Shown one piece after another: positions 1 through 64,000 of a DNA stretch of 64,000 nt. The notes below the pieces were generated by a model. That model was not told the DNA's origin. It was given only the letters and a program-made list of their open reading frames with translations, and ran no database searches. The stretch covers positions 434,001 through 498,000 of the forward strand of contig NZ_JAPNXS010000001.1 of assembly GCF_030397575.1 (NCBI RefSeq), read 5' to 3'. How positions within the stretch are numbered: the first letter of the stretch is position 1; every line of letters starts with the position of its first letter. The translations under genes were made by a program, and so were the position numbers. Origin of the DNA: Psychromonas sp. 14N.309.X.WAT.B.A12 (GTDB taxonomy: Bacteria > Pseudomonadota > Gammaproteobacteria > Enterobacterales > Psychromonadaceae).

Positions 1-85
1 GCAACACCATTGCCAGTGAGTTTTTCATATCGTGTATGCTAGTAGCTAATATAGTACTGAAATCAAGTTGATCACTATTTTTCAT
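1..85 (-). CDS. N-terminus of a histidine-kinase-like protein (cut by the window edge)
   Basis: Only the first 28 codons are present; the rest lies to the left of the window. The ATG at 85 is preceded on the minus strand by GGAG with 5-nt spacing, a good ribosome binding site. The translation begins MKNSDQLDF and then reads SIHDMKNSLAMVL. A His-Asp-x-Lys-Asn-Ser block followed by a hydrophobic run is the typical H-box of sensor histidine kinases. The H-box starts at about residue 18, so this would be a soluble kinase without an N-terminal membrane sensor, or a kinase module fed by a partner protein. It is divergent from cysB. The kinase call rests on one motif. Confidence 0.55.
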   Translation of the reverse strand, partial: MKNSDQLDFSTILATSIHDMKNSLAMVL

Positions 86-332
86 TATTTCTCCATCAGC
101 GTAAATGCTATGTACCTCATTCTAACTATAAAAATGCGAAGGTGTTAGCATTGCTTTTATTTGCTCGCCTTTTAGAAAATAGTTGAATATTTATTGTTTT
201 GTATCATTTTAAGAGCGATTTAGACACTTTGATTACTTTTATACAGGTATAGTGCTATGTGTTAAAAGTATGACTTTGTAAATTTTAGAAGTCTGATAGA
301 ATAAAATGGAATAAGCATTAACCTAAACATAA

Positions 333-1313
<981 letters not shown>

Positions 1314-1356
1314 GGTTAGAACAACAATATTACATTCTGTCACAAAAGACATTAAA

Positions 1357-1386
1357 CAAAAAACCAACTTTTACAGTTGGTTTTTT
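1357..1386. terminator. Bidirectional rho-independent terminator, cysB/pabB
   Basis: A 10-bp stem AAAACCAACT / AGTTGGTTTT (1360-1369 with 1375-1384) encloses a 5-nt loop. It is flanked by A-rich sequence on the left and T-rich sequence on the right, so it can terminate both the rightward cysB and the leftward pabB transcript. Confidence 0.8.
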
Positions 1387-1419
1387 ATTGTCTGAATGCT
1401 TGCTATTACTTTTTGTAAA

Positions 1420-2862
1420 TTATTGATTCAATGAAGCCAAGAGAGGTAATATTTTACTGACTTTATCAAAACACTCTTTGTATTCACTCTGAGCATTCGA
1501 ATCCGCTACAATGCCTCCGCCTGCCCAACAATAAATTTTTTGCTGATGACATACTAAGGTACGAATCGTAATACTGCTGTCCATATCCCCGTTACCATTA
1601 ATATATGCGATACTGCCACAGTAGATTTGACGTTGAAATTTTTCTAATTCACATATCACTTCCATGGAGCGGATTTTAGGAGCTCCAGTGATAGAACCTC
1701 CCGGGAAACAGGCCCTGAGTAAATCTTCCGTAGTATATTGCTCTGCTAATTTACCTGTTACTGTGCTGACTAAGTGATGTACTGCTGGGAAACTTTCTAT
1801 ATCAAATAATTTAGGAACAGCAACGCTGCCAGCTTCACTTACACGACCTATATCGTTACGCAATAGATCCACAATCATTAAGTTTTCAGCTTGATCTTTT
1901 TCTGAGTTGATTAGCTTTTGCTTGTTGGCTAAATCTTCAGCTTGGCTCAAGCTTCTAGGCATAGTACCTTTAATCGGTTTTGTTTGGATAATTTGATTTT
2001 TTAATAATAAAAAACGCTCAGGAGAAACTGAAATAATGGTTTGATCGGGTAATACAAAGAAAGCGGCAAAGGGCGGTTTATTATCTTGCAATAATGCTTG
2101 GTACGCTTGATATTCACTGCCTACATAAGGTGCCTGGAAACGTTGTGCTAAATTGACTTGGTAACAATCACCACTAAGTATATATTCTTGAACTTGATTG
2201 AATGCCGCTTGATACTGCTCTTCAGAGGTGTTCGCTTGCCACGCTTCTGTTAATTTGAAATCAAATTCGGTGGTAGACTGCTTAATAAGTAAATTACTTA
2301 ACCATTGAAAACGTGTCTCCCATAATATATCAAGCTGTTCAGTTCGGTTTTTACTGCGATGCTGCATTAAATAAAATTGGTCATCGTGTACATTGTGCAA
2401 AATTGCCCAGTCATAAAAACCACAGTGGAATGCCCCTATGTCTAGACCTGTATTTTTTGATGTTTTATGTAAAGATTCAAATAACTCACCCATTTCATAA
2501 CTATATGCTGCAATTGCGCCACCATGGAAAGGAAAGTCATTATCAGTTTCTGCATGGAAAAATGCTTGTCGGATAGCTGTTTGCGCAGTTAAGGGGTCTT
2601 TTCCCATGTCCTTATAACTATTTAATAAACAGTCATGGAATAATGTCCCATCAGTTGATTCTGTTAATGTCGCGATAGGATCACTGGTGAAAATAGACCA
2701 GTTGCTGTCAACATGATCAACACTGCTTGATTCTAAAAATACAGTCCATTGTGCAGCGGATAGCTCGGACTTAATGATATTGATTATCTTTACGGGAAAA
2801 GATAGCGGTTTTATTACGGTATTATCTGATATATAAGTCATTTTTTCGTATTTAGGCAACAT
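1420..2862 (-). CDS. pabB: Aminodeoxychorismate synthase component I (PabB)
   Basis: PabB converts chorismate plus ammonia, supplied by the glutaminase PabA, to 4-amino-4-deoxychorismate, the precursor of p-aminobenzoate and folate. The N-terminal anthranilate-synthase-I-like domain is followed by the chorismate-binding domain from about residue 215. Within it, PIKGT (Lys at about 298) carries the lysine that distinguishes PabB from TrpE, and LLRNDIGR and GGSITGAPK are family signatures. The length (480) is slightly above E. coli PabB (453). An in-frame ATG at 2841 is an alternative start; neither has a clear Shine-Dalgarno sequence. It is divergent from the fumarase gene across 84 bp. No pabA or pabC is next to it. 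Confidence 0.92.
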   Translation of the reverse strand: MLPKYEKMTYISDNTVIKPLSFPVKIINIIKSELSAAQWTVFLESSSVDHVDSNWSIFTSDPIATLTESTDGTLFHDCLLNSYKDMGKDPLTAQTAIRQAFFHAETDNDFPFHGGAIAAYSYEMGELFESLHKTSKNTGLDIGAFHCGFYDWAILHNVHDDQFYLMQHRSKNRTEQLDILWETRFQWLSNLLIKQSTTEFDFKLTEAWQANTSEEQYQAAFNQVQEYILSGDCYQVNLAQRFQAPYVGSEYQAYQALLQDNKPPFAAFFVLPDQTIISVSPERFLLLKNQIIQTKPIKGTMPRSLSQAEDLANKQKLINSEKDQAENLMIVDLLRNDIGRVSEAGSVAVPKLFDIESFPAVHHLVSTVTGKLAEQYTTEDLLRACFPGGSITGAPKIRSMEVICELEKFQRQIYCGSIAYINGNGDMDSSITIRTLVCHQQKIYCWAGGGIVADSNAQSEYKECFDKVSKILPLLASLNQ

Positions 2863-2946
2863 TTTTTTAACAAAAAATTAGGCGGTTGAGGCCAATAATA
2901 TTACCATTGTTTTTATAAACTGTTTACTAATTACTGGGAGCGACTG

Positions 2947-4488
2947 ATGACAGTCATTAAAGAGCTTGATTTCATTAATAGTGTAAAAAATTCATTACAA
3001 TTCATTTCTTATTATCATCCACTAGATTTTATCCAAGCGATGGATAAAGCTTATCAAGCAGAGCAGAATCCTGCTGCTAAAGATGCCATAGCACAAATTC
3101 TTATTAATTCTCGTATGTCAGCAGAAGGGAAGCGCCCAATTTGTCAGGATACTGGCATCGTAACTGTATTTGTAAAAATTGGTATGAAAGTTACTTTCGA
3201 TACAGAATTAACGGTTCAAGAGCTTGTTGATGAAGGGGTTCGTCAAGCTTACAACGACCAGACAAATCCTTTACGTGCGTCGATTGTTGCTGACCCAGCT
3301 GGGGCTCGTAAGAACACTAAAGACAATACACCTTCTGTTGTACATGTTGAAATGGTTAAAGGTAATAAAGTTGAAGTGATGGTCGCTGCAAAAGGCGGTG
3401 GCTCTGAAAACAAATCTAAAATGGCCATGTTAAATCCGTCAGACTCTATTGAAGATTGGATTGAAAAAACATTACCAACAATGGGGGCAGGTTGGTGTCC
3501 ACCGGGTATGCTTGGAATAGGTATTGGAGGAACGACAGAAAAAGCTGCAGTAATGGCAAAAGAATCGCTAATGGAACCTGTAGATATTTTTGAATTACAA
3601 GAAAAAGCAAAATCCGACCCAGACTCGTTAAATACTGATGAAAAACTTCGTTTAGAGATTTACAAGCGTGTCAATAATTTAGGTATCGGGGCACAAGGGC
3701 TAGGTGGTTTAACAACTGTCTTAGACATTAAAATTAAAAGTTGCCCAACTCATGCTGCGTCTAAACCTGTTGTGATGATTCCAAACTGTGCAGCTACACG
3801 TCATGCTCACTTTACTTTAGATGGCTCAGGTGAAGCTTATCTGACACCGCCATCGTTAGACCAATGGCCAGAAATAACACGGGAAGTCGGTGAGAATGTT
3901 AAACGTGTTAACGTCAACAATATAACCAAAGCTGATATGAGTGATTGGAAAAGCGGTGATACTTTATTGTTAACGGGGAAAATTTTAACAGGCCGTGATG
4001 CAGCACATAAACGTATTAATGAATTAATCACTAGTGGTAAAGGCTTACCTGAAGGCGTTGACTTTAAAGGGCGCTTTATTTACTACGTTGGACCTGTTGA
4101 TGCTGTACGTGATGAGGTAGTAGGGCCTGCTGGACCAACTACTGCTACACGTATGGATAAATTCACTGATTTTATGTTAGAGGAAACTGGCTTATTAGGC
4201 ATGATTGGTAAGTCTGAGCGTGGCCAAAAAACAGTTGATTCGATTGCTAAACATAATTCAGTGTATTTGATGGCCGTCGGTGGTGCTGCATATCTTGTTG
4301 CTAAAGCAATTAAAAAATCGCGTGTTGTTGCATTTGCTGATTTAGGAATGGAAGCAATTTACGAATTTGATGTTGAAGACATGCCTGTAACTGTTGCTGT
4401 TGATAGTCAAGGAAATAACGTTCATGAGCAAGGTCCTGCGATTTGGAAGGCTAAAATTGCTGAAATAGACAGCAAAATGTCACAATAG
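2947..4488 (+). CDS. fumA: Class I (Fe-S) fumarate hydratase
   Basis: This cytoplasmic TCA-cycle enzyme interconverts fumarate and L-malate using an oxygen-sensitive [4Fe-4S] cluster. The alpha domain comes first and the beta domain last in one chain of 513 residues, as in fused class I fumarases. Probable cluster cysteines are C66 (in RPICQDTGI), C184 (GAGWCPPGM) and C281 (MIPNCAATRH); their spacing fits the family. GGGSENKSK is another family motif. The start has GGGAG six bases upstream. It is monocistronic and divergent from pabB. The symbol is used by analogy with E. coli fumA/fumB; ttdAB-type L-tartrate dehydratase is a related alternative but is normally two subunits. Confidence 0.92.
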   Translation: MTVIKELDFINSVKNSLQFISYYHPLDFIQAMDKAYQAEQNPAAKDAIAQILINSRMSAEGKRPICQDTGIVTVFVKIGMKVTFDTELTVQELVDEGVRQAYNDQTNPLRASIVADPAGARKNTKDNTPSVVHVEMVKGNKVEVMVAAKGGGSENKSKMAMLNPSDSIEDWIEKTLPTMGAGWCPPGMLGIGIGGTTEKAAVMAKESLMEPVDIFELQEKAKSDPDSLNTDEKLRLEIYKRVNNLGIGAQGLGGLTTVLDIKIKSCPTHAASKPVVMIPNCAATRHAHFTLDGSGEAYLTPPSLDQWPEITREVGENVKRVNVNNITKADMSDWKSGDTLLLTGKILTGRDAAHKRINELITSGKGLPEGVDFKGRFIYYVGPVDAVRDEVVGPAGPTTATRMDKFTDFMLEETGLLGMIGKSERGQKTVDSIAKHNSVYLMAVGGAAYLVAKAIKKSRVVAFADLGMEAIYEFDVEDMPVTVAVDSQGNNVHEQGPAIWKAKIAEIDSKMSQ

Positions 4489-4572
4489 TTATTAAATTGA
4501 TTGCTTGATGAAGTAAGGATGGTATAAAAGCAATCAAATTAACTATTTTTCAATATCAACAAAGGAATAAGT

Positions 4573-5763
4573 ATGTTTGAACAAGTGAGTATGGCACCTG
4601 CAGATCCTATCTTAGGCTTAACAGATGCATTCAAAAAAGATAGTCGTGAAGATAAAATCAACCTAGGTGTTGGTATTTACAAAAATGAGATGGGTCAAAC
4701 ACCTATTTTAGCGACTGTTAAAGAAGCTGAAAAACGTTTACTTGCTGAAGAAACTACCAAAAGCTACCTGACCATTGAAGGTATTGCTGCTTACGGTGAA
4801 GCTGTTCAAACATTATTATTCGGCAAAAATGCTGAAATCATTACGTCAAAACGTGCTCGTACAGCGCAAGTACCTGGTGGTACTGGTGCATTACGTACAG
4901 GTGCAGACTTTGCTGTGCAGAAATTAGGTATCAAGAAAATTTGGGTGAGCAATCCAACTTGGGCTAACCACGGTAATGTTTTCAAAACATCAGGTCTTGA
5001 AGTAGTGACTTACGATTACTACAATGCTGAAACTAAAGATCTTGATTTTGATGCGATGATTGCCTCACTTCAATCTGTTGAAACCGGCGATATGGTCTTA
5101 TTCCACGGTTGTTGTCATAACCCAACGGGTATTGATCCTACTCCTGAACAATGGGAAATTTTAGCGAAACTAGTTGCTGAATTAGGTGCGATACCATTCT
5201 TTGATTTCGCATATCAAGGTTTTGGTAATGGTGTTGAAGAAGATGCTCAAGGTTTACGAGTATTTGCTGAATACAACAAAGAGTTATTAATTGCCAATTC
5301 ATTCTCTAAAAACTTTGGTTTATACAATGAACGTGTTGGTGGTATTACTTTGGTAGCTGAAGATAGCGACATCGCTGATGCAGCATTTAGCCAAATTAAA
5401 GCGGGTATTCGTTCTAACTACTCTAACCCACCATCACATGGTGCTGCGATTGTAACAACTATTCTTAATGATGCAGTTTTATATGAGCAATGGGTTCAAG
5501 AAGTTGCTGATATGCGTAACCGTATTCAAGAGATGCGTGATCTGTTTGTAGCTACATTGAAAGAGAAAGGTGTTGAAGGTGACTTTAGCTTTATTAGTCG
5601 TCAATTAGGTATGTTCTCATTCTCTGGTTTAACGGTTGATCAAGTAAATCGCTTAAAAGAAGAGTATGCTGTTTATATCGTAGGCTCTGGACGTATTTCT
5701 GTAGCTGGTATGACTAAAAACAACATGCAACCTTTGTGTGATGCATTAGCTAAAGTTATTTAA
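4573..5763 (+). CDS. aspC: Aspartate/aromatic aminotransferase (class I, AspC type)
   Basis: A PLP enzyme that transfers the amino group between aspartate (and probably aromatic amino acids) and 2-oxoglutarate. The length of 396 equals E. coli AspC, and the sequence follows AspC throughout: [16 protein letters not shown] at the start, [13 protein letters not shown] at about 96-108, HGCCHNPTG at 178-186. The PLP lysine is K246 in [12 protein letters not shown], with D211 in FFDFAYQGF contacting the ring nitrogen. The C-terminal SGRISVAGM carries the substrate arginine. TyrB is a close paralogue, so the substrate range cannot be fixed by reading alone. GGAATAAGT precedes the ATG. A long hairpin follows. 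Confidence 0.93.
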
Positions 5764-5786
5764 TATCTAATTAAATAGTTGAATTT

Positions 5787-5818
5787 TTAAACCTTAATGA
5801 GTAATCATTAAGGTTTAA
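5787..5818 (+). terminator. Putative terminator downstream of aspC
   Basis: A perfect 14-bp stem (TTAAACCTTAATGA paired with its complement) encloses the 4-nt loop GTAA. It is AU-rich and followed only by AATTATATT, so the U-tract is weak; it may also act as an mRNA 3'-end stabiliser. Confidence 0.6.
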
Positions 5819-5981
5819 TTATATTTATTACATTAACTTTAATAAACTGTTTAAGGTTAATTTAATTGATATATAACCGAGTCTATATCTAACTTTGTAT
5901 TGTATTTATTAATGGTTTACTGTGACCATAGTGTAACGTAAAACAATATGAACTGAGACTGGTAACACATGATAGAGAGCT

Positions 5982-7331
5982 ATGAGTAAAAAAATTAATC
6001 AAAGTCTTTCATTTTTAACAAAATTGAAAAAACTGCCTGTTACTGCAAGTGATATTAAATGTTTGCTAACGACAGAAGCATTTAAAACTGAATTATTTGC
6101 ACAAATCAATAACGCAACTCAGCGTATCTATATTGCTGCTTTATATCTTGAAGCTGACCAAGCTGGTGAAGAAGTCTTAGCGGCTTTATACCAAGCGAAA
6201 CAAAACCATCCTAATTTAGATATTACCGTGTGCATCGATTTTCATCGGGCTCAACGTGGTTTGATCGGTGCTGCAAAAGGAGGGGATACCAATACTACTT
6301 GGTATCAGAAAATGGCAGAGATAAATGGCCAGGGTGTTAAGATTGTTGGTTTGCCAGTAAAACGTAAAGAATTGTTTGGAGTTCAGCACTTAAAAGGCTT
6401 TATTTTCGATGATTTAGTTTTTTATAGCGGTGCAAGTATTAACAACATCTATTTACATCAACAAGAGCGTTATCGTTTTGATCGTTACTGGCTGATTAAA
6501 GATAAAGCGCTAGCGGATACTATGGTGGATTACTTGAAACAGGTGATCGTAAATAGTGAGGCAGTGGTTCAACTAAATTCTCCCTATGTTCCACGCTTTA
6601 ATGAACTGAAAAAAGAACACAAAAACTTAAGCAGGAATTTAAAGTTATCAGGTTATCATTTTGATCCTGAAACAACTGATTGTGTTGCTATTAGACCGCT
6701 TACTGGAATAGGCACTAAGAAAAATTTATTAAATAAAGTCATTCGCGCTATTTTCCATTCTACCGAGCAGGAATTAATCCTGTTCACTCCTTACTTTAAT
6801 TTGCCGACGGCATTGTCTCGCGATATTTCTTCATTACTAAAACGTAAAGTCAAAATAACTATTGTAGTAGGGGACAAAACGGCCAACGACTTTTATATTC
6901 CTGAAGATAAACCATTTAAAACCATTGCGGCTTTACCATATTTATATGAAGTTAATTTGCGTAACTTTGCTAAAAAACATCACACGTCTATTTTACAAGG
7001 CAATCTCAAGATACATTTGTGGAAACATGACTCCAATAGTTTTCACCTAAAAGGTATTTACTCCGACCAGCGTTTTTCTTTATTAACTGGGCATAATTTA
7101 AATCCTAGAGCGTGGCGTTTGGACCTTGAAAATGGTTTGCTGATTGATGACCCTAAAAAACAGTTGAGTGAACAGATACATACGGAATTAGATAATATAC
7201 TGGTTCACACTCGTTTAATTGAGAGTTACCAAGATATTGATGATATGGCTACTTATCCAGACAAAGTTAAACAGCTTATTTCTCGACTGAAACGTGTTAA
7301 AGCAGATCGAATAATTAAAGGTATTATTTAG
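5982..7331 (+). CDS. pssA: CDP-diacylglycerol--serine O-phosphatidyltransferase (PssA)
   Basis: PssA makes phosphatidylserine from CDP-diacylglycerol and serine, the first committed step to phosphatidylethanolamine. It belongs to the phospholipase-D superfamily, the type used by gammaproteobacteria. The length of 449 is close to E. coli (451). Two HKD half-sites are visible: H136-x-K138-x4-D143 in QHLKGFIFDD, and FHLKGIYSDQ with GHNLNPRAWRLDLEN near residue 355. There are no transmembrane segments; the enzyme is peripheral and lysine-rich. It is a single-gene unit, with a hairpin at 7402-7426 behind it and the 4.5S RNA gene further on. Confidence 0.93.
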   Translation: MSKKINQSLSFLTKLKKLPVTASDIKCLLTTEAFKTELFAQINNATQRIYIAALYLEADQAGEEVLAALYQAKQNHPNLDITVCIDFHRAQRGLIGAAKGGDTNTTWYQKMAEINGQGVKIVGLPVKRKELFGVQHLKGFIFDDLVFYSGASINNIYLHQQERYRFDRYWLIKDKALADTMVDYLKQVIVNSEAVVQLNSPYVPRFNELKKEHKNLSRNLKLSGYHFDPETTDCVAIRPLTGIGTKKNLLNKVIRAIFHSTEQELILFTPYFNLPTALSRDISSLLKRKVKITIVVGDKTANDFYIPEDKPFKTIAALPYLYEVNLRNFAKKHHTSILQGNLKIHLWKHDSNSFHLKGIYSDQRFSLLTGHNLNPRAWRLDLENGLLIDDPKKQLSEQIHTELDNILVHTRLIESYQDIDDMATYPDKVKQLISRLKRVKADRIIKGII

Positions 7332-7669
7332 CCTGGCTATTCAGCGAATCATGACAGCTTATCATTTTTCAAAAGATGAGCTACAGTGATCGATAGATAC
7401 ACCGAATACTTGGATTAAGTATTCGGGATATTTCAATCTAATTACACTCCATTATATTATTTTGTTTGTAATTCCTCATAACAGTCTATCCTCGCTTCAC
7501 AAGAGATCTAGGTTATTGTTCAAATAGATTGTTTTTTATCTTTATCAATCTATTTTCGTATTTGACAACAAAAATAATGTACATATTTTTTAAATAGTGT
7601 GGTTTTTAATCATCCAAGTAAAAACTGTCGACTATTTAAGCGCTTAGATATAAAATAACTAATTATCTA
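7332..7669. other. Intergenic stretch between pssA and the ffs promoter
   Basis: About 340 bp of AT-rich sequence. Apart from the pssA hairpin at 7402-7426, I see no coding potential or RNA gene here. Confidence 0.5.
7402..7426 (+). terminator. Putative terminator of pssA
   Basis: A 10-bp perfect stem CCGAATACTT / AAGTATTCGG with loop GGATT lies 70 bp after the pssA stop. The following sequence GATATTTC is only weakly U-rich. Confidence 0.5.
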
Positions 7670-7697
7670 TTGAATTATATCGGGGCTTACGTATAAT
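7670..7697 (+). promoter_or_regulatory. Sigma-70 promoter of ffs
   Basis: TTGAAT (7670-7675) and a perfect TATAAT (7692-7697) are separated by 16 bp. They place the start point near 7704, about 30 nt before the predicted mature 4.5S RNA. Confidence 0.7.
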
Positions 7698-7702
7698 CGC
7701 TC

Positions 7703-7724
7703 GCATCAAGTCAAGGCTTGATGC
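7703..7724 (+). other. Hairpin in the 5' leader of the 4.5S RNA precursor
   Basis: A perfect 8-bp stem GCATCAAG / CTTGATGC with a 6-nt loop lies between the predicted start point and the mature 5' end of 4.5S RNA. By analogy with E. coli, where RNase P removes a leader, it would be cut off during maturation. A structured leader here is inferred from sequence only. Confidence 0.5.
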
Positions 7725-7732
7725 AGTGACAA

Positions 7733-7845
7733 TGGTAGGCCTCTTGGTTTCTCGCATTGATAACTTATTAACCTGGTCAGAGCCGGAAGGCAGCAGCCAT
7801 AGTAGGTGATTCAAGTGCCGAGAGTTTGCTGGGAGGTCTACCACC
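7733..7845 (+). ncRNA. ffs: 4.5S RNA, small bacterial signal recognition particle RNA
   Basis: This RNA pairs with Ffh to form the signal recognition particle that targets inner-membrane proteins. The apical Ffh-binding region GGTCAGAGCCGGAAGGCAGC (7775-7794) contains the characteristic GGAA tetraloop and the asymmetric loop with CAGCAGCC. The closing helix is a perfect 10-bp pairing of GGTAGGCCTC (7734-7743) with GAGGTCTACC (7833-7842), allowing one G-U pair. The length of about 113 nt matches the E. coli RNA (114). The ends are set from the terminal helix and could shift by a few bases. An overlapping minus-strand open frame is a shadow. Confidence 0.93.
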
Positions 7846-7878
7846 CAATCACTCAACACCCTGTAAAAAGCAACATTT

Positions 7879-8841
7879 ATGACTCAATACAATTCCCAGT
7901 TTGATACATCGCTTAAAGCAAAACATTTTTTACCAAAGTATTGGGGAACATGGAGCTTACTCGCATTATTATTTATCTGTAGTTATATACCTGTTAGTAT
8001 TCGAGATCGTTTTGCTTCTTGGTGCGCAGATAAACTTTATTCTGCAAAATTTTTACAAAAGCGTAAAAAAATCGCCTTTACTAATATTGGCCTGTGTTTC
8101 CCCGAGTATTCAGAGTCAGATAAATGTGCGTTAATGCAGAAGAACTTTCGCTCTATGGCGCAAATTGCTTTGTCACTGGGTGAGATTGCATTTCGTAGTC
8201 AATCTTTTCTTCATAAGCGCATTAATTTCATCGGTGAGCACTTTGTAAAAGAAGCAGAGCAAGCTGGAAATGCGATTATTTTTTTAGCACCTCATTGTTA
8301 TGGCCTTGATTTCGCTGGCGTTGCTGCGATATCTGCAAGAGGCTACCCTTTATCAAGTATGTTTAAAGATTATAAAAATCCAATATTTGATTGGTTTGTT
8401 ACAAATTACAGAACACGTTTTAGCCGTTTACACGAAAAGGGCACTTTATATCACCGAAGTGAAGGCTTGAAGCCCTGCATCAAAAGCTTAAGAGATAAAG
8501 CACACTTCTATTATTTGCCAGATGAAGATCATGGTCGCGAAAGCAGTGTGTTTTCCCCCTTTTTTGCTACAGAAAAAGCGACATTGCCTGTGATTGGGCG
8601 TTTGGCTAAATTAGGAAAAGCCGTGGTTATTCCTACTTATACTTCATATAATGCAAAAACAGGTAAGATTGATGTTATCTGTCACTCACCATTAAACAAC
8701 ATTCCAAGTGGCTGCGAACAGCATGATACAGATTTAATGAATCAAGCTATTGAGCGTGTTATTGCAGAAAATAAAGCGCAATATATGTGGACGTTAAAGT
8801 TACTCAAAACTAGACCCGAAGAAGGGCAGAGTATCTATTAA
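7879..8841 (+). CDS. lpxM: Lipid A late acyltransferase, LpxM-type
   Basis: Adds a secondary acyl chain to Kdo2-lipid IVA derivatives during lipid A synthesis at the inner membrane. At 320 residues it resembles E. coli LpxM (323) more than LpxL: it shares KYWGTWSLLALL near residue 20, LPDEDHGRESSVFSPFFATEKATLP in the centre and TWKLLKTRPE-like residues at the end (here WTLKLLKTRPE). The catalytic H-x4-D motif is H139/D144 in FLAPHCYGLDF. One N-terminal membrane segment covers about residues 24-40. The ribosome binding site is poor. It starts 34 bp after the 4.5S RNA and could be read from the ffs promoter, since no terminator is visible between them. Confidence 0.88.
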   Translation: MTQYNSQFDTSLKAKHFLPKYWGTWSLLALLFICSYIPVSIRDRFASWCADKLYSAKFLQKRKKIAFTNIGLCFPEYSESDKCALMQKNFRSMAQIALSLGEIAFRSQSFLHKRINFIGEHFVKEAEQAGNAIIFLAPHCYGLDFAGVAAISARGYPLSSMFKDYKNPIFDWFVTNYRTRFSRLHEKGTLYHRSEGLKPCIKSLRDKAHFYYLPDEDHGRESSVFSPFFATEKATLPVIGRLAKLGKAVVIPTYTSYNAKTGKIDVICHSPLNNIPSGCEQHDTDLMNQAIERVIAENKAQYMWTLKLLKTRPEEGQSIY

Positions 8842-8849
8842 CGTTTGTT

Positions 8850-8887
8850 TTCATTGGTGAATGACATTATTAATATTCACCAATGAA
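8850..8887. terminator. Bidirectional hairpin between lpxM and yciK
   Basis: A perfect 13-bp stem TTCATTGGTGAAT / ATTCACCAATGAA with a 12-nt loop lies between the two convergent genes. There is no strong U-tract on either side. Confidence 0.55.
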
Positions 8888-8896
8888 TAAGTATTT

Positions 8897-9631
8897 TTAC
8901 TGTGCGTTAAAACGTTGTCCAGTAACTTCTGAGCTATCATCGCCTAATAGGTAAAGATATGTATCTAAAATCTCTTCCGGTGTCTTCAAACGCTTTACAT
9001 CTTCCTCTGGATACGCACTAGCGCGCATAGATGTTCTTGTTCCACCTGGATTAACAGCATTAAAACGCATTACAGTGTCCGAATATTCATCTGCAAGTAC
9101 CTGCATCATGCCTTCTGTAGCAAACTTCGATACACTGTAAGTCCCCCATAATGCTCGCCCTTTATGGCCAACACTTGAGGTAGTAAAAATAGTGCTCGCA
9201 CTCGGTGCTGCCTGTAATAGCGGTAGTAAGTATTTGGTCAGGAGAAATGCTGCATTAACGTTGGTTTGCATGACTTCATGCCAAGTCTGATTATCTATCT
9301 CAGTAAATTTACAAAGCTTGCCAAGTTGGCTCGCGTTATGAACCAAACCATCTAAATTAATGTAGTCCTTAGTTAATTGATTCGCTAAATTAACATATTG
9401 CTCTTCAGTGGCATCATTAAGGTCTAGTTGTATCGTTTTAGCTGGTTGTTTATTTAATTGTGCAATCTGTTGAGCTACAGAATCTAATTTACTGTAAGTT
9501 CTACCTAATAACACCAGATTAGCGCCTAAGTCTGCACATTTTATGGCTAAGGCCTTACCAATACCATCTCCGGCACCTGTAATAAGAATTGTTTTATTAT
9601 CTAATAAGTTAGTAGGGGCATTGTAGTCCAT
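8897..9631 (-). CDS. yciK: YciK family SDR oxidoreductase
   Basis: A short-chain dehydrogenase/reductase of unknown physiological substrate, conserved beside sohB/topA in enterobacteria. The Rossmann glycine motif is TGAGDGIG at residues 18-25, followed by NAG-like LVHNASQLG; the catalytic Ser/Tyr/Lys set appears as TTSSVG and YSVSK. NPGGTRTSMRASAYP matches YciK closely. I chose the ATG at 9631 because homologues begin a few residues before the glycine motif and AGAG stands 8 nt upstream. A further ATG at 9712 would add 27 residues but has no ribosome binding site and crowds the sohB promoter. Confidence 0.85.
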   Translation of the reverse strand: MDYNAPTNLLDNKTILITGAGDGIGKALAIKCADLGANLVLLGRTYSKLDSVAQQIAQLNKQPAKTIQLDLNDATEEQYVNLANQLTKDYINLDGLVHNASQLGKLCKFTEIDNQTWHEVMQTNVNAAFLLTKYLLPLLQAAPSASTIFTTSSVGHKGRALWGTYSVSKFATEGMMQVLADEYSDTVMRFNAVNPGGTRTSMRASAYPEEDVKRLKTPEEILDTYLYLLGDDSSEVTGQRFNAQ

Positions 9632-9755
9632 AACCGTTTCTCTGTTTGTAAAAAAATCGATCATATCGTTTTTTTTAAAAAAAGGCTTAAACTCTTTTGT
9701 AGGTTGCGACATTTTTTGTCATTATGAGCGAATTATTTTATAACGAGGAATTATT

Positions 9756-10805
9756 TTGGAATATTTAATGCAGTATGGGCTATTTTTAGCCAAAGCAGTT
9801 ACGTTTGTGATCACTATTGTTGCAATTTTAATTGCTGTGATAGCTTTGACTAGCAAACAAAAAGCTAAAAAAGGTGAGTTGGAATTAACTGATCTTTCTG
9901 AACAAATTAATGAGACAAAAAAATCTATTTCAGAACAGCTATTAAGCCCTGTACAACTTAAAGCAAAACATAAAGAAGATAAAAAACGCAAAAAAGAAAA
10001 AACTAAAAAAGATAAAGCAGAAGCTAAGGAAGCAACTAAGGTTGAGTCTCAATCTCAACTTTACGTAATTGATTTTAAAGGTAGTATTGATGCTAAAGAG
10101 GTATCTTCTCTACGTGAAGAGGTGACTGCGATTATCAGTGTCGCCACTGAGAAAGATGAAGTCTTCGTACGTTTAGAAAGTGGCGGTGGTATGGTACACG
10201 GTTACGGACTAGCTGCATCACAATTACAACGATTAAAAGACAAAAATATCCCGCTAACAATTTCTGTTGATAAAGTCGCTGCAAGTGGTGGTTACATGAT
10301 GGCGTGTGTTGCTGACAAAATTATTGCTGCTCCATTTTCAATTATTGGTTCAATTGGTGTTATCGCACAAATTCCAAATTTCAATAAAGTGTTAAAAAAA
10401 CATGATGTTGAATTCGAACAATTAACTGCAGGACAATATAAACGTACGTTAACTATGTTTGGTGAAAACGATGAATTGGGACGTGAAAAATTCAAACAAG
10501 AGCTGGAAGAAACACATCAATTATTCAAACATTTTGTCAGTGAGCACCGCCCGCAATTAGATATTGATAAAGTGGCAACAGGTGAACATTGGTATGGCTC
10601 ACAAGCCTTTGATTTACAATTAATTGATAAAGTACAAACCAGTGATGATTACTTACTTGATCAATTCGAAGATAAACATATAGTACAAGTGCGTTACCAA
10701 AAAAGTAAAAAACTTGCTGAAAAGATCGGCAAAAGTGTAGCAGCCTCTGTACAAACAAGTTTAATGACAATTATGCAAACTAATATTTCAAGAATGTTTA
10801 AGTAA
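9756..10805 (+). CDS. sohB: Inner-membrane S49 family peptidase SohB
   Basis: A signal-peptide-peptidase-like serine protease with its domain in the periplasm. The length of 349 is identical to E. coli SohB. The N-terminal membrane helix covers residues 11-31, followed by a very lysine-rich linker at about 66-95. The S49 domain contains S177 in KVAASGGYMMA and the general base K229 in TAGQYKRTL; the oxyanion segment RLESGGGMVHGYG is at 139-151. The start codon is TTG at 9756, preceded by GAGGAA at optimal spacing; an internal ATG at 9768 would cut into the conserved start EYLMQYGLFLAK. It is divergent from yciK. Confidence 0.93.
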   Translation: MEYLMQYGLFLAKAVTFVITIVAILIAVIALTSKQKAKKGELELTDLSEQINETKKSISEQLLSPVQLKAKHKEDKKRKKEKTKKDKAEAKEATKVESQSQLYVIDFKGSIDAKEVSSLREEVTAIISVATEKDEVFVRLESGGGMVHGYGLAASQLQRLKDKNIPLTISVDKVAASGGYMMACVADKIIAAPFSIIGSIGVIAQIPNFNKVLKKHDVEFEQLTAGQYKRTLTMFGENDELGREKFKQELEETHQLFKHFVSEHRPQLDIDKVATGEHWYGSQAFDLQLIDKVQTSDDYLLDQFEDKHIVQVRYQKSKKLAEKIGKSVAASVQTSLMTIMQTNISRMFK

Positions 10806-10826
10806 CGTTTTGATTAAAAATATGTT

Positions 10827-10858
10827 AAAAAGCCGGCTATTATTCAAGTCGGCTTTTT
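10827..10858 (+). terminator. Rho-independent terminator of sohB
   Basis: AAAAAGCCG pairs with CGGCTTTTT across a 14-nt loop and the stem runs into a U-tract. It lies 22 bp after the sohB stop. Confidence 0.75.
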
Positions 10859-10990
10859 ATTACCTATATTTTAAAAATATAAAAAATAGGTTGCTATTCG
10901 TCAAAACTTTGGATTATATAAAAAAGAGAAACTCAATGGACGAGTTAACATTCTTTCTAACACAGACTATATATTAGGTATCAAAGCAAT

Positions 10991-13651
10991 ATGAGCAAAT
11001 CTCTGGTTATCGTGGAATCACCTGCCAAAGCAAAAACAATCAATAAATATTTAGGTAAAGATTTTATTGTTAAATCGAGTGTTGGACATGTTCGTGACCT
11101 ACCAACAAGTGGTAGTGCGAAAAAATCAATCGATGCAAAAAAGAAAAAATCTTTAGCTGGTTTAACCCCTGCTCAAAAAGCGAAAGAGACAGCAAAACGT
11201 ACACAAGCTGCACTAGTAACAAGAATGGGTATTGACCCAAAAAATAATTGGGCTGCTAATTATGAAATCTTACCTGGTAAAGAAAAGGTAGTTGATGAAT
11301 TAAAGAAGTTAGCCGTTGATGCGCCCACTATTTATCTCGCGACCGATTTGGATAGAGAGGGTGAAGCGATTGCATGGCATCTGAAAGAAATTTTAGGTGG
11401 CGATGATGATAAATATCAACGCGTTGTATTTAATGAAATTACAGAATCAGCTATTCAAGAAGCATTCAAACACCCAACAGAACTAAATGTTGATGGCGTT
11501 AATGCACAACAAACACGTCGATTTTTAGATCGTCTTGTTGGTTTCATGGTGTCTCCTTTGTTATGGAAAAAGGTGGCCAGAGGTTTATCAGCAGGCCGAG
11601 TGCAATCCGTAGCAGTAAAGTTACTGGTAGAGCGTGAGCGTTTGATAAAAGCATTTAATCCGGTTGAATATTGGGATTTACATGCACAAACCCTTGCTCA
11701 AGATAAAACTGAATTACGTTTAGAAGTATTTAAGCACAATGACAAAACCTTTGCGCCTGTAAACGAACAAGAAACACAAGTTGCGGTTGATGCGTTAAAA
11801 GAAGAAACCTTCTTACTAGATGCTCGCGAAGATAAACCGACAAAAAGTAAACCAAGTGCGCCTTTTATCACTTCTACTCTGCAACAGGCAGCGAGCACGC
11901 GTTTAGGATTTGGTGTCAAAAAGACCATGATGTTAGCGCAACGTTTATACGAAGCGGGTTACATTACTTATATGCGTACCGATTCTACCAACTTAAGCAA
12001 AGATGCTGTGGCTTCTGCACGTGATTTTATTACTAAAGAGTTTGGCGAAAATTATTTACCAGAAGCACCTGTATCTTATAGTAGTAAAGCCGGTGCACAA
12101 GAAGCCCATGAAGCGATACGTCCATCAGATGTGTTACAACGTGCTGAGTTAATTGATGTTACTGATAAAGATGCAAAACGCTTGTATGAACTTATATGGC
12201 GTCAATTTTTAGCATGTCAGATGCTACCTGCATTATATGACTCATCTACTTTAGTGATTGCGGCAGGTGATTATAAATTACGTGCTAAAGGCCGTACTTT
12301 ACGCTTTGCTGGTTGGACAAAAGCACAACCAGTGACCAAGAGTAAAGCAGATGAAGTGCAACTACCCGACTTAAAGGTAGGTGAAGAAGTTAGTTTAGTA
12401 GCATTAGATCCGCAACAGCATTTTACTAAGCCACCTGCAAGATTTACTGAAGCGGCCTTGGTTAAAGAGTTAGAAAAGCAGGGCATTGGTCGTCCATCTA
12501 CTTACGCTAGTATCATTTCAACGATCCAAGATCGTGGTTATGTGAAAGTAGATAAACGTCGTTTCTTTGCAGTGAAAATGGGTGAAATCGTTACTGACCG
12601 TCTAACTGAAAACTTTAGTGAGCTCATGAGTTATGACTTTACTGCTGCGATGGAAGAAAATCTTGATGCGATTGCTGAAGGTAAAGCTAACTGGCATAGC
12701 GAACTAGATCGTTTTTATAAAGATTTAACAACGCAACTAGATAAAGCTGACTTACCCGAAGAAGAAGGCGGTATGCGTCTTAATGATCCTGTCATTATTG
12801 ATGATGTAGCTTGTCCGACTTGTGAGCGTCCAATGGGTATTCGTACCGCGAGTACGGGAGTATTCTTAGGTTGTTCTGGTTATGCATTACCTCCAAAAGA
12901 GCGTTGTAAAACCACTATCAACTTAGTTGATGGTGAAGAAGTTGAAGACATTTTAAGCTCTGAAGATTTAGAAACAGCTGCATTAATGGCTAAACATCGT
13001 TGTCCTAAATGTGACACTGCGATGGACAGTTACTTGATTGATGAAAAACGTAAGTTACACGTTTGTGGTAACAATCCAATCTGTGATGGTCATATTGTTG
13101 AATCTGGTGAGTTTAAGATTAAAGGCTACGATGGTCCAGTTGTTGAATGTGACAAGTGTGGGTCTGATATGCAGCTAAAAGATGGTCGCTTTGGTAAGTA
13201 TATGGACTGTACTAATGAAGAGTGTAAAAACACGCGTAAGATATTACGTAGTGGTGAAGTCGCTCCGCCAAAAGAAGATCCAGTACATTTGCCTGAATTA
13301 GAGTGTGAGCAAAGTGATGCATACTTTATTTTACGTGATGGTGCGGCAGGTATTTTCTTAGCAGCAAGCACTTTCCCTCGTTCGCGAGAGACACGTGCTC
13401 CAAAAGTAGCTGAATTAGCACAGTTTAGAGATAGAATCTCTGAAAAATTCTATTACCTAGCTGATGCTCCTCAACAAGACCCAGATGGTAATTTAGCCAT
13501 TGTCCGTTATAGCCGTAAGAACAAAGAACAATATGTCATGACGGAAATAGACAAAAAAGCAACGGGTTGGACGGCTAAGTTTGTTGATAATAAATGGGTA
13601 GAAGAGCTTCCTAAAAAGAAAGTCGCTAAAAAAACCAAAGCGAAAAAGTAG
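10991..13651 (+). CDS. topA: DNA topoisomerase I
   Basis: A type IA topoisomerase that relaxes negative supercoils and opposes gyrase. At 886 residues it is slightly longer than E. coli TopA (865). The TOPRIM domain opens the protein ([19 protein letters not shown]; acidic [13 protein letters not shown] at about 119-131). The active tyrosine is Y327 in [10 protein letters not shown]. The C-terminus contains three four-cysteine zinc modules (CPTCERP..., CPKCDTA..., CDKCGSD...), then zinc-ribbon-like repeats and a lysine-rich tail. It is preceded by a 185-bp promoter region and followed by a strong terminator. Confidence 0.97.
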
Positions 13652-13669
13652 AAAATTAGATCAATCCAT

Positions 13670-13695
13670 AATGGCAGCCTTCGCTGCCATTTTTG
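13670..13695 (+). terminator. Rho-independent terminator of topA
   Basis: A GC-rich stem ATGGCAGC / GCTGCCAT with tetraloop CTTC is followed directly by TTTTTG. Confidence 0.9.
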
Positions 13696-13818
13696 TGTGT
13701 GAAATTTATTGATCACTTTTTCAGCAACCAATGCCGATCTTAATCTGCAACATAAGGTTGTTTGTTTAAATTTTTAAACATTTGTATATACTAGCGTTTT
13801 TTAAAAGGATGATCTGAA

Positions 13819-14604
13819 ATGCGCATAGCTTTAGGTATTGAATATGATGGTGCTAACTATTACGGTTGGCAAAGACAAAAAGAAGTAAACTCTGTTCAAG
13901 AAGAGCTAGAAAAAGCGTTATCTAATATTGCTAATCATCCTGTTACAGTTAATTGTGCTGGTAGAACCGATGCGGGTGTTCACGGAACGGGGCAAGTTGT
14001 ACATTTTGACACTGATTCAGAGCGTCAAGTTGGTGCATGGACATTAGGTGTCAATGCTAAATTACCCGATGATATTGCTGTACGTTGGGTTAAAGAAGTT
14101 GATGATAGCTTTCATGCAAGGTTCAGTGCCACTGCAAGGCGTTACCGTTACATTATCTACAATGGTGTTTATCGTCCGGGTATTCTAAGTAAAGGTTTAA
14201 GCCACTATCATTGTGATTTAGATGCATCAATAATGCATCAAGCAGGTCAATACCTAGTAGGTGAACAAGATTTTACTTCATTTAGAGCATTACATTGTCA
14301 GGCTAATAGTCCAATAAGAACTATTGAATATTTAAATGTGTCTCGACATAGTGATTTTATTGTTATTGATATTAAAGCAAATGCTTTCCTGCACCACATG
14401 GTACGAAATATCGCAGGTAGTTTGATTGAAATAGGCCAACAGAAACAACCTGTTGATTGGTTACAAACTTTACTGGGTTACAAAGATCGTGCAAAGGCAG
14501 CTGCGACTGCGAAGCCGGGTGGTTTATATTTAGTAGAAGTTGATTACCCAGAGCAGTTTGCATTACCAAGACCCGCATGTGGCCCTTTATTCTTAGATAT
14601 TTAA
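13819..14604 (+). CDS. truA: tRNA pseudouridine(38-40) synthase TruA
   Basis: Isomerises uridines 38, 39 and 40 in the anticodon stem-loop of many tRNAs. The catalytic aspartate is D51 in [15 protein letters not shown]. The N-terminal [19 protein letters not shown] and C-terminal [17 protein letters not shown] segments are family signatures. The length is 261 (E. coli 270). It has an AAGGATGATCTGAA leader before the ATG. folC begins immediately after the stop, so these two are probably translationally coupled. In E. coli dedA and accD lie between truA and folC; they are absent here. Confidence 0.95.
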
Positions 14605-14605
14605 T

Positions 14606-15901
14606 GTGATAAATACAATGATAACACCAACAACTAATAACATATTTTCTGCCGATACACTTAATGAATGGTTAGCACATTTAGAACAGTTACACCCGAA
14701 TGCGATTGAATTAGGCCTAAAGCGAATTACTGAAGTAGGTAAACGTCTTAACTTAATACATTTCGATGCTAAAGTTGTCACCGTAGCAGGTACTAATGGC
14801 AAAGGCACCACCTGTGCTTATTTAGAAAAAATATTATTAGATGCTGGTTTTAAAGTAGGAGTTTATAGCTCTCCACACATCCATCGTTATAATGAACGCT
14901 TACGTATTAATGGGCTTGAACTTGATGACCAGGCACATTGTGATGCATTTGCTATCATTGAAAATGCCCGTGAAACCATTTCTCTGAGCTATTTTGAATA
15001 TGCTACCTTGTCGTGTTTGTATTTATTACAACAGGCAAATTGTGACTATATACTCTTAGAAGTCGGTTTAGGTGGACGTTTAGATGCTACCAATATGGTG
15101 GAATCAGATGTAAGTGTCGTCACCACCATAGGCATCGATCATATTGATTGGTTAGGCTGTGATAGAGAAAAAATAGGTTTCGAAAAAGCCGGAGTATTTA
15201 GAGCCAATAAACCCGCTATTTGTGGAGAGTTAGATGTACCACAATCGATAATCGATCATGCTCAATCAATCTCTGCACAATTAAAGTTAGCCACAAAAGA
15301 CTTCGCATTTAAGATGCTAGATGAACAACATTGGTCTTGGACTGGCCAGAAAACATTATTACCAATTAAACAAACTTTGATGCCGATGCAAAATGCATCA
15401 ACCGCGTTAGCAGTGATTGAAGCGTTAGATATTACGATTGCACCAGAGAAATTAATTGCTTCAGTTGAAAACGCAACATTAGCAGGGCGCTTACAAGCTA
15501 TTGAAGGATATGGTTGTGACTTTTATATTGATGTTGCACATAACCCTCAATCGGCGCAATATCTAGCAACACAAATAAAGCGCTTAAAACAATTAAAACC
15601 AGCATGTTGTAAAGTGCATGCCGTTGTCGGTATGTTATCTGATAAAGATATGACTGCGACATTGTCCGCTATTAATAGTGAAATTAGTGAGTATCATTTC
15701 GCAGATTTACATTGTTATCGTGGGGCACCAGCATCATTATTGTTAGAGGCTTATCAAAGCAGTGAGTACAATAACCATAATGTGACCTGTTATGAAAATG
15801 TACTGGGCGCGGTCGATAAGGTAGTTCAGAATATCAGTGCATCTGATATAGTCATAGTATTCGGTTCATTCCATACTGTTTCCGATATTTTAACCAAATA
15901 G
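14606..15901 (+). CDS. folC: Bifunctional dihydrofolate/folylpolyglutamate synthase
   Basis: Adds glutamate to dihydropteroate and extends the polyglutamate tail of folates, using ATP. The P-loop VTVAGTNGKGTT at about residues 54-65, the glycine-rich LLEVGLGGRLDATN and GIDHIDWLG are Mur-ligase family signatures, and the C-terminal domain has DVAHNPQS. The length is 431. The first possible start is a GTG at 14606, one base after the truA stop; an ATG at 14618 is the alternative. Neither has a convincing ribosome binding site, which fits coupling to truA translation. Confidence 0.93.
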   Translation: MINTMITPTTNNIFSADTLNEWLAHLEQLHPNAIELGLKRITEVGKRLNLIHFDAKVVTVAGTNGKGTTCAYLEKILLDAGFKVGVYSSPHIHRYNERLRINGLELDDQAHCDAFAIIENARETISLSYFEYATLSCLYLLQQANCDYILLEVGLGGRLDATNMVESDVSVVTTIGIDHIDWLGCDREKIGFEKAGVFRANKPAICGELDVPQSIIDHAQSISAQLKLATKDFAFKMLDEQHWSWTGQKTLLPIKQTLMPMQNASTALAVIEALDITIAPEKLIASVENATLAGRLQAIEGYGCDFYIDVAHNPQSAQYLATQIKRLKQLKPACCKVHAVVGMLSDKDMTATLSAINSEISEYHFADLHCYRGAPASLLLEAYQSSEYNNHNVTCYENVLGAVDKVVQNISASDIVIVFGSFHTVSDILTK

Positions 15902-15913
15902 CAAGGGTATAAC

Positions 15914-16519
15914 GTGGCATCTCAGTTTAAAAATCGTTTAGTCGGCATTACTATATTAGTCGCATTAGTTGTGATCTTCTTGCCTTCATTGATTGACGGT
16001 AAAAAAAATACCTATCAGCAAGAGTTTGCTGCAACGCCTATTAAGCCTGAACTAAAAGAGCATTCTCAATCCTTTTCAGATTCAACGCCTTCTTCGAAGG
16101 AAGAGTTAGTCATTGAAAATGAAGAAGCTGAAGATGCTCCAACTGAGGTCACATCTGAATGGAAAGTGGAAGAGGTTGCATCTGCGGTTGTTGTAGAAGA
16201 TAACAAAGTAACAAATCCAAAAACAGTAACACCTGCACCACCTAAAGCTGTTAAGGCGCCGGTGTTTGATGATCCAGCTTGGACAATTCAATTAGGTGCC
16301 TTCCAAAACAAAGCTAATATTAATAGTTTATTAAAGAAATTAAACAAAGCAGGTTTTCAAGCGCATACTATCCCTAGGGAAGTCATGGATGGTCAATTAA
16401 CACGTGTTTTTGTTGGGCCGAATGTTTCTAAACAAAAATTAACCGATATGTTGCCACGATTAAAAAGCTTAACCAATCTAAACGGAAAAGTTATTCCTTT
16501 TAATCCAATTGAACCTTAG
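15914..16519 (+). CDS. dedD: SPOR-domain cell division protein DedD
   Basis: A bitopic inner-membrane protein whose periplasmic SPOR domain binds denuded septal peptidoglycan. One transmembrane helix lies at residues 8-24 (LVGITILVALVVIFLPS). It is followed by an acidic, proline- and valine-rich linker and a SPOR domain at about 122-199 (WTIQLGAFQNKANINSLLKKL ... RVFVGP). The start is GTG, preceded by AAGGG. The gap to folC is 12 bp, so it belongs to the same transcript. Confidence 0.88.
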   Translation: MASQFKNRLVGITILVALVVIFLPSLIDGKKNTYQQEFAATPIKPELKEHSQSFSDSTPSSKEELVIENEEAEDAPTEVTSEWKVEEVASAVVVEDNKVTNPKTVTPAPPKAVKAPVFDDPAWTIQLGAFQNKANINSLLKKLNKAGFQAHTIPREVMDGQLTRVFVGPNVSKQKLTDMLPRLKSLTNLNGKVIPFNPIEP

Positions 16520-16591
16520 TTTTTAAAGCGTTTCAAAACATTCTCTGATAGAATGCGCGCGTTATAGATTTACATTAATTTAGGGATAAGT

Positions 16592-17095
16592 ATGAATTGG
16601 TTTGATTTCACCATTCTTGGTGTTATTGGTTTGTCGTCTTTAATTAGCTTAATTCGCGGTTTCACTAAAGAAGCTGTCTCGCTGGCCACTTGGTTTGCTG
16701 CTTTTTTTATTGCCAGCAATTTTTATCCCGAAATGGCACAATTCCTTACTGGTATCGAAGATTTGAAACTTCGTAACAGTGCTGCCATCGCTATTCTCTT
16801 TATTGCTACCTTACTGATAGGTGGCCTTGTCAATTACATCATCAATCGCTTAGTCGCAGTCACTGGATTATCTGGTACTGATAGACTGTTAGGTGTTATT
16901 TTTGGTGCGATCCGCGGTATCTTAATCGTGAGTGCTTTACTCTTCATCACTGATTACATGACATCATTTGATGAAACGCTATGGTGGAAAGAGGCGCAAT
17001 TACCGCCTCATTTTGGCATAGTTATAACCTGGTTCTTTGAACATTTAGAAAGCTCATCTAGCTTCCTAAAAAATATACAATCAACAAAGATTTAA
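16592..17095 (+). CDS. cvpA: CvpA family inner-membrane protein
   Basis: CvpA is a four-helix membrane protein named for its need in colicin V production; it is linked to purF in many gammaproteobacteria and affects envelope integrity. It has 167 residues (E. coli 162). Hydrophobic helices lie at about 5-20, 29-46, 64-83 and 101-122; the signature FTILGVIGLSSLISLIRGFTKEAVSLATW is at the start. AGGGATAAGT precedes the ATG. A hairpin separates it from purF. Confidence 0.92.
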   Translation: MNWFDFTILGVIGLSSLISLIRGFTKEAVSLATWFAAFFIASNFYPEMAQFLTGIEDLKLRNSAAIAILFIATLLIGGLVNYIINRLVAVTGLSGTDRLLGVIFGAIRGILIVSALLFITDYMTSFDETLWWKEAQLPPHFGIVITWFFEHLESSSSFLKNIQSTKI

Positions 17096-17126
17096 GCGTT
17101 GATTAGCAAAAATTAGTCACTACATT

Positions 17127-17152
17127 AAAAGCACATTCGTTTGTGCTTTTTT
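17127..17152 (+). terminator. Hairpin between cvpA and purF
   Basis: AAAAGCACA pairs with TGTGCTTTT around a 6-nt loop, with TTTTTT at its 3' side. It looks like a rho-independent terminator or attenuator inside the otherwise conserved cvpA-purF pair, so purF may have partly independent expression. Confidence 0.7.
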
Positions 17153-17186
17153 GTGAACTCTCTTAAAAATAGAAAGGCTTCAATTT

Positions 17187-18701
17187 ATGTGTGGAATAGT
17201 AGGTATAGTTGGTTCAACTCCTGTCAATCAAAGTATTTATGATGCATTGACTGTATTACAACACCGCGGGCAAGATGCCGCTGGTATTGTAACGACTTAC
17301 AACGGCAACTTTAAACAACGCAAAGCTAATGGCTTAGTAAAAGATGTGTTTGAAACAAAACATATGCAGCGTTTAAAAGGGAATAGCGGAATCGGTCATG
17401 TTCGTTACCCAACAGCAGGTAGTTCAAGTGCTGCAGAAGCACAACCATTCTACGTAAACTCACCATGGGGCATCTCTTTAGCGCATAACGGTAACCTGAC
17501 TAATGCGAAAGATTTACGTGCTGCTTTAGTGAAGTCTCGCCGCCACATTAACACGACTTCAGACTCAGAATTGTTATTAAACACATTTGCTGCAGAATTA
17601 GGTAAAACGAAAGCGGATCATCTTTCTCCGGATGATATCTTCGCAGCTATTTCTGAAGTACATAAACAAATCAGTGGTGCTTACGCGGTAACGGCATTGA
17701 TTATTGACCATGGTTTAGTCGCTTTCCGTGACCCAGATGGCATTCGTCCATTAGTATTGGGCTCTCGTCAGACTGACGAAGGCGATATTGAATATATCGT
17801 TGCCTCTGAAAGTGTTGGCCTTGATACTATCGGTTTCCGTTTCTTACGTGATGTTGAACCAGGTGAAGCCGTTTACATTACTGAGAACCGTAAATTGTTC
17901 ACTCAACAATGTGCTGAAAAAACAACATTAACTCCTTGTATCTTTGAGTATGTTTACTTTGCTCGTCCTGATTCAACATTGAACGGTATTTCAGTTTATG
18001 AAGCTCGTTTAGAAATGGGGCGTAAGTTAGGCGCGAAGATCAAACGTGAATGGGCTGATGTAGAAATTGATGCTGTTATTCCTATTCCAGAAACGTCTAA
18101 CGATATTGCTTTAGAAATCTCAGTGGAACTTGGCTTACCGTACCGCCAAGGTTTTGTTAAAAACCGTTACATTGGTCGTACCTTTATCATGCCAGGGCAA
18201 ACTCAACGCCGTAAATCTGTTCGCCGTAAACTGAATCCTATTTCAGCTGAGTTCAAAGGAAAAAATGTATTATTGGTAGATGACTCAATTGTTCGTGGTA
18301 CTACTTCTGAACAGATCATTGAAATGGTTCGTGAAGCGGGCGCTAAAAAAGTTTACTTAGCTTCTGCTGCGCCAGAAGTTCGATACCCTAATGTATATGG
18401 TATCGATATGCCAACACCTGAAGAGTTAATTGCGCATAATCGCAATGCGGAACAAATCAGCGACTGTATCGGAACAGATAAATTAATCTTCCAAGATATT
18501 CAAGATTTAAAAGATGCAGTGGGTAAACAAAATCCAAATATTAAAGCGTTTGAGTGTTCAGTATTTGATGGCCAATACGTCACTCCTAATATCAATAAAG
18601 AGTACTTTGATTACTTAGCAAGTCTACGAAGTGAAGACGCTAAAAAAATTCAAACTCAAAAAGAAGAGATTGCTAATCTAGAGATGTACAACGAAGCTTA
18701 A
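17187..18701 (+). CDS. purF: Amidophosphoribosyltransferase
   Basis: Catalyses the first committed step of purine synthesis: PRPP plus glutamine to 5-phosphoribosylamine. The chain begins MCGIVGIVG; Cys2 becomes the N-terminal nucleophile of the glutaminase domain after Met removal. The PRPP-binding loop [15 protein letters not shown] lies at about 366-380. The length of 504 matches E. coli (505). I did not find a clear PurR operator in the preceding 90 bp. Confidence 0.96.
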
Positions 18702-18710
18702 ACTTTATTG

Positions 18711-18806
18711 TTACACCAGTTGTAGTCAATAAGTGATCTAAATTTTACGCAGAATAAATGACTTAATTTAAAGCGTAATTTTAGTTAAATAGTATGATTG
18801 GTATAA
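18711..18806. repeat. 96-bp MITE-like element, copy 1
   Basis: Starts 9 bp after the purF stop with TTACACCAGT and ends with ATTGGTATAA; the two ends are imperfect 10-bp inverted repeats (8 of 10). The internal part (AATAAGTGATC ... AATGACTTAATTTAAAGC) recurs as a direct copy at 18873-18936. It has no coding capacity. Short palindromic repeats of this look are, from memory, scattered in genomes of related marine bacteria; I cannot verify that here. Confidence 0.6.
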
Positions 18807-18816
18807 GTCATTTCTT

Positions 18817-18848
18817 AAAAGCACAGCAATTACGCTGTGCTTTTTTTT
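18817..18848 (+). terminator. Rho-independent terminator of purF
   Basis: An 11-bp perfect stem AAAAGCACAGC / GCTGTGCTTTT with a 6-nt loop is followed by a run of eight T. It lies just past repeat copy 1, so the repeat is transcribed as part of the purF 3' UTR. Confidence 0.9.
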
Positions 18849-18872
18849 GCCTATTGTTTAAATTGTATATAT

Positions 18873-18936
18873 TTATACCAATGATATTAAATAAGTGATC
18901 GGAATTTTATGAAGAAAAATGACTTAGTTTAAGGCA
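18873..18936. repeat. MITE-like element, copy 2 (partial)
   Basis: Begins TTATACCAAT and continues through AATAAGTGATC and AATGACTTAGTTTAAGGC, matching copy 1 over about 64 bp in direct orientation. No matching right-hand inverted repeat follows, so it is either truncated or decayed. The remaining sequence to 19087 is AT-rich with nothing recognisable. Confidence 0.55.
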
Positions 18937-19087
18937 TCACTTGTGACTTTCAAAGATTTACATCGTTAATCTAATATTTAATAGTTATTCTTTTCGCTAA
19001 AATCACGATCAATAAATAAGTTATTTTAACAACTAAAATAGATTAGTTAATTCCTGTGAATGCTATTATAGCTGTTACTGTAGGCAT

Positions 19088-19114
19088 AAAAAAACCAGCC
19101 AATAGGCTGGTTTT
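19088..19114 (-). terminator. Rho-independent terminator of asnS
   Basis: AAAACCAGCC pairs with GGCTGGTTTT around loop AATA. On the minus strand the stem is followed by a T run and lies 23 bp after the asnS stop. Confidence 0.88.
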
Positions 19115-19137
19115 GTGTATCACAATTTTAAGCTTGA

Positions 19138-20538
19138 TTAGAATTCAGCTGTGCCAGGAGCACGTGGGAAAGCAATAACGTCTCGAATGTTTTGTACACC
19201 AGTAACATAAGAAACTAAACGCTCAAACCCTAAACCGAAACCAGCATGCGGAACAGTTCCATATTTACGTAAGTCGCGGTACCAACTGTAATCTTCTTTA
19301 TCTAGACCCATTTCATCAAGGCGTTTGTCTAACGCAGCTAGATCTTCTTCACGTTGACTACCGCCAATGATTTCACCAATGCCTGGTGCAAGTACATCCA
19401 TTGCCGCTACTGTTTTACCATCTTCATTTAGTTTCATGTAGAAGGCTTTAATATCTTTCGGGTAGTTTTGAAGAATGATTGGTGCACCAACATGTTCTTC
19501 AGCAAGGTAACGTTCATGCTCAGATTGTAAATCTACACCCCATTCAACTGGGTATTCAAATGTCTTGTCACATTTTTGTAGAATGTCGATTGCGTCAGTG
19601 TAATCCATACGTACGAATTCAGAACTCACCATGTTTTGTAAACGAGTGATTGCTTCTTTATCAACACGTTCAGCAAAGAAAGCCATATCATCTGCACGTT
19701 CTGTTAGCACTGCGTTAAATACATATTTCAACATATCTTCTGCAAGTTGTGCTGCATCTGCTAAATCAGCAAAAGCGATTTCAGGTTCAACCATCCAGAA
19801 CTCTGCTAAGTGACGCGTCGTGTTTGAGTTTTCAGCACGGAAAGTTGGGCCGAATGTGTAAACGTTACTTAGTGCACACGCATAAGTTTCAGCGTTCAAC
19901 TGACCTGATACTGTCAAGAAAGTCTCTTTACCGAAGAAATCTTTTTTGTAATCAATTTTACCTTGATCATCACGAGGTAGGTTTTCTAAATCTAACGTAC
20001 TAACTTGGAACATTTCTCCCGCACCTTCACAGTCACTCCCCGTGATGATAGGTGTACTGATCCAATTAAATCCACGCTCATAAAAGAAATTATGAATTGC
20101 ATGTGATAAACAGTTACGAACACGAGTGACTGCACCAAACATGTTAGTACGCGGACGCAAGTGAGCATGTTCACGCATGTACTCAATACTATGTCGTTTT
20201 GCAGACATTGGGTAAGTCTCTGGATCTTGTACAAAGCCGTACACTTCAACTTTAGTTGCTTGAAGCTCGAACTGTTGACCTTTTCCTGGGCTTTCTACTA
20301 GTTCACCTGTTACAGCAACACTACAACCTGCAGATAGATTTAGCACGTCTGCTGTATAATTTTCTAATTCAGCAGGCACAACTGCTTGGATCGGATCAAA
20401 ACATGAACCGTCGTAGATATTTAAAAATGAGATGCCAGCTTTTGAATCACGACGTGTACGGATCCAGCCTTTTACTGTTACTTGGCTGCCTAGTGCAAAT
20501 TTGCTGTTGAAAATATCAACAATGGGTGTTTTTGACAT
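19138..20538 (-). CDS. asnS: Asparagine--tRNA ligase
   Basis: A class IIb aminoacyl-tRNA synthetase that charges tRNA-Asn. The N-terminal OB-fold anticodon-binding domain ([19 protein letters not shown] at about 20-38) precedes the catalytic domain. Motif 2 is [19 protein letters not shown] and motif 3 is [10 protein letters not shown] near the end. The length of 466 equals E. coli AsnS. It ends in its own terminator and stands alone on the minus strand. Confidence 0.97.
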
Positions 20539-20778
20539 CTTAAATTGTGCTCCATAATCACAGGGTTAACTGTTTTATACTAAAAATATTGATAGCTGCA
20601 TATCTTACCTTGGATAGATTCAGATACAAGCCTCTGACCTTATATTAATAGCACTATTAATAGTGAAATAAGTACATAAATATACGGACAGGCTATTTTT
20701 TTATCGATAGTCATTGTTGATGTCTTTTTTCTGCCAAATGATTTACTTAATAAATGATTGGCAGTTGCTTGCTGCCTA

Positions 20779-22077
20779 TTATTTTATTTGCTCACAAATG
20801 TTATAAATAGCCTCGCATAACTTATTTAATTGTGCTGCTGTGATTACATAGGGGGGCATAATATAGATAAGTTTTCCGAAAGGGCGTATCCAGACTCCGG
20901 CATCGACAAACTGCTTTTGGATGGTAACCATCTCCACGGCTTGATGCATTTCCACTACGCCAATAGCGCCTAATACTCTTACATTTTTGACGGAAGGTAA
21001 TTGTTCACAACGAGTCAGTTGTTGTGATAAATGCTTAGAAATAGTTTCAACTAAATTTGACCAGTCGCAGCTCATTAATAAAGCTAGGTTGGCGTTAGCT
21101 ACCGCACAAGCTAATGGATTTCCCATAAAAGTAGGTCCATGCATGAATACGCCAGCTTTACCTCGGCTAATAGTATGAGCGACTGTATCTGTTGTTAAAG
21201 TGGCTGCAAAACTCATATAACCACCGGTTATTGCCTTACCTAAACAGAGAATATCTGGACTAATTTGTGCGTGTTCACAAGCAAATAGTTTACCGGTACG
21301 CCCAAAACCCGTTGCGATTTCATCTGCAATCAATAAGACATCATATTGATCACACAATGCACGCGCTGCTTTTAGATAGTTAGGGTGATAAAAATGCATA
21401 CCCCCTGCACCTTGTACAATTGGTTCTAGTATTAATGCGGCAACATGCTGATGATTTTCAGCTAACAATGTACGAAGTTCGTGCATTTCTTCCTCATCCC
21501 ATACTTGATCAAAAGAGATAGAGGGTTGTTTAGTGAAATAGTTTTTAGCAACAAAGTCTTGATATAACTCGTGCATTGAGCCATCAGGGTCAGTAACACT
21601 CATGGCTGCAAAAGTATCTCCATGGTAACCTTTTTTGAGTGCAATAAATTTGGTTTTATATTTCCCTAATGATTGCCAGTATTGTAAAGCCATCTTCATT
21701 GCCACTTCGACGGCAACACTTCCTGAGTCACTAAAAAAAACTTTATCTAACCCTTTTGGCGTTATTTCAACGAGTGTTTTAGCTAAGTTAGTTGCAGGTT
21801 GGTGTGTTAGGCCACCAAACATTATGTGTGACATTTTATCTAATTGCTGCGTGGCAGCTTGGTTTAACTCTTGAACATTATAACCGAACAAACATGCCCA
21901 CCACGAAGACATGCCATCAATTAATTGATTACCTGACTCTAAAGTAATTAAACAGCCATTAGCACTTTGAACAGGATAGCAAGGTATCGGATCTGTCATT
22001 GAAGTATAAGGATGCCAAATGTGATCTTTATCAAAATTAAGGTCAATGGATGTACTGCTAAATACTTTATTGTTCAT
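20779..22077 (-). CDS. bioA: Adenosylmethionine-8-amino-7-oxononanoate aminotransferase
   Basis: A PLP enzyme that converts 7-keto-8-aminopelargonate to 7,8-diaminopelargonate using S-adenosylmethionine as amino donor. It is a class III aminotransferase of 432 residues: HIWHPYTSM near the start, DGMSSWWACLFGYN, GYHGDTFAAMSVTDP and DEIATGFGRTGKLFA; the PLP lysine is in CLGKAITGGYMSF. GGTG stands 5 nt before the ATG. It is transcribed divergently from bioBFCD across a shared palindromic operator, as in E. coli. Confidence 0.95.
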   Translation of the reverse strand: MNNKVFSSTSIDLNFDKDHIWHPYTSMTDPIPCYPVQSANGCLITLESGNQLIDGMSSWWACLFGYNVQELNQAATQQLDKMSHIMFGGLTHQPATNLAKTLVEITPKGLDKVFFSDSGSVAVEVAMKMALQYWQSLGKYKTKFIALKKGYHGDTFAAMSVTDPDGSMHELYQDFVAKNYFTKQPSISFDQVWDEEEMHELRTLLAENHQHVAALILEPIVQGAGGMHFYHPNYLKAARALCDQYDVLLIADEIATGFGRTGKLFACEHAQISPDILCLGKAITGGYMSFAATLTTDTVAHTISRGKAGVFMHGPTFMGNPLACAVANANLALLMSCDWSNLVETISKHLSQQLTRCEQLPSVKNVRVLGAIGVVEMHQAVEMVTIQKQFVDAGVWIRPFGKLIYIMPPYVITAAQLNKLCEAIYNICEQIK

Positions 22078-22088
22078 TTATTCACCAA

Positions 22089-22133
22089 TTGTAAAGTTAA
22101 ACTGTGCTTTTAAGTTGACAGTGTAACTTTCAA
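22089..22133. promoter_or_regulatory. Putative BirA operator between bioA and bioB
   Basis: A 45-bp interrupted palindrome: TTGTAAAGTTAAACTGT (22089-22105) and ACAGTGTAACTTTCAA (22118-22133) around 12 bp. The inner 13-bp arms differ at one position. Its position, size and TTGTAAA start match the known BirA operator of the divergent E. coli bio promoters. A TTGACA at 22115-22120 inside it, with TAAACT 16 bp on, could be the bioB promoter. Confidence 0.7.
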
Positions 22134-22175
22134 TATTAAACTATCCAAATATTTTTCAATTCAGGTCGACACAAT

Positions 22176-23231
22176 ATGCAATCTCAAAATCAAATCCGTC
22201 ATGATTGGACTGTTCAAGAAGTTAACGATCTATTTGCCTTACCATTCATGGATTTAATGTTTAAAGCACAAACAGTTCACAGAAATAATTTTCCTAATAA
22301 TCAGGTGCAGGTGAGTACATTGTTATCGATAAAAACCGGTGCATGCCCTGAGGACTGTAAATATTGTCCACAAAGTGCACGCTATGATACTGGTTTAGAG
22401 AAAGAAACCTTAATGGAAGTCGAAAAGGTCATTAAGGCAGCTAAAGAAGCCAAAGCAACAGGTTCAACGCGTTTTTGTATGGGAGCTGCTTGGAAAAACC
22501 CAAAACAACGTGACATGCCTTATTTAGTTGAAATGATTAAAGAAGTGAAATCATTGGGTTTAGAGTCCTGCATGACACTAGGCACCTTAGATAATAATCA
22601 AGCTGAGCAGTTATCTAATGCAGGTTTGGATTATTACAATCATAACCTAGATACTTCACCAGAGTATTATGGTGAGATAATTACCACGAGAACATACCAA
22701 GAACGTTTAGATACATTGGATAATGTGCGTAACTCTGGAATGAAAGTGTGCAGTGGTGGTATCGTGGGCTTGGGAGAGCAAGGAAAAGATCGATCGGGGT
22801 TATTAGTGCAATTAGCGAACATGGCTGTTCAACCTGAAAGTGTGCCAATCAATAAACTGGTAAAAGTAAAGGGGACACCATTAGATAACGTCGATGACTT
22901 AGATGATTTTGAATTTATTAAAACCATCGCTATTGCACGTATTCTTATGCCCAAATCACATGTACGCTTATCTGCTGGTCGTGAAGATATGTCTGAGCAA
23001 ACACAAGCATTATGCTTTATGGCAGGAGCTAACTCTATCTTTTATGGTTGTAAATTATTAACCACTGCGAACCCTGATGAAAATTCTGATATGCGTTTGT
23101 TTAATAAATTAGGTATCAATAAAGAAGAGATTAATCTATCTCCATTCGAAACAGAGAAAAGCGTAGATGCCGCGATTATTCGTCATGCTGAACAAGGTGA
23201 ACTTTTCTATGATGCAACGAGTAAGCTATAA
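22176..23231 (+). CDS. bioB: Biotin synthase
   Basis: A radical-SAM enzyme that inserts sulfur into dethiobiotin. The [4Fe-4S] motif C57-x3-C61-x2-C64 is in [13 protein letters not shown]. Cysteines in FCMGAAW, SCMTLG and [12 protein letters not shown], with the arginine of HVRLSAGRE, provide the [2Fe-2S] site. The length of 351 is normal. It is the first gene of the bioBFCD operon; bioF begins 2 bp after its stop. Confidence 0.97.
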
Positions 23232-23233
23232 AA

Positions 23234-24406
23234 ATGAGTTTTTCATTTATATCAGATCAACTCACGCAACAAAAAGCACAACACCTATATCGAAAAGCAG
23301 TGCCTGTTACTGGTAAGCAAGGCCGCTATATCGAGGTTAATGGTAAGTCATTCGTTAACTTTTCCAGTAATGATTATTTAGGACTAGCCTCTGAGCCTGC
23401 ATTAATAAATGCGTGGAAGAAGGGCGCTGATCTTTTTGGTATCGGCAGTGGTGGCTCTTATCTTGTCACTGGCTACAATCAAGTTCATCATGATGTAATT
23501 GAACAGCTAAAAAGTTGGTTAAATGTGGATGCCATCTCCTTATTTAACTCAGGCTATTCAGCTAATCAGGCGATGATTAAGTTGCTATTAACAAAGGATG
23601 ATTTACTGATACAGGATAAATTAAATCATGCCTCTTTAATGGAAGCAGGTATTTATAACCAAGCTAAAATGCAACGTTTTAAACATAATGATATGACGCA
23701 TTTATCTCATGTCTTAAGTCAAAATATTCAAACTGATAATAAGTTAATTATATCTGAAGGGGTGTTTAGCATGGATGGAGATACCGCGCCAATCGCTGCG
23801 TTAAACTCCTTAGCTAAACAAAATAATGCTTGGTTAATGATAGATGATGCTCATGGTATTGGGGTTCTCGGAAAAAATGGCCAAGGTAGTGTAGCGCATG
23901 CAAATCAACATCAGCCAGATATCGACATTTACATGGCTACTTTTGGTAAAGCCTTGGGTGTCGGCGGAGCGTTAGTCGCTGGCTCAACTGAGCTAATTGA
24001 ATATGTTAACAATTTTTCTAAACCTTATGTGTATAGCACGGGTTTACCACCTGCCATGGTGTATTGCATTGGTGAAGCAGCAAAACTCGCTGAATATCAA
24101 CAGTGGCGTCGTGACCATTTATCTGAATTGATTGCTTATTTTAAAGACTTATCTTACCAATATGATATCCCGTTAATGCCTTCTAACACGGCGATTCAAC
24201 CAATATTAATAGGGAGTAGTGAACAAGCTCTGCATACCAGTCTATGGTTGAAGAAACAGGGAATTTGGACCACTGCAATTCGTCCACCCACCGTACCTAG
24301 ACATGCTGCTCGGTTACGCGTGACATTAACAGTTAACCACCATAAATCAGATATTCTTTTTTTAGTGACGAAATTAAAGCAGGCCATTGATGCAAATCAT
24401 CATTGA
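23234..24406 (+). CDS. bioF: 8-amino-7-oxononanoate synthase
   Basis: A PLP-dependent decarboxylating condensation of pimeloyl-ACP with alanine. Family marks are FSSNDYLGLAS, the glycine-rich GIGSGGSYLVTG, IDDAHGIGVLG and the PLP lysine in MATFGKALGVGGA at about residue 238. The length is 390. Its 3' end overlaps the start of bioC, indicating coupled translation. Confidence 0.95.
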   Translation: MSFSFISDQLTQQKAQHLYRKAVPVTGKQGRYIEVNGKSFVNFSSNDYLGLASEPALINAWKKGADLFGIGSGGSYLVTGYNQVHHDVIEQLKSWLNVDAISLFNSGYSANQAMIKLLLTKDDLLIQDKLNHASLMEAGIYNQAKMQRFKHNDMTHLSHVLSQNIQTDNKLIISEGVFSMDGDTAPIAALNSLAKQNNAWLMIDDAHGIGVLGKNGQGSVAHANQHQPDIDIYMATFGKALGVGGALVAGSTELIEYVNNFSKPYVYSTGLPPAMVYCIGEAAKLAEYQQWRRDHLSELIAYFKDLSYQYDIPLMPSNTAIQPILIGSSEQALHTSLWLKKQGIWTTAIRPPTVPRHAARLRVTLTVNHHKSDILFLVTKLKQAIDANHH

Positions 24407-25187
24407 TAAAGAAGCTGTAAAAGCCTCATTTTCTAAAGCGGCTTATCAATATGATATATTCGCCGACTTACAACGGGAAGTAGGCCATCAATTGATGTCG
24501 TTAATGAATTTGAATGTTAGCAATAGTCATGTCCTTGATTTAGGTTGTGGCACGGGTTATTTCTCAAATTTGTTAATCAATTTAGACAAAGTCTCACGTT
24601 TAACTTGTTTTGATCTATCGCCAGCGATGTTAGCGCAAGTCAGCGATAAACTAAGACTGAACCAAGAAGCAAATACTTATCAGTTACGACAGGGAGATAT
24701 TGATCATTTGCCTTTTACCGAACCACAGTTTGATTTGGTTTTCTCTAGTTTAGTGTTGCAATGGAGTCAGGATTTAGCGCACTGTTTAAAACAGATAAAA
24801 GGTACGTTAAATGGACAGGGCAAGTTAGGCTTTTCAACCTTGTTAAGCGGTTCATTATTTGAATTAGAAGAAGCTTGGTCAGAGGTTGATAATAATAAAC
24901 ACATTAATCAGTTTCTATGCCAACAAAATGTGTTGGATGCTGTTAAACAGGCGGGTTTTAATCATATTAACCTAACCACAGAAACACGGGTTAAACGTTA
25001 TCCAGACTTATTGTCAGTGATGAAAGCATTAAAAGGAATCGGTGCAAATCATGTTCACGGTAGTAAACATACTAGCTTGTCTGGTAAGCAACTACTGAAC
25101 AAATTAGATCAAGGCTATCAAGCATTTGTTGATAATAATGGGATGTATTGTCTCAGCTATCAAATCTGTTACGTCGTTGCGCAGTAA
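24390..25187 (+). CDS. bioC: Malonyl-ACP O-methyltransferase
   Basis: Methylates malonyl-ACP to disguise it as a primer for pimelate synthesis by the fatty-acid enzymes. The class I SAM-binding motif is VLDLGCGTGYFS at about residues 47-58; FSKAAYQYDIFADLQ at the N-terminus is typical of BioC. I start at the ATG at 24390 (AGG upstream), giving 265 residues; a TTG directly before it is possible. It overlaps the bioF 3' end by 17 bp. Confidence 0.92.
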   Translation: MQIIIDKEAVKASFSKAAYQYDIFADLQREVGHQLMSLMNLNVSNSHVLDLGCGTGYFSNLLINLDKVSRLTCFDLSPAMLAQVSDKLRLNQEANTYQLRQGDIDHLPFTEPQFDLVFSSLVLQWSQDLAHCLKQIKGTLNGQGKLGFSTLLSGSLFELEEAWSEVDNNKHINQFLCQQNVLDAVKQAGFNHINLTTETRVKRYPDLLSVMKALKGIGANHVHGSKHTSLSGKQLLNKLDQGYQAFVDNNGMYCLSYQICYVVAQ

Positions 25188-25217
25188 ATTAATTAAGTTA
25201 AACGGGGATTGTTCATA

Positions 25218-25922
25218 ATGAAACTAGTCAACAAAGTATTACTTAACCGATCGACCTATTTTGTAACCGGGACTGATACGGATGTTGGAAAAACTGTATG
25301 TACTCGCGCATTATTGCAAGCTGCTAATAAACAAAATAAAACGACTATTGGCTATAAACCCATTTCAGCGGGCTGTGAATTAACAGATTCAGGTTTGCGT
25401 AACCAAGATGCCTTGATTTTACAAGCAAATAGCTCTGTCAACTTAGCTTATCAAGATGTCAATCCTATTGCTTTCAAGCAACCAATTGCGCCGCATATAG
25501 CAGCTATAGAAAATGAATCTTTTATAGATATCGATATTATTGATAATGGATTACAACATTTACAATCCATGAACAGTGATTTGGTTTTTGTAGAAGGGGC
25601 GGGTGGCTGGCATTTACCGATTAATAATCAGCGACTATTATCAGATTGGGTAATACAAAAGCAGTTACCTGTGATATTAGTAGTCGGGCTTAAATTAGGC
25701 TGTTTAAATCATGCATTGTTAACTGCTAAAGCGATTGAACAAAGTGGATTAGTTATTGCTGGTTGGATTGCTAATCATTTACAACCTGAGATGCCCTATG
25801 TTGTAGACAATATAGAGACATTAAAAACCATGGTTAATGCACCTCTCTTAGCTGAAATTAAATACATGAATGATATTGAATCCATGGATTTAGCTGAGTT
25901 TGTTGATGTGACCTTTATCTAA
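25218..25922 (+). CDS. bioD: ATP-dependent dethiobiotin synthetase
   Basis: Closes the ureido ring of dethiobiotin from diaminopelargonate, CO2 and ATP. The P-loop is VTGTDTDVGKTVCTRA near residues 16-31; YKPISAGC and EGAGGWHLPIN follow. I use the ATG at 25218 because GGGG lies 10 nt upstream; a TTG at 25209 would be too close to it. It is the last gene of the operon and converges with the EamA permease with only 21 bp between. Confidence 0.93.
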   Translation: MKLVNKVLLNRSTYFVTGTDTDVGKTVCTRALLQAANKQNKTTIGYKPISAGCELTDSGLRNQDALILQANSSVNLAYQDVNPIAFKQPIAPHIAAIENESFIDIDIIDNGLQHLQSMNSDLVFVEGAGGWHLPINNQRLLSDWVIQKQLPVILVVGLKLGCLNHALLTAKAIEQSGLVIAGWIANHLQPEMPYVVDNIETLKTMVNAPLLAEIKYMNDIESMDLAEFVDVTFI

Positions 25923-25943
25923 AAAATATTTATCCGACGCATT

Positions 25944-26807
25944 TTATGACTGTTTTATCTTTAATAGCCATTTTTTCCAAGGTAAAGGCATCATAGGGAT
26001 TACAATTAATAAAATGCCAAGTCCGGTTAATAAGTCAGGTATTTCATCAAACCAAATAATACCAAACAAAGTGACAAAGGCTAAACCGGAATATTCTGCT
26101 AAAGCAATATGACTCACATCCGCTTTTTTATAGGCAATCACAACTAACGCATGATAACCCAAAACAAAAACGTTAATCGCTACAATCCATAATAGATTGA
26201 CGATTGATATTGTTTGCCAATTAAATAACGATAATATTAAGGCCAAAGGCAATGTCATTGCAGTTGTCCAGAATAATGTTGAAATCAAATGCTGACCAGT
26301 GGGTATTCGGCGAATAAATACATTACAAAATGCTAAAGTTAGTGCACTGCCTAATGCAATAATTGCAGCCCAATGAAATTGCTCTGGTCTCAGTACAATC
26401 AATACTCCGATAAAGCCAATACCTGTTGCGATATATTTACTTAAAGGGGGTGTTTCTTTAAGGATTAAAATTGACATTGGCAGCATCATTAAAGGAGCAA
26501 CATAAAACATTGCGTTTGCTGTTGCTAAAGTGAGGTGTGTAATAGCCACCATCGCACAGGCGCTACCACCAACAATAAATTGTGCCCGCCAAAAGGTAAT
26601 TTGATCACAGCCATCTTTATATTTTTTGGGGGGTAATCTCAACCATAGCGGTGTAATGAACAATAAACTAATCACCTGACGTATAAAAACATACTGAAAA
26701 GTAGGCACTTCACCATTAAGCACTTTTAGGGACACATCAGATAAAGAGGCTAATAAATTAGCTAATATCAGTAATAAAATAGCTTGTGTGACTGACTTTT
26801 GTTGCAT
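25944..26807 (-). CDS. DMT superfamily (EamA) inner-membrane transporter
   Basis: A drug/metabolite-transporter family permease with about ten membrane helices in two EamA repeats (about residues 8-137 and 148-277). The first repeat carries the typical SDVSLKVLNGEVPTFQYVFIRQ segment. The substrate is unknown; many relatives export amino acids or metabolites, and the RhaT/YdcZ names often given to them are not functional evidence. It is 287 residues long. It is convergent with bioD, and nothing links it to biotin beyond position. Confidence 0.8.
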   Translation of the reverse strand: MQQKSVTQAILLLILANLLASLSDVSLKVLNGEVPTFQYVFIRQVISLLFITPLWLRLPPKKYKDGCDQITFWRAQFIVGGSACAMVAITHLTLATANAMFYVAPLMMLPMSILILKETPPLSKYIATGIGFIGVLIVLRPEQFHWAAIIALGSALTLAFCNVFIRRIPTGQHLISTLFWTTAMTLPLALILSLFNWQTISIVNLLWIVAINVFVLGYHALVVIAYKKADVSHIALAEYSGLAFVTLFGIIWFDEIPDLLTGLGILLIVIPMMPLPWKKWLLKIKQS

Positions 26808-27020
26808 AGGTGATACATCAATGGGTGAATAAAATGGTGATGCATTATACTCAATTAGACTTATTCAACTAGTGTTATTTGTATGACTTATCTATTTTTA
26901 ACTTAGCGTTGAGGTGAGCAAAGGAGTTGATTTGAATGCGTGACTGCTGTGTATTTAGCTTGTCACGCACTTTTCTTTCTAAAGGGGCTTTTAAGAAAGG
27001 AGAATTAGCGAGTAGATTAA

Positions 27021-27872
27021 TTAATAAAGTAGGCTGTAGAGTTTACGTCGGTATTCAGACACCAATGCTTTATCATCGGTGGTTTCTAATATATCCAACA
27101 TAATTTTTTTGGCTTCACCATTGTCGTAACCCAGATCTGTTGAAAGCACAGTATATAGAAGATTGAGAGCTTCCTTGTAACGCTTTACTAGCTGATACTG
27201 TAATGCTAATTGGTATTGTACACTTGGTAGGACTTGCGCAGTGTCTAATGCCTTCTCTAATGCTGTTATTTCAGGCGTCTGAGATGATTGTTCAGTGGCT
27301 GCTAACTCTGATATCAAACTATGATAAAGCATACTTTGATCGGCTTCTGGAATAATTGTTAGAATTGGTTTAGCATTTTCAAACTCACCAAGAGCCAAAT
27401 AAACCTGCGCTAAAGCCAATTTTATTTGACTGTCTTGTTCATTTAACGTCTGTGCTTGGAGTAATGTCTCTTTTGCTTCAACTAATTCACCTTTTGCGAA
27501 TAACGTTTGGGCATCAGTTAAAAGTGATAATGCAGGATCTGGTAAATGCTTTTTAATCAATTCATTTAGAAACTCTGGCGTTTGTTCGCCTGCAAATCCA
27601 TCTACACCTTGCCCATTAACAAACATGTAGGCTGTAGGGACACTTTTAATCTCAAAATGTTGAGTGATTTGATGTTCAGTATCACAGTTAACTCTAGCAA
27701 GTGTAAATCCATTGCCATAGTCATGTTGTAGCTGGATAAGTGCTGGTAATAGTGTGTTACAAATATTACATTGGCTAGACCAAAATACGACAAGCACAGG
27801 TTTGTTTTTTGAACCTTCTGCTACCACAGTTTGAAAGTCTTGAGCAGTGATGTCGAAGATATCTGCTTGCAT
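27021..27872 (-). CDS. ybbN: Thioredoxin-fold co-chaperone YbbN (CnoX)
   Basis: A thioredoxin domain (about residues 5-110) followed by TPR-like helices to the end, the architecture of YbbN/CnoX, a holdase that cooperates with GroEL and DnaK. Here the thioredoxin site is a full CxxC (WSSQCNICNTL), unlike E. coli YbbN, so it may have redox activity as well. I start at the ATG at 27872, which has GAGG 5 nt upstream and gives 283 residues, near E. coli (284). The open frame extends to 27953 but without support. It is monocistronic. Confidence 0.85.
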   Translation of the reverse strand: MQADIFDITAQDFQTVVAEGSKNKPVLVVFWSSQCNICNTLLPALIQLQHDYGNGFTLARVNCDTEHQITQHFEIKSVPTAYMFVNGQGVDGFAGEQTPEFLNELIKKHLPDPALSLLTDAQTLFAKGELVEAKETLLQAQTLNEQDSQIKLALAQVYLALGEFENAKPILTIIPEADQSMLYHSLISELAATEQSSQTPEITALEKALDTAQVLPSVQYQLALQYQLVKRYKEALNLLYTVLSTDLGYDNGEAKKIMLDILETTDDKALVSEYRRKLYSLLY

Positions 27873-28199
27873 ATTTACCTCATTGATTTTAAAAGTTGTC
27901 ATAATAATACGTGAAGATTGAAACTCATCAAGCTTTAAGGTGTCTCTATTCAATACTCAAGGTCAATAAAGAAATAGTGAGTAAGAATACAAGTAATATT
28001 TTATAAATCATCAAATTACAGCACACTGTTTTGTCTCTATAACAACTTGCTGCAATTAAAGGTTAATAAATCAGCAATTAACGTTTGTATTGTAAGAAAC
28101 TCATGAATATTTGAATTGAGCGTGAATCTGTTGGTTTTTCTTCTTGTTTTTAAAGGCTTGCAAAAGTAACATTACACGCTCAATAAAAGGAGCATTTAC

Positions 28200-29081
28200 A
28201 TGTTAACAGGTAGTATTGTAGCACTCGTGACACCAATGGATCAGACTGGCGAAATTGATTATATTGCATTGAAAGAACTCGTAGAGTTTCATATAAAATC
28301 AAAGACGGCAGCCATTGTAGCAGTAGGTACGTCAGGAGAATCAGCAACGTTCAGTGTTGATGACCATGTTAAAGTAGTTGAGCGAACGATTGCTTATGCT
28401 GCTGGGCGTATTCCTGTTATTGCAGGTAATGGTGCTAATTCAACATCAGAAGCGATTGCATTAAGTAAACTTTTCATTAACAGTGGTATTGTTGCTGGAT
28501 TAAATGTGACTCCTTATTACAATAAACCAACGCAAGAAGGTTTATACCAACACTATAAAGCGATTGCAGAATCTTGTGAATTACCACAAATTTTGTATAA
28601 CGTACCAGGTCGAACTGCAGTTGACATGTTGCCAGAAACGGTTGCACGCCTCGCAAAATTACCAAACATCATTGGTATTAAAGAAGCGACAGGTGATCTG
28701 CAACGTTTAGCTGATATTAAAGCAATTGTTCCTGAAGACTTCTTACTTTACAGCGGTGACGACGCAACAGGTTGTGAATTTATGCTACAAGGTGGTCATG
28801 GTGTTATTTCTGTGTCGACTAATATTGCCCCTGTAGAAATGGCTCAAATGTGTGACCATGCACTTGCTGGTGAAAATCAACAAGCATTGGCAATTAACAA
28901 ACAATTAATGCCAATCCATACTAATTTATATCATGAAGCGAATCCAATCCCAGTTAAATGGGCTTGTGCGGAACTGGGTTTAATTCCAACTCCTACATTA
29001 CGCTTACCATTGACCACATTATCAGAACAATTCCATCCAGTTGTTCGTAATGCATTAATTGAAGCAAAACTACTTTCATGA
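28200..29081 (+). CDS. dapA: 4-hydroxy-tetrahydrodipicolinate synthase
   Basis: Condenses pyruvate with aspartate semialdehyde, the first step of the diaminopimelate/lysine branch. Schiff-base lysine K161 is in [10 protein letters not shown]; Tyr133 (YNVPGRT), Thr44 (GTSGES) and Tyr107 (TPYYNKP) complete the active site. It is 293 residues long with a strong AAAGGAG before the ATG. The stop overlaps the bamC start (ATGA), so the two are coupled, as in E. coli. Confidence 0.96.
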
Positions 29082-30196
29082 ATAGACAAAAAGCATTAAC
29101 CCAAATCGCCAGTGTTGTTATTTTAGCGACAGTTGTCACAGGTTGTACGCGTTTCGAAAAAAGAACACAGGCGAGTGGTGAGTTTGATTATCAAAATGTC
29201 GAATTAAAAGATAAATTTGATCATGGCGACATACCGCAAATTGAACAAAGAAGTGTCTTCGATATAAAACCGCTAACTGAAGACCAACAAACACTTGGTT
29301 TGATGGGGGAGGATGTAGACGTTCGTCCACCTGCTCAATTAATGCCAGTATTAGAAGGTGTTATTTTAGATTCAGGTAAATCGCAGACTAAAGTTTGGTT
29401 TAATACTTTTAAAGCAGATACTGACCACAGTAAAAAAGTTGAAGACTTAGTCCTGCAGTTCTTGGCTTATAAAAATGCAACGCCTACTATACAATCAGAA
29501 TCACCTATTATTATTGACTCAGGTTTAGTAAAAAGTGAACGTACATATGGTAGCTTAAGTAAAAGCACGGTACTTGAAGAAGGGCAGTATCAATTAAAAA
29601 TTGCTACTGCCCCTGATAACCACAGTGTATCTTTAACGGTTGATGTACAAAGTTATCAAGAAAAAAACGATGATTATCAAGTGCAAAACACCTTGCAAGC
29701 TCGTGCTAAACGTAATGTTGAAATTCGTTTTATCAATGAAATGTTACAATTTGCTAATATAAAACAACAATTAGAAGCAATACAAGCAACTGATAATAGT
29801 CCATTGCCGATAAAATTAGGCTTTGATGACAATCATCAAACAGCTTGGATTGTTGATGCGGAGTTTCTTGAAACATGGGCTAAATTACCTTCATTATTAA
29901 ACCTAATGAGTTTCAAACTAGTTGATAGTGATAAAAATCTTGGCTATTTCCTTGCACGTTTTGTAGAGCAGGATACAGAGTACTGGCAAGAAAATAAACT
30001 TAACCCGATTACATTAGAGGGCGGAGAGTACTTTATTCAACTTGGTGAATTAGTGGGGGGAGATACTTCGATTACTTGGTTAGATGAAGATAAGAAACCA
30101 TTAACTAATCAGCAAGTTACGGAGTTGTACCTCAGTATCACTGATAATGTACGTAGTGTTATTTTAGATAAAGATAGTCAAACAAAACCGCTTTAA
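29078..30196 (+). CDS. bamC: Outer-membrane assembly lipoprotein BamC
   Basis: A lipoprotein of the BAM complex that inserts beta-barrel proteins. The signal peptide ends in the lipobox VVTGC with the acylated Cys at residue 23. The extended N-terminal segment after it is the part that contacts BamD in E. coli, and the two helix-grip domains follow (about 95-205 and 245-360). The length is 372 (E. coli 344). It overlaps dapA by 4 bp and is followed by a terminator. Confidence 0.9.
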
Positions 30197-30222
30197 TTTA
30201 TCGACTACCGTTATTTATTACT

Positions 30223-30255
30223 AAGCCTGAGTCATTGTTACTTAGGCTTTTTTTT
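30223..30255 (+). terminator. Rho-independent terminator of bamC
   Basis: AAGCCTGAGT pairs with ACTTAGGCTT (one G-U) across a 7-nt loop and is followed by a T run. The right arm overlaps the last codons of the convergent DUF2897 gene. Confidence 0.85.
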
Positions 30256-30411
30256 ATCTTCATTTTCTGCTTCGGCTGCTTCTCTTTCTTTAATTGCCTT
30301 TAATACATGGTCTGGTACTTTCATTTTTGCACTTTGTTTCAGTAATAAAATATTGCTAAGTATAATACCTAGTACTATAACAATGATAAATATAACCCAT
30401 CCGATAGACAT
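30238..30411 (-). CDS. DUF2897 family small membrane protein
   Basis: A peptide of 57 residues with one N-terminal transmembrane helix (MSIGWVIFIIVIVLGIILSN) and a charged, glutamate- and lysine-rich tail. It matches the pattern of DUF2897 proteins, which have no known function. I use the ATG at 30411, preceded by GGTG; the open frame from 30456 would run into the purC terminator. It lies downstream of purC behind a strong terminator, so it probably has its own promoter. Confidence 0.7.
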   Translation of the reverse strand: MSIGWVIFIIVIVLGIILSNILLLKQSAKMKVPDHVLKAIKEREAAEAENEDKKKPK

Positions 30412-30438
30412 AACGTCACCATTTATTTTTAGAGGGTA

Positions 30439-30464
30439 CAAAAAAGCAGGACCCAAGTCCTGCT
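30439..30464 (-). terminator. Rho-independent terminator of purC
   Basis: A perfect 8-bp GC-rich stem AGCAGGAC / GTCCTGCT around a 4-nt loop is followed on the minus strand by TTTTTTG. Confidence 0.92.
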
Positions 30465-30497
30465 GATGTTATCTCGATAACTTGCGTTTATCTAATA

Positions 30498-31601
30498 CTA
30501 ATCTATTAAATTGTATTGTTTGCGTAAAATATCGATGATCTCTTGTTTTGGATTATCTGATAATACAATTGGCTTACCAATAATTTTTTCAGCTATACCT
30601 GTGTATGTATTAGATATTTGCATCAGTACTTCTTCCGGTAATGCATTATCTTTAGCTAATGCTGCACGTTCAGGCATACGATCTTTATTTAATAGAATAT
30701 CAGGATCTGGGAAGTGTTTTAATAGTAATTGACGAAAATCTTCTTTCGAATTTTCAATGATCTTACCTTCACGATAAGCTGCACCATCCCATATACGTGA
30801 TGAATCAGGGGTACCCACTTCATCCATATAGATAAGTTTTTCATTACCAGCTTTATCTGTGACATAACCAAATTCAAATTTTGTATCAACAAAGATTTGA
30901 TCCAACTTTGCTAATTCGGCGCTGATTAAATCAAAACCTTCTTTTAATAATTTCTCATAATCTGAAATGTGTTCTTTGGCCGTAAAGTTAAAAGCAGCAA
31001 AGTTGTCTTCGATATTTTTACGAGTTACGTTAACGTCATCAGCTTCTTGAACACCTGGGATCCCTTTTAGAATACCTTTAGAAGAAGGGGTGATTAATAA
31101 CTCAGGCAATTTTGCGTTATTTTGTAAATTATTAGGAATAGTAATCCCACAGAACTCACGATCACCATTTGCATATGCACGCCACATAGAGCCGGTAATG
31201 TATTGACGAGCAATAGCTTCAATCATCACAGGGCGAGCTTTTTGTACAATCCAAATAAATGGATGTGGTATATCTAAAATATGGCTATCTGCTAAGCCTT
31301 GTTCTTTAAACAGTTTGAACCAATGATTTGAGATTGCATTTAATGCTGCCCCTTTACCAGGAACACCATTCATGCCTCCTTCACCGTGCCAAATGCAATC
31401 AAACGCTGAAATACGGTCACTGATAACCATGATTGCTAACGGTGCATCCGCAGCAACATCGTAACCTTTTTCTTCAATTAAACGTTTGCTATCTTCGGCG
31501 GTTAACCAATAAACTGAACGCACTTTACCACTGTGGACTGGCTGATCTGTACGAATTGGTAAGTCGTTGTTTACAGCTAATACTTTATCGGCAAGACTCA
31601 T
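30498..31601 (-). CDS. purC: Phosphoribosylaminoimidazole-succinocarboxamide synthase (SAICAR synthetase)
   Basis: Ligates aspartate to CAIR with ATP in purine synthesis. At 367 residues it is the long bacterial form rather than the 237-residue E. coli type. Recognisable segments are [11 protein letters not shown] near residue 23, [26 protein letters not shown] and DTKFEFGY followed by [14 protein letters not shown]. In E. coli purC follows bamC on the same strand; here it is inverted and convergent with it. Confidence 0.94.
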
Positions 31602-31772
31602 AAATATATCCTATAAAAAGTCAAAGTGAGCAGAAATTTCTGCAAGAAATGATAAGGCGCGAATAATAACAGATTCACTGTGAGTATTCATGCCAAAAAG
31701 CCGTTATATCAGTATAATAACGCTTTTCTATATTATTTCTATGTCGATCAAAATGAACAAGGGTGTGGCTGA

Positions 31773-32531
31773 ATGAGTAAAGGTTTTACTTGTAAACAAT
31801 TCCATATTAATACAGAACAATGTGGAATGCCTGTGAGTACAGATGGAATATTACTTGGTGCGTGGGCTAATATTTTACAATCAGACAGTATTTTAGATAT
31901 TGGTTGTGGAGCTGGCTTATTAAGTATTATGTGTGCTCAACGTAACGCTTATGCATCTATAATAGGTCTTGATATTGAGCAAAATGCAATTAAAGCAGCC
32001 ATTGAAAACGTTAATCAAACACCTTGGAATGAACGTATAACGATCAAGCATCAATCTTTACGATCATTTGTTGAAGGTCACCTCAATACTCAACCTAGCA
32101 TCAACTCCGAGATTTCATCGATTATTTGTAATCCTCCTTATTTTAATAGTGGCGAACATTCGTTTAATACACAACGCGCATTAGCACGACATACTTCCAG
32201 TTTATCCCATTACAATTTACTAAATGATTGTCATCAAGTCTTAAAATTAGGTGGAACAGCCAGTTTTATTTTACCGGCGAAGGAGGGATTAGCCATGATA
32301 GATTTATTAGGTGAGGTAAACGAAAAATTTGAAACGTTTTTAAGTTTGTCTAGGCTAACCATGGTTCATACCAAGCAAAATAAACCAGTCACTCGTTTAT
32401 TAATAGAGCTCACTAAACATAAATCTAACCTTTTGATTAACGTTACAAAAAACAGCTTAATTATTCATGAAGGTGGTAACTACAGTACTGATTTTGTTGA
32501 ATTAACTAAGGCATTTTATTTAAAAATGTAA
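31773..32531 (+). CDS. trmN6: tRNA1(Val) (adenine(37)-N6)-methyltransferase
   Basis: Methylates N6 of A37 in tRNA-Val (E. coli YfiC/TrmN6). A class I SAM fold with ILDIGCGAGLLSIMCAQ at about residues 43-59 and the N6-adenine methylase motif NPPYF near residue 118. The N-terminal FTCKQFHINTEQCGMPVSTDGILLGAW and C-terminal TKAFYLKM match YfiC. It is 252 residues long (E. coli 245). It is divergent from purC. Confidence 0.88.
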   Translation: MSKGFTCKQFHINTEQCGMPVSTDGILLGAWANILQSDSILDIGCGAGLLSIMCAQRNAYASIIGLDIEQNAIKAAIENVNQTPWNERITIKHQSLRSFVEGHLNTQPSINSEISSIICNPPYFNSGEHSFNTQRALARHTSSLSHYNLLNDCHQVLKLGGTASFILPAKEGLAMIDLLGEVNEKFETFLSLSRLTMVHTKQNKPVTRLLIELTKHKSNLLINVTKNSLIIHEGGNYSTDFVELTKAFYLKM

Positions 32532-32585
32532 GGTAGAAAGTGCCACAAATTGCCTAAATTATATCAAGAGGTATAGTAACATTGC

Positions 32586-33209
32586 TCAATAATTAAAAAA
32601 CTGTCGGTGCTCTGGTCCAGCACTAAAGCTGCTTATTTTATTAACATGCTTAACTGCTTTCCAATGTGCGACTTGTTGGCCTTGATTGACATGTGGAAAG
32701 GCATTTTTATCAGATACTTTAATGCTTAAAAAATCACATAACAATCGGTAACTTGACTGTTGGCTAATATCAATTGATAGAAAATCAGAACGGTCAGAAA
32801 AATACGCTAACACAGCTTGTTGGTGACGCTGATAACAATTTGTAAGATGCGTTTCAGTGAGCAATTGTGAATGAGTTAATTCGAAGGTTTCCTCAAAGGA
32901 GCGTTTTAAGACCGGGCTAAAATTGCCATTTTTTAAACCAAGCTCGGGAAGCATTCTAGTCAACAGACGTTGCATAGAGGGTAACCAAACGTTTAAGTTT
33001 CTTGTCAAATATATAAAACGTGCATCAGGAAATAGTTTATCTAACTCTTGGTAGTCAGAAAAACACGGGCAATCAGTAACCACTTCCGCTAAATTAAAGG
33101 CTTGTTTTGTGAAAGCGGTATGAGCCACTTTATACCCCAAACTCAAGAACGCGACACTAATACTCGTTGTACCCGTTCGAGGTAACCCAATAATAAATAT
33201 TTTACTCAA
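32586..33209 (-). CDS. Sulfotransferase-like protein
   Basis: A 207-residue protein with the 5'-phosphosulfate-binding P-loop GLPRTGTTS at residues 8-16, followed by FLSLGYKVAHTAF. FPDARFIYLTRNLNVWLPSMQRL resembles the 3'-phosphate-binding strand and helix of PAPS-dependent sulfotransferases. The fold call is good, but the acceptor is unknown. It converges with trmN6 and has no sulfation-pathway neighbours. Single genes of this type occur in many marine bacteria. Confidence 0.72.
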   Translation of the reverse strand: MSKIFIIGLPRTGTTSISVAFLSLGYKVAHTAFTKQAFNLAEVVTDCPCFSDYQELDKLFPDARFIYLTRNLNVWLPSMQRLLTRMLPELGLKNGNFSPVLKRSFEETFELTHSQLLTETHLTNCYQRHQQAVLAYFSDRSDFLSIDISQQSSYRLLCDFLSIKVSDKNAFPHVNQGQQVAHWKAVKHVNKISSFSAGPEHRQFFNY

Positions 33210-33314
33210 TGTTTTACCCGTTCTTAATAGATGAACTATCGCTTACTGTATCGACTTATCCTCAAAGTATAACAGTTGCATTGTTTAATAGTTCGATATC
33301 AAAAAAGAGAATAT

Positions 33315-33360
33315 AAAAAAGGACTCTACTTATAGTGAGTACATGACCCATATAAGTAGA
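33315..33360 (-). terminator. Rho-independent terminator of the SDR gene
   Basis: A 10-bp perfect stem TCTACTTATA / TATAAGTAGA with a 16-nt loop. On the minus strand it is followed by GTCC and then TTTTTT. Confidence 0.7.
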
Positions 33361-33395
33361 TAATCTATTAATATTACAAACTAATTAGCTTAGGT

Positions 33396-34190
33396 TTACG
33401 CATTAAGAATTGAATGCATAGATTCAATGAGCAGGTTTGCCATCTCGTCATATGAATCAGACATAATACCCTCTGAGAAATGACCTTGGTCATTATCAAA
33501 GTACTGGCCATTATGTGTAAGCATTTTAGGAGATAGAGCGATTTTAGTAATAATATCTGCACCAATATTTAAATCGCTACCGGCAATACCAAAACCTTCC
33601 CTTACCATTTTACTTGCTAGTAATGAGCCCGGGTTAACCGAAATACATACTGGGTTACCTTCGGTTTTACTGAAAGTAGCACTCCATAAACGAATCGCTA
33701 ATTTACTTTGAGAATAAGCTTGCATATGGTCTAAATCAACCTTACCTAATAAAGCATCAATATTTACTGGTGATTGTGCTGCTGAAGATAAGTTCACAAT
33801 CCGCCCATTAGTACCTAATATTGATGAAAGTGCTTCACTTAAATAGAAAGGGGCGATGGTATTAACCATGAATCGGACATCTAAGCCTTGGGCATTTTTA
33901 GTTTCACTAGTTTTAAACACGCCTGCGTTATTAATTAAAACATCAATACTATCGTATTTTTCTAAAATATCTTTAGCGAGTTTTTTTACATCATCAAGAT
34001 CTGATAGATCAGCTAAAAAGCTATCAACCGATGCTGTATCAGATAATGCTAATAACTGTTGTTTGCTTGATGCTAACTTTTCACTGTTACGTCCATGAAT
34101 GATTAAATGATGGCCTAAGTTGATTAGTTTTTTCGCTGTTTCGAAACCAATACCATCTGTTGTGCCTGTCATTAAAATTGTTTTACACAT
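33396..34190 (-). CDS. SDR family NAD(P)-dependent oxidoreductase
   Basis: A short-chain dehydrogenase with the cofactor motif TGTTDGIG near residues 8-15, the NNAG motif (LINNAGVF), SSAAQ, and the catalytic YSQSK. PGSLLASKM follows as in the WWOX/retinol-dehydrogenase-like branch. The substrate is unknown. I choose the ATG at 34190 because AAGGAG stands 7 nt upstream; the ATG at 34196 is too close to it. It lies 67 bp downstream of a quinone-reductase-like gene in the same direction, and both are divergent from a LysR regulator that may control them. Confidence 0.8.
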   Translation of the reverse strand: MCKTILMTGTTDGIGFETAKKLINLGHHLIIHGRNSEKLASSKQQLLALSDTASVDSFLADLSDLDDVKKLAKDILEKYDSIDVLINNAGVFKTSETKNAQGLDVRFMVNTIAPFYLSEALSSILGTNGRIVNLSSAAQSPVNIDALLGKVDLDHMQAYSQSKLAIRLWSATFSKTEGNPVCISVNPGSLLASKMVREGFGIAGSDLNIGADIITKIALSPKMLTHNGQYFDNDQGHFSEGIMSDSYDEMANLLIESMHSILNA

Positions 34191-34206
34191 GACCATACTC
34201 CTTAAA

Positions 34207-34240
34207 TTAAAATGCTAACGCATATATGATGAGTTAGCAT
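34207..34240 (-). terminator. Hairpin between the MDR and SDR genes
   Basis: ATGCTAAC and GTTAGCAT form an 8-bp stem around a 13-nt AT-rich loop. On the minus strand it is followed by TTTTAATTT. It could terminate or attenuate read-through from the MDR gene into the SDR gene. Confidence 0.5.
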
Positions 34241-34257
34241 GTTGCGAAAGTTAACAA

Positions 34258-35247
34258 TTAGATTTCTACAACGACTTTACCCATACCTTGACCACTAGTA
34301 AGGCGAGCATATGCGTCTCCTACTTGCTCAAAAGAATAATGGTTTTCATCCAAGACCGGTGTTAAACCACCAGCTTCAACTATATTAGTTAAATTAGCTA
34401 AGATAATGCCGTGCTCTTCACGTTTCGTATTGTGCAGCATTGGGATCAGCATAAACACTACATGCAGTGACAAACCTTTCATATGTGCTGGTAATAAATC
34501 AAGCGATAACATAGAGGTCGTTGTTGCGATTTGTCCGTTTATTGCCGCTGCTTCAAATGAGTTTGATAAGTTATCACCACCAACAGAGTCAAAAATAATA
34601 TCAAACCCTTTAGCATCAGTATGCTTTTCAACATAATCAGCTACTTTTTCTGATTTATAATCGATACCTGTTGCGCCTAGTTTTTCTATAAGTGCAATTT
34701 GCTTGTCGCCACCACCTGTAGAATAGACATCACTTCCAAAGTACTTAGCGAGTTGAACTGCAACATGACCAACGCCACCTGAACCACCATGCACTAGAAC
34801 TTTTTTTCCAGCAGAAATATGCGCACGTTGTAAACCTTCGTAAGCCGTAATTGCTACTAGAGGTAATGCGGCAGCTTCACGCATTGATAAATTTTTAGGT
34901 TTAAGCGCAATTAAATTTGCATCTGCAAGCATGTACTCTGCTAACGCACCCGGTAAGTTTGCTAAACCACCAGCACAACCATAAACTTCGTCGCCTACTT
35001 TATAATTTTCTACATCTTCACCTATTTCAGTAATAGTACCGGCAAAATCCATACCCAATAAAGCAGGCAAGGCAGGAGATAATCCAGCTAATGTTTCCCC
35101 CATAGTTTTAATCATAGTATCGACAGTATTTACACTACTTGCAGATACTTTCAGAACAACATGTCCTGCTTTTACTGTTGGTTTTGCAATCTCTGCTTGT
35201 TCAAACACAGCTTGCTCGCCATAACTATTCAATATCATTGCTTTCAT
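34258..35247 (-). CDS. Zinc-independent MDR oxidoreductase (quinone reductase-like)
   Basis: A medium-chain dehydrogenase/reductase of the quinone oxidoreductase branch. The NADPH-binding motif is HGGSGGVGHVAVQLAKYFG in the middle, GATGIDYKSEKV follows, and no structural zinc cysteine cluster is visible. I use the ATG at 35247: AAGGGTG lies just upstream and homologues begin MKAMILNSYG. The open frame extends to 35337 without support. It is divergent from the LysR gene, which is a common regulator/target arrangement. Confidence 0.82.
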   Translation of the reverse strand: MKAMILNSYGEQAVFEQAEIAKPTVKAGHVVLKVSASSVNTVDTMIKTMGETLAGLSPALPALLGMDFAGTITEIGEDVENYKVGDEVYGCAGGLANLPGALAEYMLADANLIALKPKNLSMREAAALPLVAITAYEGLQRAHISAGKKVLVHGGSGGVGHVAVQLAKYFGSDVYSTGGGDKQIALIEKLGATGIDYKSEKVADYVEKHTDAKGFDIIFDSVGGDNLSNSFEAAAINGQIATTTSMLSLDLLPAHMKGLSLHVVFMLIPMLHNTKREEHGIILANLTNIVEAGGLTPVLDENHYSFEQVGDAYARLTSGQGMGKVVVEI

Positions 35248-35371
35248 CATTTCACCCTTTATTGGTAGATACTTGGTAAGTGAAAGAAGTATATTATCTA
35301 ATGACATAGTTGATAATATGGCAATATAATGAATCACTTTATATTTTTATTTGATAATAGGTTGGTCTAAG

Positions 35372-36259
35372 TTGAATATTGAACATTTAAAACTCTTTGT
35401 ACGCATTGCTAACACAAATAACATTAGTGCAGCTGGTGAGGCCTTGGGATTATCTGCTGCAGTAGCGAGCAATCATATTAATAAGCTAGAAGCATCGTTA
35501 AAAGTTAGATTGATTCATCGAACCACACGTAAAGTTTCATTAACTGAAGAAGGTAAAGCTTTTTTACCTTATGCTGAAGATGTCATTGCTAGCGTATTAT
35601 CCGCGCAAGCTTCTTTAGGTAATGAAGCAAATATATTGCAAGGTCGATTACGAGTATCTGCGCCCGCGTCATTTGGTAAAATACATTTGATTCCAGCATT
35701 AACGGCCTTCCTAAAAGCTCACCCTCAGTTAATCATTGATTTGAAATTATCAGATTCTATTGTTGACCTCGTTGAAGGTGGGTTTGACATTGCGATTAGA
35801 AACTCAAAACTAAAAGACTCTAGTTTAATTGCTCGAAAATTAACTAACGATCAACGCATTATTTGTGCTTCTCCTGATTATTTACAAAAACATGGTGTAC
35901 CAACACATCCTGAGCAATTAAAACAACATCAATGTTTAACCTTAACCGGACTCGATCATTGGGTTTTCGATGATAAGGGTAAAGAATTTAACATAAAAGT
36001 AAAAGGCAACCTAAGTGCTGATAATGGCGAAGCTATAAGAGATGCTTGTATCAATGGTTTAGGAATTACTGTTTGTTCAAAGTGGATTGCCCATCAACAA
36101 TTAAGTGATGGCACACTGGTAGAAATTTTGCGTGATTACCCGTTAACCAGCGATACTTCTATTTGGGCAATTTACCCAAGTTCTCGCCAAGTTGCGCCTA
36201 AAGTCAGGGTATTTATTGATTACTGTAAAGAACATTTTCAAAAAAATAGTAACTGGTAA
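35372..36259 (+). CDS. LysR family transcriptional regulator
   Basis: A LysR regulator with the N-terminal winged HTH (NISAAGEALGLSAAVASNHINKLEASL at about residues 14-40) and a periplasmic-binding-like effector domain (GRLRVSAPASFGKIHLIPAL, about 87 onward). It resembles the CrgA/AaeR-type branch. The likely start is TTG at 35372, giving NIEHLKLFVRIAN at residue 2; another TTG at 35351 would add seven residues. It probably regulates the divergent MDR-SDR pair; the effector is unknown. Confidence 0.82.
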   Translation: MNIEHLKLFVRIANTNNISAAGEALGLSAAVASNHINKLEASLKVRLIHRTTRKVSLTEEGKAFLPYAEDVIASVLSAQASLGNEANILQGRLRVSAPASFGKIHLIPALTAFLKAHPQLIIDLKLSDSIVDLVEGGFDIAIRNSKLKDSSLIARKLTNDQRIICASPDYLQKHGVPTHPEQLKQHQCLTLTGLDHWVFDDKGKEFNIKVKGNLSADNGEAIRDACINGLGITVCSKWIAHQQLSDGTLVEILRDYPLTSDTSIWAIYPSSRQVAPKVRVFIDYCKEHFQKNSNW

Positions 36260-36308
36260 ATGTAATTTTTTAACTAACTCATTAATATTTATAAGTTATT
36301 TTGTGTAA

Positions 36309-36344
36309 TTTTTATACTTAAATCTGAAAGTTGTAGTATAAAAA
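36309..36344. repeat. Inverted repeat between the LysR and TAXI genes
   Basis: Perfect 10-bp arms TTTTTATACT / AGTATAAAAA around 16 bp. It could be a terminator of the LysR gene or an operator for the TAXI transporter; the sequence does not decide. Confidence 0.4.
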
Positions 36345-36467
36345 CATTTTTAAAGTTGACTTTGTGAAGTCAAGCATTGCTAGATTTAAGTTAAATGTTA
36401 ATGTTCTTCGGTTACACATACTTAACAAATTCATAACAAGAAAATGTATAAAAATGAGGTTATCACA

Positions 36468-37397
36468 ATGAATAAAACTTTAAAAAATGGAATCCTAGGG
36501 TTAGCGTGTTTATTCTCTTTTAATGCACTTGCTGAAAACTACACAATAGGGACAGGTAGTCAGAGTGGGACTTATTATCCATTAGGTGGGATTTTAGCTA
36601 AAATTTGGAGTGAAAACATTGATGACTTCGATATGCGTGCTGAAGTAACAGCTGCTTCTGTAGAAAATACGATTAAAGTCGCTGCCAAAAAGCAACTTGC
36701 AGGTATTGCAATGGGTAATGTTGTTTTACAAGCGAGTGAAGGTGTGAAACCTTTCCCGCGTAAAATGGATGTTGCACCGTTGTTCGCACTGTATCCAAAT
36801 GTAGTGCAATTTATTGTACCTGCAGATTCAGATATTAAATCAATTAAAGATTTAAAAGGTAAAAAAGTATCGCTAGGTGCACCAGGTTCAGGTACACGTG
36901 TGAGTTCAACTAATATATTAGCGGCGTTAGGCATTAATGATAGTGATATTGAAGCTCAATCTTTGAATTATACGGCAACCACAAATGCGATTGCAGCAGG
37001 TCAAATTGATGCTGGGGCCATTGTGGGAAGCGTTGGTGTTGGTGCTATCACTGAACTTGCTTTTACCAATAAAATTCGTATTTTATCTTTTACAGCAGAT
37101 GAGTTAAAAGCTGTTTCTGAGAACAATGCGTCTTATCAAGCAATAGATGTTCCGGCGGAAAGTTATAAAGGTGTAAATGCATTTAGCGCTCCAGCCGTTT
37201 GGAATATTCTAGTGGTTAATAAAAACATGGATACAGACTTAGCGTATCAAATGACCAAGGTTGCTTTTGAGCACATGGATGAAATAAACCAGGTAATTAG
37301 TGTGACTAAGTTTACCACTATAGAAAATATGAATAAGTTAGAAGGTGTCGATCTACACCCTGGCTCAATGAAATATTTGAAAGAAAAAATGCAATAA
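36468..37397 (+). CDS. TAXI family TRAP transporter substrate-binding protein
   Basis: A periplasmic binding protein of the TAXI subfamily (TRAP-associated extracytoplasmic immunogenic). The signal peptide covers residues 1-22 and ends in NALA before ENYTIGTGSQSGTYYPLGG, the signature of the family. VSLGAPGSGTR in the centre is also typical. From the ATG at 36468, which has GAGG upstream, the protein is 309 residues; an ATG at 36444 would spoil the signal peptide. It works with the fused permease at 37639. Substrates of TAXI systems are mostly unknown; glutamate, 2-oxoglutarate and short organic acids are reported. Confidence 0.88.
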   Translation: MNKTLKNGILGLACLFSFNALAENYTIGTGSQSGTYYPLGGILAKIWSENIDDFDMRAEVTAASVENTIKVAAKKQLAGIAMGNVVLQASEGVKPFPRKMDVAPLFALYPNVVQFIVPADSDIKSIKDLKGKKVSLGAPGSGTRVSSTNILAALGINDSDIEAQSLNYTATTNAIAAGQIDAGAIVGSVGVGAITELAFTNKIRILSFTADELKAVSENNASYQAIDVPAESYKGVNAFSAPAVWNILVVNKNMDTDLAYQMTKVAFEHMDEINQVISVTKFTTIENMNKLEGVDLHPGSMKYLKEKMQ

Positions 37398-37437
37398 AAT
37401 CGATGGCATTAACTGATGCCATAGAGTAAAAATAAAT

Positions 37438-37468
37438 ACTGCAGCTAGTGATTAGTTGCAGTTTTTTT
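37438..37468 (+). terminator. Terminator between the TAXI protein and TRAP permease genes
   Basis: ACTGCAGCTA pairs with TAGTTGCAGT (one G-U) around a 5-nt loop and is followed by TTTTTTT. Partial read-through would give more binding protein than permease. Confidence 0.8.
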
Positions 37469-37638
37469 GGTTTTACGACCTTCATAAAATAACCAAAACC
37501 CCAATTATTAACAACCTGATTACTTTCTGTTTAATAAAAAATGCAATGTTTATCAGATATATTGAACTGTAAATTAATAAGCTATACCGATTTGATGACA
37601 CAAAGGATTGGTATTAAATTTTCGCTTCGGAGTAAAGC

Positions 37639-39537
37639 ATGACAGAATCAACAACTCGCTGGTGTTCAGACAAACTAGTTTTAATTGCTGCATTAGCAGC
37701 TATTTCTCTTTCTGTATTTCAAATCTGGCTGGGTATTACCGCTGACTTATCTGCCCCTGTGTTTAGACCTATCCATTTGAGCTGGGTACTTATTTTGGTC
37801 TTTTTAACCTTACCCTTAATCAAGTCTGAAAAATCGACGGCTATTTATCTACTTGGGCGTATCTTTGATATTATTTGTATTACAGCCATTGCATGGGCTT
37901 CTTATAAGATCGTCTCTTTTGATTACGATGACATTATGTTCTTAATGGATGGATTAACCTTCTTAGATCAACTTTCTGGGTTAATTATTATGGTGTTATT
38001 GCTTGAAGCAACACGCCGTACAGTAGGAATGGTGATGGTGATCATTGCTGCATTATTCCTTGCTTATGCTATTTTTGGTAACTATTTACCTGGTTCAATC
38101 GCCAGCAAAGGGTTTTCAATTGAAGAGATTGTACGATTTCATATCTTTTCTACCAACGGTATCTATGGAGCACCCTTAGCGATTGCTGCAGGTGTGGTAT
38201 TTATCTTTGTGCTATTCGGTGCTTTTTTACAAGTAACAGGCGCAGGTAAGTTCTTTATTGATGCATCATTTTCATTAGCTGGTAAATATCGAGGTGGTCC
38301 AGCGAAAGCCAGTGTATTAGCTTCAGCTGCACTAGGTTCAATTTCTGGGTCTGCGATTGCAAATACAGTAACCACAGGTGCATTGACAATCCCAATGATG
38401 AAAAAGCTGGGTTATAAATCTGAACAAGCAGCTGGAATAGAAGCGGCTGCATCAACAGGTGGACAAATTATGCCGCCGGTAATGGGAGCGGGTGCCTTTG
38501 TAATGGCACAGTTTACTGGTATTCCTTATAGTGAAATTCTTTTAGTGTCTATTGCGCCAGCTATTTTATATTTCGGGTGCACCTTGCTTTACGTTCATTT
38601 AATGGCTTGTAAACTCGGGCTTAAAGGCATGGATGTTACACAGAAAATATCCGTCGTATTGAAAGATGGATGGCACTTTTTGGTACCTCTAATATTGATA
38701 ACCAGTTTATTATTAATGAGCTATTCACCTATTTTAGTTGGTATTACTGGTTGTGTAGCAATCTTAGTCGCTGCAATGTGTCGTAAACATAGCCGAATTA
38801 CTGTTTCAGTTTTTTTTGAAGGGATGAAAGAAGGTGCAATTCTAGCGCTTCCAATTAGTGTTGCTTGTGGTACTGCCGGTATTGTTGTTGGTGTTGTTGG
38901 TCAAACAGGCATTGGGCTTCAATTTACACAATTTTTAATGGCGCTATCGGGTGGATATCTTTGGTCTGTTTTAGGTTTAATTGCCATTGCAGCAGTTATT
39001 CTTGGCATGGGATTACCCGTTACTGCGGCTTATATTGTGTTATCAATTATGGCGGTGCCAAGTCTAACAGAACTAGGTGTCGGTTTATTAGCAGCACATA
39101 TGATCGTATTCTGGCTTTCACAAACCTCTAATGTAACCCCTCCAATTGCACTTGCAGCTTTTGCTGCCGCAGGTATTGCCAATACGTCTCCAATGAAATC
39201 CGCAGTGCAAGCCTTTAAGTTAGCACAAGGGTTCTTCATTATTCCTATCATGATGGCTTTCTCAGGATTAATTTGGATGGAAGGTGAAAATATAGACTTC
39301 GCTGTTGCGATTGTATTAACGATTGGATTAATCGTTGCTTTTGCCGGTTGCATAGAAGGGCGTTTAGCTACCAAGTTACCTGTAGTTTATCGAATACTTT
39401 TATTGGTCTCTGCTTTTGCTATGTTAGTACATTACCCGTACATTAATGTCATTGGATTAGTGCTGATTGTGATGATCACACTGCTTAATATACGCACATC
39501 AAAAAGCGAGAGAGTATTAACCAGCGAAGAAGTATAA
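37639..39537 (+). CDS. TRAP transporter permease, fused 4TM/12TM
   Basis: A 632-residue inner-membrane protein in which the small DctQ-like subunit (four helices, about residues 12-150) is fused to the large DctM-like subunit (twelve helices, to about 610), the form that pairs with TAXI binding proteins. Conserved DctM segments are SGSAIANTVTTGALTIPMMKKLGY, STGGQIMPPVMGAGAF and GMGLPVTAAYIVLS. It drives secondary, ion-coupled uptake. AGTAAAG precedes the ATG. It is transcribed with, or in parallel to, the TAXI gene. Confidence 0.9.
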   Translation: MTESTTRWCSDKLVLIAALAAISLSVFQIWLGITADLSAPVFRPIHLSWVLILVFLTLPLIKSEKSTAIYLLGRIFDIICITAIAWASYKIVSFDYDDIMFLMDGLTFLDQLSGLIIMVLLLEATRRTVGMVMVIIAALFLAYAIFGNYLPGSIASKGFSIEEIVRFHIFSTNGIYGAPLAIAAGVVFIFVLFGAFLQVTGAGKFFIDASFSLAGKYRGGPAKASVLASAALGSISGSAIANTVTTGALTIPMMKKLGYKSEQAAGIEAAASTGGQIMPPVMGAGAFVMAQFTGIPYSEILLVSIAPAILYFGCTLLYVHLMACKLGLKGMDVTQKISVVLKDGWHFLVPLILITSLLLMSYSPILVGITGCVAILVAAMCRKHSRITVSVFFEGMKEGAILALPISVACGTAGIVVGVVGQTGIGLQFTQFLMALSGGYLWSVLGLIAIAAVILGMGLPVTAAYIVLSIMAVPSLTELGVGLLAAHMIVFWLSQTSNVTPPIALAAFAAAGIANTSPMKSAVQAFKLAQGFFIIPIMMAFSGLIWMEGENIDFAVAIVLTIGLIVAFAGCIEGRLATKLPVVYRILLLVSAFAMLVHYPYINVIGLVLIVMITLLNIRTSKSERVLTSEEV

Positions 39538-39560
39538 ATAGTAGACAAATTTTTTTAAAG

Positions 39561-39612
39561 TAAGTTAAGCTGTTGTAAAGTTAATAAATGTTACCTAATG
39601 CAGCTTAACTTA
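39561..39612 (+). repeat. Long hairpin behind the TRAP permease
   Basis: Perfect 12-bp arms TAAGTTAAGCTG / CAGCTTAACTTA enclose 28 bp, which itself contains a short GTAA/TTAC pairing. It is probably the 3' end structure of the TRAP mRNA; there is no U-tract. Confidence 0.5.
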
Positions 39613-39710
39613 TTGATTTATGATCTCATAACCCCATCTTAACGTAAGAGTAGTTAACATTAATATGCCACAGGGCATGAATAAATAATGACATCAAAAA
39701 AGGAGTTTTT

Positions 39711-40211
39711 ATGAAATATAAATTGTTAGCAACGACTTTTCTAGCCAGTTTTTTTTCTACTTACGCTTCAGCGATTGAAGTTAAACTAACTGATTCAACA
39801 TGGGATGGCGTTAAGATACCAGAAGGACAACAATGTCAGAAGTTTGGTGGACAAAACCCGATGACGCCGGCATTACAGGTTTCATCAATTCCTGCGGGTT
39901 CAGACACTCTTGTGTTAGCTTACAGTGATAGAGACTCAGAAAAAATGAATAACGGTGGTCATGGGATCATGAGTTATCAAATTGATTCGACATCATCAAC
40001 TGTTTCAATTCCAAAAGTACCAGGTCACTCTTATAATTTGCCTGAAAAATTTACCATGATCGAAGCACACCGTAGCCCTGGTTGGGATAAAGAAGGAGCT
40101 TACATGCCTCCATGCTCAGGTGCAAAAGATCATGCTTACTACGTTACAATCAAAGCAATGAAAGGTGATCAAGTCACTGCAACTACTGTACTTGAATTGG
40201 GTAATTATTAA
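39711..40211 (+). CDS. Secreted PEBP-like (YbhB/YbcL) protein
   Basis: A 166-residue protein with a signal peptide ending STYASA at about residue 22. GQNPMTPALQVSSIPAGSDTLVLAYSD followed later by DHAYYVTIKAM follows the order of the phosphatidylethanolamine-binding fold (G-N-x-S/T-P-A-L; late aromatic-rich strand), but the usual DP-D-x-P and GxHRY motifs are altered. A YbhB/YbcL relative is therefore my best but uncertain call. Two cysteines (about 41 and 139) could form a disulfide. An ideal AAGGAG precedes the start. It follows the TRAP permease by 173 bp with a hairpin between. Confidence 0.5.
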   Translation: MKYKLLATTFLASFFSTYASAIEVKLTDSTWDGVKIPEGQQCQKFGGQNPMTPALQVSSIPAGSDTLVLAYSDRDSEKMNNGGHGIMSYQIDSTSSTVSIPKVPGHSYNLPEKFTMIEAHRSPGWDKEGAYMPPCSGAKDHAYYVTIKAMKGDQVTATTVLELGNY

Positions 40212-40347
40212 TTAATGTTTCATTAATCAATACAAAATATGCGTGGTCATTATAAATTCACTTTAAAGCAATTTTTAGTGAATTTTTTTTACCTCGCATT
40301 TGGTAACTTCAACGTTATTAACACTCATTAGATAATATCAAAACAAC

Positions 40348-40363
40348 TTGAACGATCGTTATA
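40348..40363. promoter_or_regulatory. TetR-type operator A1 (distal), GST promoter
   Basis: TTGAACGATCGTTATA differs from the palindrome TTGAACGATCGTTCAA only in the last arm. A perfect TATAAT (40360-40365) overlaps its right edge, so a bound repressor would cover the -10 element. The same sequence recurs before the CMD gene at 44555-44570. Confidence 0.75.
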
Positions 40364-40370
40364 ATTGTGT

Positions 40371-40386
40371 TTGAATGAGTGTTCAA
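40371..40386. promoter_or_regulatory. TetR-type operator A2 (proximal), GST promoter
   Basis: TTGAATGAGTGTTCAA, a palindrome with arms TTGAA/TTCAA, is centred 23 bp from A1. The centre GAGTG is shared with the proximal site of the CMD gene and the tetR site. Confidence 0.72.
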
Positions 40387-40403
40387 TTAATGAGGAGTTT
40401 CAC

Positions 40404-41081
40404 ATGATTAAATTTTATTTTCACCATACACCTAACCCAATGAAAGTTGCACTTTTCCTAGAAGAAACTGGTTTACCTTACGAAGTGGTTCCTCTTGATA
40501 CATTAAAAGGTGAGCAGCATACACCTGAATACAAAGCAATTAATCCAAATGCTAAAGCACCTGCTATTACTGATGGTGAAACACGTGTTTTTGATTCTAA
40601 CGCTATCTTAATGTACCTTTCTGAAAAATCAGGTAAGTTGACTGGTAAACCTGAAGACCGTGGTGAAATGCTTTCATGGTTGATGTTCATTGCATCAGGT
40701 CTAGGCCCATACTCTGGCCAATCTGTACATTTTAGACATGCCGCTCCAGAAGGCTTAGACTATGCAGTTAACCGTTACTTACGTGAAGCTCAACGTCACT
40801 ATGAAGTACTAGATACTCACATGGAAGGCCGAGAGTTTATTGTAGGTAATGAATTCTCTATTGCAGATGTGTCTGCATGGGGCTGGGTTGATAAAGCAGC
40901 TGTTGTACTAGGAGAAGAGGGACTTGCACCTTACCCTAACCTAAAGCGCTGGTTTGAAAGTATTGATAGCCGTCCTGCTGTGGCACGTGCGCGTAATATC
41001 GCATCTGATGTGGAATTTAAAAAAGAGTTTGATGAAGAAGCTAAACGTGCTTTCTTCCCTTCAAATTATCCAAAAGCTTAA
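40404..41081 (+). CDS. Nu-class glutathione transferase (YfcG-like)
   Basis: A 225-residue GST with the thioredoxin-like N-terminal domain and helical C-terminal domain. HHTPNPMKVALFLEE puts Thr9 and Asn11 where E. coli YfcG has its glutathione-contacting residues; there is no catalytic Tyr, Ser or Cys, which marks the nu class with disulfide-bond reductase activity. SNAILMYLSEK is the glutathione gamma-glutamyl site. The start at 40404 has AGGAG 7 nt upstream; the upstream ATG at 40365 lies between the two operators and is unlikely. It is followed after 20 bp by yghU, so the two are an operon under the palindromic operators. Confidence 0.85.
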   Translation: MIKFYFHHTPNPMKVALFLEETGLPYEVVPLDTLKGEQHTPEYKAINPNAKAPAITDGETRVFDSNAILMYLSEKSGKLTGKPEDRGEMLSWLMFIASGLGPYSGQSVHFRHAAPEGLDYAVNRYLREAQRHYEVLDTHMEGREFIVGNEFSIADVSAWGWVDKAAVVLGEEGLAPYPNLKRWFESIDSRPAVARARNIASDVEFKKEFDEEAKRAFFPSNYPKA

Positions 41082-41101
41082 TTTACCAATAAGGAGTGAA
41101 T

Positions 41102-41962
41102 ATGACTGATCAATATGTCCCACCTAAAATTTGGGTACATGATACTAATGGCGGCAATAAATGGGCTAACATTAATCGACCGGAGTCCGGTGCTACTCAT
41201 GAAAAAGAGTTACCAGTCGGAGAGCATAAGTTGCAGTTATATTCCTTAGGGACTCCTAATGGTCAGAAAGTGACTATTATGCTTGAAGAACTATTAGCTT
41301 TAGGCATTAGTGAAGCTGAGTATGACGCTTATTTAATTAACATTGGTGAAGGTGACCAATTTTCATCTGGCTTTGTCGGTGTCAATCCTAACTCAAAAAT
41401 ACCAGCATTAGTTGATAAAACAGCTGATCAAGATCTCAATGTATTTGAGTCTGCTTCTATCCTTGTGCATTTAGCTGAGAAGTTCGGTCAGTTTCTACCT
41501 GCTTCAGGTGTTGCCAGAACAACTACGTTTAACTGGTTATTTTGGGCACAAGGTTCTGCTCCATTTTTAGGTGGTGGTTTTGGTCACTTTTATGCTTATG
41601 CAGATGAAAAGTTTGAATATCCAATTAATCGATTTGCGATGGAAGCTAAACGTCAACTTGATGTATTAGACAAACAACTAGCTAACAATACTTTTGTTGC
41701 TGGGGAAGAGATCTCTATTGCTGACATGGCTATTTGGCCTTGGTACGGTAACTTAGTATTAGGTAATTTATACGATGCTGCTGAGTTCTTACAAGTTGAA
41801 ACTTATACACATGTGATGCGTTGGGCTAAACTACTTGAACAACGCCAAGGTTTTCAACGTGGTCGTACAGTAAATCGTCCATTTGGAGAAGAATGGGAAA
41901 AAGTAGAAGAGCGACATTCTGCAGCGGATATAGATAAAGTGTTAGCCAAAAAGCCTCAATAA
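41102..41962 (+). CDS. yghU: Glutathione-dependent disulfide-bond oxidoreductase YghU
   Basis: A nu-class GST that in E. coli binds two glutathiones and reduces disulfides and organic hydroperoxides. The sequence tracks YghU through most of its length: NINRPESGATHEKELPVGEH, LYSLGTPNGQKVTIMLEELLALG, PNSKIPAL and GGGFGHFYAYA. It is 286 residues long from the ATG at 41102, which has AAGGAG at 5 nt. It is the second gene after the YfcG-like GST and ends in a strong terminator. Confidence 0.92.
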   Translation: MTDQYVPPKIWVHDTNGGNKWANINRPESGATHEKELPVGEHKLQLYSLGTPNGQKVTIMLEELLALGISEAEYDAYLINIGEGDQFSSGFVGVNPNSKIPALVDKTADQDLNVFESASILVHLAEKFGQFLPASGVARTTTFNWLFWAQGSAPFLGGGFGHFYAYADEKFEYPINRFAMEAKRQLDVLDKQLANNTFVAGEEISIADMAIWPWYGNLVLGNLYDAAEFLQVETYTHVMRWAKLLEQRQGFQRGRTVNRPFGEEWEKVEERHSAADIDKVLAKKPQ

Positions 41963-41981
41963 AGTTTGGTTGATAACATTT

Positions 41982-42020
41982 AAAAGTGGGTTAATGAAAG
42001 TTTCATTAACCCACTTTTTT
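41982..42020. terminator. Bidirectional terminator, yghU / 5'-nucleotidase gene
   Basis: A perfect 15-bp stem AAAAGTGGGTTAATG / CATTAACCCACTTTT with a 7-nt loop lies between convergent genes, with T and A runs on the two sides. Confidence 0.88.
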
Positions 42021-42024
42021 GTAT

Positions 42025-43740
42025 TTATCCAAGATTTAAATTTAATTTTTCTGGATATTGTTTAATCATCTCAATAAAACAGTCCGCCATTGAACATTGG
42101 GTAATTGTACCTTCACCTTCCATCATGGTTAAAGCATCATAACCTTCTTTTCCTTTCATGGTATAGGCGGAAGAGGTACCACGATAAAAAGTGTCAGGTT
42201 GCACTTTTATCCAGCCATTGCTTTTGTCAAATATCGCTAATTCAGTAATGCGTTTGCCAACAGGGCGTTCTGCACAATAGGTGAATGTTAAGTTATTTGT
42301 GTAGGGATAACTTCCTGTGCCACTGCCTACAACACCATTATTGGTTGCATTATTAATTGCACCTTCGAGTGCTTGTTCAATATATTTACCTTGAATTTGA
42401 TAGACCCCGATAGGTACTACAAAAGGCAGTAACTTCCCTGCAATGTCTGCGACAGAAATATCACCTTGATTTAATGATGAGCGAATACCGCCAGCATTAT
42501 GGATCGCAAAATCGACTTTATGACCTAATTTATTCATCATGAAAGAAAATGATTCTGCAACGAGAGGAACAAGGTCGCTGCCTCCTTTTTCATCAGGAAT
42601 ACGAATATGGCGCATATCCTGCGGTAAAGTAGCAATAATGGTATTTTGTAATTTTCGTACCCTTGGTATGTATTTATCCAATAAAAGACTCTGTAATAAA
42701 GGATCCTTTTTACAAATTATAATATTGTCATGATGAGTCAGGCGTTCACCGGCTTTAGCAGCAATGTCTCCATCGAGTGTGCTTAGTAAGCTTTTATCGT
42801 GACATAATCTACGACCAAAAAGTAATTCGTTTTTGCCCGCAAAAGAAGTGACTCTGCCATCTTCAGCAAAATCAATATTACAATGACCTATGGCCTGAGC
42901 ATGACACCCTGCTTGAACAATATAAGTATCATTAATACACTCACCATAGTCTGCTTCGTGTTTAAGTCCAATATCACTAAAATCTCCTTGCAATACATGC
43001 GTATGCCCACCAACGATTAAACTAATGCCTGTTACCGCCTTTGCTAAATCTTTATCTCCCTCATAGCCTAAGTGACTTAATAGGATGATCTTATTTATCC
43101 CGGCTGCTTGAATTGCTTTAACGGTGTTAATAGCGGTTTCAATGGCATTAGTAAATGGTGTATCAGGATCAACATTAGCAATATCCATCATCTTATCGAT
43201 AGAAAGGCCAAATAAAGCAATGTATTCACCATCTACTTTTTGGGTTATCCAGTTCGCTGTTTTGTGTTCAGCTTGGTATGTGAAGAGGTTATCGCGGTTA
43301 CTTAATTGATGTGACTTTGTGGGTAATTCATTTGAAAGGTCCCAATTACCCGCTAACAGCGGAAACTCGATACGGTCAAGAAAGTCAGCGATAGGTTGAT
43401 TACCCATATCCAATTCATGATTACCAATGGTCATCATATCAATACCTAATGCATTAAGCATTTCAGCATTTGCTTTACCTTTAAATAAGGAAAAATATAA
43501 AGTACCTTGGAAACAATCACCCGCGTGTAAGAATAGAAAATGTCTCTGTTGTTCTTTCGCTGAAGCTTTGAGTTGTTTTACTCTGGTCGCTATTCGAGAA
43601 AATCCACCATTACTCACGTATGGCGAGATACTTTTCCCTTCTATATTTAACTGTAATTGTAACGCATGAGGTTCAAAGTAGGAGTGAGTATCATTAATAT
43701 GAGCAAGTGTTAATGTCACTGCTTTATTGTTTTTTATCAT
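42025..43740 (-). CDS. Metallophosphatase / 5'-nucleotidase family protein without signal peptide
   Basis: The two-domain architecture of UshA-type nucleotidases: an N-terminal calcineurin-like metallophosphatase domain and a C-terminal substrate-binding domain from about residue 350. Metal motifs are HINDTH (residues 14-19), HAGDCFQG, TIGNHELD, SHLGYEGD and GGHTH; the C-terminal domain has IHNAGGIRSSL and GYDAL. The start MIKNNKAVTLTLAHINDTH has no signal peptide, whereas UshA is periplasmic, so this enzyme is probably cytoplasmic. The substrate may be a nucleotide or a nucleotide-like phosphoester. It sits between the two TetR-controlled units but shows no operator. Confidence 0.85.
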   Translation of the reverse strand: MIKNNKAVTLTLAHINDTHSYFEPHALQLQLNIEGKSISPYVSNGGFSRIATRVKQLKASAKEQQRHFLFLHAGDCFQGTLYFSLFKGKANAEMLNALGIDMMTIGNHELDMGNQPIADFLDRIEFPLLAGNWDLSNELPTKSHQLSNRDNLFTYQAEHKTANWITQKVDGEYIALFGLSIDKMMDIANVDPDTPFTNAIETAINTVKAIQAAGINKIILLSHLGYEGDKDLAKAVTGISLIVGGHTHVLQGDFSDIGLKHEADYGECINDTYIVQAGCHAQAIGHCNIDFAEDGRVTSFAGKNELLFGRRLCHDKSLLSTLDGDIAAKAGERLTHHDNIIICKKDPLLQSLLLDKYIPRVRKLQNTIIATLPQDMRHIRIPDEKGGSDLVPLVAESFSFMMNKLGHKVDFAIHNAGGIRSSLNQGDISVADIAGKLLPFVVPIGVYQIQGKYIEQALEGAINNATNNGVVGSGTGSYPYTNNLTFTYCAERPVGKRITELAIFDKSNGWIKVQPDTFYRGTSSAYTMKGKEGYDALTMMEGEGTITQCSMADCFIEMIKQYPEKLNLNLG

Positions 43741-43843
43741 AAGCCTTCTTAATTGATATTTATCTCAATTATAATCCACTAATAGGATAGGCTAACACTA
43801 TGATTAAAAGTTATAAATAATTATTAATAAAATCATTAACAAT

Positions 43844-43877
43844 AAAAAAGGGGCCTTGTTATTACTACAAGCCCCCC
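43844..43877 (-). terminator. Terminator of the CMD-family gene
   Basis: On the minus strand a GC-rich hairpin (GGGGC-TTGT with ACAA-GGCCCC, one bulge) is followed by TTTTTT. Confidence 0.7.
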
Positions 43878-43911
43878 AAAGCGGTTAAACCTAATAATTA
43901 AATATTAATTA

Positions 43912-44460
43912 TTATTTTTCCCAAGCAAATGATTCAAACATTGGATCAACGGGTGTTTTTGCTACGTGGTTAACGTAGTTACTGATTGTTTTTTGTGACA
44001 AGCCAAGAATGACTTCTAATACTTGTTGTTGTCCATAACCTGCCGCAAAAAATGCATCCATATCAGTTGCTGGCACATTACCACGGTTACGTACCATGCT
44101 TAATGTGAAGTCATGTAAAGCTTGTAGCTTCGCTGTAGGCATTTTATCACCATTACGCAGGGCTTCTGTTAATGCTGCATCTACATTCATCGAATGTGCA
44201 ATGCCTGTATGAGCAGGTACACAGTAATGACATTCATGTTCCACATTGATTGTTTGCCATACAACTGTTAACTCTTCTGCATCGAAAGAAGTGTTTGTGA
44301 ATTGTTCATGTAGTTGTGTGTAAGCTTTTAAAATGGTTGGTGCTTCAGCCATTGTACCGAATAAATTTGGCACCACACCCATTTGTTTAATAGCACCTTC
44401 AAGAATTGGCTTACTTTGTGCTGGAGCTGTGTCTACTGTATGAATTTGAAATTTGCTCAT
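43912..44460 (-). CDS. Carboxymuconolactone decarboxylase/AhpD-like protein
   Basis: A 182-residue member of the CMD/AhpD superfamily. The redox motif is EHECHYCVPAHT with C77, C80 and H84, the arrangement used by AhpD-type thiol peroxidases or reductases; it is therefore more likely a redox enzyme than a decarboxylase. I start at the ATG at 44460, giving MSKFQIHTVDTAP; the open frame to 44508 has no support and would include part of the promoter. Two palindromic operators identical in type to those of the GST operon stand at 44533-44570, so it belongs to the TetR regulon defined here. Confidence 0.8.
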   Translation of the reverse strand: MSKFQIHTVDTAPAQSKPILEGAIKQMGVVPNLFGTMAEAPTILKAYTQLHEQFTNTSFDAEELTVVWQTINVEHECHYCVPAHTGIAHSMNVDAALTEALRNGDKMPTAKLQALHDFTLSMVRNRGNVPATDMDAFFAAGYGQQQVLEVILGLSQKTISNYVNHVAKTPVDPMFESFAWEK

Positions 44461-44532
44461 TAATTTACTCTCTCTAGTGAAAAATGAATTTTGAAGATTA
44501 CTCTTCAATCAGTAAATCCATCATAGTTCATT

Positions 44533-44548
44533 GTGAACGAGTGTTCAA
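44533..44548. promoter_or_regulatory. TetR-type operator B1 (proximal), CMD promoter
   Basis: GTGAACGAGTGTTCAA; read toward the gene it is the GAGTG-type site closest to the start codon. It corresponds to A2 and to the tetR site. Confidence 0.75.
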
Positions 44549-44554
44549 GTATTT

Positions 44555-44570
44555 TGTAACGATCGTTCAA
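44555..44570. promoter_or_regulatory. TetR-type operator B2 (distal), CMD promoter
   Basis: TGTAACGATCGTTCAA shares the central AACGATCGTT with site A1. It is centred 22 bp from B1, in the same distal/proximal order relative to its gene as A1/A2. A TACAAAAT between them on the minus strand may be the -10. Confidence 0.75.
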
Positions 44571-44701
44571 ATTTATTGAGATATAAAATTAAATAAAAGA
44601 TAGGGTTAAATACGACAATATAAAGAATGCAATGTCTGCGTGATACAAGCAGTCTATGTAGTTGTTATAAACAAAAGATTTGTGAAGAGAAAAGAGGGAA
44701 T

Positions 44702-44769
44702 TAGCTATTATATTGTTACTGAAATTATTAGTATCAAACTAATATTGTAAATCTTATATATAATAGCTA
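44702..44769. repeat. Nested inverted repeat downstream of tetR
   Basis: Outer perfect 12-bp arms TAGCTATTATAT / ATATAATAGCTA enclose about 44 bp that contains a second palindrome, ATTAGT-ATCAA-ACTAAT. The whole can fold as one long AU-rich hairpin. It may be the tetR 3' end or a decayed mobile repeat. Confidence 0.5.
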
Positions 44770-44781
44770 TTGGTGGTTAGA

Positions 44782-45372
44782 TTAGTGAAATGGAGAACCG
44801 ATGAAAATTTCATTTACAAATTTGTTAATCGTCTCGACATTGCTATTAACACGCGCATAAGTTCTTAAACCTATGATTTGTACTTGAATATAACTGGCTA
44901 ATTCTTTGGCATCTTTATCTGATGCAATCTCGCCAAGTTTAATAGCTTCAGTAATGATCTCTGCAAATTTATTTTCAACATTGGCCAATAATAGTTTAGC
45001 TTCATCTAATAATTCCTTATTATCTGCGTCAGTTAATTCGGAGATAGATTTAACTATCATGCACATGCAACTTGGTTTGCCTTCTAAATTCTCAATAACC
45101 AGTTTTCTGATAAACAGTTTGAGGCCTTCTAAAGGAGAACTTGTTTCTGCTAAACAGTTTTCTAAGACTTCACCAGTCTTGTTGGCATAATACTGAATCG
45201 ATTCTTTGAATAGATTGTCTTTACTACCAAACGTTGCATAAATACTGCCAGGACGAAGATCAATAGCTGTCTGTAAATTGCGCATAGAAGTACCGTGATA
45301 ACCTTTACCCCAGTATAAATTTGTCGCTTTTTGTATTACTTCTTCTCGGTCAAACTTGGCAACTTTACTCAT
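44782..45372 (-). CDS. TetR family transcriptional regulator
   Basis: A 196-residue one-component repressor. The N-terminal HTH is GYHGTSMRNLQTAIDLRPGSIYATFGSKDNLFKES at about residues 23-57; the C-terminal ligand domain has cysteines in SCMCMIV (about 99-101) that could sense thiol-reactive compounds. The ATG at 45372 follows an in-frame TTG at 45378. One palindrome, GAACACTCGTTC, precedes it and matches the operators of the GST and CMD genes, so it is likely autoregulated and represses those genes. The electrophile or peroxide inducer is inferred from target function. Confidence 0.85.
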   Translation of the reverse strand: MSKVAKFDREEVIQKATNLYWGKGYHGTSMRNLQTAIDLRPGSIYATFGSKDNLFKESIQYYANKTGEVLENCLAETSSPLEGLKLFIRKLVIENLEGKPSCMCMIVKSISELTDADNKELLDEAKLLLANVENKFAEIITEAIKLGEIASDKDAKELASYIQVQIIGLRTYARVNSNVETINKFVNEIFIGSPFH

Positions 45373-45393
45373 AAACAATCTTTTTATTTTTAA

Positions 45394-45409
45394 TGGAACA
45401 CTCGTTCAT
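45394..45409. promoter_or_regulatory. TetR-type operator C, tetR promoter
   Basis: TGGAACACTCGTTCAT. On the minus strand it reads ATGAACGAGTGTTCCA, nearly the same as B1. It lies 22 bp upstream of the tetR start. Confidence 0.75.
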
Positions 45410-45493
45410 TATACAACTAAACACAAAGCTTACCAAGCGTTACAGGGTATTTGTTAATAACAGAGTGAATGGACAGGGGACAATAAAGATGGG

Positions 45494-45850
45494 TTATTTA
45501 TCTTTTTTACTATGAAATGCACTAGGCATGACTTCTACACCTACCATTTTTCCTAATTTAATAATAATAGGAATAGTAATCGGTGCAAAGGGTAACAATG
45601 CAAATACACCTAAACCCAACCCTTTCAAAATATCTAAAAACTGCTCGTTAGCGATTTTCATTTCAGATTTTGTAGCTTGGCCCTTTGTATAACGTTTATA
45701 GATAACTAACATTAATTTTGTTTCTTGTTTTTCTTGTGCCAGCGCTATTTTCAATTTAAGCATAGCTCTTTTTGTTTTTAGCCTTGCTGCTAATTTTTGA
45801 ATTCGAATAACTCGAATGGGGGCCTTGTGGATTTTGTGTAATGTTTTCAT
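45494..45850 (-). CDS. Small LETM1-like (ribosome-binding-domain-type) protein
   Basis: A 118-residue protein. The first 60 residues are basic and predicted helical. The remainder, KGQATKSEMKIANEQFLDILKG followed by LPFAPITIPIIIKLGK and EVMPSAF, follows the order of the LETM1/Mdm38 domain: a leading helix, a Pro-rich hydrophobic segment and a closing LPS/MPS-F motif. One hydrophobic segment (about 78-93) may be a membrane anchor. This homology is by eye and the function in bacteria is unknown. GAG stands 7 nt before the ATG. It is isolated, upstream of tetR on the same strand. Confidence 0.6.
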   Translation of the reverse strand: MKTLHKIHKAPIRVIRIQKLAARLKTKRAMLKLKIALAQEKQETKLMLVIYKRYTKGQATKSEMKIANEQFLDILKGLGLGVFALLPFAPITIPIIIKLGKMVGVEVMPSAFHSKKDK

Positions 45851-46178
45851 TATTTACTCATTATGAATGTGTTAATAACAGTAAATGTGAAAAGACGTTA
45901 CTGATAAAAATAGTGGTTAGATATAAGTGATAGCAGTCTACCGTTTAAATGTAAAAACAAATACAGCGTTTTGCTTAATTTATCATAAAAATAAATTGGT
46001 TAATTCTCAAGTCTGTAAGTACTAGCTAAGCAATTACTGACAGACCTTAGTTAAACGCAGAATATTTTAATAGGGTTTTACAGAAGTGAATGGTGCAACT
46101 TATGATAACCATCACTTTACATATAGTTTTTCATATATATTATTGTTCGTATGTTTTTAGCTTATATGGTCATAAATA
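45851..46178. other. Intergenic region upstream of the ars operon
   Basis: About 330 bp of AT-rich sequence with divergent promoters expected for the LETM1-like gene and the ars operon. CATATA-rich sequence around 46127-46150 could be an ArsR operator, but I cannot define a clear palindrome. Confidence 0.4.
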
Positions 46179-46973
46179 ATGAATAATTCAACAAAACCTA
46201 GAGTACTGTTTCTTTGTACAGGTAATTCAGCTCGTTCACAAATGGCGGAGGCATTATTACGCCATAAAGCTGGCAACAGATTCGATGTGTATAGTGCAGG
46301 AACTCATCCCGAGACTGTGGATCAAAGAGCATTAGATGCGCTAGCAAAATATGGCATTGAAACAAAAGGAGTGATGTCCAAAGATGTTGACTCTTTTACT
46401 GGAGAAGCTTTTGATTATGTTATTTCTCTTTGTGATAAAGCTAGCGTGGAATGCAGAAGTTACCCAAATGCTGGAAAACAACTTGCGTGGGATTTTCCAG
46501 ATCCTAAAAGCCGCTCAGGTGATCAACCTTTCTACTTGACATTAAATGAACTCAATACGCGCCTAGCAATGTTTTTATTAGTTGAAGAAAAACAAATAAA
46601 ACAACTTGAAGAGCAAGCTAATGAAGCGTCTTTGAACGAGTTTTTTAAGTGTTTAACGGACCCAATAAGGTTAAAAACCTTGATGCTTTCTCATTATCAC
46701 GGTGAGTTATGTGTCTGTGAGTTAATGGAAGCGCTACAAGAAGAGAGTCAACCTAAGGTATCACGTAATTTAGCAGTACTTAAAAAATCCAACATTATTA
46801 AAGATAGAAAACATGGACAATGGGTATTTTATCAAATTAACCCAAACCTACCTTTATGGGCTAAAACTGTGATTGCTCAGACAACTGAAAATAATATAGG
46901 GACGATCACCAGTGAATTACATCGATTAGATATTATGAAGAATCGCCCTAATCGCGCTAGTTTTTGTAAATAA
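46179..46973 (+). CDS. Fusion of LMW-PTP-type arsenate reductase and ArsR repressor
   Basis: Residues 1-140 are a low-molecular-weight phosphatase-type arsenate reductase: the anion loop C13-TGNSA-R19-S and the redox pair C85/C92, spaced by seven as in thioredoxin-coupled ArsC, are present, with WDFPDP carrying the acid. Residues 150-235 are an ArsR/SmtB winged helix with the As(III)-binding ELCVCEL (C178, C180); the third cysteine of E. coli ArsR is replaced by Met. The product may be both enzyme and repressor of its own operon. It is the first gene before acr3. Such fusions are known in some gammaproteobacteria. Confidence 0.85.
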
Positions 46974-46993
46974 AAGATAATAGGAATAAGTTA

Positions 46994-48004
46994 ATGGGTA
47001 TTTTTGAACGTTATTTGTCTGTTTGGATTGCAATCTGTATTACTACCGGTGTGATACTGGGCTTATGGCAGCCAAGTGTATTCGAAACGTTAGCAAGTGT
47101 AGAGTTTGCTCACGTCAATATTATTGTGGCTGTATGTATCTGGGTGATGATTTACCCAATGATGGTACAAATTGACTTTTCATCTATTAAAGATGTTGGT
47201 AAAAATCCAAAAGGATTAATATTAACGGTCATCATTAATTGGCTGATTAAACCTTTTACTATGGCCGGATTAGGTTGGTTGTTTTTCAATTTGTTATTTG
47301 CCGATTTAGTGGATCCTGCTTCTGCCCAAGAATATATAGCGGGTATGATCTTGTTAGGTGTTGCTCCTTGTACTGCAATGGTTTTTGTTTGGTCTCAATT
47401 GACTAAAGGTGATCCGAACTATACCTTAGTACAAGTTTCTGTGAATGATGTGATCATGATTTTTGCTTTTGCACCTATCTCTGCACTATTACTGGGTGTT
47501 AGTGATATTCAAGTACCCTGGGAAACATTGATAATTTCTGTTGTGCTTTATGTGTTTTTACCTTTACTCGCAGGGATCATCACAAGGTATTTATTATCCT
47601 CCAGCAGCCATTCTGTTGATGGCTTTTTATCAACAATGAAACCCTGGTCTGTTATTGGTTTATTAGCGACGGTGGTTTTATTATTTGGATTTCAAGCTAA
47701 TACCATTATTGCTGAACCGCAAACCATACTATTAATCGCTATCCCACTTATCTTGCAAACCTACGGTATCTTTGCCGTTACCTATTTTATCGCTCAAAAA
47801 ATGAAACTACCGCATAATATTGCTGCACCAGCTTGTTTGATTGGTACTTCAAACTTTTTTGAATTAGCAGTGGCTGTTGCAATCTCATTATTTGGTTTAC
47901 ATTCTGGTGCTGCGCTAGCTACTGTAGTCGGAGTACTGGTAGAAGTGCCTGTGATGTTATCATTGGTAGCGATCTTAAACAGAATAAAAAGTAATCGTAT
48001 TTAA
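46994..48004 (+). CDS. acr3: Acr3 family arsenite efflux permease
   Basis: An arsenite exporter of the bile/arsenite/riboflavin transporter superfamily with ten predicted membrane helices in 336 residues. The conserved cysteine needed for As(III) transport is in [18 protein letters not shown]. The N-terminal [20 protein letters not shown] matches the family. It starts 20 bp after the ArsC-ArsR fusion gene, in one operon. It has no ArsA ATPase partner, as is usual for Acr3. Confidence 0.92.
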
Positions 48005-48057
48005 TAGCACCAATACCTAATGTAAGAATTTAACCTTAATTATAAATGGAATAGATT

Positions 48058-48552
48058 ATGCAAACACATCCTTATGATATTTTACCTTTAGACAATGGCG
48101 CTCAACTTATTTTCACTCCTTGCCCGGGGACTAAAGAAACGACTGTTGATGATGCATTAACAACACTAAAAGAGGAAAAAACAGCGATGTTGATTACCTT
48201 AATGTTTGACCAAGAGATGGAAAAAAATGCAGTCACAACACTACCTCTATATTGTAAAGAACAGGGTATTCAATGGGTGCAACTACCAATTTTGGATGAT
48301 GATGCCCCCGGTGGTGATTTTGAAAGTCAATGGGCGAAACATAAACCAGAGATTATTGAGCTAATTAACAATAAAGGTACCATCGCTGTACATTGTAAAG
48401 GTGGCTCTGGTCGAACAGGTTTAGTAATAGGGCTAATCTTATCAACGCTAGGCTGGCCCGCGAAAGAAGTAATTAAAACGGTACAATCAATGAGGCCGAA
48501 AGCACTATCACATCCTGTTCAGCTTGATTATTTTAATCGTTACACTAATTAA
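48058..48552 (+). CDS. Dual-specificity/tyrosine phosphatase-like protein of the ars operon
   Basis: A 164-residue cysteine phosphatase with the P-loop VHCKGGSGRTG: C113 and R119 form HCx5R, and the general-acid loop is likely LDDDAPG around 80-84. It resembles the CDKN3/KAP-like branch. It begins 53 bp after acr3 and is followed by a terminator, so it is the last gene of the ars operon. Its role in arsenic handling is not established; it may act on phosphorylated arsenical intermediates or be a second arsenate reductase, but this is only conjecture. Confidence 0.78.
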   Translation: MQTHPYDILPLDNGAQLIFTPCPGTKETTVDDALTTLKEEKTAMLITLMFDQEMEKNAVTTLPLYCKEQGIQWVQLPILDDDAPGGDFESQWAKHKPEIIELINNKGTIAVHCKGGSGRTGLVIGLILSTLGWPAKEVIKTVQSMRPKALSHPVQLDYFNRYTN

Positions 48553-48578
48553 TATAATCAAGAGTTAAAGTAACAATT

Positions 48579-48608
48579 AAAAAGCACCTACTGTTCAGGT
48601 GCTTTTTT
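48579..48608 (+). terminator. Rho-independent terminator of the ars operon
   Basis: AAAAAGCACCT pairs with AGGTGCTTTTT around a 7-nt loop and continues into a T run. Confidence 0.88.
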
Positions 48609-48693
48609 GCTATTTAGAGGGATTATTTTATTAATCTAGTACTTATTTATTAACAAATGCGCTATTTAGATGCACTTATTGCACCTCTTCAGC

Positions 48694-49527
48694 TCACACA
48701 TATTGTATTTTGTTTAGGTAAGATTCGTCTTTAACACGATGTTGATAGTTCAATGGCGTGGCCTTTACCAGTCTTTTAAACTCTCGTAAAAAGTGTGGTT
48801 GGTCAGTAAAACCTAGATCATATGCAAGGTTTGCAAAAGTTACATTTTCGCTGTGATTTATTTGATAAATCGCAGATTGACAACGAATAATCCGACTGTA
48901 AGTTTTAGGTGACATTCCCATATCATTGTGAAAATTTCGCTGTAAGGTTCTAATACTGTAACCAGTTAAATCCTCTAAATCCTTTATTTTAATATTACCT
49001 TGGTGTTGGCAAATATTCTGGATGATTTGAGTCGTTGTACAAGTTTGTTGTCGTTGTGATTTTTCCATCATAAACTGATTAAAAAGATCAACTTGATGAT
49101 TAAAACTATTACTGTTTGAAACCTCTTCAACTAATTGATTTGCTTTTGGAATTAGATCTAATAAATTATAGTGGTTATCAATTAATTCACTTGCAGAGAC
49201 ATTAAGAAAATCTGGCATCACTCCTGATTTAAAGCGGATACCAAAGTAACGATTATGTGCTGTTAATTCGATGTTGATGGCTTCTAATGGTGTGCCAAAT
49301 ACTTCTGCATTAGGGCTACTATCGTTGCAATCAAATAGCACATCAATGCAACCATCTGGAATAGCAAATGGTGCTTCACTACTATCGCTCGCTTCAAAGG
49401 TATAAAAGTGAGAAATAGTGTCATTATTCGCACCTGCTAACGAGAATTTTTGCTCTGCATTCATCACTAACCAAGGTTGCTTATGATGGATATGCGCCAG
49501 TTGATTCACTATGGATAAATTAGCCAT
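48694..49527 (-). CDS. AraC family transcriptional regulator
   Basis: A 277-residue regulator: an N-terminal sensor domain with PDGCIDVLFDC, as in the DUF6597 group, and two C-terminal HTH motifs (IKIKDLEDLTGYSIRTLQRNF and VTFANLAYDLGFTDQPHFLREFKRL). I set the start at the ATG at 49527; the open frame to 49761 contains no domain and would overlap the divergent gene. It likely controls the divergent OCD-Rid-DadA-APC cluster. From its context the inducer would be an amine or amino acid. Confidence 0.82.
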   Translation of the reverse strand: MANLSIVNQLAHIHHKQPWLVMNAEQKFSLAGANNDTISHFYTFEASDSSEAPFAIPDGCIDVLFDCNDSSPNAEVFGTPLEAINIELTAHNRYFGIRFKSGVMPDFLNVSASELIDNHYNLLDLIPKANQLVEEVSNSNSFNHQVDLFNQFMMEKSQRQQTCTTTQIIQNICQHQGNIKIKDLEDLTGYSIRTLQRNFHNDMGMSPKTYSRIIRCQSAIYQINHSENVTFANLAYDLGFTDQPHFLREFKRLVKATPLNYQHRVKDESYLNKIQYV

Positions 49528-49753
49528 AACATGCTCAGAATTGTTAATAAGATAATTAATACTCAGCAAGCTTGATGCCAAAATTCTGCTCCGATAAATA
49601 ACAGAATATATGCTTAAAAAATATTCAATCGTGTCGTAAATATACAATACCCCCCCAAAACAGTGCTCTATTATCGTTTGCAACAGCTGAAATGTAAGCT
49701 TCAAAAATCGAAGCATGTTCAGCAATCTATCACTTTCAATAATAGGTACTGAA

Positions 49754-50893
49754 ATGGACAACGATACGAAAATTGATTTTATTTATTTATCTGAGCAAGA
49801 CATGATTAAAGCGGGTGTTACTGATATGCCGAGTTGTGTCGATACAATGGAAGATATGTTTAAGTTACTTTACAAAGGTGACTACCGAATGGCTGGTGAA
49901 AATAATGATTCTCATGGTGCCATGATCACTTTTCCTGAAAAACCAAAATTCGATACTATGCCCCGTCATACAGCCGATCGTCGTTTAATGGCAATGCCTG
50001 CTTATTTAGGTGGAGATTATCAAACCTGTGGAGTTAAGTGGTACGGCTCTAACATTGAAAATAGAGAAAAAGGCCTCCCTCGCTCGATCTTGATGTTTAT
50101 TCTTAATGATGTTCATACCGGTGCTCCATTAGCTTATATGTCGGCAAACCTGTTATCGGCTTATCGTACTGGTGCTGTACCTGGTGTTGGTGCTCGTCAT
50201 TTAGCCCGTAAAGACGCCAAAGTTATTGGTTTACTAGGACCTGGCGTAATGGGGAAGACATCTGTTGCTGCATTTATGTCTGTTTGCCCTGATATCGACA
50301 CCCTCAAGATAAAAGGCCGTGGCCAAAAAAGCTTAAACGATTTTATCGAATGGGTTGGTAAAACATTCCCACAAATCACTAATGTATCAGTTGTCGATAC
50401 GTTGGAAGACGTTGTCCGTGATTCAGATATTGTAACTTATTGTAACTCTGGAGAAACGGGGGACGTATCAACTTATCCCGAAGTAAAACGTGACTGGGTG
50501 AAACCTGGTGCATTCCTATCAATGCCTGCTTATTGTCGTTTAGATGAAGCATTAGAAAAAACAGATGTTAGAAAAGTGTTAGATAACCCTGGCCTTTATG
50601 AAGCTTGGTTTAGTGAAGTGCCAAAACCTGCACACCAATATATCCCTATTATAGGTGTTCGCTTCTTAGACATGGTCGAGCAAGGGACCATAGACGCTGA
50701 TTCACTAGAAGATCTCGGGAAAATAACTGCTGAAGAAGCTCCTGGACGTCAAAATGATGAAGAAATCATTATCTTATCAGTAGGTGGTTTACCTGTAGAA
50801 GACGTAGCGTGGGCAACTAAAGTTTATCGTAATGCATTAGCCAATAAAATTGGTGTGCCGTTAAACCTTTGGGAAACACCTGAACTTCGCTAG
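49754..50893 (+). CDS. Ornithine cyclodeaminase/mu-crystallin family protein
   Basis: A 379-residue NAD(P)-binding protein with the Rossmann motif VIGLLGPGVMGKTSVAAF near residue 156 and a conserved LLSAYRTGAVPGVGARHLAR before it. It resembles the OCD-like subunit annotated in pseudomonads as tyramine oxidase subunit B more than classical ornithine cyclodeaminase; this is recalled similarity. AGG precedes the ATG at 49754 at 7 nt. It leads a cluster with a Rid-like protein, a DadA-like oxidase and a permease, divergent from an AraC gene. Confidence 0.8.
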   Translation: MDNDTKIDFIYLSEQDMIKAGVTDMPSCVDTMEDMFKLLYKGDYRMAGENNDSHGAMITFPEKPKFDTMPRHTADRRLMAMPAYLGGDYQTCGVKWYGSNIENREKGLPRSILMFILNDVHTGAPLAYMSANLLSAYRTGAVPGVGARHLARKDAKVIGLLGPGVMGKTSVAAFMSVCPDIDTLKIKGRGQKSLNDFIEWVGKTFPQITNVSVVDTLEDVVRDSDIVTYCNSGETGDVSTYPEVKRDWVKPGAFLSMPAYCRLDEALEKTDVRKVLDNPGLYEAWFSEVPKPAHQYIPIIGVRFLDMVEQGTIDADSLEDLGKITAEEAPGRQNDEEIIILSVGGLPVEDVAWATKVYRNALANKIGVPLNLWETPELR

Positions 50894-51008
50894 CACTAGC
50901 TTAATCATCAGATTTGTCACTATTTTCAGTGTCAATATTTCAAGTTTAATGATCATTTGTTCAGCTTAAAACTGAGCAAATAAATTATACACATTAACAG
51001 GTAACAAC

Positions 51009-51425
51009 ATGACTAACATTATTAAAGTAAACACCGCATCACCATTAGAAAAAGTAGCCAGTTATTCACGCCTCATAGTCGTTGATAATTGGATATATGT
51101 GTCAAATACAGCGGGAAGAAACCCTGAAACTAAGCTTATTCCTGATGACCTTATCGAACAAACAGAGCAAGTATTTAGCAATATCGAAAAAGCTTTAAAG
51201 GTGGTCAATGCAAGTCTACAAGATGTGGTTATGTCACGTGTATTTATTCAAAACCCTGCAGATACACATCAAGTCATGGAATATATTGGCACTAAATTTA
51301 AAGGAGTAAACCCTGCAACAACAGTGACTAATCCTTCATTAGGCTCACAGGCTTATAAAGTTGAACTTGAAGTCACTGCTTACCGTGGCGCTGGTAATGC
51401 AACAGTACAGCAGATTTCAATCTAA
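51009..51425 (+). CDS. Rid family (YjgF/YER057c) protein lacking the RidA arginine
   Basis: A 138-residue single-domain Rid protein with the typical VSNTAGRNPET and AFxNIEKAL/VxxSRVFI pattern. In RidA the catalytic Arg near residue 105 lies in VARLP before the last strand; here the equivalent stretch is TNPSLGSQAYKVELEV, with no Arg. It therefore probably does not have RidA-type imine deaminase activity and belongs to another Rid subfamily, several of which lie beside FAD oxidases. It is separated from the OCD gene by 115 bp with a ribosome binding site ACAGG. Confidence 0.83.
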   Translation: MTNIIKVNTASPLEKVASYSRLIVVDNWIYVSNTAGRNPETKLIPDDLIEQTEQVFSNIEKALKVVNASLQDVVMSRVFIQNPADTHQVMEYIGTKFKGVNPATTVTNPSLGSQAYKVELEVTAYRGAGNATVQQISI

Positions 51426-51468
51426 TTTTAGATATTAAATTCGCTGCGTCACTGCCAGGAGAGTCATG

Positions 51469-52779
51469 ATGACAAAAACACTAGAAAGATTAACCACACA
51501 ACAAAGATTAACCACACAACAAGCAATGCCAGAGGCTACTAAAGTAGTGATTATTGGTGGTGGGATTGTTGGCGTATCAGCTGCTTTAACTTTAGCGGAA
51601 CGAAATATTCCGGTTGTATTGATTGAAAAAGGGCATATTGCAGGCGAACAGTCTTCTCGTAATTTAGGCTGGATACGAAAAACTAGCCGCCATTTTGATG
51701 ATGTGCCCTTGGCATTAGCAGCAGACAAATTATGGGCAGATATGCCTGACCGAGTCGGACATGACCTCGGTTATAACCAGTGCGGTATTATGTTTCTTGC
51801 GAAAACTGAGGAACAAATGGCCACGCATGAAACTTGGCTTAGATCTGTTCAAGATCTAAATCTTGATTCTCGCCTTGTTTCAACCAAAGAGGTCAATAAT
51901 CACGTACCAGGTGGAGAACAACAGTGGGCAGGTGGCATTTATACCCCTTCAGATGGTCGTGCTGAACCTGCAATAGCAACTACGCAAATGGCCAAAGCAG
52001 CTATTGCCAAGGGCGCTACTATTATTGAACATTGTGCTGTACGAGAAATTACCACGTCTGGCGGACAAGTTTCAGGCGTAATGACTGAACATGGAGGGAT
52101 CAAGTGTGAACAAGTGCTGCTGGCTGGTGGTGCTTGGTCAAGAAGACTGTTAGGTCACCATGGCGTGTCTTTACCTACTTTACCATTGATTTGTTCAGTG
52201 ATGCGTACTAAAGAGATGCAAGGGCCAACGGATATTTCTGTGGGTGGGCCAGACTTCTCCTTTAGAAAGCATCAAAACGGTGGTTTTATTATCACGCAAC
52301 GTGGCGCGTTAGATGCTCACATCACCTTAGATCATTTAACGATCGGCTGGAAGTACTTAGCACAACTACGTACTCAACGGAGTTTTTTGCGTGTGTCGAT
52401 GGGTAAACACTTTTTTGATGACCTGGCGATAAAGCGCCGTTGGAAGTGCAATCAGATGTCTCCCTTCGAACAAATTAGGATCTCTAACCCAGCCGTCAAT
52501 TCTGCATTAAATTTGGAAGCATTAACTAACTTAAGTAATGCGTGGCCAGCCTTTGAAAAAGCAGAGCTTGACGAAGAATGGGCAGGGATTATAGACGTTA
52601 CACCCGACTCAAACCCAGTCATTGATCATATTAGTCAGATTCCCGGTTTAACTATTGCCACAGGATTTTCTGGTCATGGTTTTGGGACTGGGCCTGCTGC
52701 AGGGTATTTAGCCGCTGATCTCGTTGCTAATACTTCACCAATTATTGATCCAACCCCGTACCGTTTTAGTCGTCTCTAA
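51469..52779 (+). CDS. DadA-like FAD-dependent amino acid/amine oxidoreductase
   Basis: A 436-residue DAO-family flavoprotein. The dinucleotide motif is VVIIGGGIVGVSAALTLAERN, with EK at the end of the second strand; SSRNLGWIRKTSRH and the C-terminal GFSGHGFGTGPAAGYLAADL contact FAD. The substrate is probably a D- or N-substituted amino acid or an amine, from context. The N-terminus before the FAD motif contains two copies of RLTTQQ, encoded by a perfect 18-bp duplication. AGGAG stands 7 nt before the ATG at 51469; the ATG at 51466 is too close. Confidence 0.82.
   Translation: MTKTLERLTTQQRLTTQQAMPEATKVVIIGGGIVGVSAALTLAERNIPVVLIEKGHIAGEQSSRNLGWIRKTSRHFDDVPLALAADKLWADMPDRVGHDLGYNQCGIMFLAKTEEQMATHETWLRSVQDLNLDSRLVSTKEVNNHVPGGEQQWAGGIYTPSDGRAEPAIATTQMAKAAIAKGATIIEHCAVREITTSGGQVSGVMTEHGGIKCEQVLLAGGAWSRRLLGHHGVSLPTLPLICSVMRTKEMQGPTDISVGGPDFSFRKHQNGGFIITQRGALDAHITLDHLTIGWKYLAQLRTQRSFLRVSMGKHFFDDLAIKRRWKCNQMSPFEQIRISNPAVNSALNLEALTNLSNAWPAFEKAELDEEWAGIIDVTPDSNPVIDHISQIPGLTIATGFSGHGFGTGPAAGYLAADLVANTSPIIDPTPYRFSRL
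51487..51522 (+). repeat. Perfect 18-bp tandem duplication
   Basis: AGATTAACCACACAACAA occurs twice in direct succession (51487-51504 and 51505-51522) and adds six residues in frame at the N-terminus of the DadA-like oxidase. The absence of any difference suggests a recent event. Confidence 0.95.
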
Positions 52780-52816
52780 GACGGTCAATATTTAACACTA
52801 TAAAAGGAATTTAGAT

Positions 52817-54211
52817 ATGAATGATATAGCACATTCTGCATTGGCCTTTACAGCCAAGCAGCATAAACCTAAATCTAACAAATTGGGTTTACCAACCATG
52901 ATGGGTATTTGTATTGGTTTAGTGATAGTACAAGGCGCAATGATTTCGGCAACTCAAGGGATCGGTATTGGAGGTACATCCTTTATTGCTGCGATGTTTG
53001 TTGCTTTAATTATCTCTCAGTTTAATGCAATGAGCTTTGCTGAATTATCACTTATGTTCCCACAGGAGGGGACACTAGCCACTTATACTCAAAAAGCAAT
53101 TGGTCACTTTCCTGCCATTGTGTCAGTTTTTGCTGGTTACGTTGTTGTTGCTGTTTTAGCAATTCCAGTTGAAATGTTTTTAATTGATGCCATGTTAGGA
53201 GAGTTGATTCCTGGTGTGATGCCTGGAAAAATAGTCCCGCTCATTATTTTAGCGGTATTAACAGTTACTAATTTAATCGGTACAGATATCTTTGCTAAAA
53301 TTCAAAACTTATTAGCCTTTGTTTTGGTTACAGCTTTAGTTTTAATTGGTGGATTATCTATCACGGGTATCGCTGAACCCCACCCGCAATTAACAGGTAC
53401 TATAGTGGATTGGAGTTTTGATGGTGTTTTAGATGGAAGCTTTATTGGTTTAGTTGCATTAGCAATGTGGTTAATGGTTGGAGTGGAATATATCTGTCCT
53501 ATGATCAATGATGTTAAAAATCCTGAAAGAAATATCCCTAAAGCCATGCACGGATCTTTATTTTTAATCTTTACTATCTTCTTAGCATTTGTGTACGGCG
53601 CAAGTTTGTACTTAGATGTCGAAACATTAACGGGGTCACCTATCCCATATCTTGATTATTCAAGCGCGGTGTTCGGGAAAAGTGGTTTATTAATTGCGAC
53701 TATCATGGGTATTGCTGCAACCTGCAGTACGATTAATACCGTTTTAGCGTCAGTACCAAGAATGTTGAGTGGTATGGCTGACAATAAACAAGCATTTCCG
53801 CAATTAAATATTAAAAACCGTTACCAGGCACCATGGGTGGCGATTATAATGATTGCCGTATTAACATCAATTCCATTTTTATTATTAGGCATAGATTCAT
53901 TAATCCTGCTGGTAATTGCTGCAACTACAAGTTGGCTACTGGCTTATATCGTTGCCCATATTAATGTGATGGTTTTACGCAAACGTATGCCTAATCATAA
54001 TCGTCCGTACCGTAGTGCTTTTTTTCCTATTCCACAGGTACTGGGTATTGTCGCTATGGTTTATGTGGCTATTAATAACTCGCCATCGCCTGAAATGACG
54101 CAAGCAGTATTTACTATCAGCGGTACTATTTTATGTATTATCAGTATCATAGGTGCATTATGGGTTAAGTTTTATATGAAACGTGATTTATTTACACCTG
54201 ACATGGATTAA
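52817..54211 (+). CDS. APC family amino acid/amine permease
   Basis: A 464-residue inner-membrane protein with about twelve helices. The unwound first helix segment GLVIVQGAMISATQGIGIGG and GVEYICPMINDVKNPERNIPKAM are typical of the amino acid-polyamine-organocation superfamily. It is preceded by AAAAGGAA and follows the oxidase by 37 bp, so it most likely imports the substrate of the cluster. Confidence 0.85.
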   Translation: MNDIAHSALAFTAKQHKPKSNKLGLPTMMGICIGLVIVQGAMISATQGIGIGGTSFIAAMFVALIISQFNAMSFAELSLMFPQEGTLATYTQKAIGHFPAIVSVFAGYVVVAVLAIPVEMFLIDAMLGELIPGVMPGKIVPLIILAVLTVTNLIGTDIFAKIQNLLAFVLVTALVLIGGLSITGIAEPHPQLTGTIVDWSFDGVLDGSFIGLVALAMWLMVGVEYICPMINDVKNPERNIPKAMHGSLFLIFTIFLAFVYGASLYLDVETLTGSPIPYLDYSSAVFGKSGLLIATIMGIAATCSTINTVLASVPRMLSGMADNKQAFPQLNIKNRYQAPWVAIIMIAVLTSIPFLLLGIDSLILLVIAATTSWLLAYIVAHINVMVLRKRMPNHNRPYRSAFFPIPQVLGIVAMVYVAINNSPSPEMTQAVFTISGTILCIISIIGALWVKFYMKRDLFTPDMD

Positions 54212-54438
54212 GAAAAGTCGTTTAGCCTTTATTAATTATAAAGATAAGGGCTAATTTTCTTACTCCGCTTATAATATTCCTTGATTATTACCATAGGTAA
54301 CCCTCCTAGATTAAAATTTTATTTAACCCTGCTAACCTTAGCCTGTATAGTTAACAAGTTATAAATGATAGTTATTTGTATTTATGTTTTTAATTCATTA
54401 CAAATGCTATTGATGTTAATAAGGAAGCTAGGTTTCTC

Positions 54439-55308
54439 GTGAAAGGATCAACTAACAATTCATTGAATCGTATTGAGTCGGTACTTGAATATATCGAAAA
54501 CTCATTACACTTGCCTTTGTCATTAGAAGATCTCGCTAGTAAAAGCTGTTGGTCACGTTGGCAATTACAACGCATCTTTCAAGAATATACCCAACAAAAT
54601 GTCGCTCACTATGTACGCCAACAGAAGCTATCTAAAGCAGCTGAACTTGTATTACTAAATAATAAGAGAATGATCGATATTGCCTATATGCTTGGCTTTG
54701 GTTCAGAAATTTCATTTAGTCGAGCATTTAAATCCTATTTTAATATGAGCCCTAAGCAATATCAGAAACGCGGTTTACGGATGGGCATAAAAAAGCCATT
54801 AATTAAAAGCCCCTTCACTGAAACTGAATTAAACTCCTTATTTGTTCAAATCCGAATTGATCATCTACCTAAAATGACTATTTATGGTGTGCAAAGTAAA
54901 ATTAAAGGGATTGCTTCCGTTGTTCCTGATTACATGCAAACCGTTCCGGATACTTGGCGACAATTCGAAACATTTTCTAATGCACAAAAAATCGATGTTG
55001 AACAATACTTTGGAGTGATCAGTGTTGATGAGTCAGAACAAGAAGGGCAGTTATCCTACCTTGCAGGTACGCTACAACCGATAAAAGGAGCGAGTCAAAT
55101 TGACTTATCGGATCAACATTACGCGGTTGTTTCTTTTGAGGGGCCTACCAATAAGTTTGCAAAGATTGTCGAGTGGTTTGTATTTTTTTGGTTACCTAAC
55201 TCTGAATACGAATTGTGCGAAAGCCATGAGTTGGAGGTTTATAAGAAGCAAATTGATAAATCGAGGTTAGAAGTAGAGTATTGGCTTCCTATCTCACAAA
55301 GAAGTTAG
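54439..55308 (+). CDS. Rob-like AraC regulator with GyrI-like ligand domain
   Basis: The 289-residue length and architecture equal E. coli Rob: the AraC DNA-binding domain comes first (LSLEDLASKSCWSRWQLQRIFQ and MIDIAYMLGFGSEISFSRAFKSYFN, residues 28-107), then a GyrI-like effector-binding domain (about 130-287). The start is GTG with AGG 6 nt upstream. It precedes a siderophore receptor by 138 bp and has the same orientation, but the receptor has its own Fur box. Whether it regulates iron uptake or multidrug tolerance is not determined by the sequence. Confidence 0.83.
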   Translation: MKGSTNNSLNRIESVLEYIENSLHLPLSLEDLASKSCWSRWQLQRIFQEYTQQNVAHYVRQQKLSKAAELVLLNNKRMIDIAYMLGFGSEISFSRAFKSYFNMSPKQYQKRGLRMGIKKPLIKSPFTETELNSLFVQIRIDHLPKMTIYGVQSKIKGIASVVPDYMQTVPDTWRQFETFSNAQKIDVEQYFGVISVDESEQEGQLSYLAGTLQPIKGASQIDLSDQHYAVVSFEGPTNKFAKIVEWFVFFWLPNSEYELCESHELEVYKKQIDKSRLEVEYWLPISQRS

Positions 55309-55401
55309 AGAAAAAAGTGATATAACAAAAAATAAAATAGAGCATTTAAAAATGCACTTTGCACCAAATTGTTAAGTTTTTCATTTTTAAATTGGTAATA
55401 T

Positions 55402-55420
55402 CTAAATAATAATCATTATC
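55402..55420. promoter_or_regulatory. Fur box upstream of the siderophore receptor
   Basis: CTAAATAATAATCATTATC agrees with the 19-bp Fur consensus GATAATGATAATCATTATC at 15 positions. It lies 26 bp upstream of the receptor start codon. Confidence 0.8.
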
Positions 55421-55446
55421 AATTTAAATGGAAGAAACAGATTATC

Positions 55447-57600
55447 ATGACCACTTCAAATGGAACCAAGTATTTCAAACCAACTACCTTAGCTTCAGTG
55501 ATTGCCATTGCACTATTTAGCCCTCATTTAGCGGCCGATGAAGAGTATGATAATGCAACCGAGTTAGAGACAATGTCTGTAATGGGAAAAGCATATCGTA
55601 ATACGGCAACCAAGACTTCTCTTGCTCCAGAAGAAACACCGCAAGCTATTAATGTTATTGATGGTGAGTTATTACAAGAGCGTGGAGCTCAGTCATTGAA
55701 TGAATCTTTACGTTATACACCCGGTGTTGTTACTGAAACGAAAGGTGGTGCTGTGACTATGTACGACACCTTTACTATCCGAGGCTTTTCTACTAGTCAA
55801 AGTTATTACGACGGATTAATACTTCAGCAATTAAATGGTTGGAATCTACAACCGCAAATAGATCCTATCGCCTTACAACAAGTTGAAGTGTTTAAAGGTC
55901 CCACATCAGTATTATATGGTTCTATGCCACCTGGCGGTATGGTGAATATGATAGCTAAAGCCCCACAAGTTGAATCTAAAACAAAGCTTGGATTAAAAGT
56001 GGGCACGAGTGATTTAAAACAAATATCTATTGATTCTACAGGTCAAATTTCCAATAGCGATGTTTCTTATCGTTTTATTGGTCTTGCCCGTCAAAAGGGT
56101 GGCCAGGTTGATACAACAGATGAAGAACGTTACTTATTAGCACCTTCGATTACTTGGGACATGACTGATAGAACATCACTTAATTTGAACGTGTATTATC
56201 AAAATGATCCAGATATGGGGATGAATTCAGCCATACCTTCATCTGGCTCTGTATTCGACAATGTTAACGGGACCACCAGTGCAAGTACATTTGTGGGAGA
56301 TGATAACTGGAGTACCTTTGAACGTGAAGTACTTATGTTAGGTTATAAATTTAGTCATGACTTTAATGACAACTGGACTTTCTTGCAAAATGCACGTTAT
56401 ACCAAAGCGGATTTGTACCAAGAAAATACTTATCATTATGCGAGTTATGATGAAACAACAGGAGATCTTGACCGCTATATATATTCTACTGATGAAAGCT
56501 CTGAAGCTTATGCTATTGACAATCAATTAGCTGGTGTGATTGATATTTCAGGTATCAAACACAATGTATTGTTAGGTATCGATTATCGTCAATTGAAAGG
56601 GGATTCAGCATATGATTACTATGGCACGACGAGTCAGTTCGGCACTTTTAATATCTTTAGTCCTGACAACAACTTAATTGATCGTGATGCATTAACTTCA
56701 TTAGCTACTTATAATGATGAAATCTCTGTTAAGCAGTTAGGAGGTTACTTCCAAGATCAAGTACGCTTGAATAAATTAGTGTTGATTGCTGGTGGACGTT
56801 TAGATACTTATAAAAGTAAAAGTGATTACTCTGGATCTGTTACTGAAGCGGATGAAACAGAGTTTTCTTACCGCTTAGGTGCATTATATGAATTTGATAA
56901 TGGACTCTCTCCATTTATTAACTATGCAACTAGCTTTGAACCTGTTGCAGGTCAAAGTGATTTTGGTGAAGCTTTTGTTGCCGAGACAGGTGAACAGATT
57001 GAAGTAGGTTTAAAATTCAATTCATCTGATTTCAGTAAAACAGCTACTGTATCTGCTTTCCAAATTATCAAAAGTAATGTTGTTATTTCTGACCCGAGCT
57101 CAGCAGATTATCAAGGTCAATTACAAGTGGGTGAAGTACGATCTCAAGGTGTTGAATTTGAAGGGAATTGGTTTATCACTGATAATGTAGACGTTTCTGC
57201 ATCGTACACTTACACTGATATGGAAATAACCAAAGACAGTGATAATGGTTTAGAAGGTACAACACCAATTTATGTACCTACACATGCGGGTAACCTATGG
57301 GCAAATTACCACTTTGACGATCAATATTTACGTGGGACTCGTTTAAGTGCAGGTTTACGTTACGTGGGTGAAATGCAAATGGATGCGACCAATACACAAG
57401 GTAAAGTGCCAGATTATACCATTGCGGACTTATCTATTGGTTACGATATGAGTAATATTAGCAAATCACTATCAGGTATGAATGTAAACCTATCTGCTAA
57501 TAATGTATTTGATACGGAATATTTCTCTTGTTATGACGATCAAAACTGTTGGTACGGTGATGAAAGAACCATTGAGTTGGGTGTAAACTTTACACTTTAA
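55447..57600 (+). CDS. TonB-dependent ferric-siderophore receptor
   Basis: A 717-residue outer-membrane receptor of the FhuA/FcuA-like siderophore group. A signal peptide ends around residue 31 (PHLAA). The plug domain contains PQAINVIDGELLQERG, LNESLRYTPGVV and RGFSTSQSYYDGL, followed by VEVFKGPTSVLYG. The barrel ends in NVFDTEYF and a C-terminal VNFTL with terminal aromatic spacing for BAM. It is likely Fur-regulated and brings in a hydroxamate- or catecholate-type iron chelate; the ligand cannot be deduced. No siderophore synthesis or ABC transporter genes are nearby. Confidence 0.88.
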   Translation: MTTSNGTKYFKPTTLASVIAIALFSPHLAADEEYDNATELETMSVMGKAYRNTATKTSLAPEETPQAINVIDGELLQERGAQSLNESLRYTPGVVTETKGGAVTMYDTFTIRGFSTSQSYYDGLILQQLNGWNLQPQIDPIALQQVEVFKGPTSVLYGSMPPGGMVNMIAKAPQVESKTKLGLKVGTSDLKQISIDSTGQISNSDVSYRFIGLARQKGGQVDTTDEERYLLAPSITWDMTDRTSLNLNVYYQNDPDMGMNSAIPSSGSVFDNVNGTTSASTFVGDDNWSTFEREVLMLGYKFSHDFNDNWTFLQNARYTKADLYQENTYHYASYDETTGDLDRYIYSTDESSEAYAIDNQLAGVIDISGIKHNVLLGIDYRQLKGDSAYDYYGTTSQFGTFNIFSPDNNLIDRDALTSLATYNDEISVKQLGGYFQDQVRLNKLVLIAGGRLDTYKSKSDYSGSVTEADETEFSYRLGALYEFDNGLSPFINYATSFEPVAGQSDFGEAFVAETGEQIEVGLKFNSSDFSKTATVSAFQIIKSNVVISDPSSADYQGQLQVGEVRSQGVEFEGNWFITDNVDVSASYTYTDMEITKDSDNGLEGTTPIYVPTHAGNLWANYHFDDQYLRGTRLSAGLRYVGEMQMDATNTQGKVPDYTIADLSIGYDMSNISKSLSGMNVNLSANNVFDTEYFSCYDDQNCWYGDERTIELGVNFTL

Positions 57601-57621
57601 ATGAATAATAGCCTCTAATAT

Positions 57622-57657
57622 AAACCTCATAATATTTATCTATTATGAGGTTTTTTT
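57622..57657 (+). terminator. Rho-independent terminator of the siderophore receptor
   Basis: A perfect 13-bp stem AAACCTCATAATA / TATTATGAGGTTT with a 6-nt loop followed by TTTT. Confidence 0.88.
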
Positions 57658-57666
57658 ATATCCATT

Positions 57667-57702
57667 AATTAATCTTAATTGTAATTATAATTAAGATTAA
57701 TT
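57667..57702. repeat. Long perfect palindrome upstream of hupE
   Basis: Arms AATTAATCTTAATT and their exact complement (14 bp) enclose GTAATTAT. It lies 106-141 bp before the hupE start, where an operator could be. It does not match a NikR, Zur or B12-riboswitch pattern that I know. Confidence 0.55.
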
Positions 57703-57780
57703 ATCATTTAAAAATAATTTTAACCTTGTAATAACCTTAATAATGTAAAATATAGTCGTGAATATTTAGATGTTTTAACG

Positions 57781-57798
57781 ATAATAATAATAATAATA
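57781..57798 (+). repeat. (ATA)6 microsatellite in the hupE leader
   Basis: Six perfect ATA units end at the ribosome binding site AGGA of hupE. Length change would alter the leader or promoter spacing but not the reading frame. Confidence 0.8.
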
Positions 57799-57807
57799 GG
57801 AACTTCA

Positions 57808-58386
57808 ATGAAAAAGTCAGTATTGGCTATCTTAGCCATTTTATTAACCCTTCCCAACTTAGCTTATGCACACGTTATGCCTGGCGGAGGTGGATTCATG
57901 TCAGGTTTTTCACATCCTGTTTTAGGTCTTGATCACTTACTGGCTATGTTAAGTGTCGGTATTTTAAGTGCTCAAATGGGCGGGAAAGCAATTTGGAGAG
58001 TACCTGTTACATTTGTTATTGTTATGCTGATTGGTGGCATTCTAGGTATTAAAGGCGTTGAAATGTTTTCTGTGGAATTAGGCATAGCCATTTCAGTACT
58101 TGCACTAGGTATCTCTATTACTACTGAGAAAAAGCTACCACATTTTATCGCTATGTTATTCGTTGGCTTTTTTGCTATTTTCCACGGTTTTGCTCACGGG
58201 GTAGAAATGCCATACCTAGCGAAACCTGAAATGTATGCAGCTGGTTTTGTTGTCGGTACTGCCACTATCCATATTGCAGGTGTGTTTATTGCGCTTATAT
58301 TAAAAAGAATCAAGCAAGGTGATCAATTACTTCGGTATCTAGGTGCTGGTATTGCGGGTGTTGGTTTCCATCTAGTAATGATGTAA
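57808..58386 (+). CDS. hupE: HupE/UreJ family metal-transport protein
   Basis: A 192-residue membrane protein with a signal peptide ending at LAYA (residue 21) before HVMPGGGG and the HupE signature HPVLGLDHLLAMLSVG (about 37-52), plus HGFAHGVEMP with further histidines. Six helices follow. Members transport nickel or cobalt, or appear with hydrogenase and urease; none of these is in the window. AGGA precedes the ATG. The symbol is by family. Confidence 0.88.
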   Translation: MKKSVLAILAILLTLPNLAYAHVMPGGGGFMSGFSHPVLGLDHLLAMLSVGILSAQMGGKAIWRVPVTFVIVMLIGGILGIKGVEMFSVELGIAISVLALGISITTEKKLPHFIAMLFVGFFAIFHGFAHGVEMPYLAKPEMYAAGFVVGTATIHIAGVFIALILKRIKQGDQLLRYLGAGIAGVGFHLVMM

Positions 58387-58395
58387 AGCAAATAT

Positions 58396-58426
58396 AACAG
58401 CGCTTTAATCTTCTTAAAGTGCTGTT
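58396..58426 (+). terminator. Hairpin downstream of hupE
   Basis: AACAGCGCTTTAA pairs with TTAAAGTGCTGTT (one G-U pair) around TCTTC. There is no U-tract; a probable 3' end. Confidence 0.5.
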
Positions 58427-58525
58427 CAATTACTCATCTTTTATTTCTTTACATATTTTTCCTTTCTAAATTAATTGTATACGTTATATTTAATTCATTA
58501 CTTACTGCGTTGAAAAGTTTAATTA

Positions 58526-58894
58526 ATGAATAAATTACCTAAAGAGATAAAAAAAAATTGGCGTAAACAGGGGGAAGCGCCTGATTATCGTTTTTCTCTT
58601 GCCAATGAACGAACTTACTTAGCTTGGATCAGAACTGCTTTAGCGTTATTAGCTGGTGCAATTGGCTTAGACCAATTGACACCTGATCTAGCAAATCCTC
58701 AAATACGTTATGCTTTGTCTGCATTTCTTTGTATCTGCTCAGCATTGTTAGCTATTTTTGCATATCGACGTTGGGCAGCGAATGAAGCTTCTATGCGACA
58801 TAAAAAGGCATTGAGTTATACCAGCTTCATCAAGGTAATTAGTAGCGTGGTATTTATTTTTAGTGGTGTGGTGATATTGGCTGTATTTTTATGA
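58526..58894 (+). CDS. yidH: YidH-like DUF202 inner-membrane protein
   Basis: A 122-residue protein closely following E. coli YidH: GEAPDYRFSLANERTYLAWIRTALALLAGAIGLDQLTPD, then two more helices and RRWAANEASMRHKK. It has three transmembrane helices. The function is unknown. The stop overlaps the start of the next DUF202 gene (ATGA), the yidH-yidG order of E. coli. Confidence 0.85.
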   Translation: MNKLPKEIKKNWRKQGEAPDYRFSLANERTYLAWIRTALALLAGAIGLDQLTPDLANPQIRYALSAFLCICSALLAIFAYRRWAANEASMRHKKALSYTSFIKVISSVVFIFSGVVILAVFL

Positions 58895-59223
58895 GTATAG
58901 AAGTAGGGGATCCAGGTCTACAACCAGAAAGAACCTTGATGTCATGGTTCAGAACCTATCTCTTACTTATTATTATCAGTTTTATATTGTTGTTTGTTAG
59001 TGTAAAAGTTGATTTATTACTGTTTAAGTTATTTGCTTTAGGCTTGATTTTATTCACTACCATTAGTTTGATTTTACAAATTAAACGATTTAAACATTAC
59101 GCTATACGAAATGAGACTGTTACATATCACGAAGTCATCGCTAAAGTTATACTTTCTTGTTGTGTTACTTTGACTTCATTGAGTTATTCAATATTTCTAA
59201 TGATTAAAATATTCTCTAATTAA
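58891..59223 (+). CDS. yidG: YidG-like DUF202 inner-membrane protein
   Basis: A 110-residue three-helix protein with GDPGLQPERTLMSWFRTYL, the hallmark of YidG. It overlaps yidH by 4 bp and will be co-translated. The function is unknown. It ends 26 bp before a convergent terminator. Confidence 0.82.
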   Translation: MSIEVGDPGLQPERTLMSWFRTYLLLIIISFILLFVSVKVDLLLFKLFALGLILFTTISLILQIKRFKHYAIRNETVTYHEVIAKVILSCCVTLTSLSYSIFLMIKIFSN

Positions 59224-59249
59224 CAGTCAGTCATAATATTAAATATAAT

Positions 59250-59276
59250 AAAGTGTCTAGACAATTTAGACACTTT
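59250..59276. terminator. Bidirectional terminator after yidG
   Basis: A 10-bp stem AAAGTGTCTA / TAGACACTTT around 7 nt lies between yidG and the convergent small secreted-protein gene. Confidence 0.65.
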
Positions 59277-59296
59277 ACCTATTTAGCTGATAAATC

Positions 59297-59602
59297 TTAA
59301 TGACCACGATGGCCATGATGTTTTCTATTATGTTGTTGACTATGTCGAGGCGAAAAGAATAAAGATATAACAGGCCCATGCAACCCTAATTGAATAACAG
59401 GCCCTGGGGAACGGTGTTTCACTCTATTTTTAATTGCTCTTCTTTTCTTAATTTTCTGTACTTGACGAACATTTTTCTGGTGGCTAACTTTATGTTTATG
59501 ATGAGCAGATGCTCCATGATGATTACTTGCATAAGCAGGTGTTGTTAATGCAAAACTAAAGGTAAATAGACCTGCCGTTAATAATGATAATGTCTTTTTC
59601 AT
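59297..59602 (-). CDS. Small His/Lys/Arg-rich secreted protein 1
   Basis: A 101-residue protein. The signal peptide covers residues 1-25 (cleavage after TPAYA), then comes a basic region rich in His, Lys and Arg (HHGASAHHKHKVSHQK; ending RKHHGHRGH) with a short hydrophobic strand GPVISLFFS. An ideal GAGGAG precedes the start. I recognise no family. The histidines could bind metal, or the positive charge could bind LPS. Its promoter is nearly the same as that of the protein at 60260-60589, with which it shares composition but not clear alignment. Confidence 0.75.
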   Translation of the reverse strand: MKKTLSLLTAGLFTFSFALTTPAYASNHHGASAHHKHKVSHQKNVRQVQKIKKRRAIKNRVKHRSPGPVIQLGLHGPVISLFFSPRHSQQHNRKHHGHRGH

Positions 59603-59648
59603 GTTAATCTCCTCGTAAAGTCAATATTGACTTTGTTTCAGTGACTAA

Positions 59649-59695
59649 ACTATAAAAGGTAACTATGTAGTAAATTTGCAGAAATTATGGAGATT
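59649..59695 (-). promoter_or_regulatory. Promoter with three 11-bp direct repeats, gene 59297-59602
   Basis: On the minus strand three consecutive 11-mers, AATCTCCATAA, TTTCTGCAAAT and TTACTACATAG (59695 down to 59663), share CTnCAnA. Eight bases later comes TATAGT (59654-59649). No good -35 hexamer is present. This is the layout of an OmpR/PhoB-type activator site. Confidence 0.65.
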
Positions 59696-60143
59696 AAATA
59701 ACAAATTTAAAATATTAAAAGTCGTTTTATTTCAATACCCTAATGATTTATTGTTAAGGTAAGCATATTTAAAGAGATAAAATGTTATCAAAAAACCATA
59801 AGATTACCGTTAAAAAATACTTATTCTATTGCCCTTAAATACTAAAAATTCCTATTAATCGACCTTATATTAGTCTGCTACCTATCTTTATAATTTGAAT
59901 CAATATTTAAGAGTAAGACACTTAATAGTATATTTAGTTTGAATCACCAACATATCGATTTGCCAGAGGAGTTGTTAGTTTAGTTTTAGAAGGTTAAAAG
60001 AGAGCTTTTAAATCGTATGATTAAATTTCATCTTTAATATTATGTGGTGATCCTAGCGTCTCAGCATGTGAATACTTTTCTTACTCCTATTTAAAATAAT
60101 ACTTTTCTCATTCTTACTTTTTATCTGTTTTATATTATCTACA
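59696..60143. other. Non-coding AT-rich stretch between the two secreted-protein genes
   Basis: About 450 bp. I find no convincing ORF, RNA or repeat here. Confidence 0.5.
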
Positions 60144-60180
60144 CAAAAAAAGCATGTTAGCCTTAAGTTAACATGCTTTT
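60144..60180 (-). terminator. Terminator of secreted protein 2
   Basis: AAAAGCATGTTA pairs with TAACATGCTTTT around 9 nt; on the minus strand it is followed by a T run. It lies 80 bp after the stop. Confidence 0.75.
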
Positions 60181-60259
60181 AGATTCATCAATCCTAGTGA
60201 ATTGATTCTTTTATGCGGTTTATTATCTACAGACATTTAGGTTGATTGAGCCTTGCCAA

Positions 60260-60589
60260 TTAATGAGCATTCGCGATGATAATTGATGTGTTTACACCGT
60301 TACCAAATGAAATACTAAAACTAGTACTTGGTTGGCTTTTAACTCCTTTTTGGTGTGTTTTTTTAGCATGATTGTTATGCTTTACTATCACAATCTTCTG
60401 ATTTTTTTTATCTTTTCTGTTTTGTTGTTGTTTATCATTATGCTTAACGGTATTTGTCACTACCGTTACATGCTGTGTATTTTTTTGATGTGAAGACTGT
60501 TCATGTCCTCTTGAGTTTGCCGATGCACTAAATGAAAAACTTGCAGCTACTAATAGGGCAGTTGCTAATACTAATAATGGCTTTTTCAT
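60260..60589 (-). CDS. Small His/Lys-rich secreted protein 2
   Basis: A 109-residue protein with a signal peptide (MKKPLLVLATALLVAASFSFSASA), then a Gln/His/Lys-rich stretch (VKHNDKQQQNRKDKKNQK) and a hydrophobic serine-rich end (STSFSISFGNGVNTSIIIANAH). The start at 60589 has GGAG 6 nt upstream; an ATG one codon before it is also possible. I recognise no family. It shares its promoter layout with the gene at 59297. Confidence 0.72.
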   Translation of the reverse strand: MKKPLLVLATALLVAASFSFSASANSRGHEQSSHQKNTQHVTVVTNTVKHNDKQQQNRKDKKNQKIVIVKHNNHAKKTHQKGVKSQPSTSFSISFGNGVNTSIIIANAH

Positions 60590-60646
60590 CATTTTCTCCA
60601 AGTGTTTTACTTTATTTTTAAATTCAAAGTTTGTTTCAATAACTAA

Positions 60647-60693
60647 ACTATACTGCTCAAATATGGAGTAAGTTTGTAGAAAGTATGGAGTTT
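60647..60693 (-). promoter_or_regulatory. Promoter with three 11-bp direct repeats, gene 60260-60589
   Basis: On the minus strand AAACTCCATAC, TTTCTACAAAC and TTACTCCATAT (60693 down to 60661) are followed after 8 bp by TATAGT (60652-60647). The 61 bp from 60630 to 60690 match 59632-59692 at 48 positions by eye without gaps, although the genes differ. Confidence 0.65.
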
Positions 60694-61029
60694 GAAAATA
60701 CCGAATTTATTAAATTTTAATATCACATCACCGCTCTTTATTGAAATCTGCTAAATCATTTATGCATTTAACTTTATTAAATAAACGTTAATTTATGAGG
60801 TCAGTATTAATAATGAATAGGAAAATTCTAGGATTGTTTGATTAAACACCCATATCTTGATCTTATTAGTATTAATCAAAGATGAAAAATCATATAGTTT
60901 ATACCTAGTAATGGTCATAAAAATCACTTTTAATTTTTAAAGTGATTCATTACTAATTTTAATTACCCTGGATAAGTAATTAATTTGTGCTGAATACTTT
61001 CTATTTCGGATTTTAATACAAGGATGTGT
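60694..61029. other. Upstream region of the TonB receptor operon
   Basis: About 335 bp of AT-rich sequence. No Fur box and no repeat is evident. It must contain the promoter of the TonB-YfiR-sensor operon. Confidence 0.4.
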
Positions 61030-63057
61030 ATGAATATCTTAAACCGATTTATTTTATCTTTTTCTCTTATTTCTTTACATAGTCAAGCTGATTCTGTTGA
61101 TCAGCAGTTCATTGATATTGATTTTGAGGAGTTAATGGAAATTGAAGTGATTTCTGTTAGTAAAAAAAACGAGAAACTATCAGAATCAGCAGCCGCTATT
61201 TATGTTGTAACAGAGGATGAAATTAGACGGTCAGGGGCAACTAGTATACCTGAAGCTTTATTTTTAGTACCTGGCGTGGATGTCGCTAAAATTGATACGA
61301 ATAAATGGGCTGTAACTATTAGAGGATTTAATGGTCGTTTTTCTAACAAATTATTAGTAATGATTGATGGTCGCAGTATTTATACACCCACATCATCTGG
61401 TGTTTTCTGGGAAAATTTGAACTATTTAATGTCTGATATCAGCAGAATTGAAGTAATAAGAGGACCTGGTGCTACGCTTTGGGGAACCAATGCTGTTAAT
61501 GGTGTTGTTAACATAATAACTAAACAATCTACTGGTAATGAAGGTGAGATAGTTGCCTCTATAGGTAATCAATATCAGGCTTTGGGCGTTAAACAAGGTG
61601 GTGAAATTGGCGAAAAGAGCAAGTTTAGGGCTTATGTTAACAGTAAAAAATTGGATGAATCGAAAGATCTTAGTGGAAAAAGTCAGGATAACGAAGGGAG
61701 ATATTTACAGACAGGTGCTCGTTTCGATATAGATTACGGAGATGGTGAATGGCTCACTTTACAAGGTGATTTATATAAACATGAACTTCGTCAACAGTTC
61801 TCTATCTCTAACTATTCTGAACCGTACACATCATCCATTGTAAGTGATGATGTAGACCTTATGGGTGGAAATATCGCTTTACGATGGGGTATGAAAACAA
61901 GCATTGATTCAGAGGTAAACATCCGTGCTAGTGTTGATTTTTACGAACACAATGATCTGCAATTTGAAGAATTACGCACGACTTTTAATCTCGATATAGA
62001 GCATCAACTAACACCAATCAAAAACCATTCACTAATATGGGGGGCTGGGTATCGAGTAAGCCAAAATGACCTGGATGGTTCAGACTCTTTTACTACCTCT
62101 TCTTCTATTGAAACGACCCGAATTTGGAATCTATTTATCCAAGATACATGGAATATTCCAGAAAAAAAATTGTCCTTAACCTTCGGCGCAAAAGCAGAGG
62201 GGAATAACTATAGTAGTACAGAACTACAACCTAATATCCGTCTAAGTTGGTTGGCCACTAAAGAAATGACGTTATGGGCTGCTATTTCTCGGGCGATTAG
62301 AATCCCTTCGCAAGTTGAGAATGATTCAACTATTAATATTCAAGTGCTAGCTCCAAGTGCCTTTGACCCATCAGGTACACCAGGTTTATTACAATTAGTT
62401 GGTAATAATCAATTTGAATCAGAAGAGTTAACTGCATACGAAATTGGTTATCGTTGGTTAGCATCTCCTTATGTATCATTTGATATAACCGCATTTTATA
62501 ACCAATACGATAATTTATTGAGCTATGACATAGGTGATGCTGAAATCAAAACAGTTAATGGGAATACCTTCTATGTTATTCCTATTAACCTTGATAATAA
62601 TATTAAAGGGTACAGTTATGGCACAGAATGGTTAGCAACATGGCAAGTCACGCCTAATTCTAGATTACGATTTACCTATAGTTATTTAGATATCAACTTA
62701 GAAGATACTCAATCTAACGCCTATACTAATAATGTGATCTCATTATCGGTTGATCGTTCTTTAGAACACCAAGCCTCTATTTGGGCGAGTACAGATTTGT
62801 ATGATTCTGTCGAACTAGATCTACGTTTTTATTATACCTCAGAGCGCAGTTGGGATAGCAATAATGGTGACCAATATATATCAGATTCAGTTGATAGTGA
62901 TTTACGTATTGCATGGCAAGCCACTCCTTCATTGAATTTATCAATCATCGCTCAACACCTTTTACACGATGATAACCAGCAATTCATTACAGAGTCATCA
63001 ACCACTGACTCACTGATAGAGCGTAGCATCTTTTTTAATGCGCTTTATCGTTGGTAA
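61030..63057 (+). CDS. TonB-dependent receptor linked to a YfiR/CHASE8 signalling pair
   Basis: A 675-residue outer-membrane receptor from the ATG at 61030 (AGG 6 nt upstream). The signal peptide ends near HSQA. The plug domain shows EIEVISVSKKNEKLSESAAAIYVVTEDEIRRSG, FNGRFSNKLLVMIDGRSIYTPTSSGVFW and VIRGPGATLWGTNAVNGVVNIIT. The barrel ends in the aromatic RW. This receptor type commonly precedes YfiR-family and sensor genes, and the ligand is unknown. It overlaps or abuts the YfiR gene and shows no Fur box. Confidence 0.85.
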   Translation: MNILNRFILSFSLISLHSQADSVDQQFIDIDFEELMEIEVISVSKKNEKLSESAAAIYVVTEDEIRRSGATSIPEALFLVPGVDVAKIDTNKWAVTIRGFNGRFSNKLLVMIDGRSIYTPTSSGVFWENLNYLMSDISRIEVIRGPGATLWGTNAVNGVVNIITKQSTGNEGEIVASIGNQYQALGVKQGGEIGEKSKFRAYVNSKKLDESKDLSGKSQDNEGRYLQTGARFDIDYGDGEWLTLQGDLYKHELRQQFSISNYSEPYTSSIVSDDVDLMGGNIALRWGMKTSIDSEVNIRASVDFYEHNDLQFEELRTTFNLDIEHQLTPIKNHSLIWGAGYRVSQNDLDGSDSFTTSSSIETTRIWNLFIQDTWNIPEKKLSLTFGAKAEGNNYSSTELQPNIRLSWLATKEMTLWAAISRAIRIPSQVENDSTINIQVLAPSAFDPSGTPGLLQLVGNNQFESEELTAYEIGYRWLASPYVSFDITAFYNQYDNLLSYDIGDAEIKTVNGNTFYVIPINLDNNIKGYSYGTEWLATWQVTPNSRLRFTYSYLDINLEDTQSNAYTNNVISLSVDRSLEHQASIWASTDLYDSVELDLRFYYTSERSWDSNNGDQYISDSVDSDLRIAWQATPSLNLSIIAQHLLHDDNQQFITESSTTDSLIERSIFFNALYRW

Positions 63058-63077
63058 CAGTGTTTAGATATATCCAT

Positions 63078-63620
63078 ATGATAAGTAGCTTATTAATCAG
63101 ATACCTATTTATACTTTTATTTTTTAGCTTGTTTTCGAACAATGCAGCGTTAGCTGAAAAAAATAAAATAAGTAGTTTAAAAGTTGCCTATATATATAAC
63201 ATTGCGAAGTTCACTCGATGGCCGGATTCGTCTTGGAATAATACAAATGATCCATTTATTTTATGTACTTATGGTCAAGATGAAGTGATTAATGAATTAA
63301 GTATTTTAACTAATAAAAAAATTGATACACATCCAATTTCAGTTATTGAAGTTAAAAATGATCAAGACTATCAACATTGTAATGCATTTTATATCAGTAC
63401 TGACGACCGAAATCTATATCGTTATTTACTTTCAAAAATAAACCTTCAGGTAGTTTTAACGATAACTGATCAAAGTCCATTTTTTGAATCTAGTGGCTTT
63501 ATTAATTTAATTGAAAAAAATAATAGACTACGTTTCCAAGTTTCCAATCAACAATTGTCGACAACTAAATTGGTTTTAAGCTCAAAGTTATTAAAACTTT
63601 CTATTCTTGTAGATAATTAA
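63078..63620 (+). CDS. YfiR family periplasmic protein (DUF4154)
   Basis: A periplasmic protein of about 180 residues with a signal peptide ending NNAALA, followed by SSLKVAYIYNIAKFTRWPDSSW, the DUF4154/YfiR signature, and FILCTYGQD. In Pseudomonas YfiR binds and restrains the diguanylate cyclase YfiN. The start is uncertain: ATG 63078 gives the best signal peptide; GTG 63060 and TTG 63051 are in frame. It sits between a TonB receptor and a CHASE8-type sensor, which supports the pairing. Confidence 0.83.
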   Translation: MISSLLIRYLFILLFFSLFSNNAALAEKNKISSLKVAYIYNIAKFTRWPDSSWNNTNDPFILCTYGQDEVINELSILTNKKIDTHPISVIEVKNDQDYQHCNAFYISTDDRNLYRYLLSKINLQVVLTITDQSPFFESSGFINLIEKNNRLRFQVSNQQLSTTKLVLSSKLLKLSILVDN

Positions 63621-63630
63621 AGGTGTGTTT

Positions 63631-64000
63631 GTGTTTAAAATAAAAAATTTTTCATTAAGAAGTCAGCTTATAGCAATAGGTTTATTACCAGGTGTAATAG
63701 CAACTATTGTTATTATTATATTTATAAGTTTTGTTCAAAACCACTATAGCCATCTAGACTCTGAAAGTGAACTAAAAACGTTAGCAAGGTTAATGGCTAG
63801 TCAAAATACAGCAACGGCTCAATTCAAAGATCGAGAAGCAGCTAAAGAAAGTTTGGACAGTCTTTATGCTAAAAGAGAAATTATATTGGCTAGAATTTAT
63901 GACCAAAACAAACAGATCTTGGCGGAGTATATCCAACCAGATTTTGATCAAGCTCTGTATTCTTCATTAATAAAAATGAATGTAACTGAGTTACAAAAAG
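63631..64000 (+). CDS. CHASE8-type membrane sensor (YfiN-like), truncated by the window edge
   Basis: GTG start at 63631 with AAAGGTG upstream; 123 codons are open to the edge. It begins with a basic FKIKNFSLRSQ, a membrane helix (LIAIGLLPGVIATIVIIIFISF, about residues 13-34), then a periplasmic segment ELKTLARLMASQNTATAQFKDREAAKESLDSL and ILARIYDQN, which follows the CHASE8 domain of YfiN/TpbB. The output domain lies beyond the window and is probably GGDEF or histidine kinase. It forms an operon with YfiR. Confidence 0.75.
   Translation, partial: MFKIKNFSLRSQLIAIGLLPGVIATIVIIIFISFVQNHYSHLDSESELKTLARLMASQNTATAQFKDREAAKESLDSLYAKREIILARIYDQNKQILAEYIQPDFDQALYSSLIKMNVTELQK

Follow-up and report, generated by a model that had tools for sequence, protein, structure and literature searches.

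The window, a stretch of 64,000 nucleotides from the genome of Psychromonas sp. 14N.309.X.WAT.B.A12, contains genes for a YfcG-like glutathione transferase, YghU, a CMD/AhpD-like protein (cmd) and a TetR regulator, together with five candidate operators (Table 1). The TetR protein scored above the Pfam cut-offs for TetR_N (36.3 bits, cut-off 24) and TetR_C_13 (28.8 bits, cut-off 27), and its predicted fold (mean pLDDT 89.1) matches TetR structures, which places it in the TetR/AcrR family. The YfcG-like protein is closest in the PDB to 4l8e, followed by the YfcG structures 5hfk and 3gx0, and with 165.9 bits against NCBIfam PRK13972 (cut-off 332) it is YfcG-like, not an equivalog. The cmd protein matched the solved AhpD-like proteins 6e8l (‘AhpD’, 1.6e-31) and 3lvy (1.8e-28) in a phmmer search of the PDB, scored 50.6 bits against TIGR01926 (below the cut-off of 81.8), and had no CMD family match in Pfam at E up to 1.

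Table 1. Genes, candidate operators and likely promoter elements of the tetR cluster (positions in the window).
Feature	Position	Strand	Sequence or basis
Candidate operator, distal, yfcG-yghU promoter	40348..40363		TTGAACGATCGTTATA
Likely -10 of yfcG-yghU promoter, TATAAT	40360..40365	+	read from sequence; overlaps distal operator
Candidate operator, proximal, yfcG-yghU promoter	40371..40386		TTGAATGAGTGTTCAA; 23 bp from distal site
YfcG-like glutathione transferase, 225 aa	40404..41081	+	Pfam GST_N/GST_C
yghU, glutathione-dependent disulfide-bond oxidoreductase, 286 aa	41102..41962	+	NCBIfam PRK11752, 488.8 bits (cut-off 325 passed)
cmd, CMD/AhpD-like protein, 182 aa, CHYC motif	43912..44460	-	homology to solved AhpD-like proteins
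cmd promoter, TTGAAC-17-TATGAT	44520..44548	-	promoter scan; -35 (44548-44543) is first half of proximal operator
Candidate operator, proximal, cmd promoter	44533..44548		GTGAACGAGTGTTCAA
Candidate operator, distal, cmd promoter	44555..44570		TGTAACGATCGTTCAA; 22 bp from proximal site
tetR, regulator, 196 aa, invariant Cys104	44782..45372	-	Pfam TetR_N + TetR_C_13
Candidate operator, single site, tetR promoter	45394..45409		TGGAACACTCGTTCAT; ATGAACGAGTGTTCCA on - strand
tetR promoter, TTGGTA-17-TATAAT	45408..45436	-	promoter scan; -10 overlaps operator by two bases

The five palindromes that the first-pass annotation had placed before yfcG-yghU, cmd and tetR are all present in the sequence, and the start-to-start distances at the yfcG and cmd promoters agree with the spacing of 22 or 23 bp that it had given. 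Its description of the sites as near-identical was generous: the palindromes are related, but they carry 2, 3, 3, 2 and 4 mismatches to the consensus. When the whole window was searched with the 16-mer at up to three mismatches, four matches were found against 0.33 expected, all four inside the cluster, and none of 100 shuffled windows reached four matches. The division into a distal GATC type and a proximal GAGTG type did not hold, since the central four bases vary among relatives and what is kept is TTGAAC-N4-GTTCAA; a conserved division into two types is thus rejected. The strand that reads GAGTG is also not the same at the yfcG-yghU and cmd promoters. In the whole genome, single sites with up to three mismatches were not in excess (25 versus 24 for the reversed control). 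The operator signal is the pairing, position and conservation of the sites, not raw site counts.

The operators appear from the sequence to be part of the promoters. A -10 box lying between two sites, as originally suggested, fits the yfcG promoter, although no good -35 is seen there and the promoter scan gave no sigma-70-like pair, but at cmd it is the -35 box that comes from the proximal operator, and the tetR -10 abuts the single site. In the cmd stretch, the scan gave four promoter-like matches against 3.0 expected; the geometry in which the operator supplies the -35 box recurs in 27 of 46 cmd pairs when Psychromonas and other loci are pooled, and in the same pooled loci the tetR -10 often lies between two sites.

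The check that had been proposed, a comparison of the regulon with relatives, was carried out by computer, and the regulon withstood it. It covered 80 loci, the best 80 of 550 by TetR similarity, chosen without regard to sites and in some cases sharing one genome. The four Psychromonas loci were set apart, leaving 76 loci of other genera for the main counts; three weak homologues were also set apart (a site at 0 of 1 weak cmd, 0 of 1 weak tetR and 1 of 1 weak yfcG), and ORFs less than 320 bases from a locus end were excluded from the counts of sites upstream of ORFs. Pairs of TTGAAC-N4-GTTCAA 22-25 bp apart occurred in 57 of the 76 loci, while two scrambled controls gave 0 and 1. Among the loci of other genera, a site lay 5’ of cmd in 46/46 cases, compared with 37/819 for other ORFs, and 5’ of tetR in 52/74, which is an undercount because the longest ORF was taken as the start, L042, L048 and L105 showing a site just 5’ of tetR. 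The four Psychromonas loci had a site at cmd in 4/4, tetR in 3/4, yfcG in 0/2, yghU in 0/2, frnE in 1/1 and other genes in 1/20. The Fisher values ignore kinship.

Within the genus Psychromonas, tetR and cmd coincide exactly, 14 of 24 genomes having both and the others neither; of the 10 genomes without tetR, three are less than 90% complete (G010, G019 and G021). Sites related to the distal yfcG-yghU operator are found 5’ of yfcG in Psychromonas, with one genome (G015) as an exception, in which the yfcG pair appears only at three mismatches and tetR has no site. In two genomes without tetR (G004 and G022), yghU has no sites, which is weak evidence, since yghU has its own site in only 1 of 15 other genus rows. 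The conservation of operators, spacing and gene partners in other genera, together with the co-occurrence with tetR, gives strong support to the prediction that the TetR regulates itself and controls cmd and the yfcG-yghU operon.

That the palindromes are bound by another regulator, with the tetR gene a mere neighbour, is very improbable. Further TetR-like proteins do exist in Psychromonas (18 first-look candidates in the genome studied here, G000), and in a scan of the class 19 of 26 motif-bearing genomes had no TetR of this kind at E 1e-30, the reversed control pattern itself occurring in 11 of 370. Against such a regulator, in many genera the sites lie at this TetR’s own promoter and co-occur with it, sites at frnE are missing where the TetR is absent, and the sites vary together with the DNA-reading helix of the TetR (examined for 29 of 31 non-own TetR matches; the other two had no locus).

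The regulon had been described as three transcription units, and all three are supported, but it is probably wider. A frnE/dsbA-like gene outside the window has a candidate operator. All tetR-positive genomes that carry this gene as a standalone copy retain the site (9 of 9), and it is missing in three genomes that lack tetR, one of which is just 51% complete; among the named loci, the frnE site was found in only 4 of 23. The 25 sites of the organism’s own genome at up to three mismatches include four in the cluster and one at frnE. Ten of the remaining 20 (L111-L113 and L116-L122) were inspected as additional targets: sites lie inside an ORF at L111, L113, L116 and L121, and the other six, among them L112 and L122 with the site 5’ of an ORF, gave no convincing placement.

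Other genes accompany the sites elsewhere. A type II haloacid dehalogenase adjoins them in Agarivorans (L037) and Aliiglaciecola (L100), an IncC plasmid carries tetR-HAD-cmd, and in Psychrobacter a haloalkane dehalogenase lies beside a site.

The suggestion that the cysteines of the SCMCM motif are meaningful held for one of the two. Cys104 is the only invariant cysteine of the TetR (81 of 81 sequences), while position 102 holds one in 5 of 81; Cys104 is the sole cysteine in 10 of 81. Cys102, or a Cys102-Cys104 disulfide, is ruled out by these counts as a general mechanism. The sequence itself shows the sites, their spacing, the promoter geometry, the conservation, the co-occurrence with tetR and the invariance of Cys104; binding by this TetR, its action as a repressor, the sensor role of Cys104 and the kind of signal are inferred.

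We propose as the probable explanation that the TetR represses four promoters, usually from paired operators, and is likely released via Cys104. The TetR would bind TTGAAC-N4-GTTCAA, usually as two dimers at sites 22-25 bp apart, and would thereby block the promoters of yfcG-yghU, cmd, tetR and the frnE/dsbA-like gene outside the window. It would repress by occlusion, with the -35 box inside the cmd-proximal operator and the tetR and yfcG -10 boxes adjoining or lying between sites. Derepression would most likely occur when a thiol-reactive electrophile covalently modifies Cys104, which lies close to where one of the helices of the C-terminal domain begins, and the glutathione-dependent oxidoreductases, the AhpD-like protein and the DsbA-like oxidoreductase would then handle the electrophile and mixed disulfides.

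It is plausible from the sequence that the TetR senses thiol-reactive stress, and likely that Cys104 senses an electrophile, though a conserved cysteine at this place need not be a sensor. The same repressor and operators could instead answer a non-covalent pocket ligand (a haloacid, haloalkane, epoxide or acrylate-like metabolite), with Cys104 merely a pocket residue. The dehalogenase genes beside sites in Agarivorans, Aliiglaciecola, Psychrobacter and the IncC plasmid favour such a ligand, as does AcuR, the best NCBIfam match, which binds acrylate and DMSP and whose Cys122 is given, in the source text available, only as one pocket residue. We nevertheless regard it as unlikely: Cys104 is invariant although much of the C-terminal domain varies, and it aligns with Cys107 of CifR, which is replaced in 6nsm.

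The signal might also be thiosulfinate or disulfide stress, as for the alt/allicin clusters of AltR, with marine organosulfur compounds as its natural source. According to the accessible part of PMC7119367, tetR, dsbA/frnE and ahpD occur in the allicin islands of Pseudomonas PfAR-1, and either ahpD or dsbA is enough by itself for resistance; AltR in turn depends on Cys100 and is the repressor of its own cluster (PMC13178969, in part), and genes of the tetR, dsbA/frnE and ahpD kinds are present here too. However, the AltR box, given there as CAATCTAC-N6-GTAGATTG, is a different operator, and glutathione S-transferase has no occurrence in the available text of PMC7119367. We judge this source of the signal doubtful. 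Release by covalent modification of Cys104 remains our preferred reading, and even here a broad thiol-stress interpretation may be wrong, because the comparable AltR responds only to thiosulfinates and ignores diamide, NEM and peroxide (PMC13178969, same portion).

It appears that in this marine bacterium a single repressor, acting on pairs of similar palindromes, controls a few genes for the detoxification of thiols and xenobiotics. The arrangement is common to many marine relatives, and the regulon can now be tested directly. We found no experimental description of it in the literature. To our knowledge, the natural substrates and inducers of the YfcG/YghU-type, AhpD-like and DsbA-like gene set are poorly known; for these proteins, an operator with its regulator is a strong and testable proposal. 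Since many marine genera share the arrangement and plasmids carry it as well, the identity of the inducer would reveal which reactive chemical these bacteria meet regularly, and the operator pair might be used in an electrophile biosensor. More tentatively, and with somewhat less than even confidence, we suggest a branch of TetR sensors, as yet without a name, that would span Gamma- and Alphaproteobacteria and a conjugative IncC plasmid, in which a single cysteine reads environmental electrophiles (organohalides, epoxides or organosulfur oxidants). Its detoxification regulon would be modular, with cmd and tetR as the core and glutathione transferases, a DsbA-like oxidoreductase or dehalogenases as additions that differ between lineages; the double operator of about 39 bp would form the promoter core of the controlled genes, and the half-site would have changed from TTGAAC to TTGAGT with the DNA-reading helix.

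Among known systems, CifR of Pseudomonas aeruginosa (PDB 6nsn, 6nsm and 6nsr) is the nearest solved structure and shares with the TetR the fold and the cysteine at the position of Cys107. CifR controls the cif epoxide-hydrolase operon, whereas the four target proteins of the window include no epoxide hydrolase or cif-like protein. NemR of Escherichia coli (PDB 4yze) is 13% identical to the TetR, and its target is nemA, not these genes. AcuR, of Rhodobacter sphaeroides and relatives, matches with 41.1 bits, far below its cut-off of 247; it controls acuI and dddL, and its operator in the available text of PMC3017554 is TAATAGAC-N6-GTCTATTA, in contrast to TTGAAC-N4-GTTCAA here. Membership in AcuR is ruled out by score and by operator. 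Homologues of AcuR are able to activate (PMC13104084, as excerpted), which tells against the repressor reading. AltR of Pantoea ananatis is similar by description, being a TetR protein that represses thiol-stress genes as well as its own gene and has one essential cysteine and an inverted-repeat operator, yet its targets form one alt cluster (excerpt of PMC13178969), and identity with AltR is ruled out since the operators differ.

The literature searched gave no match to the operator 12-mer GAACGATCGTTC, no TetR regulon joining GST with AhpD or CMD, and nothing on SO1576-SO1578 beyond PMC3223726. In the portions available, PMC5343134, on other TetR regulons, gives none with glutathione, PMC4204640 concerns a pqi cluster, and PMC12306174, on alt clusters, holds nothing on Shewanella or Psychromonas. 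The first-pass statement that no described regulator has this operator stands for this literature, with one reservation: the Shewanella SO1578 regulon, predicted in 2011 by comparative-genomic reconstruction and labelled ‘Glutathione detoxification’ (PMC3223726, in part), may be the same regulon. The likeness is at the level of this functional label and of marine relatives. Five Shewanella loci carry this TetR (L033, L042, L054, L103 and L106), and in one of them (L103) tetR lies directly before yghU.

The first-pass annotation had described five palindromes before yfcG-yghU, cmd and tetR, and we recovered all of them at the reported positions. The yfcG gene encodes a YfcG-like glutathione transferase and is followed by yghU; cmd encodes a CMD/AhpD-like protein and tetR the TetR regulator. 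When the 64 kb were searched with the 16-mer at up to three mismatches, four matches were found, all among the five palindromes (chance expectation, 0.33), and the fifth palindrome, before tetR, has four mismatches. The window scan found no operator match before the UshA/NadN-like nucleotidase gene.

Features of the window and of loci carrying related sites
Feature	Location	Strand	Remarks
UshA/NadN-like nucleotidase gene	window 42025-43740	-	separates the yfcG-yghU and cmd units
264-aa fusion of a low-molecular-weight-phosphatase domain (arsenate-reductase type) and an ArsR-type helix-turn-helix	window 46179-46973	+	
Gene reading like an arsenite permease	window 46994-48004		after phosphatase-ArsR fusion gene
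FrnE/DsbA-like gene	different contig, same genome		TTGAACGATCGTTCTT 92 bp before gene; Pfam DSBA 107.6 bits
Haloalkane dehalogenase gene near tetR	L057 (Psychrobacter) 8712-9629		single operator-like site upstream
Genes for TetR, haloacid dehalogenase type II and CMD	L247 (conjugative IncC pYDC637) 3588-5642		TTGAGTGATCACTCAA-type sites

Single sites are weak proof, because in the whole genome they are as frequent at up to three mismatches (25) as in the reversed control (24). Among these 25 places, pairs at 22-23 bp occur before yfcG and cmd only. We then compared 76 TetR loci from Vibrio, Shewanella, Psychrobacter, Marinomonas, Colwellia and other genera, the non-Psychromonas part of the best 80 of 550 loci by TetR similarity. 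Pairs at 22-25 bp were present in 57 of the 76 loci, with 0 and 1 in two scrambled half-site controls, and all remaining pair distances up to 80 bp were 35-39 or 59-62 bp.

Across these loci, every cmd gene has an upstream site (46/46), as do yfcG in 15/17 cases and tetR in 52/74, against a background of 37/819 for other ORFs. Paired sites precede cmd (42/46), tetR (39/74), yfcG (4/17) and other ORFs (7/819). Sixteen of the 22 tetR genes with no counted site are on the same strand downstream of yfcG, yghU or cmd. The gene yghU, frequently placed after yfcG, has a site in 3/23 cases, and frnE in 4/23. Sites were also found near haloacid dehalogenase type II in two genera, near haloalkane dehalogenase, ABM-domain protein and MFS transporter genes in Psychrobacter, and near a nitroreductase gene in one Vibrio; these cases are weaker, being few and mainly single sites. 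A gene like the L057 haloalkane dehalogenase, the only one with the family assigned, is present in five other Psychrobacter loci (L063, L072, L074, L075 and L076).

The two sites of 30 of 40 tetR pairs flank a -10-like hexamer (null, 77/839), at one and the same offset in 25 of the 30; in 27 of 46 cmd cases such a hexamer is placed exactly 17 bp beyond the TTGAAC of the proximal site. By these positions, the predicted operator forms part of the promoter. The cmd promoter in the window reads TTGAAC-17-TATGAT; before yfcG, a TATAAT overlaps the distal site, and the promoter scan found no good -35 there. Two dimers at the 22-25 bp spacing would sit on roughly the same helix face, and once bound would close the promoter.

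Within Psychromonas, tetR orthologues (at least 40% identity) and cmd (E <=1e-40) have identical distributions, in 14 of 24 genomes; 3 of the 10 tetR-negative genomes are less than 90% complete. The tetR-bearing genomes have a site upstream of cmd in 14/14 and of tetR in 12/14. For yfcG, 9/12 have a site at up to two mismatches, G015 has a pair at three, and in G001 and G013 yfcG is located downstream of cmd and codirectional with it. G004 and G022, with yghU and no tetR, have no site, which is weak evidence since yghU rarely has its own. Standalone frnE has a site in 9/9 tetR-positive genomes and none in three tetR-less ones (G012, G004 and G021, the last only 51% complete). In two tetR-positive genomes frnE is near cmd, with no site of its own in G006 and with a pair 276-299 bp upstream in G013. 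The FrnE/DsbA-like gene is thus a predicted fourth target. In G003 and G018, a second tetR-cmd pair has diverged (L026 and L027; identities of about 40% and 54%) and carries related sites of its own; the module therefore seems to have been duplicated within the genus.

Among 370 class genomes, the TetR was detected in 29 (E <=1e-30) and the motif in 26 (up to one mismatch; reversed control, 11). Both occur together in seven (p = 0.002, kinship ignored), with the motif 18-116 bp upstream of tetR in six; the remaining 19 motif-bearing genomes have no TetR at E 1e-30. In a separate set of 29 TetR homologues inspected from the class, 22 have a site within 300 bp upstream (controls, 0 and 1). On contig 1 of G221, TTGAAAGATCGTTCAA occurs in five copies, three spaced 5,727 bp, probably part of a repeated element unrelated to the regulon.

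Related TetRs occur in 39 plasmid records, of which we inspected eight. An annotated CMD gene adjoins TetR in six (two Pseudoalteromonas, Phaeobacter inhibens, Leisingera, Pseudooceanicola and an IncC plasmid, the last with a haloacid dehalogenase between tetR and the CMD gene); two Vibrio records have no annotation beside TetR. Both Pseudoalteromonas records have 23 bp pairs of the marine pattern. The marine pattern had no match on the IncC plasmid; by eye, Phaeobacter, Leisingera and the IncC plasmid have TTGAGTGATCACTCAA and a second related site. The TetRs of these three and Pseudooceanicola have the helix TS(L/I)KDLE versus TSMRNLQ, and C104 is conserved in 8/8. A TetR at 33-34% identity is present in 21 enteric plasmid records.

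The operators of the described TetR regulators AltR (PMC13178969) and AcuR (PMC3017554) differ from TTGAAC-N4-GTTCAA. A full-text search of 5.39 million papers, by text match only, did not find the 12-mer GAACGATCGTTC. We take SO1578 of Shewanella to be a TetR gene adjoining a glutathione transferase gene. The 2011 Shewanella reconstruction enters SO1578 as 'Glutathione detoxification' (PMC3223726). The TetR regulon was possibly foreshadowed by that prediction, with which it shares a functional label.
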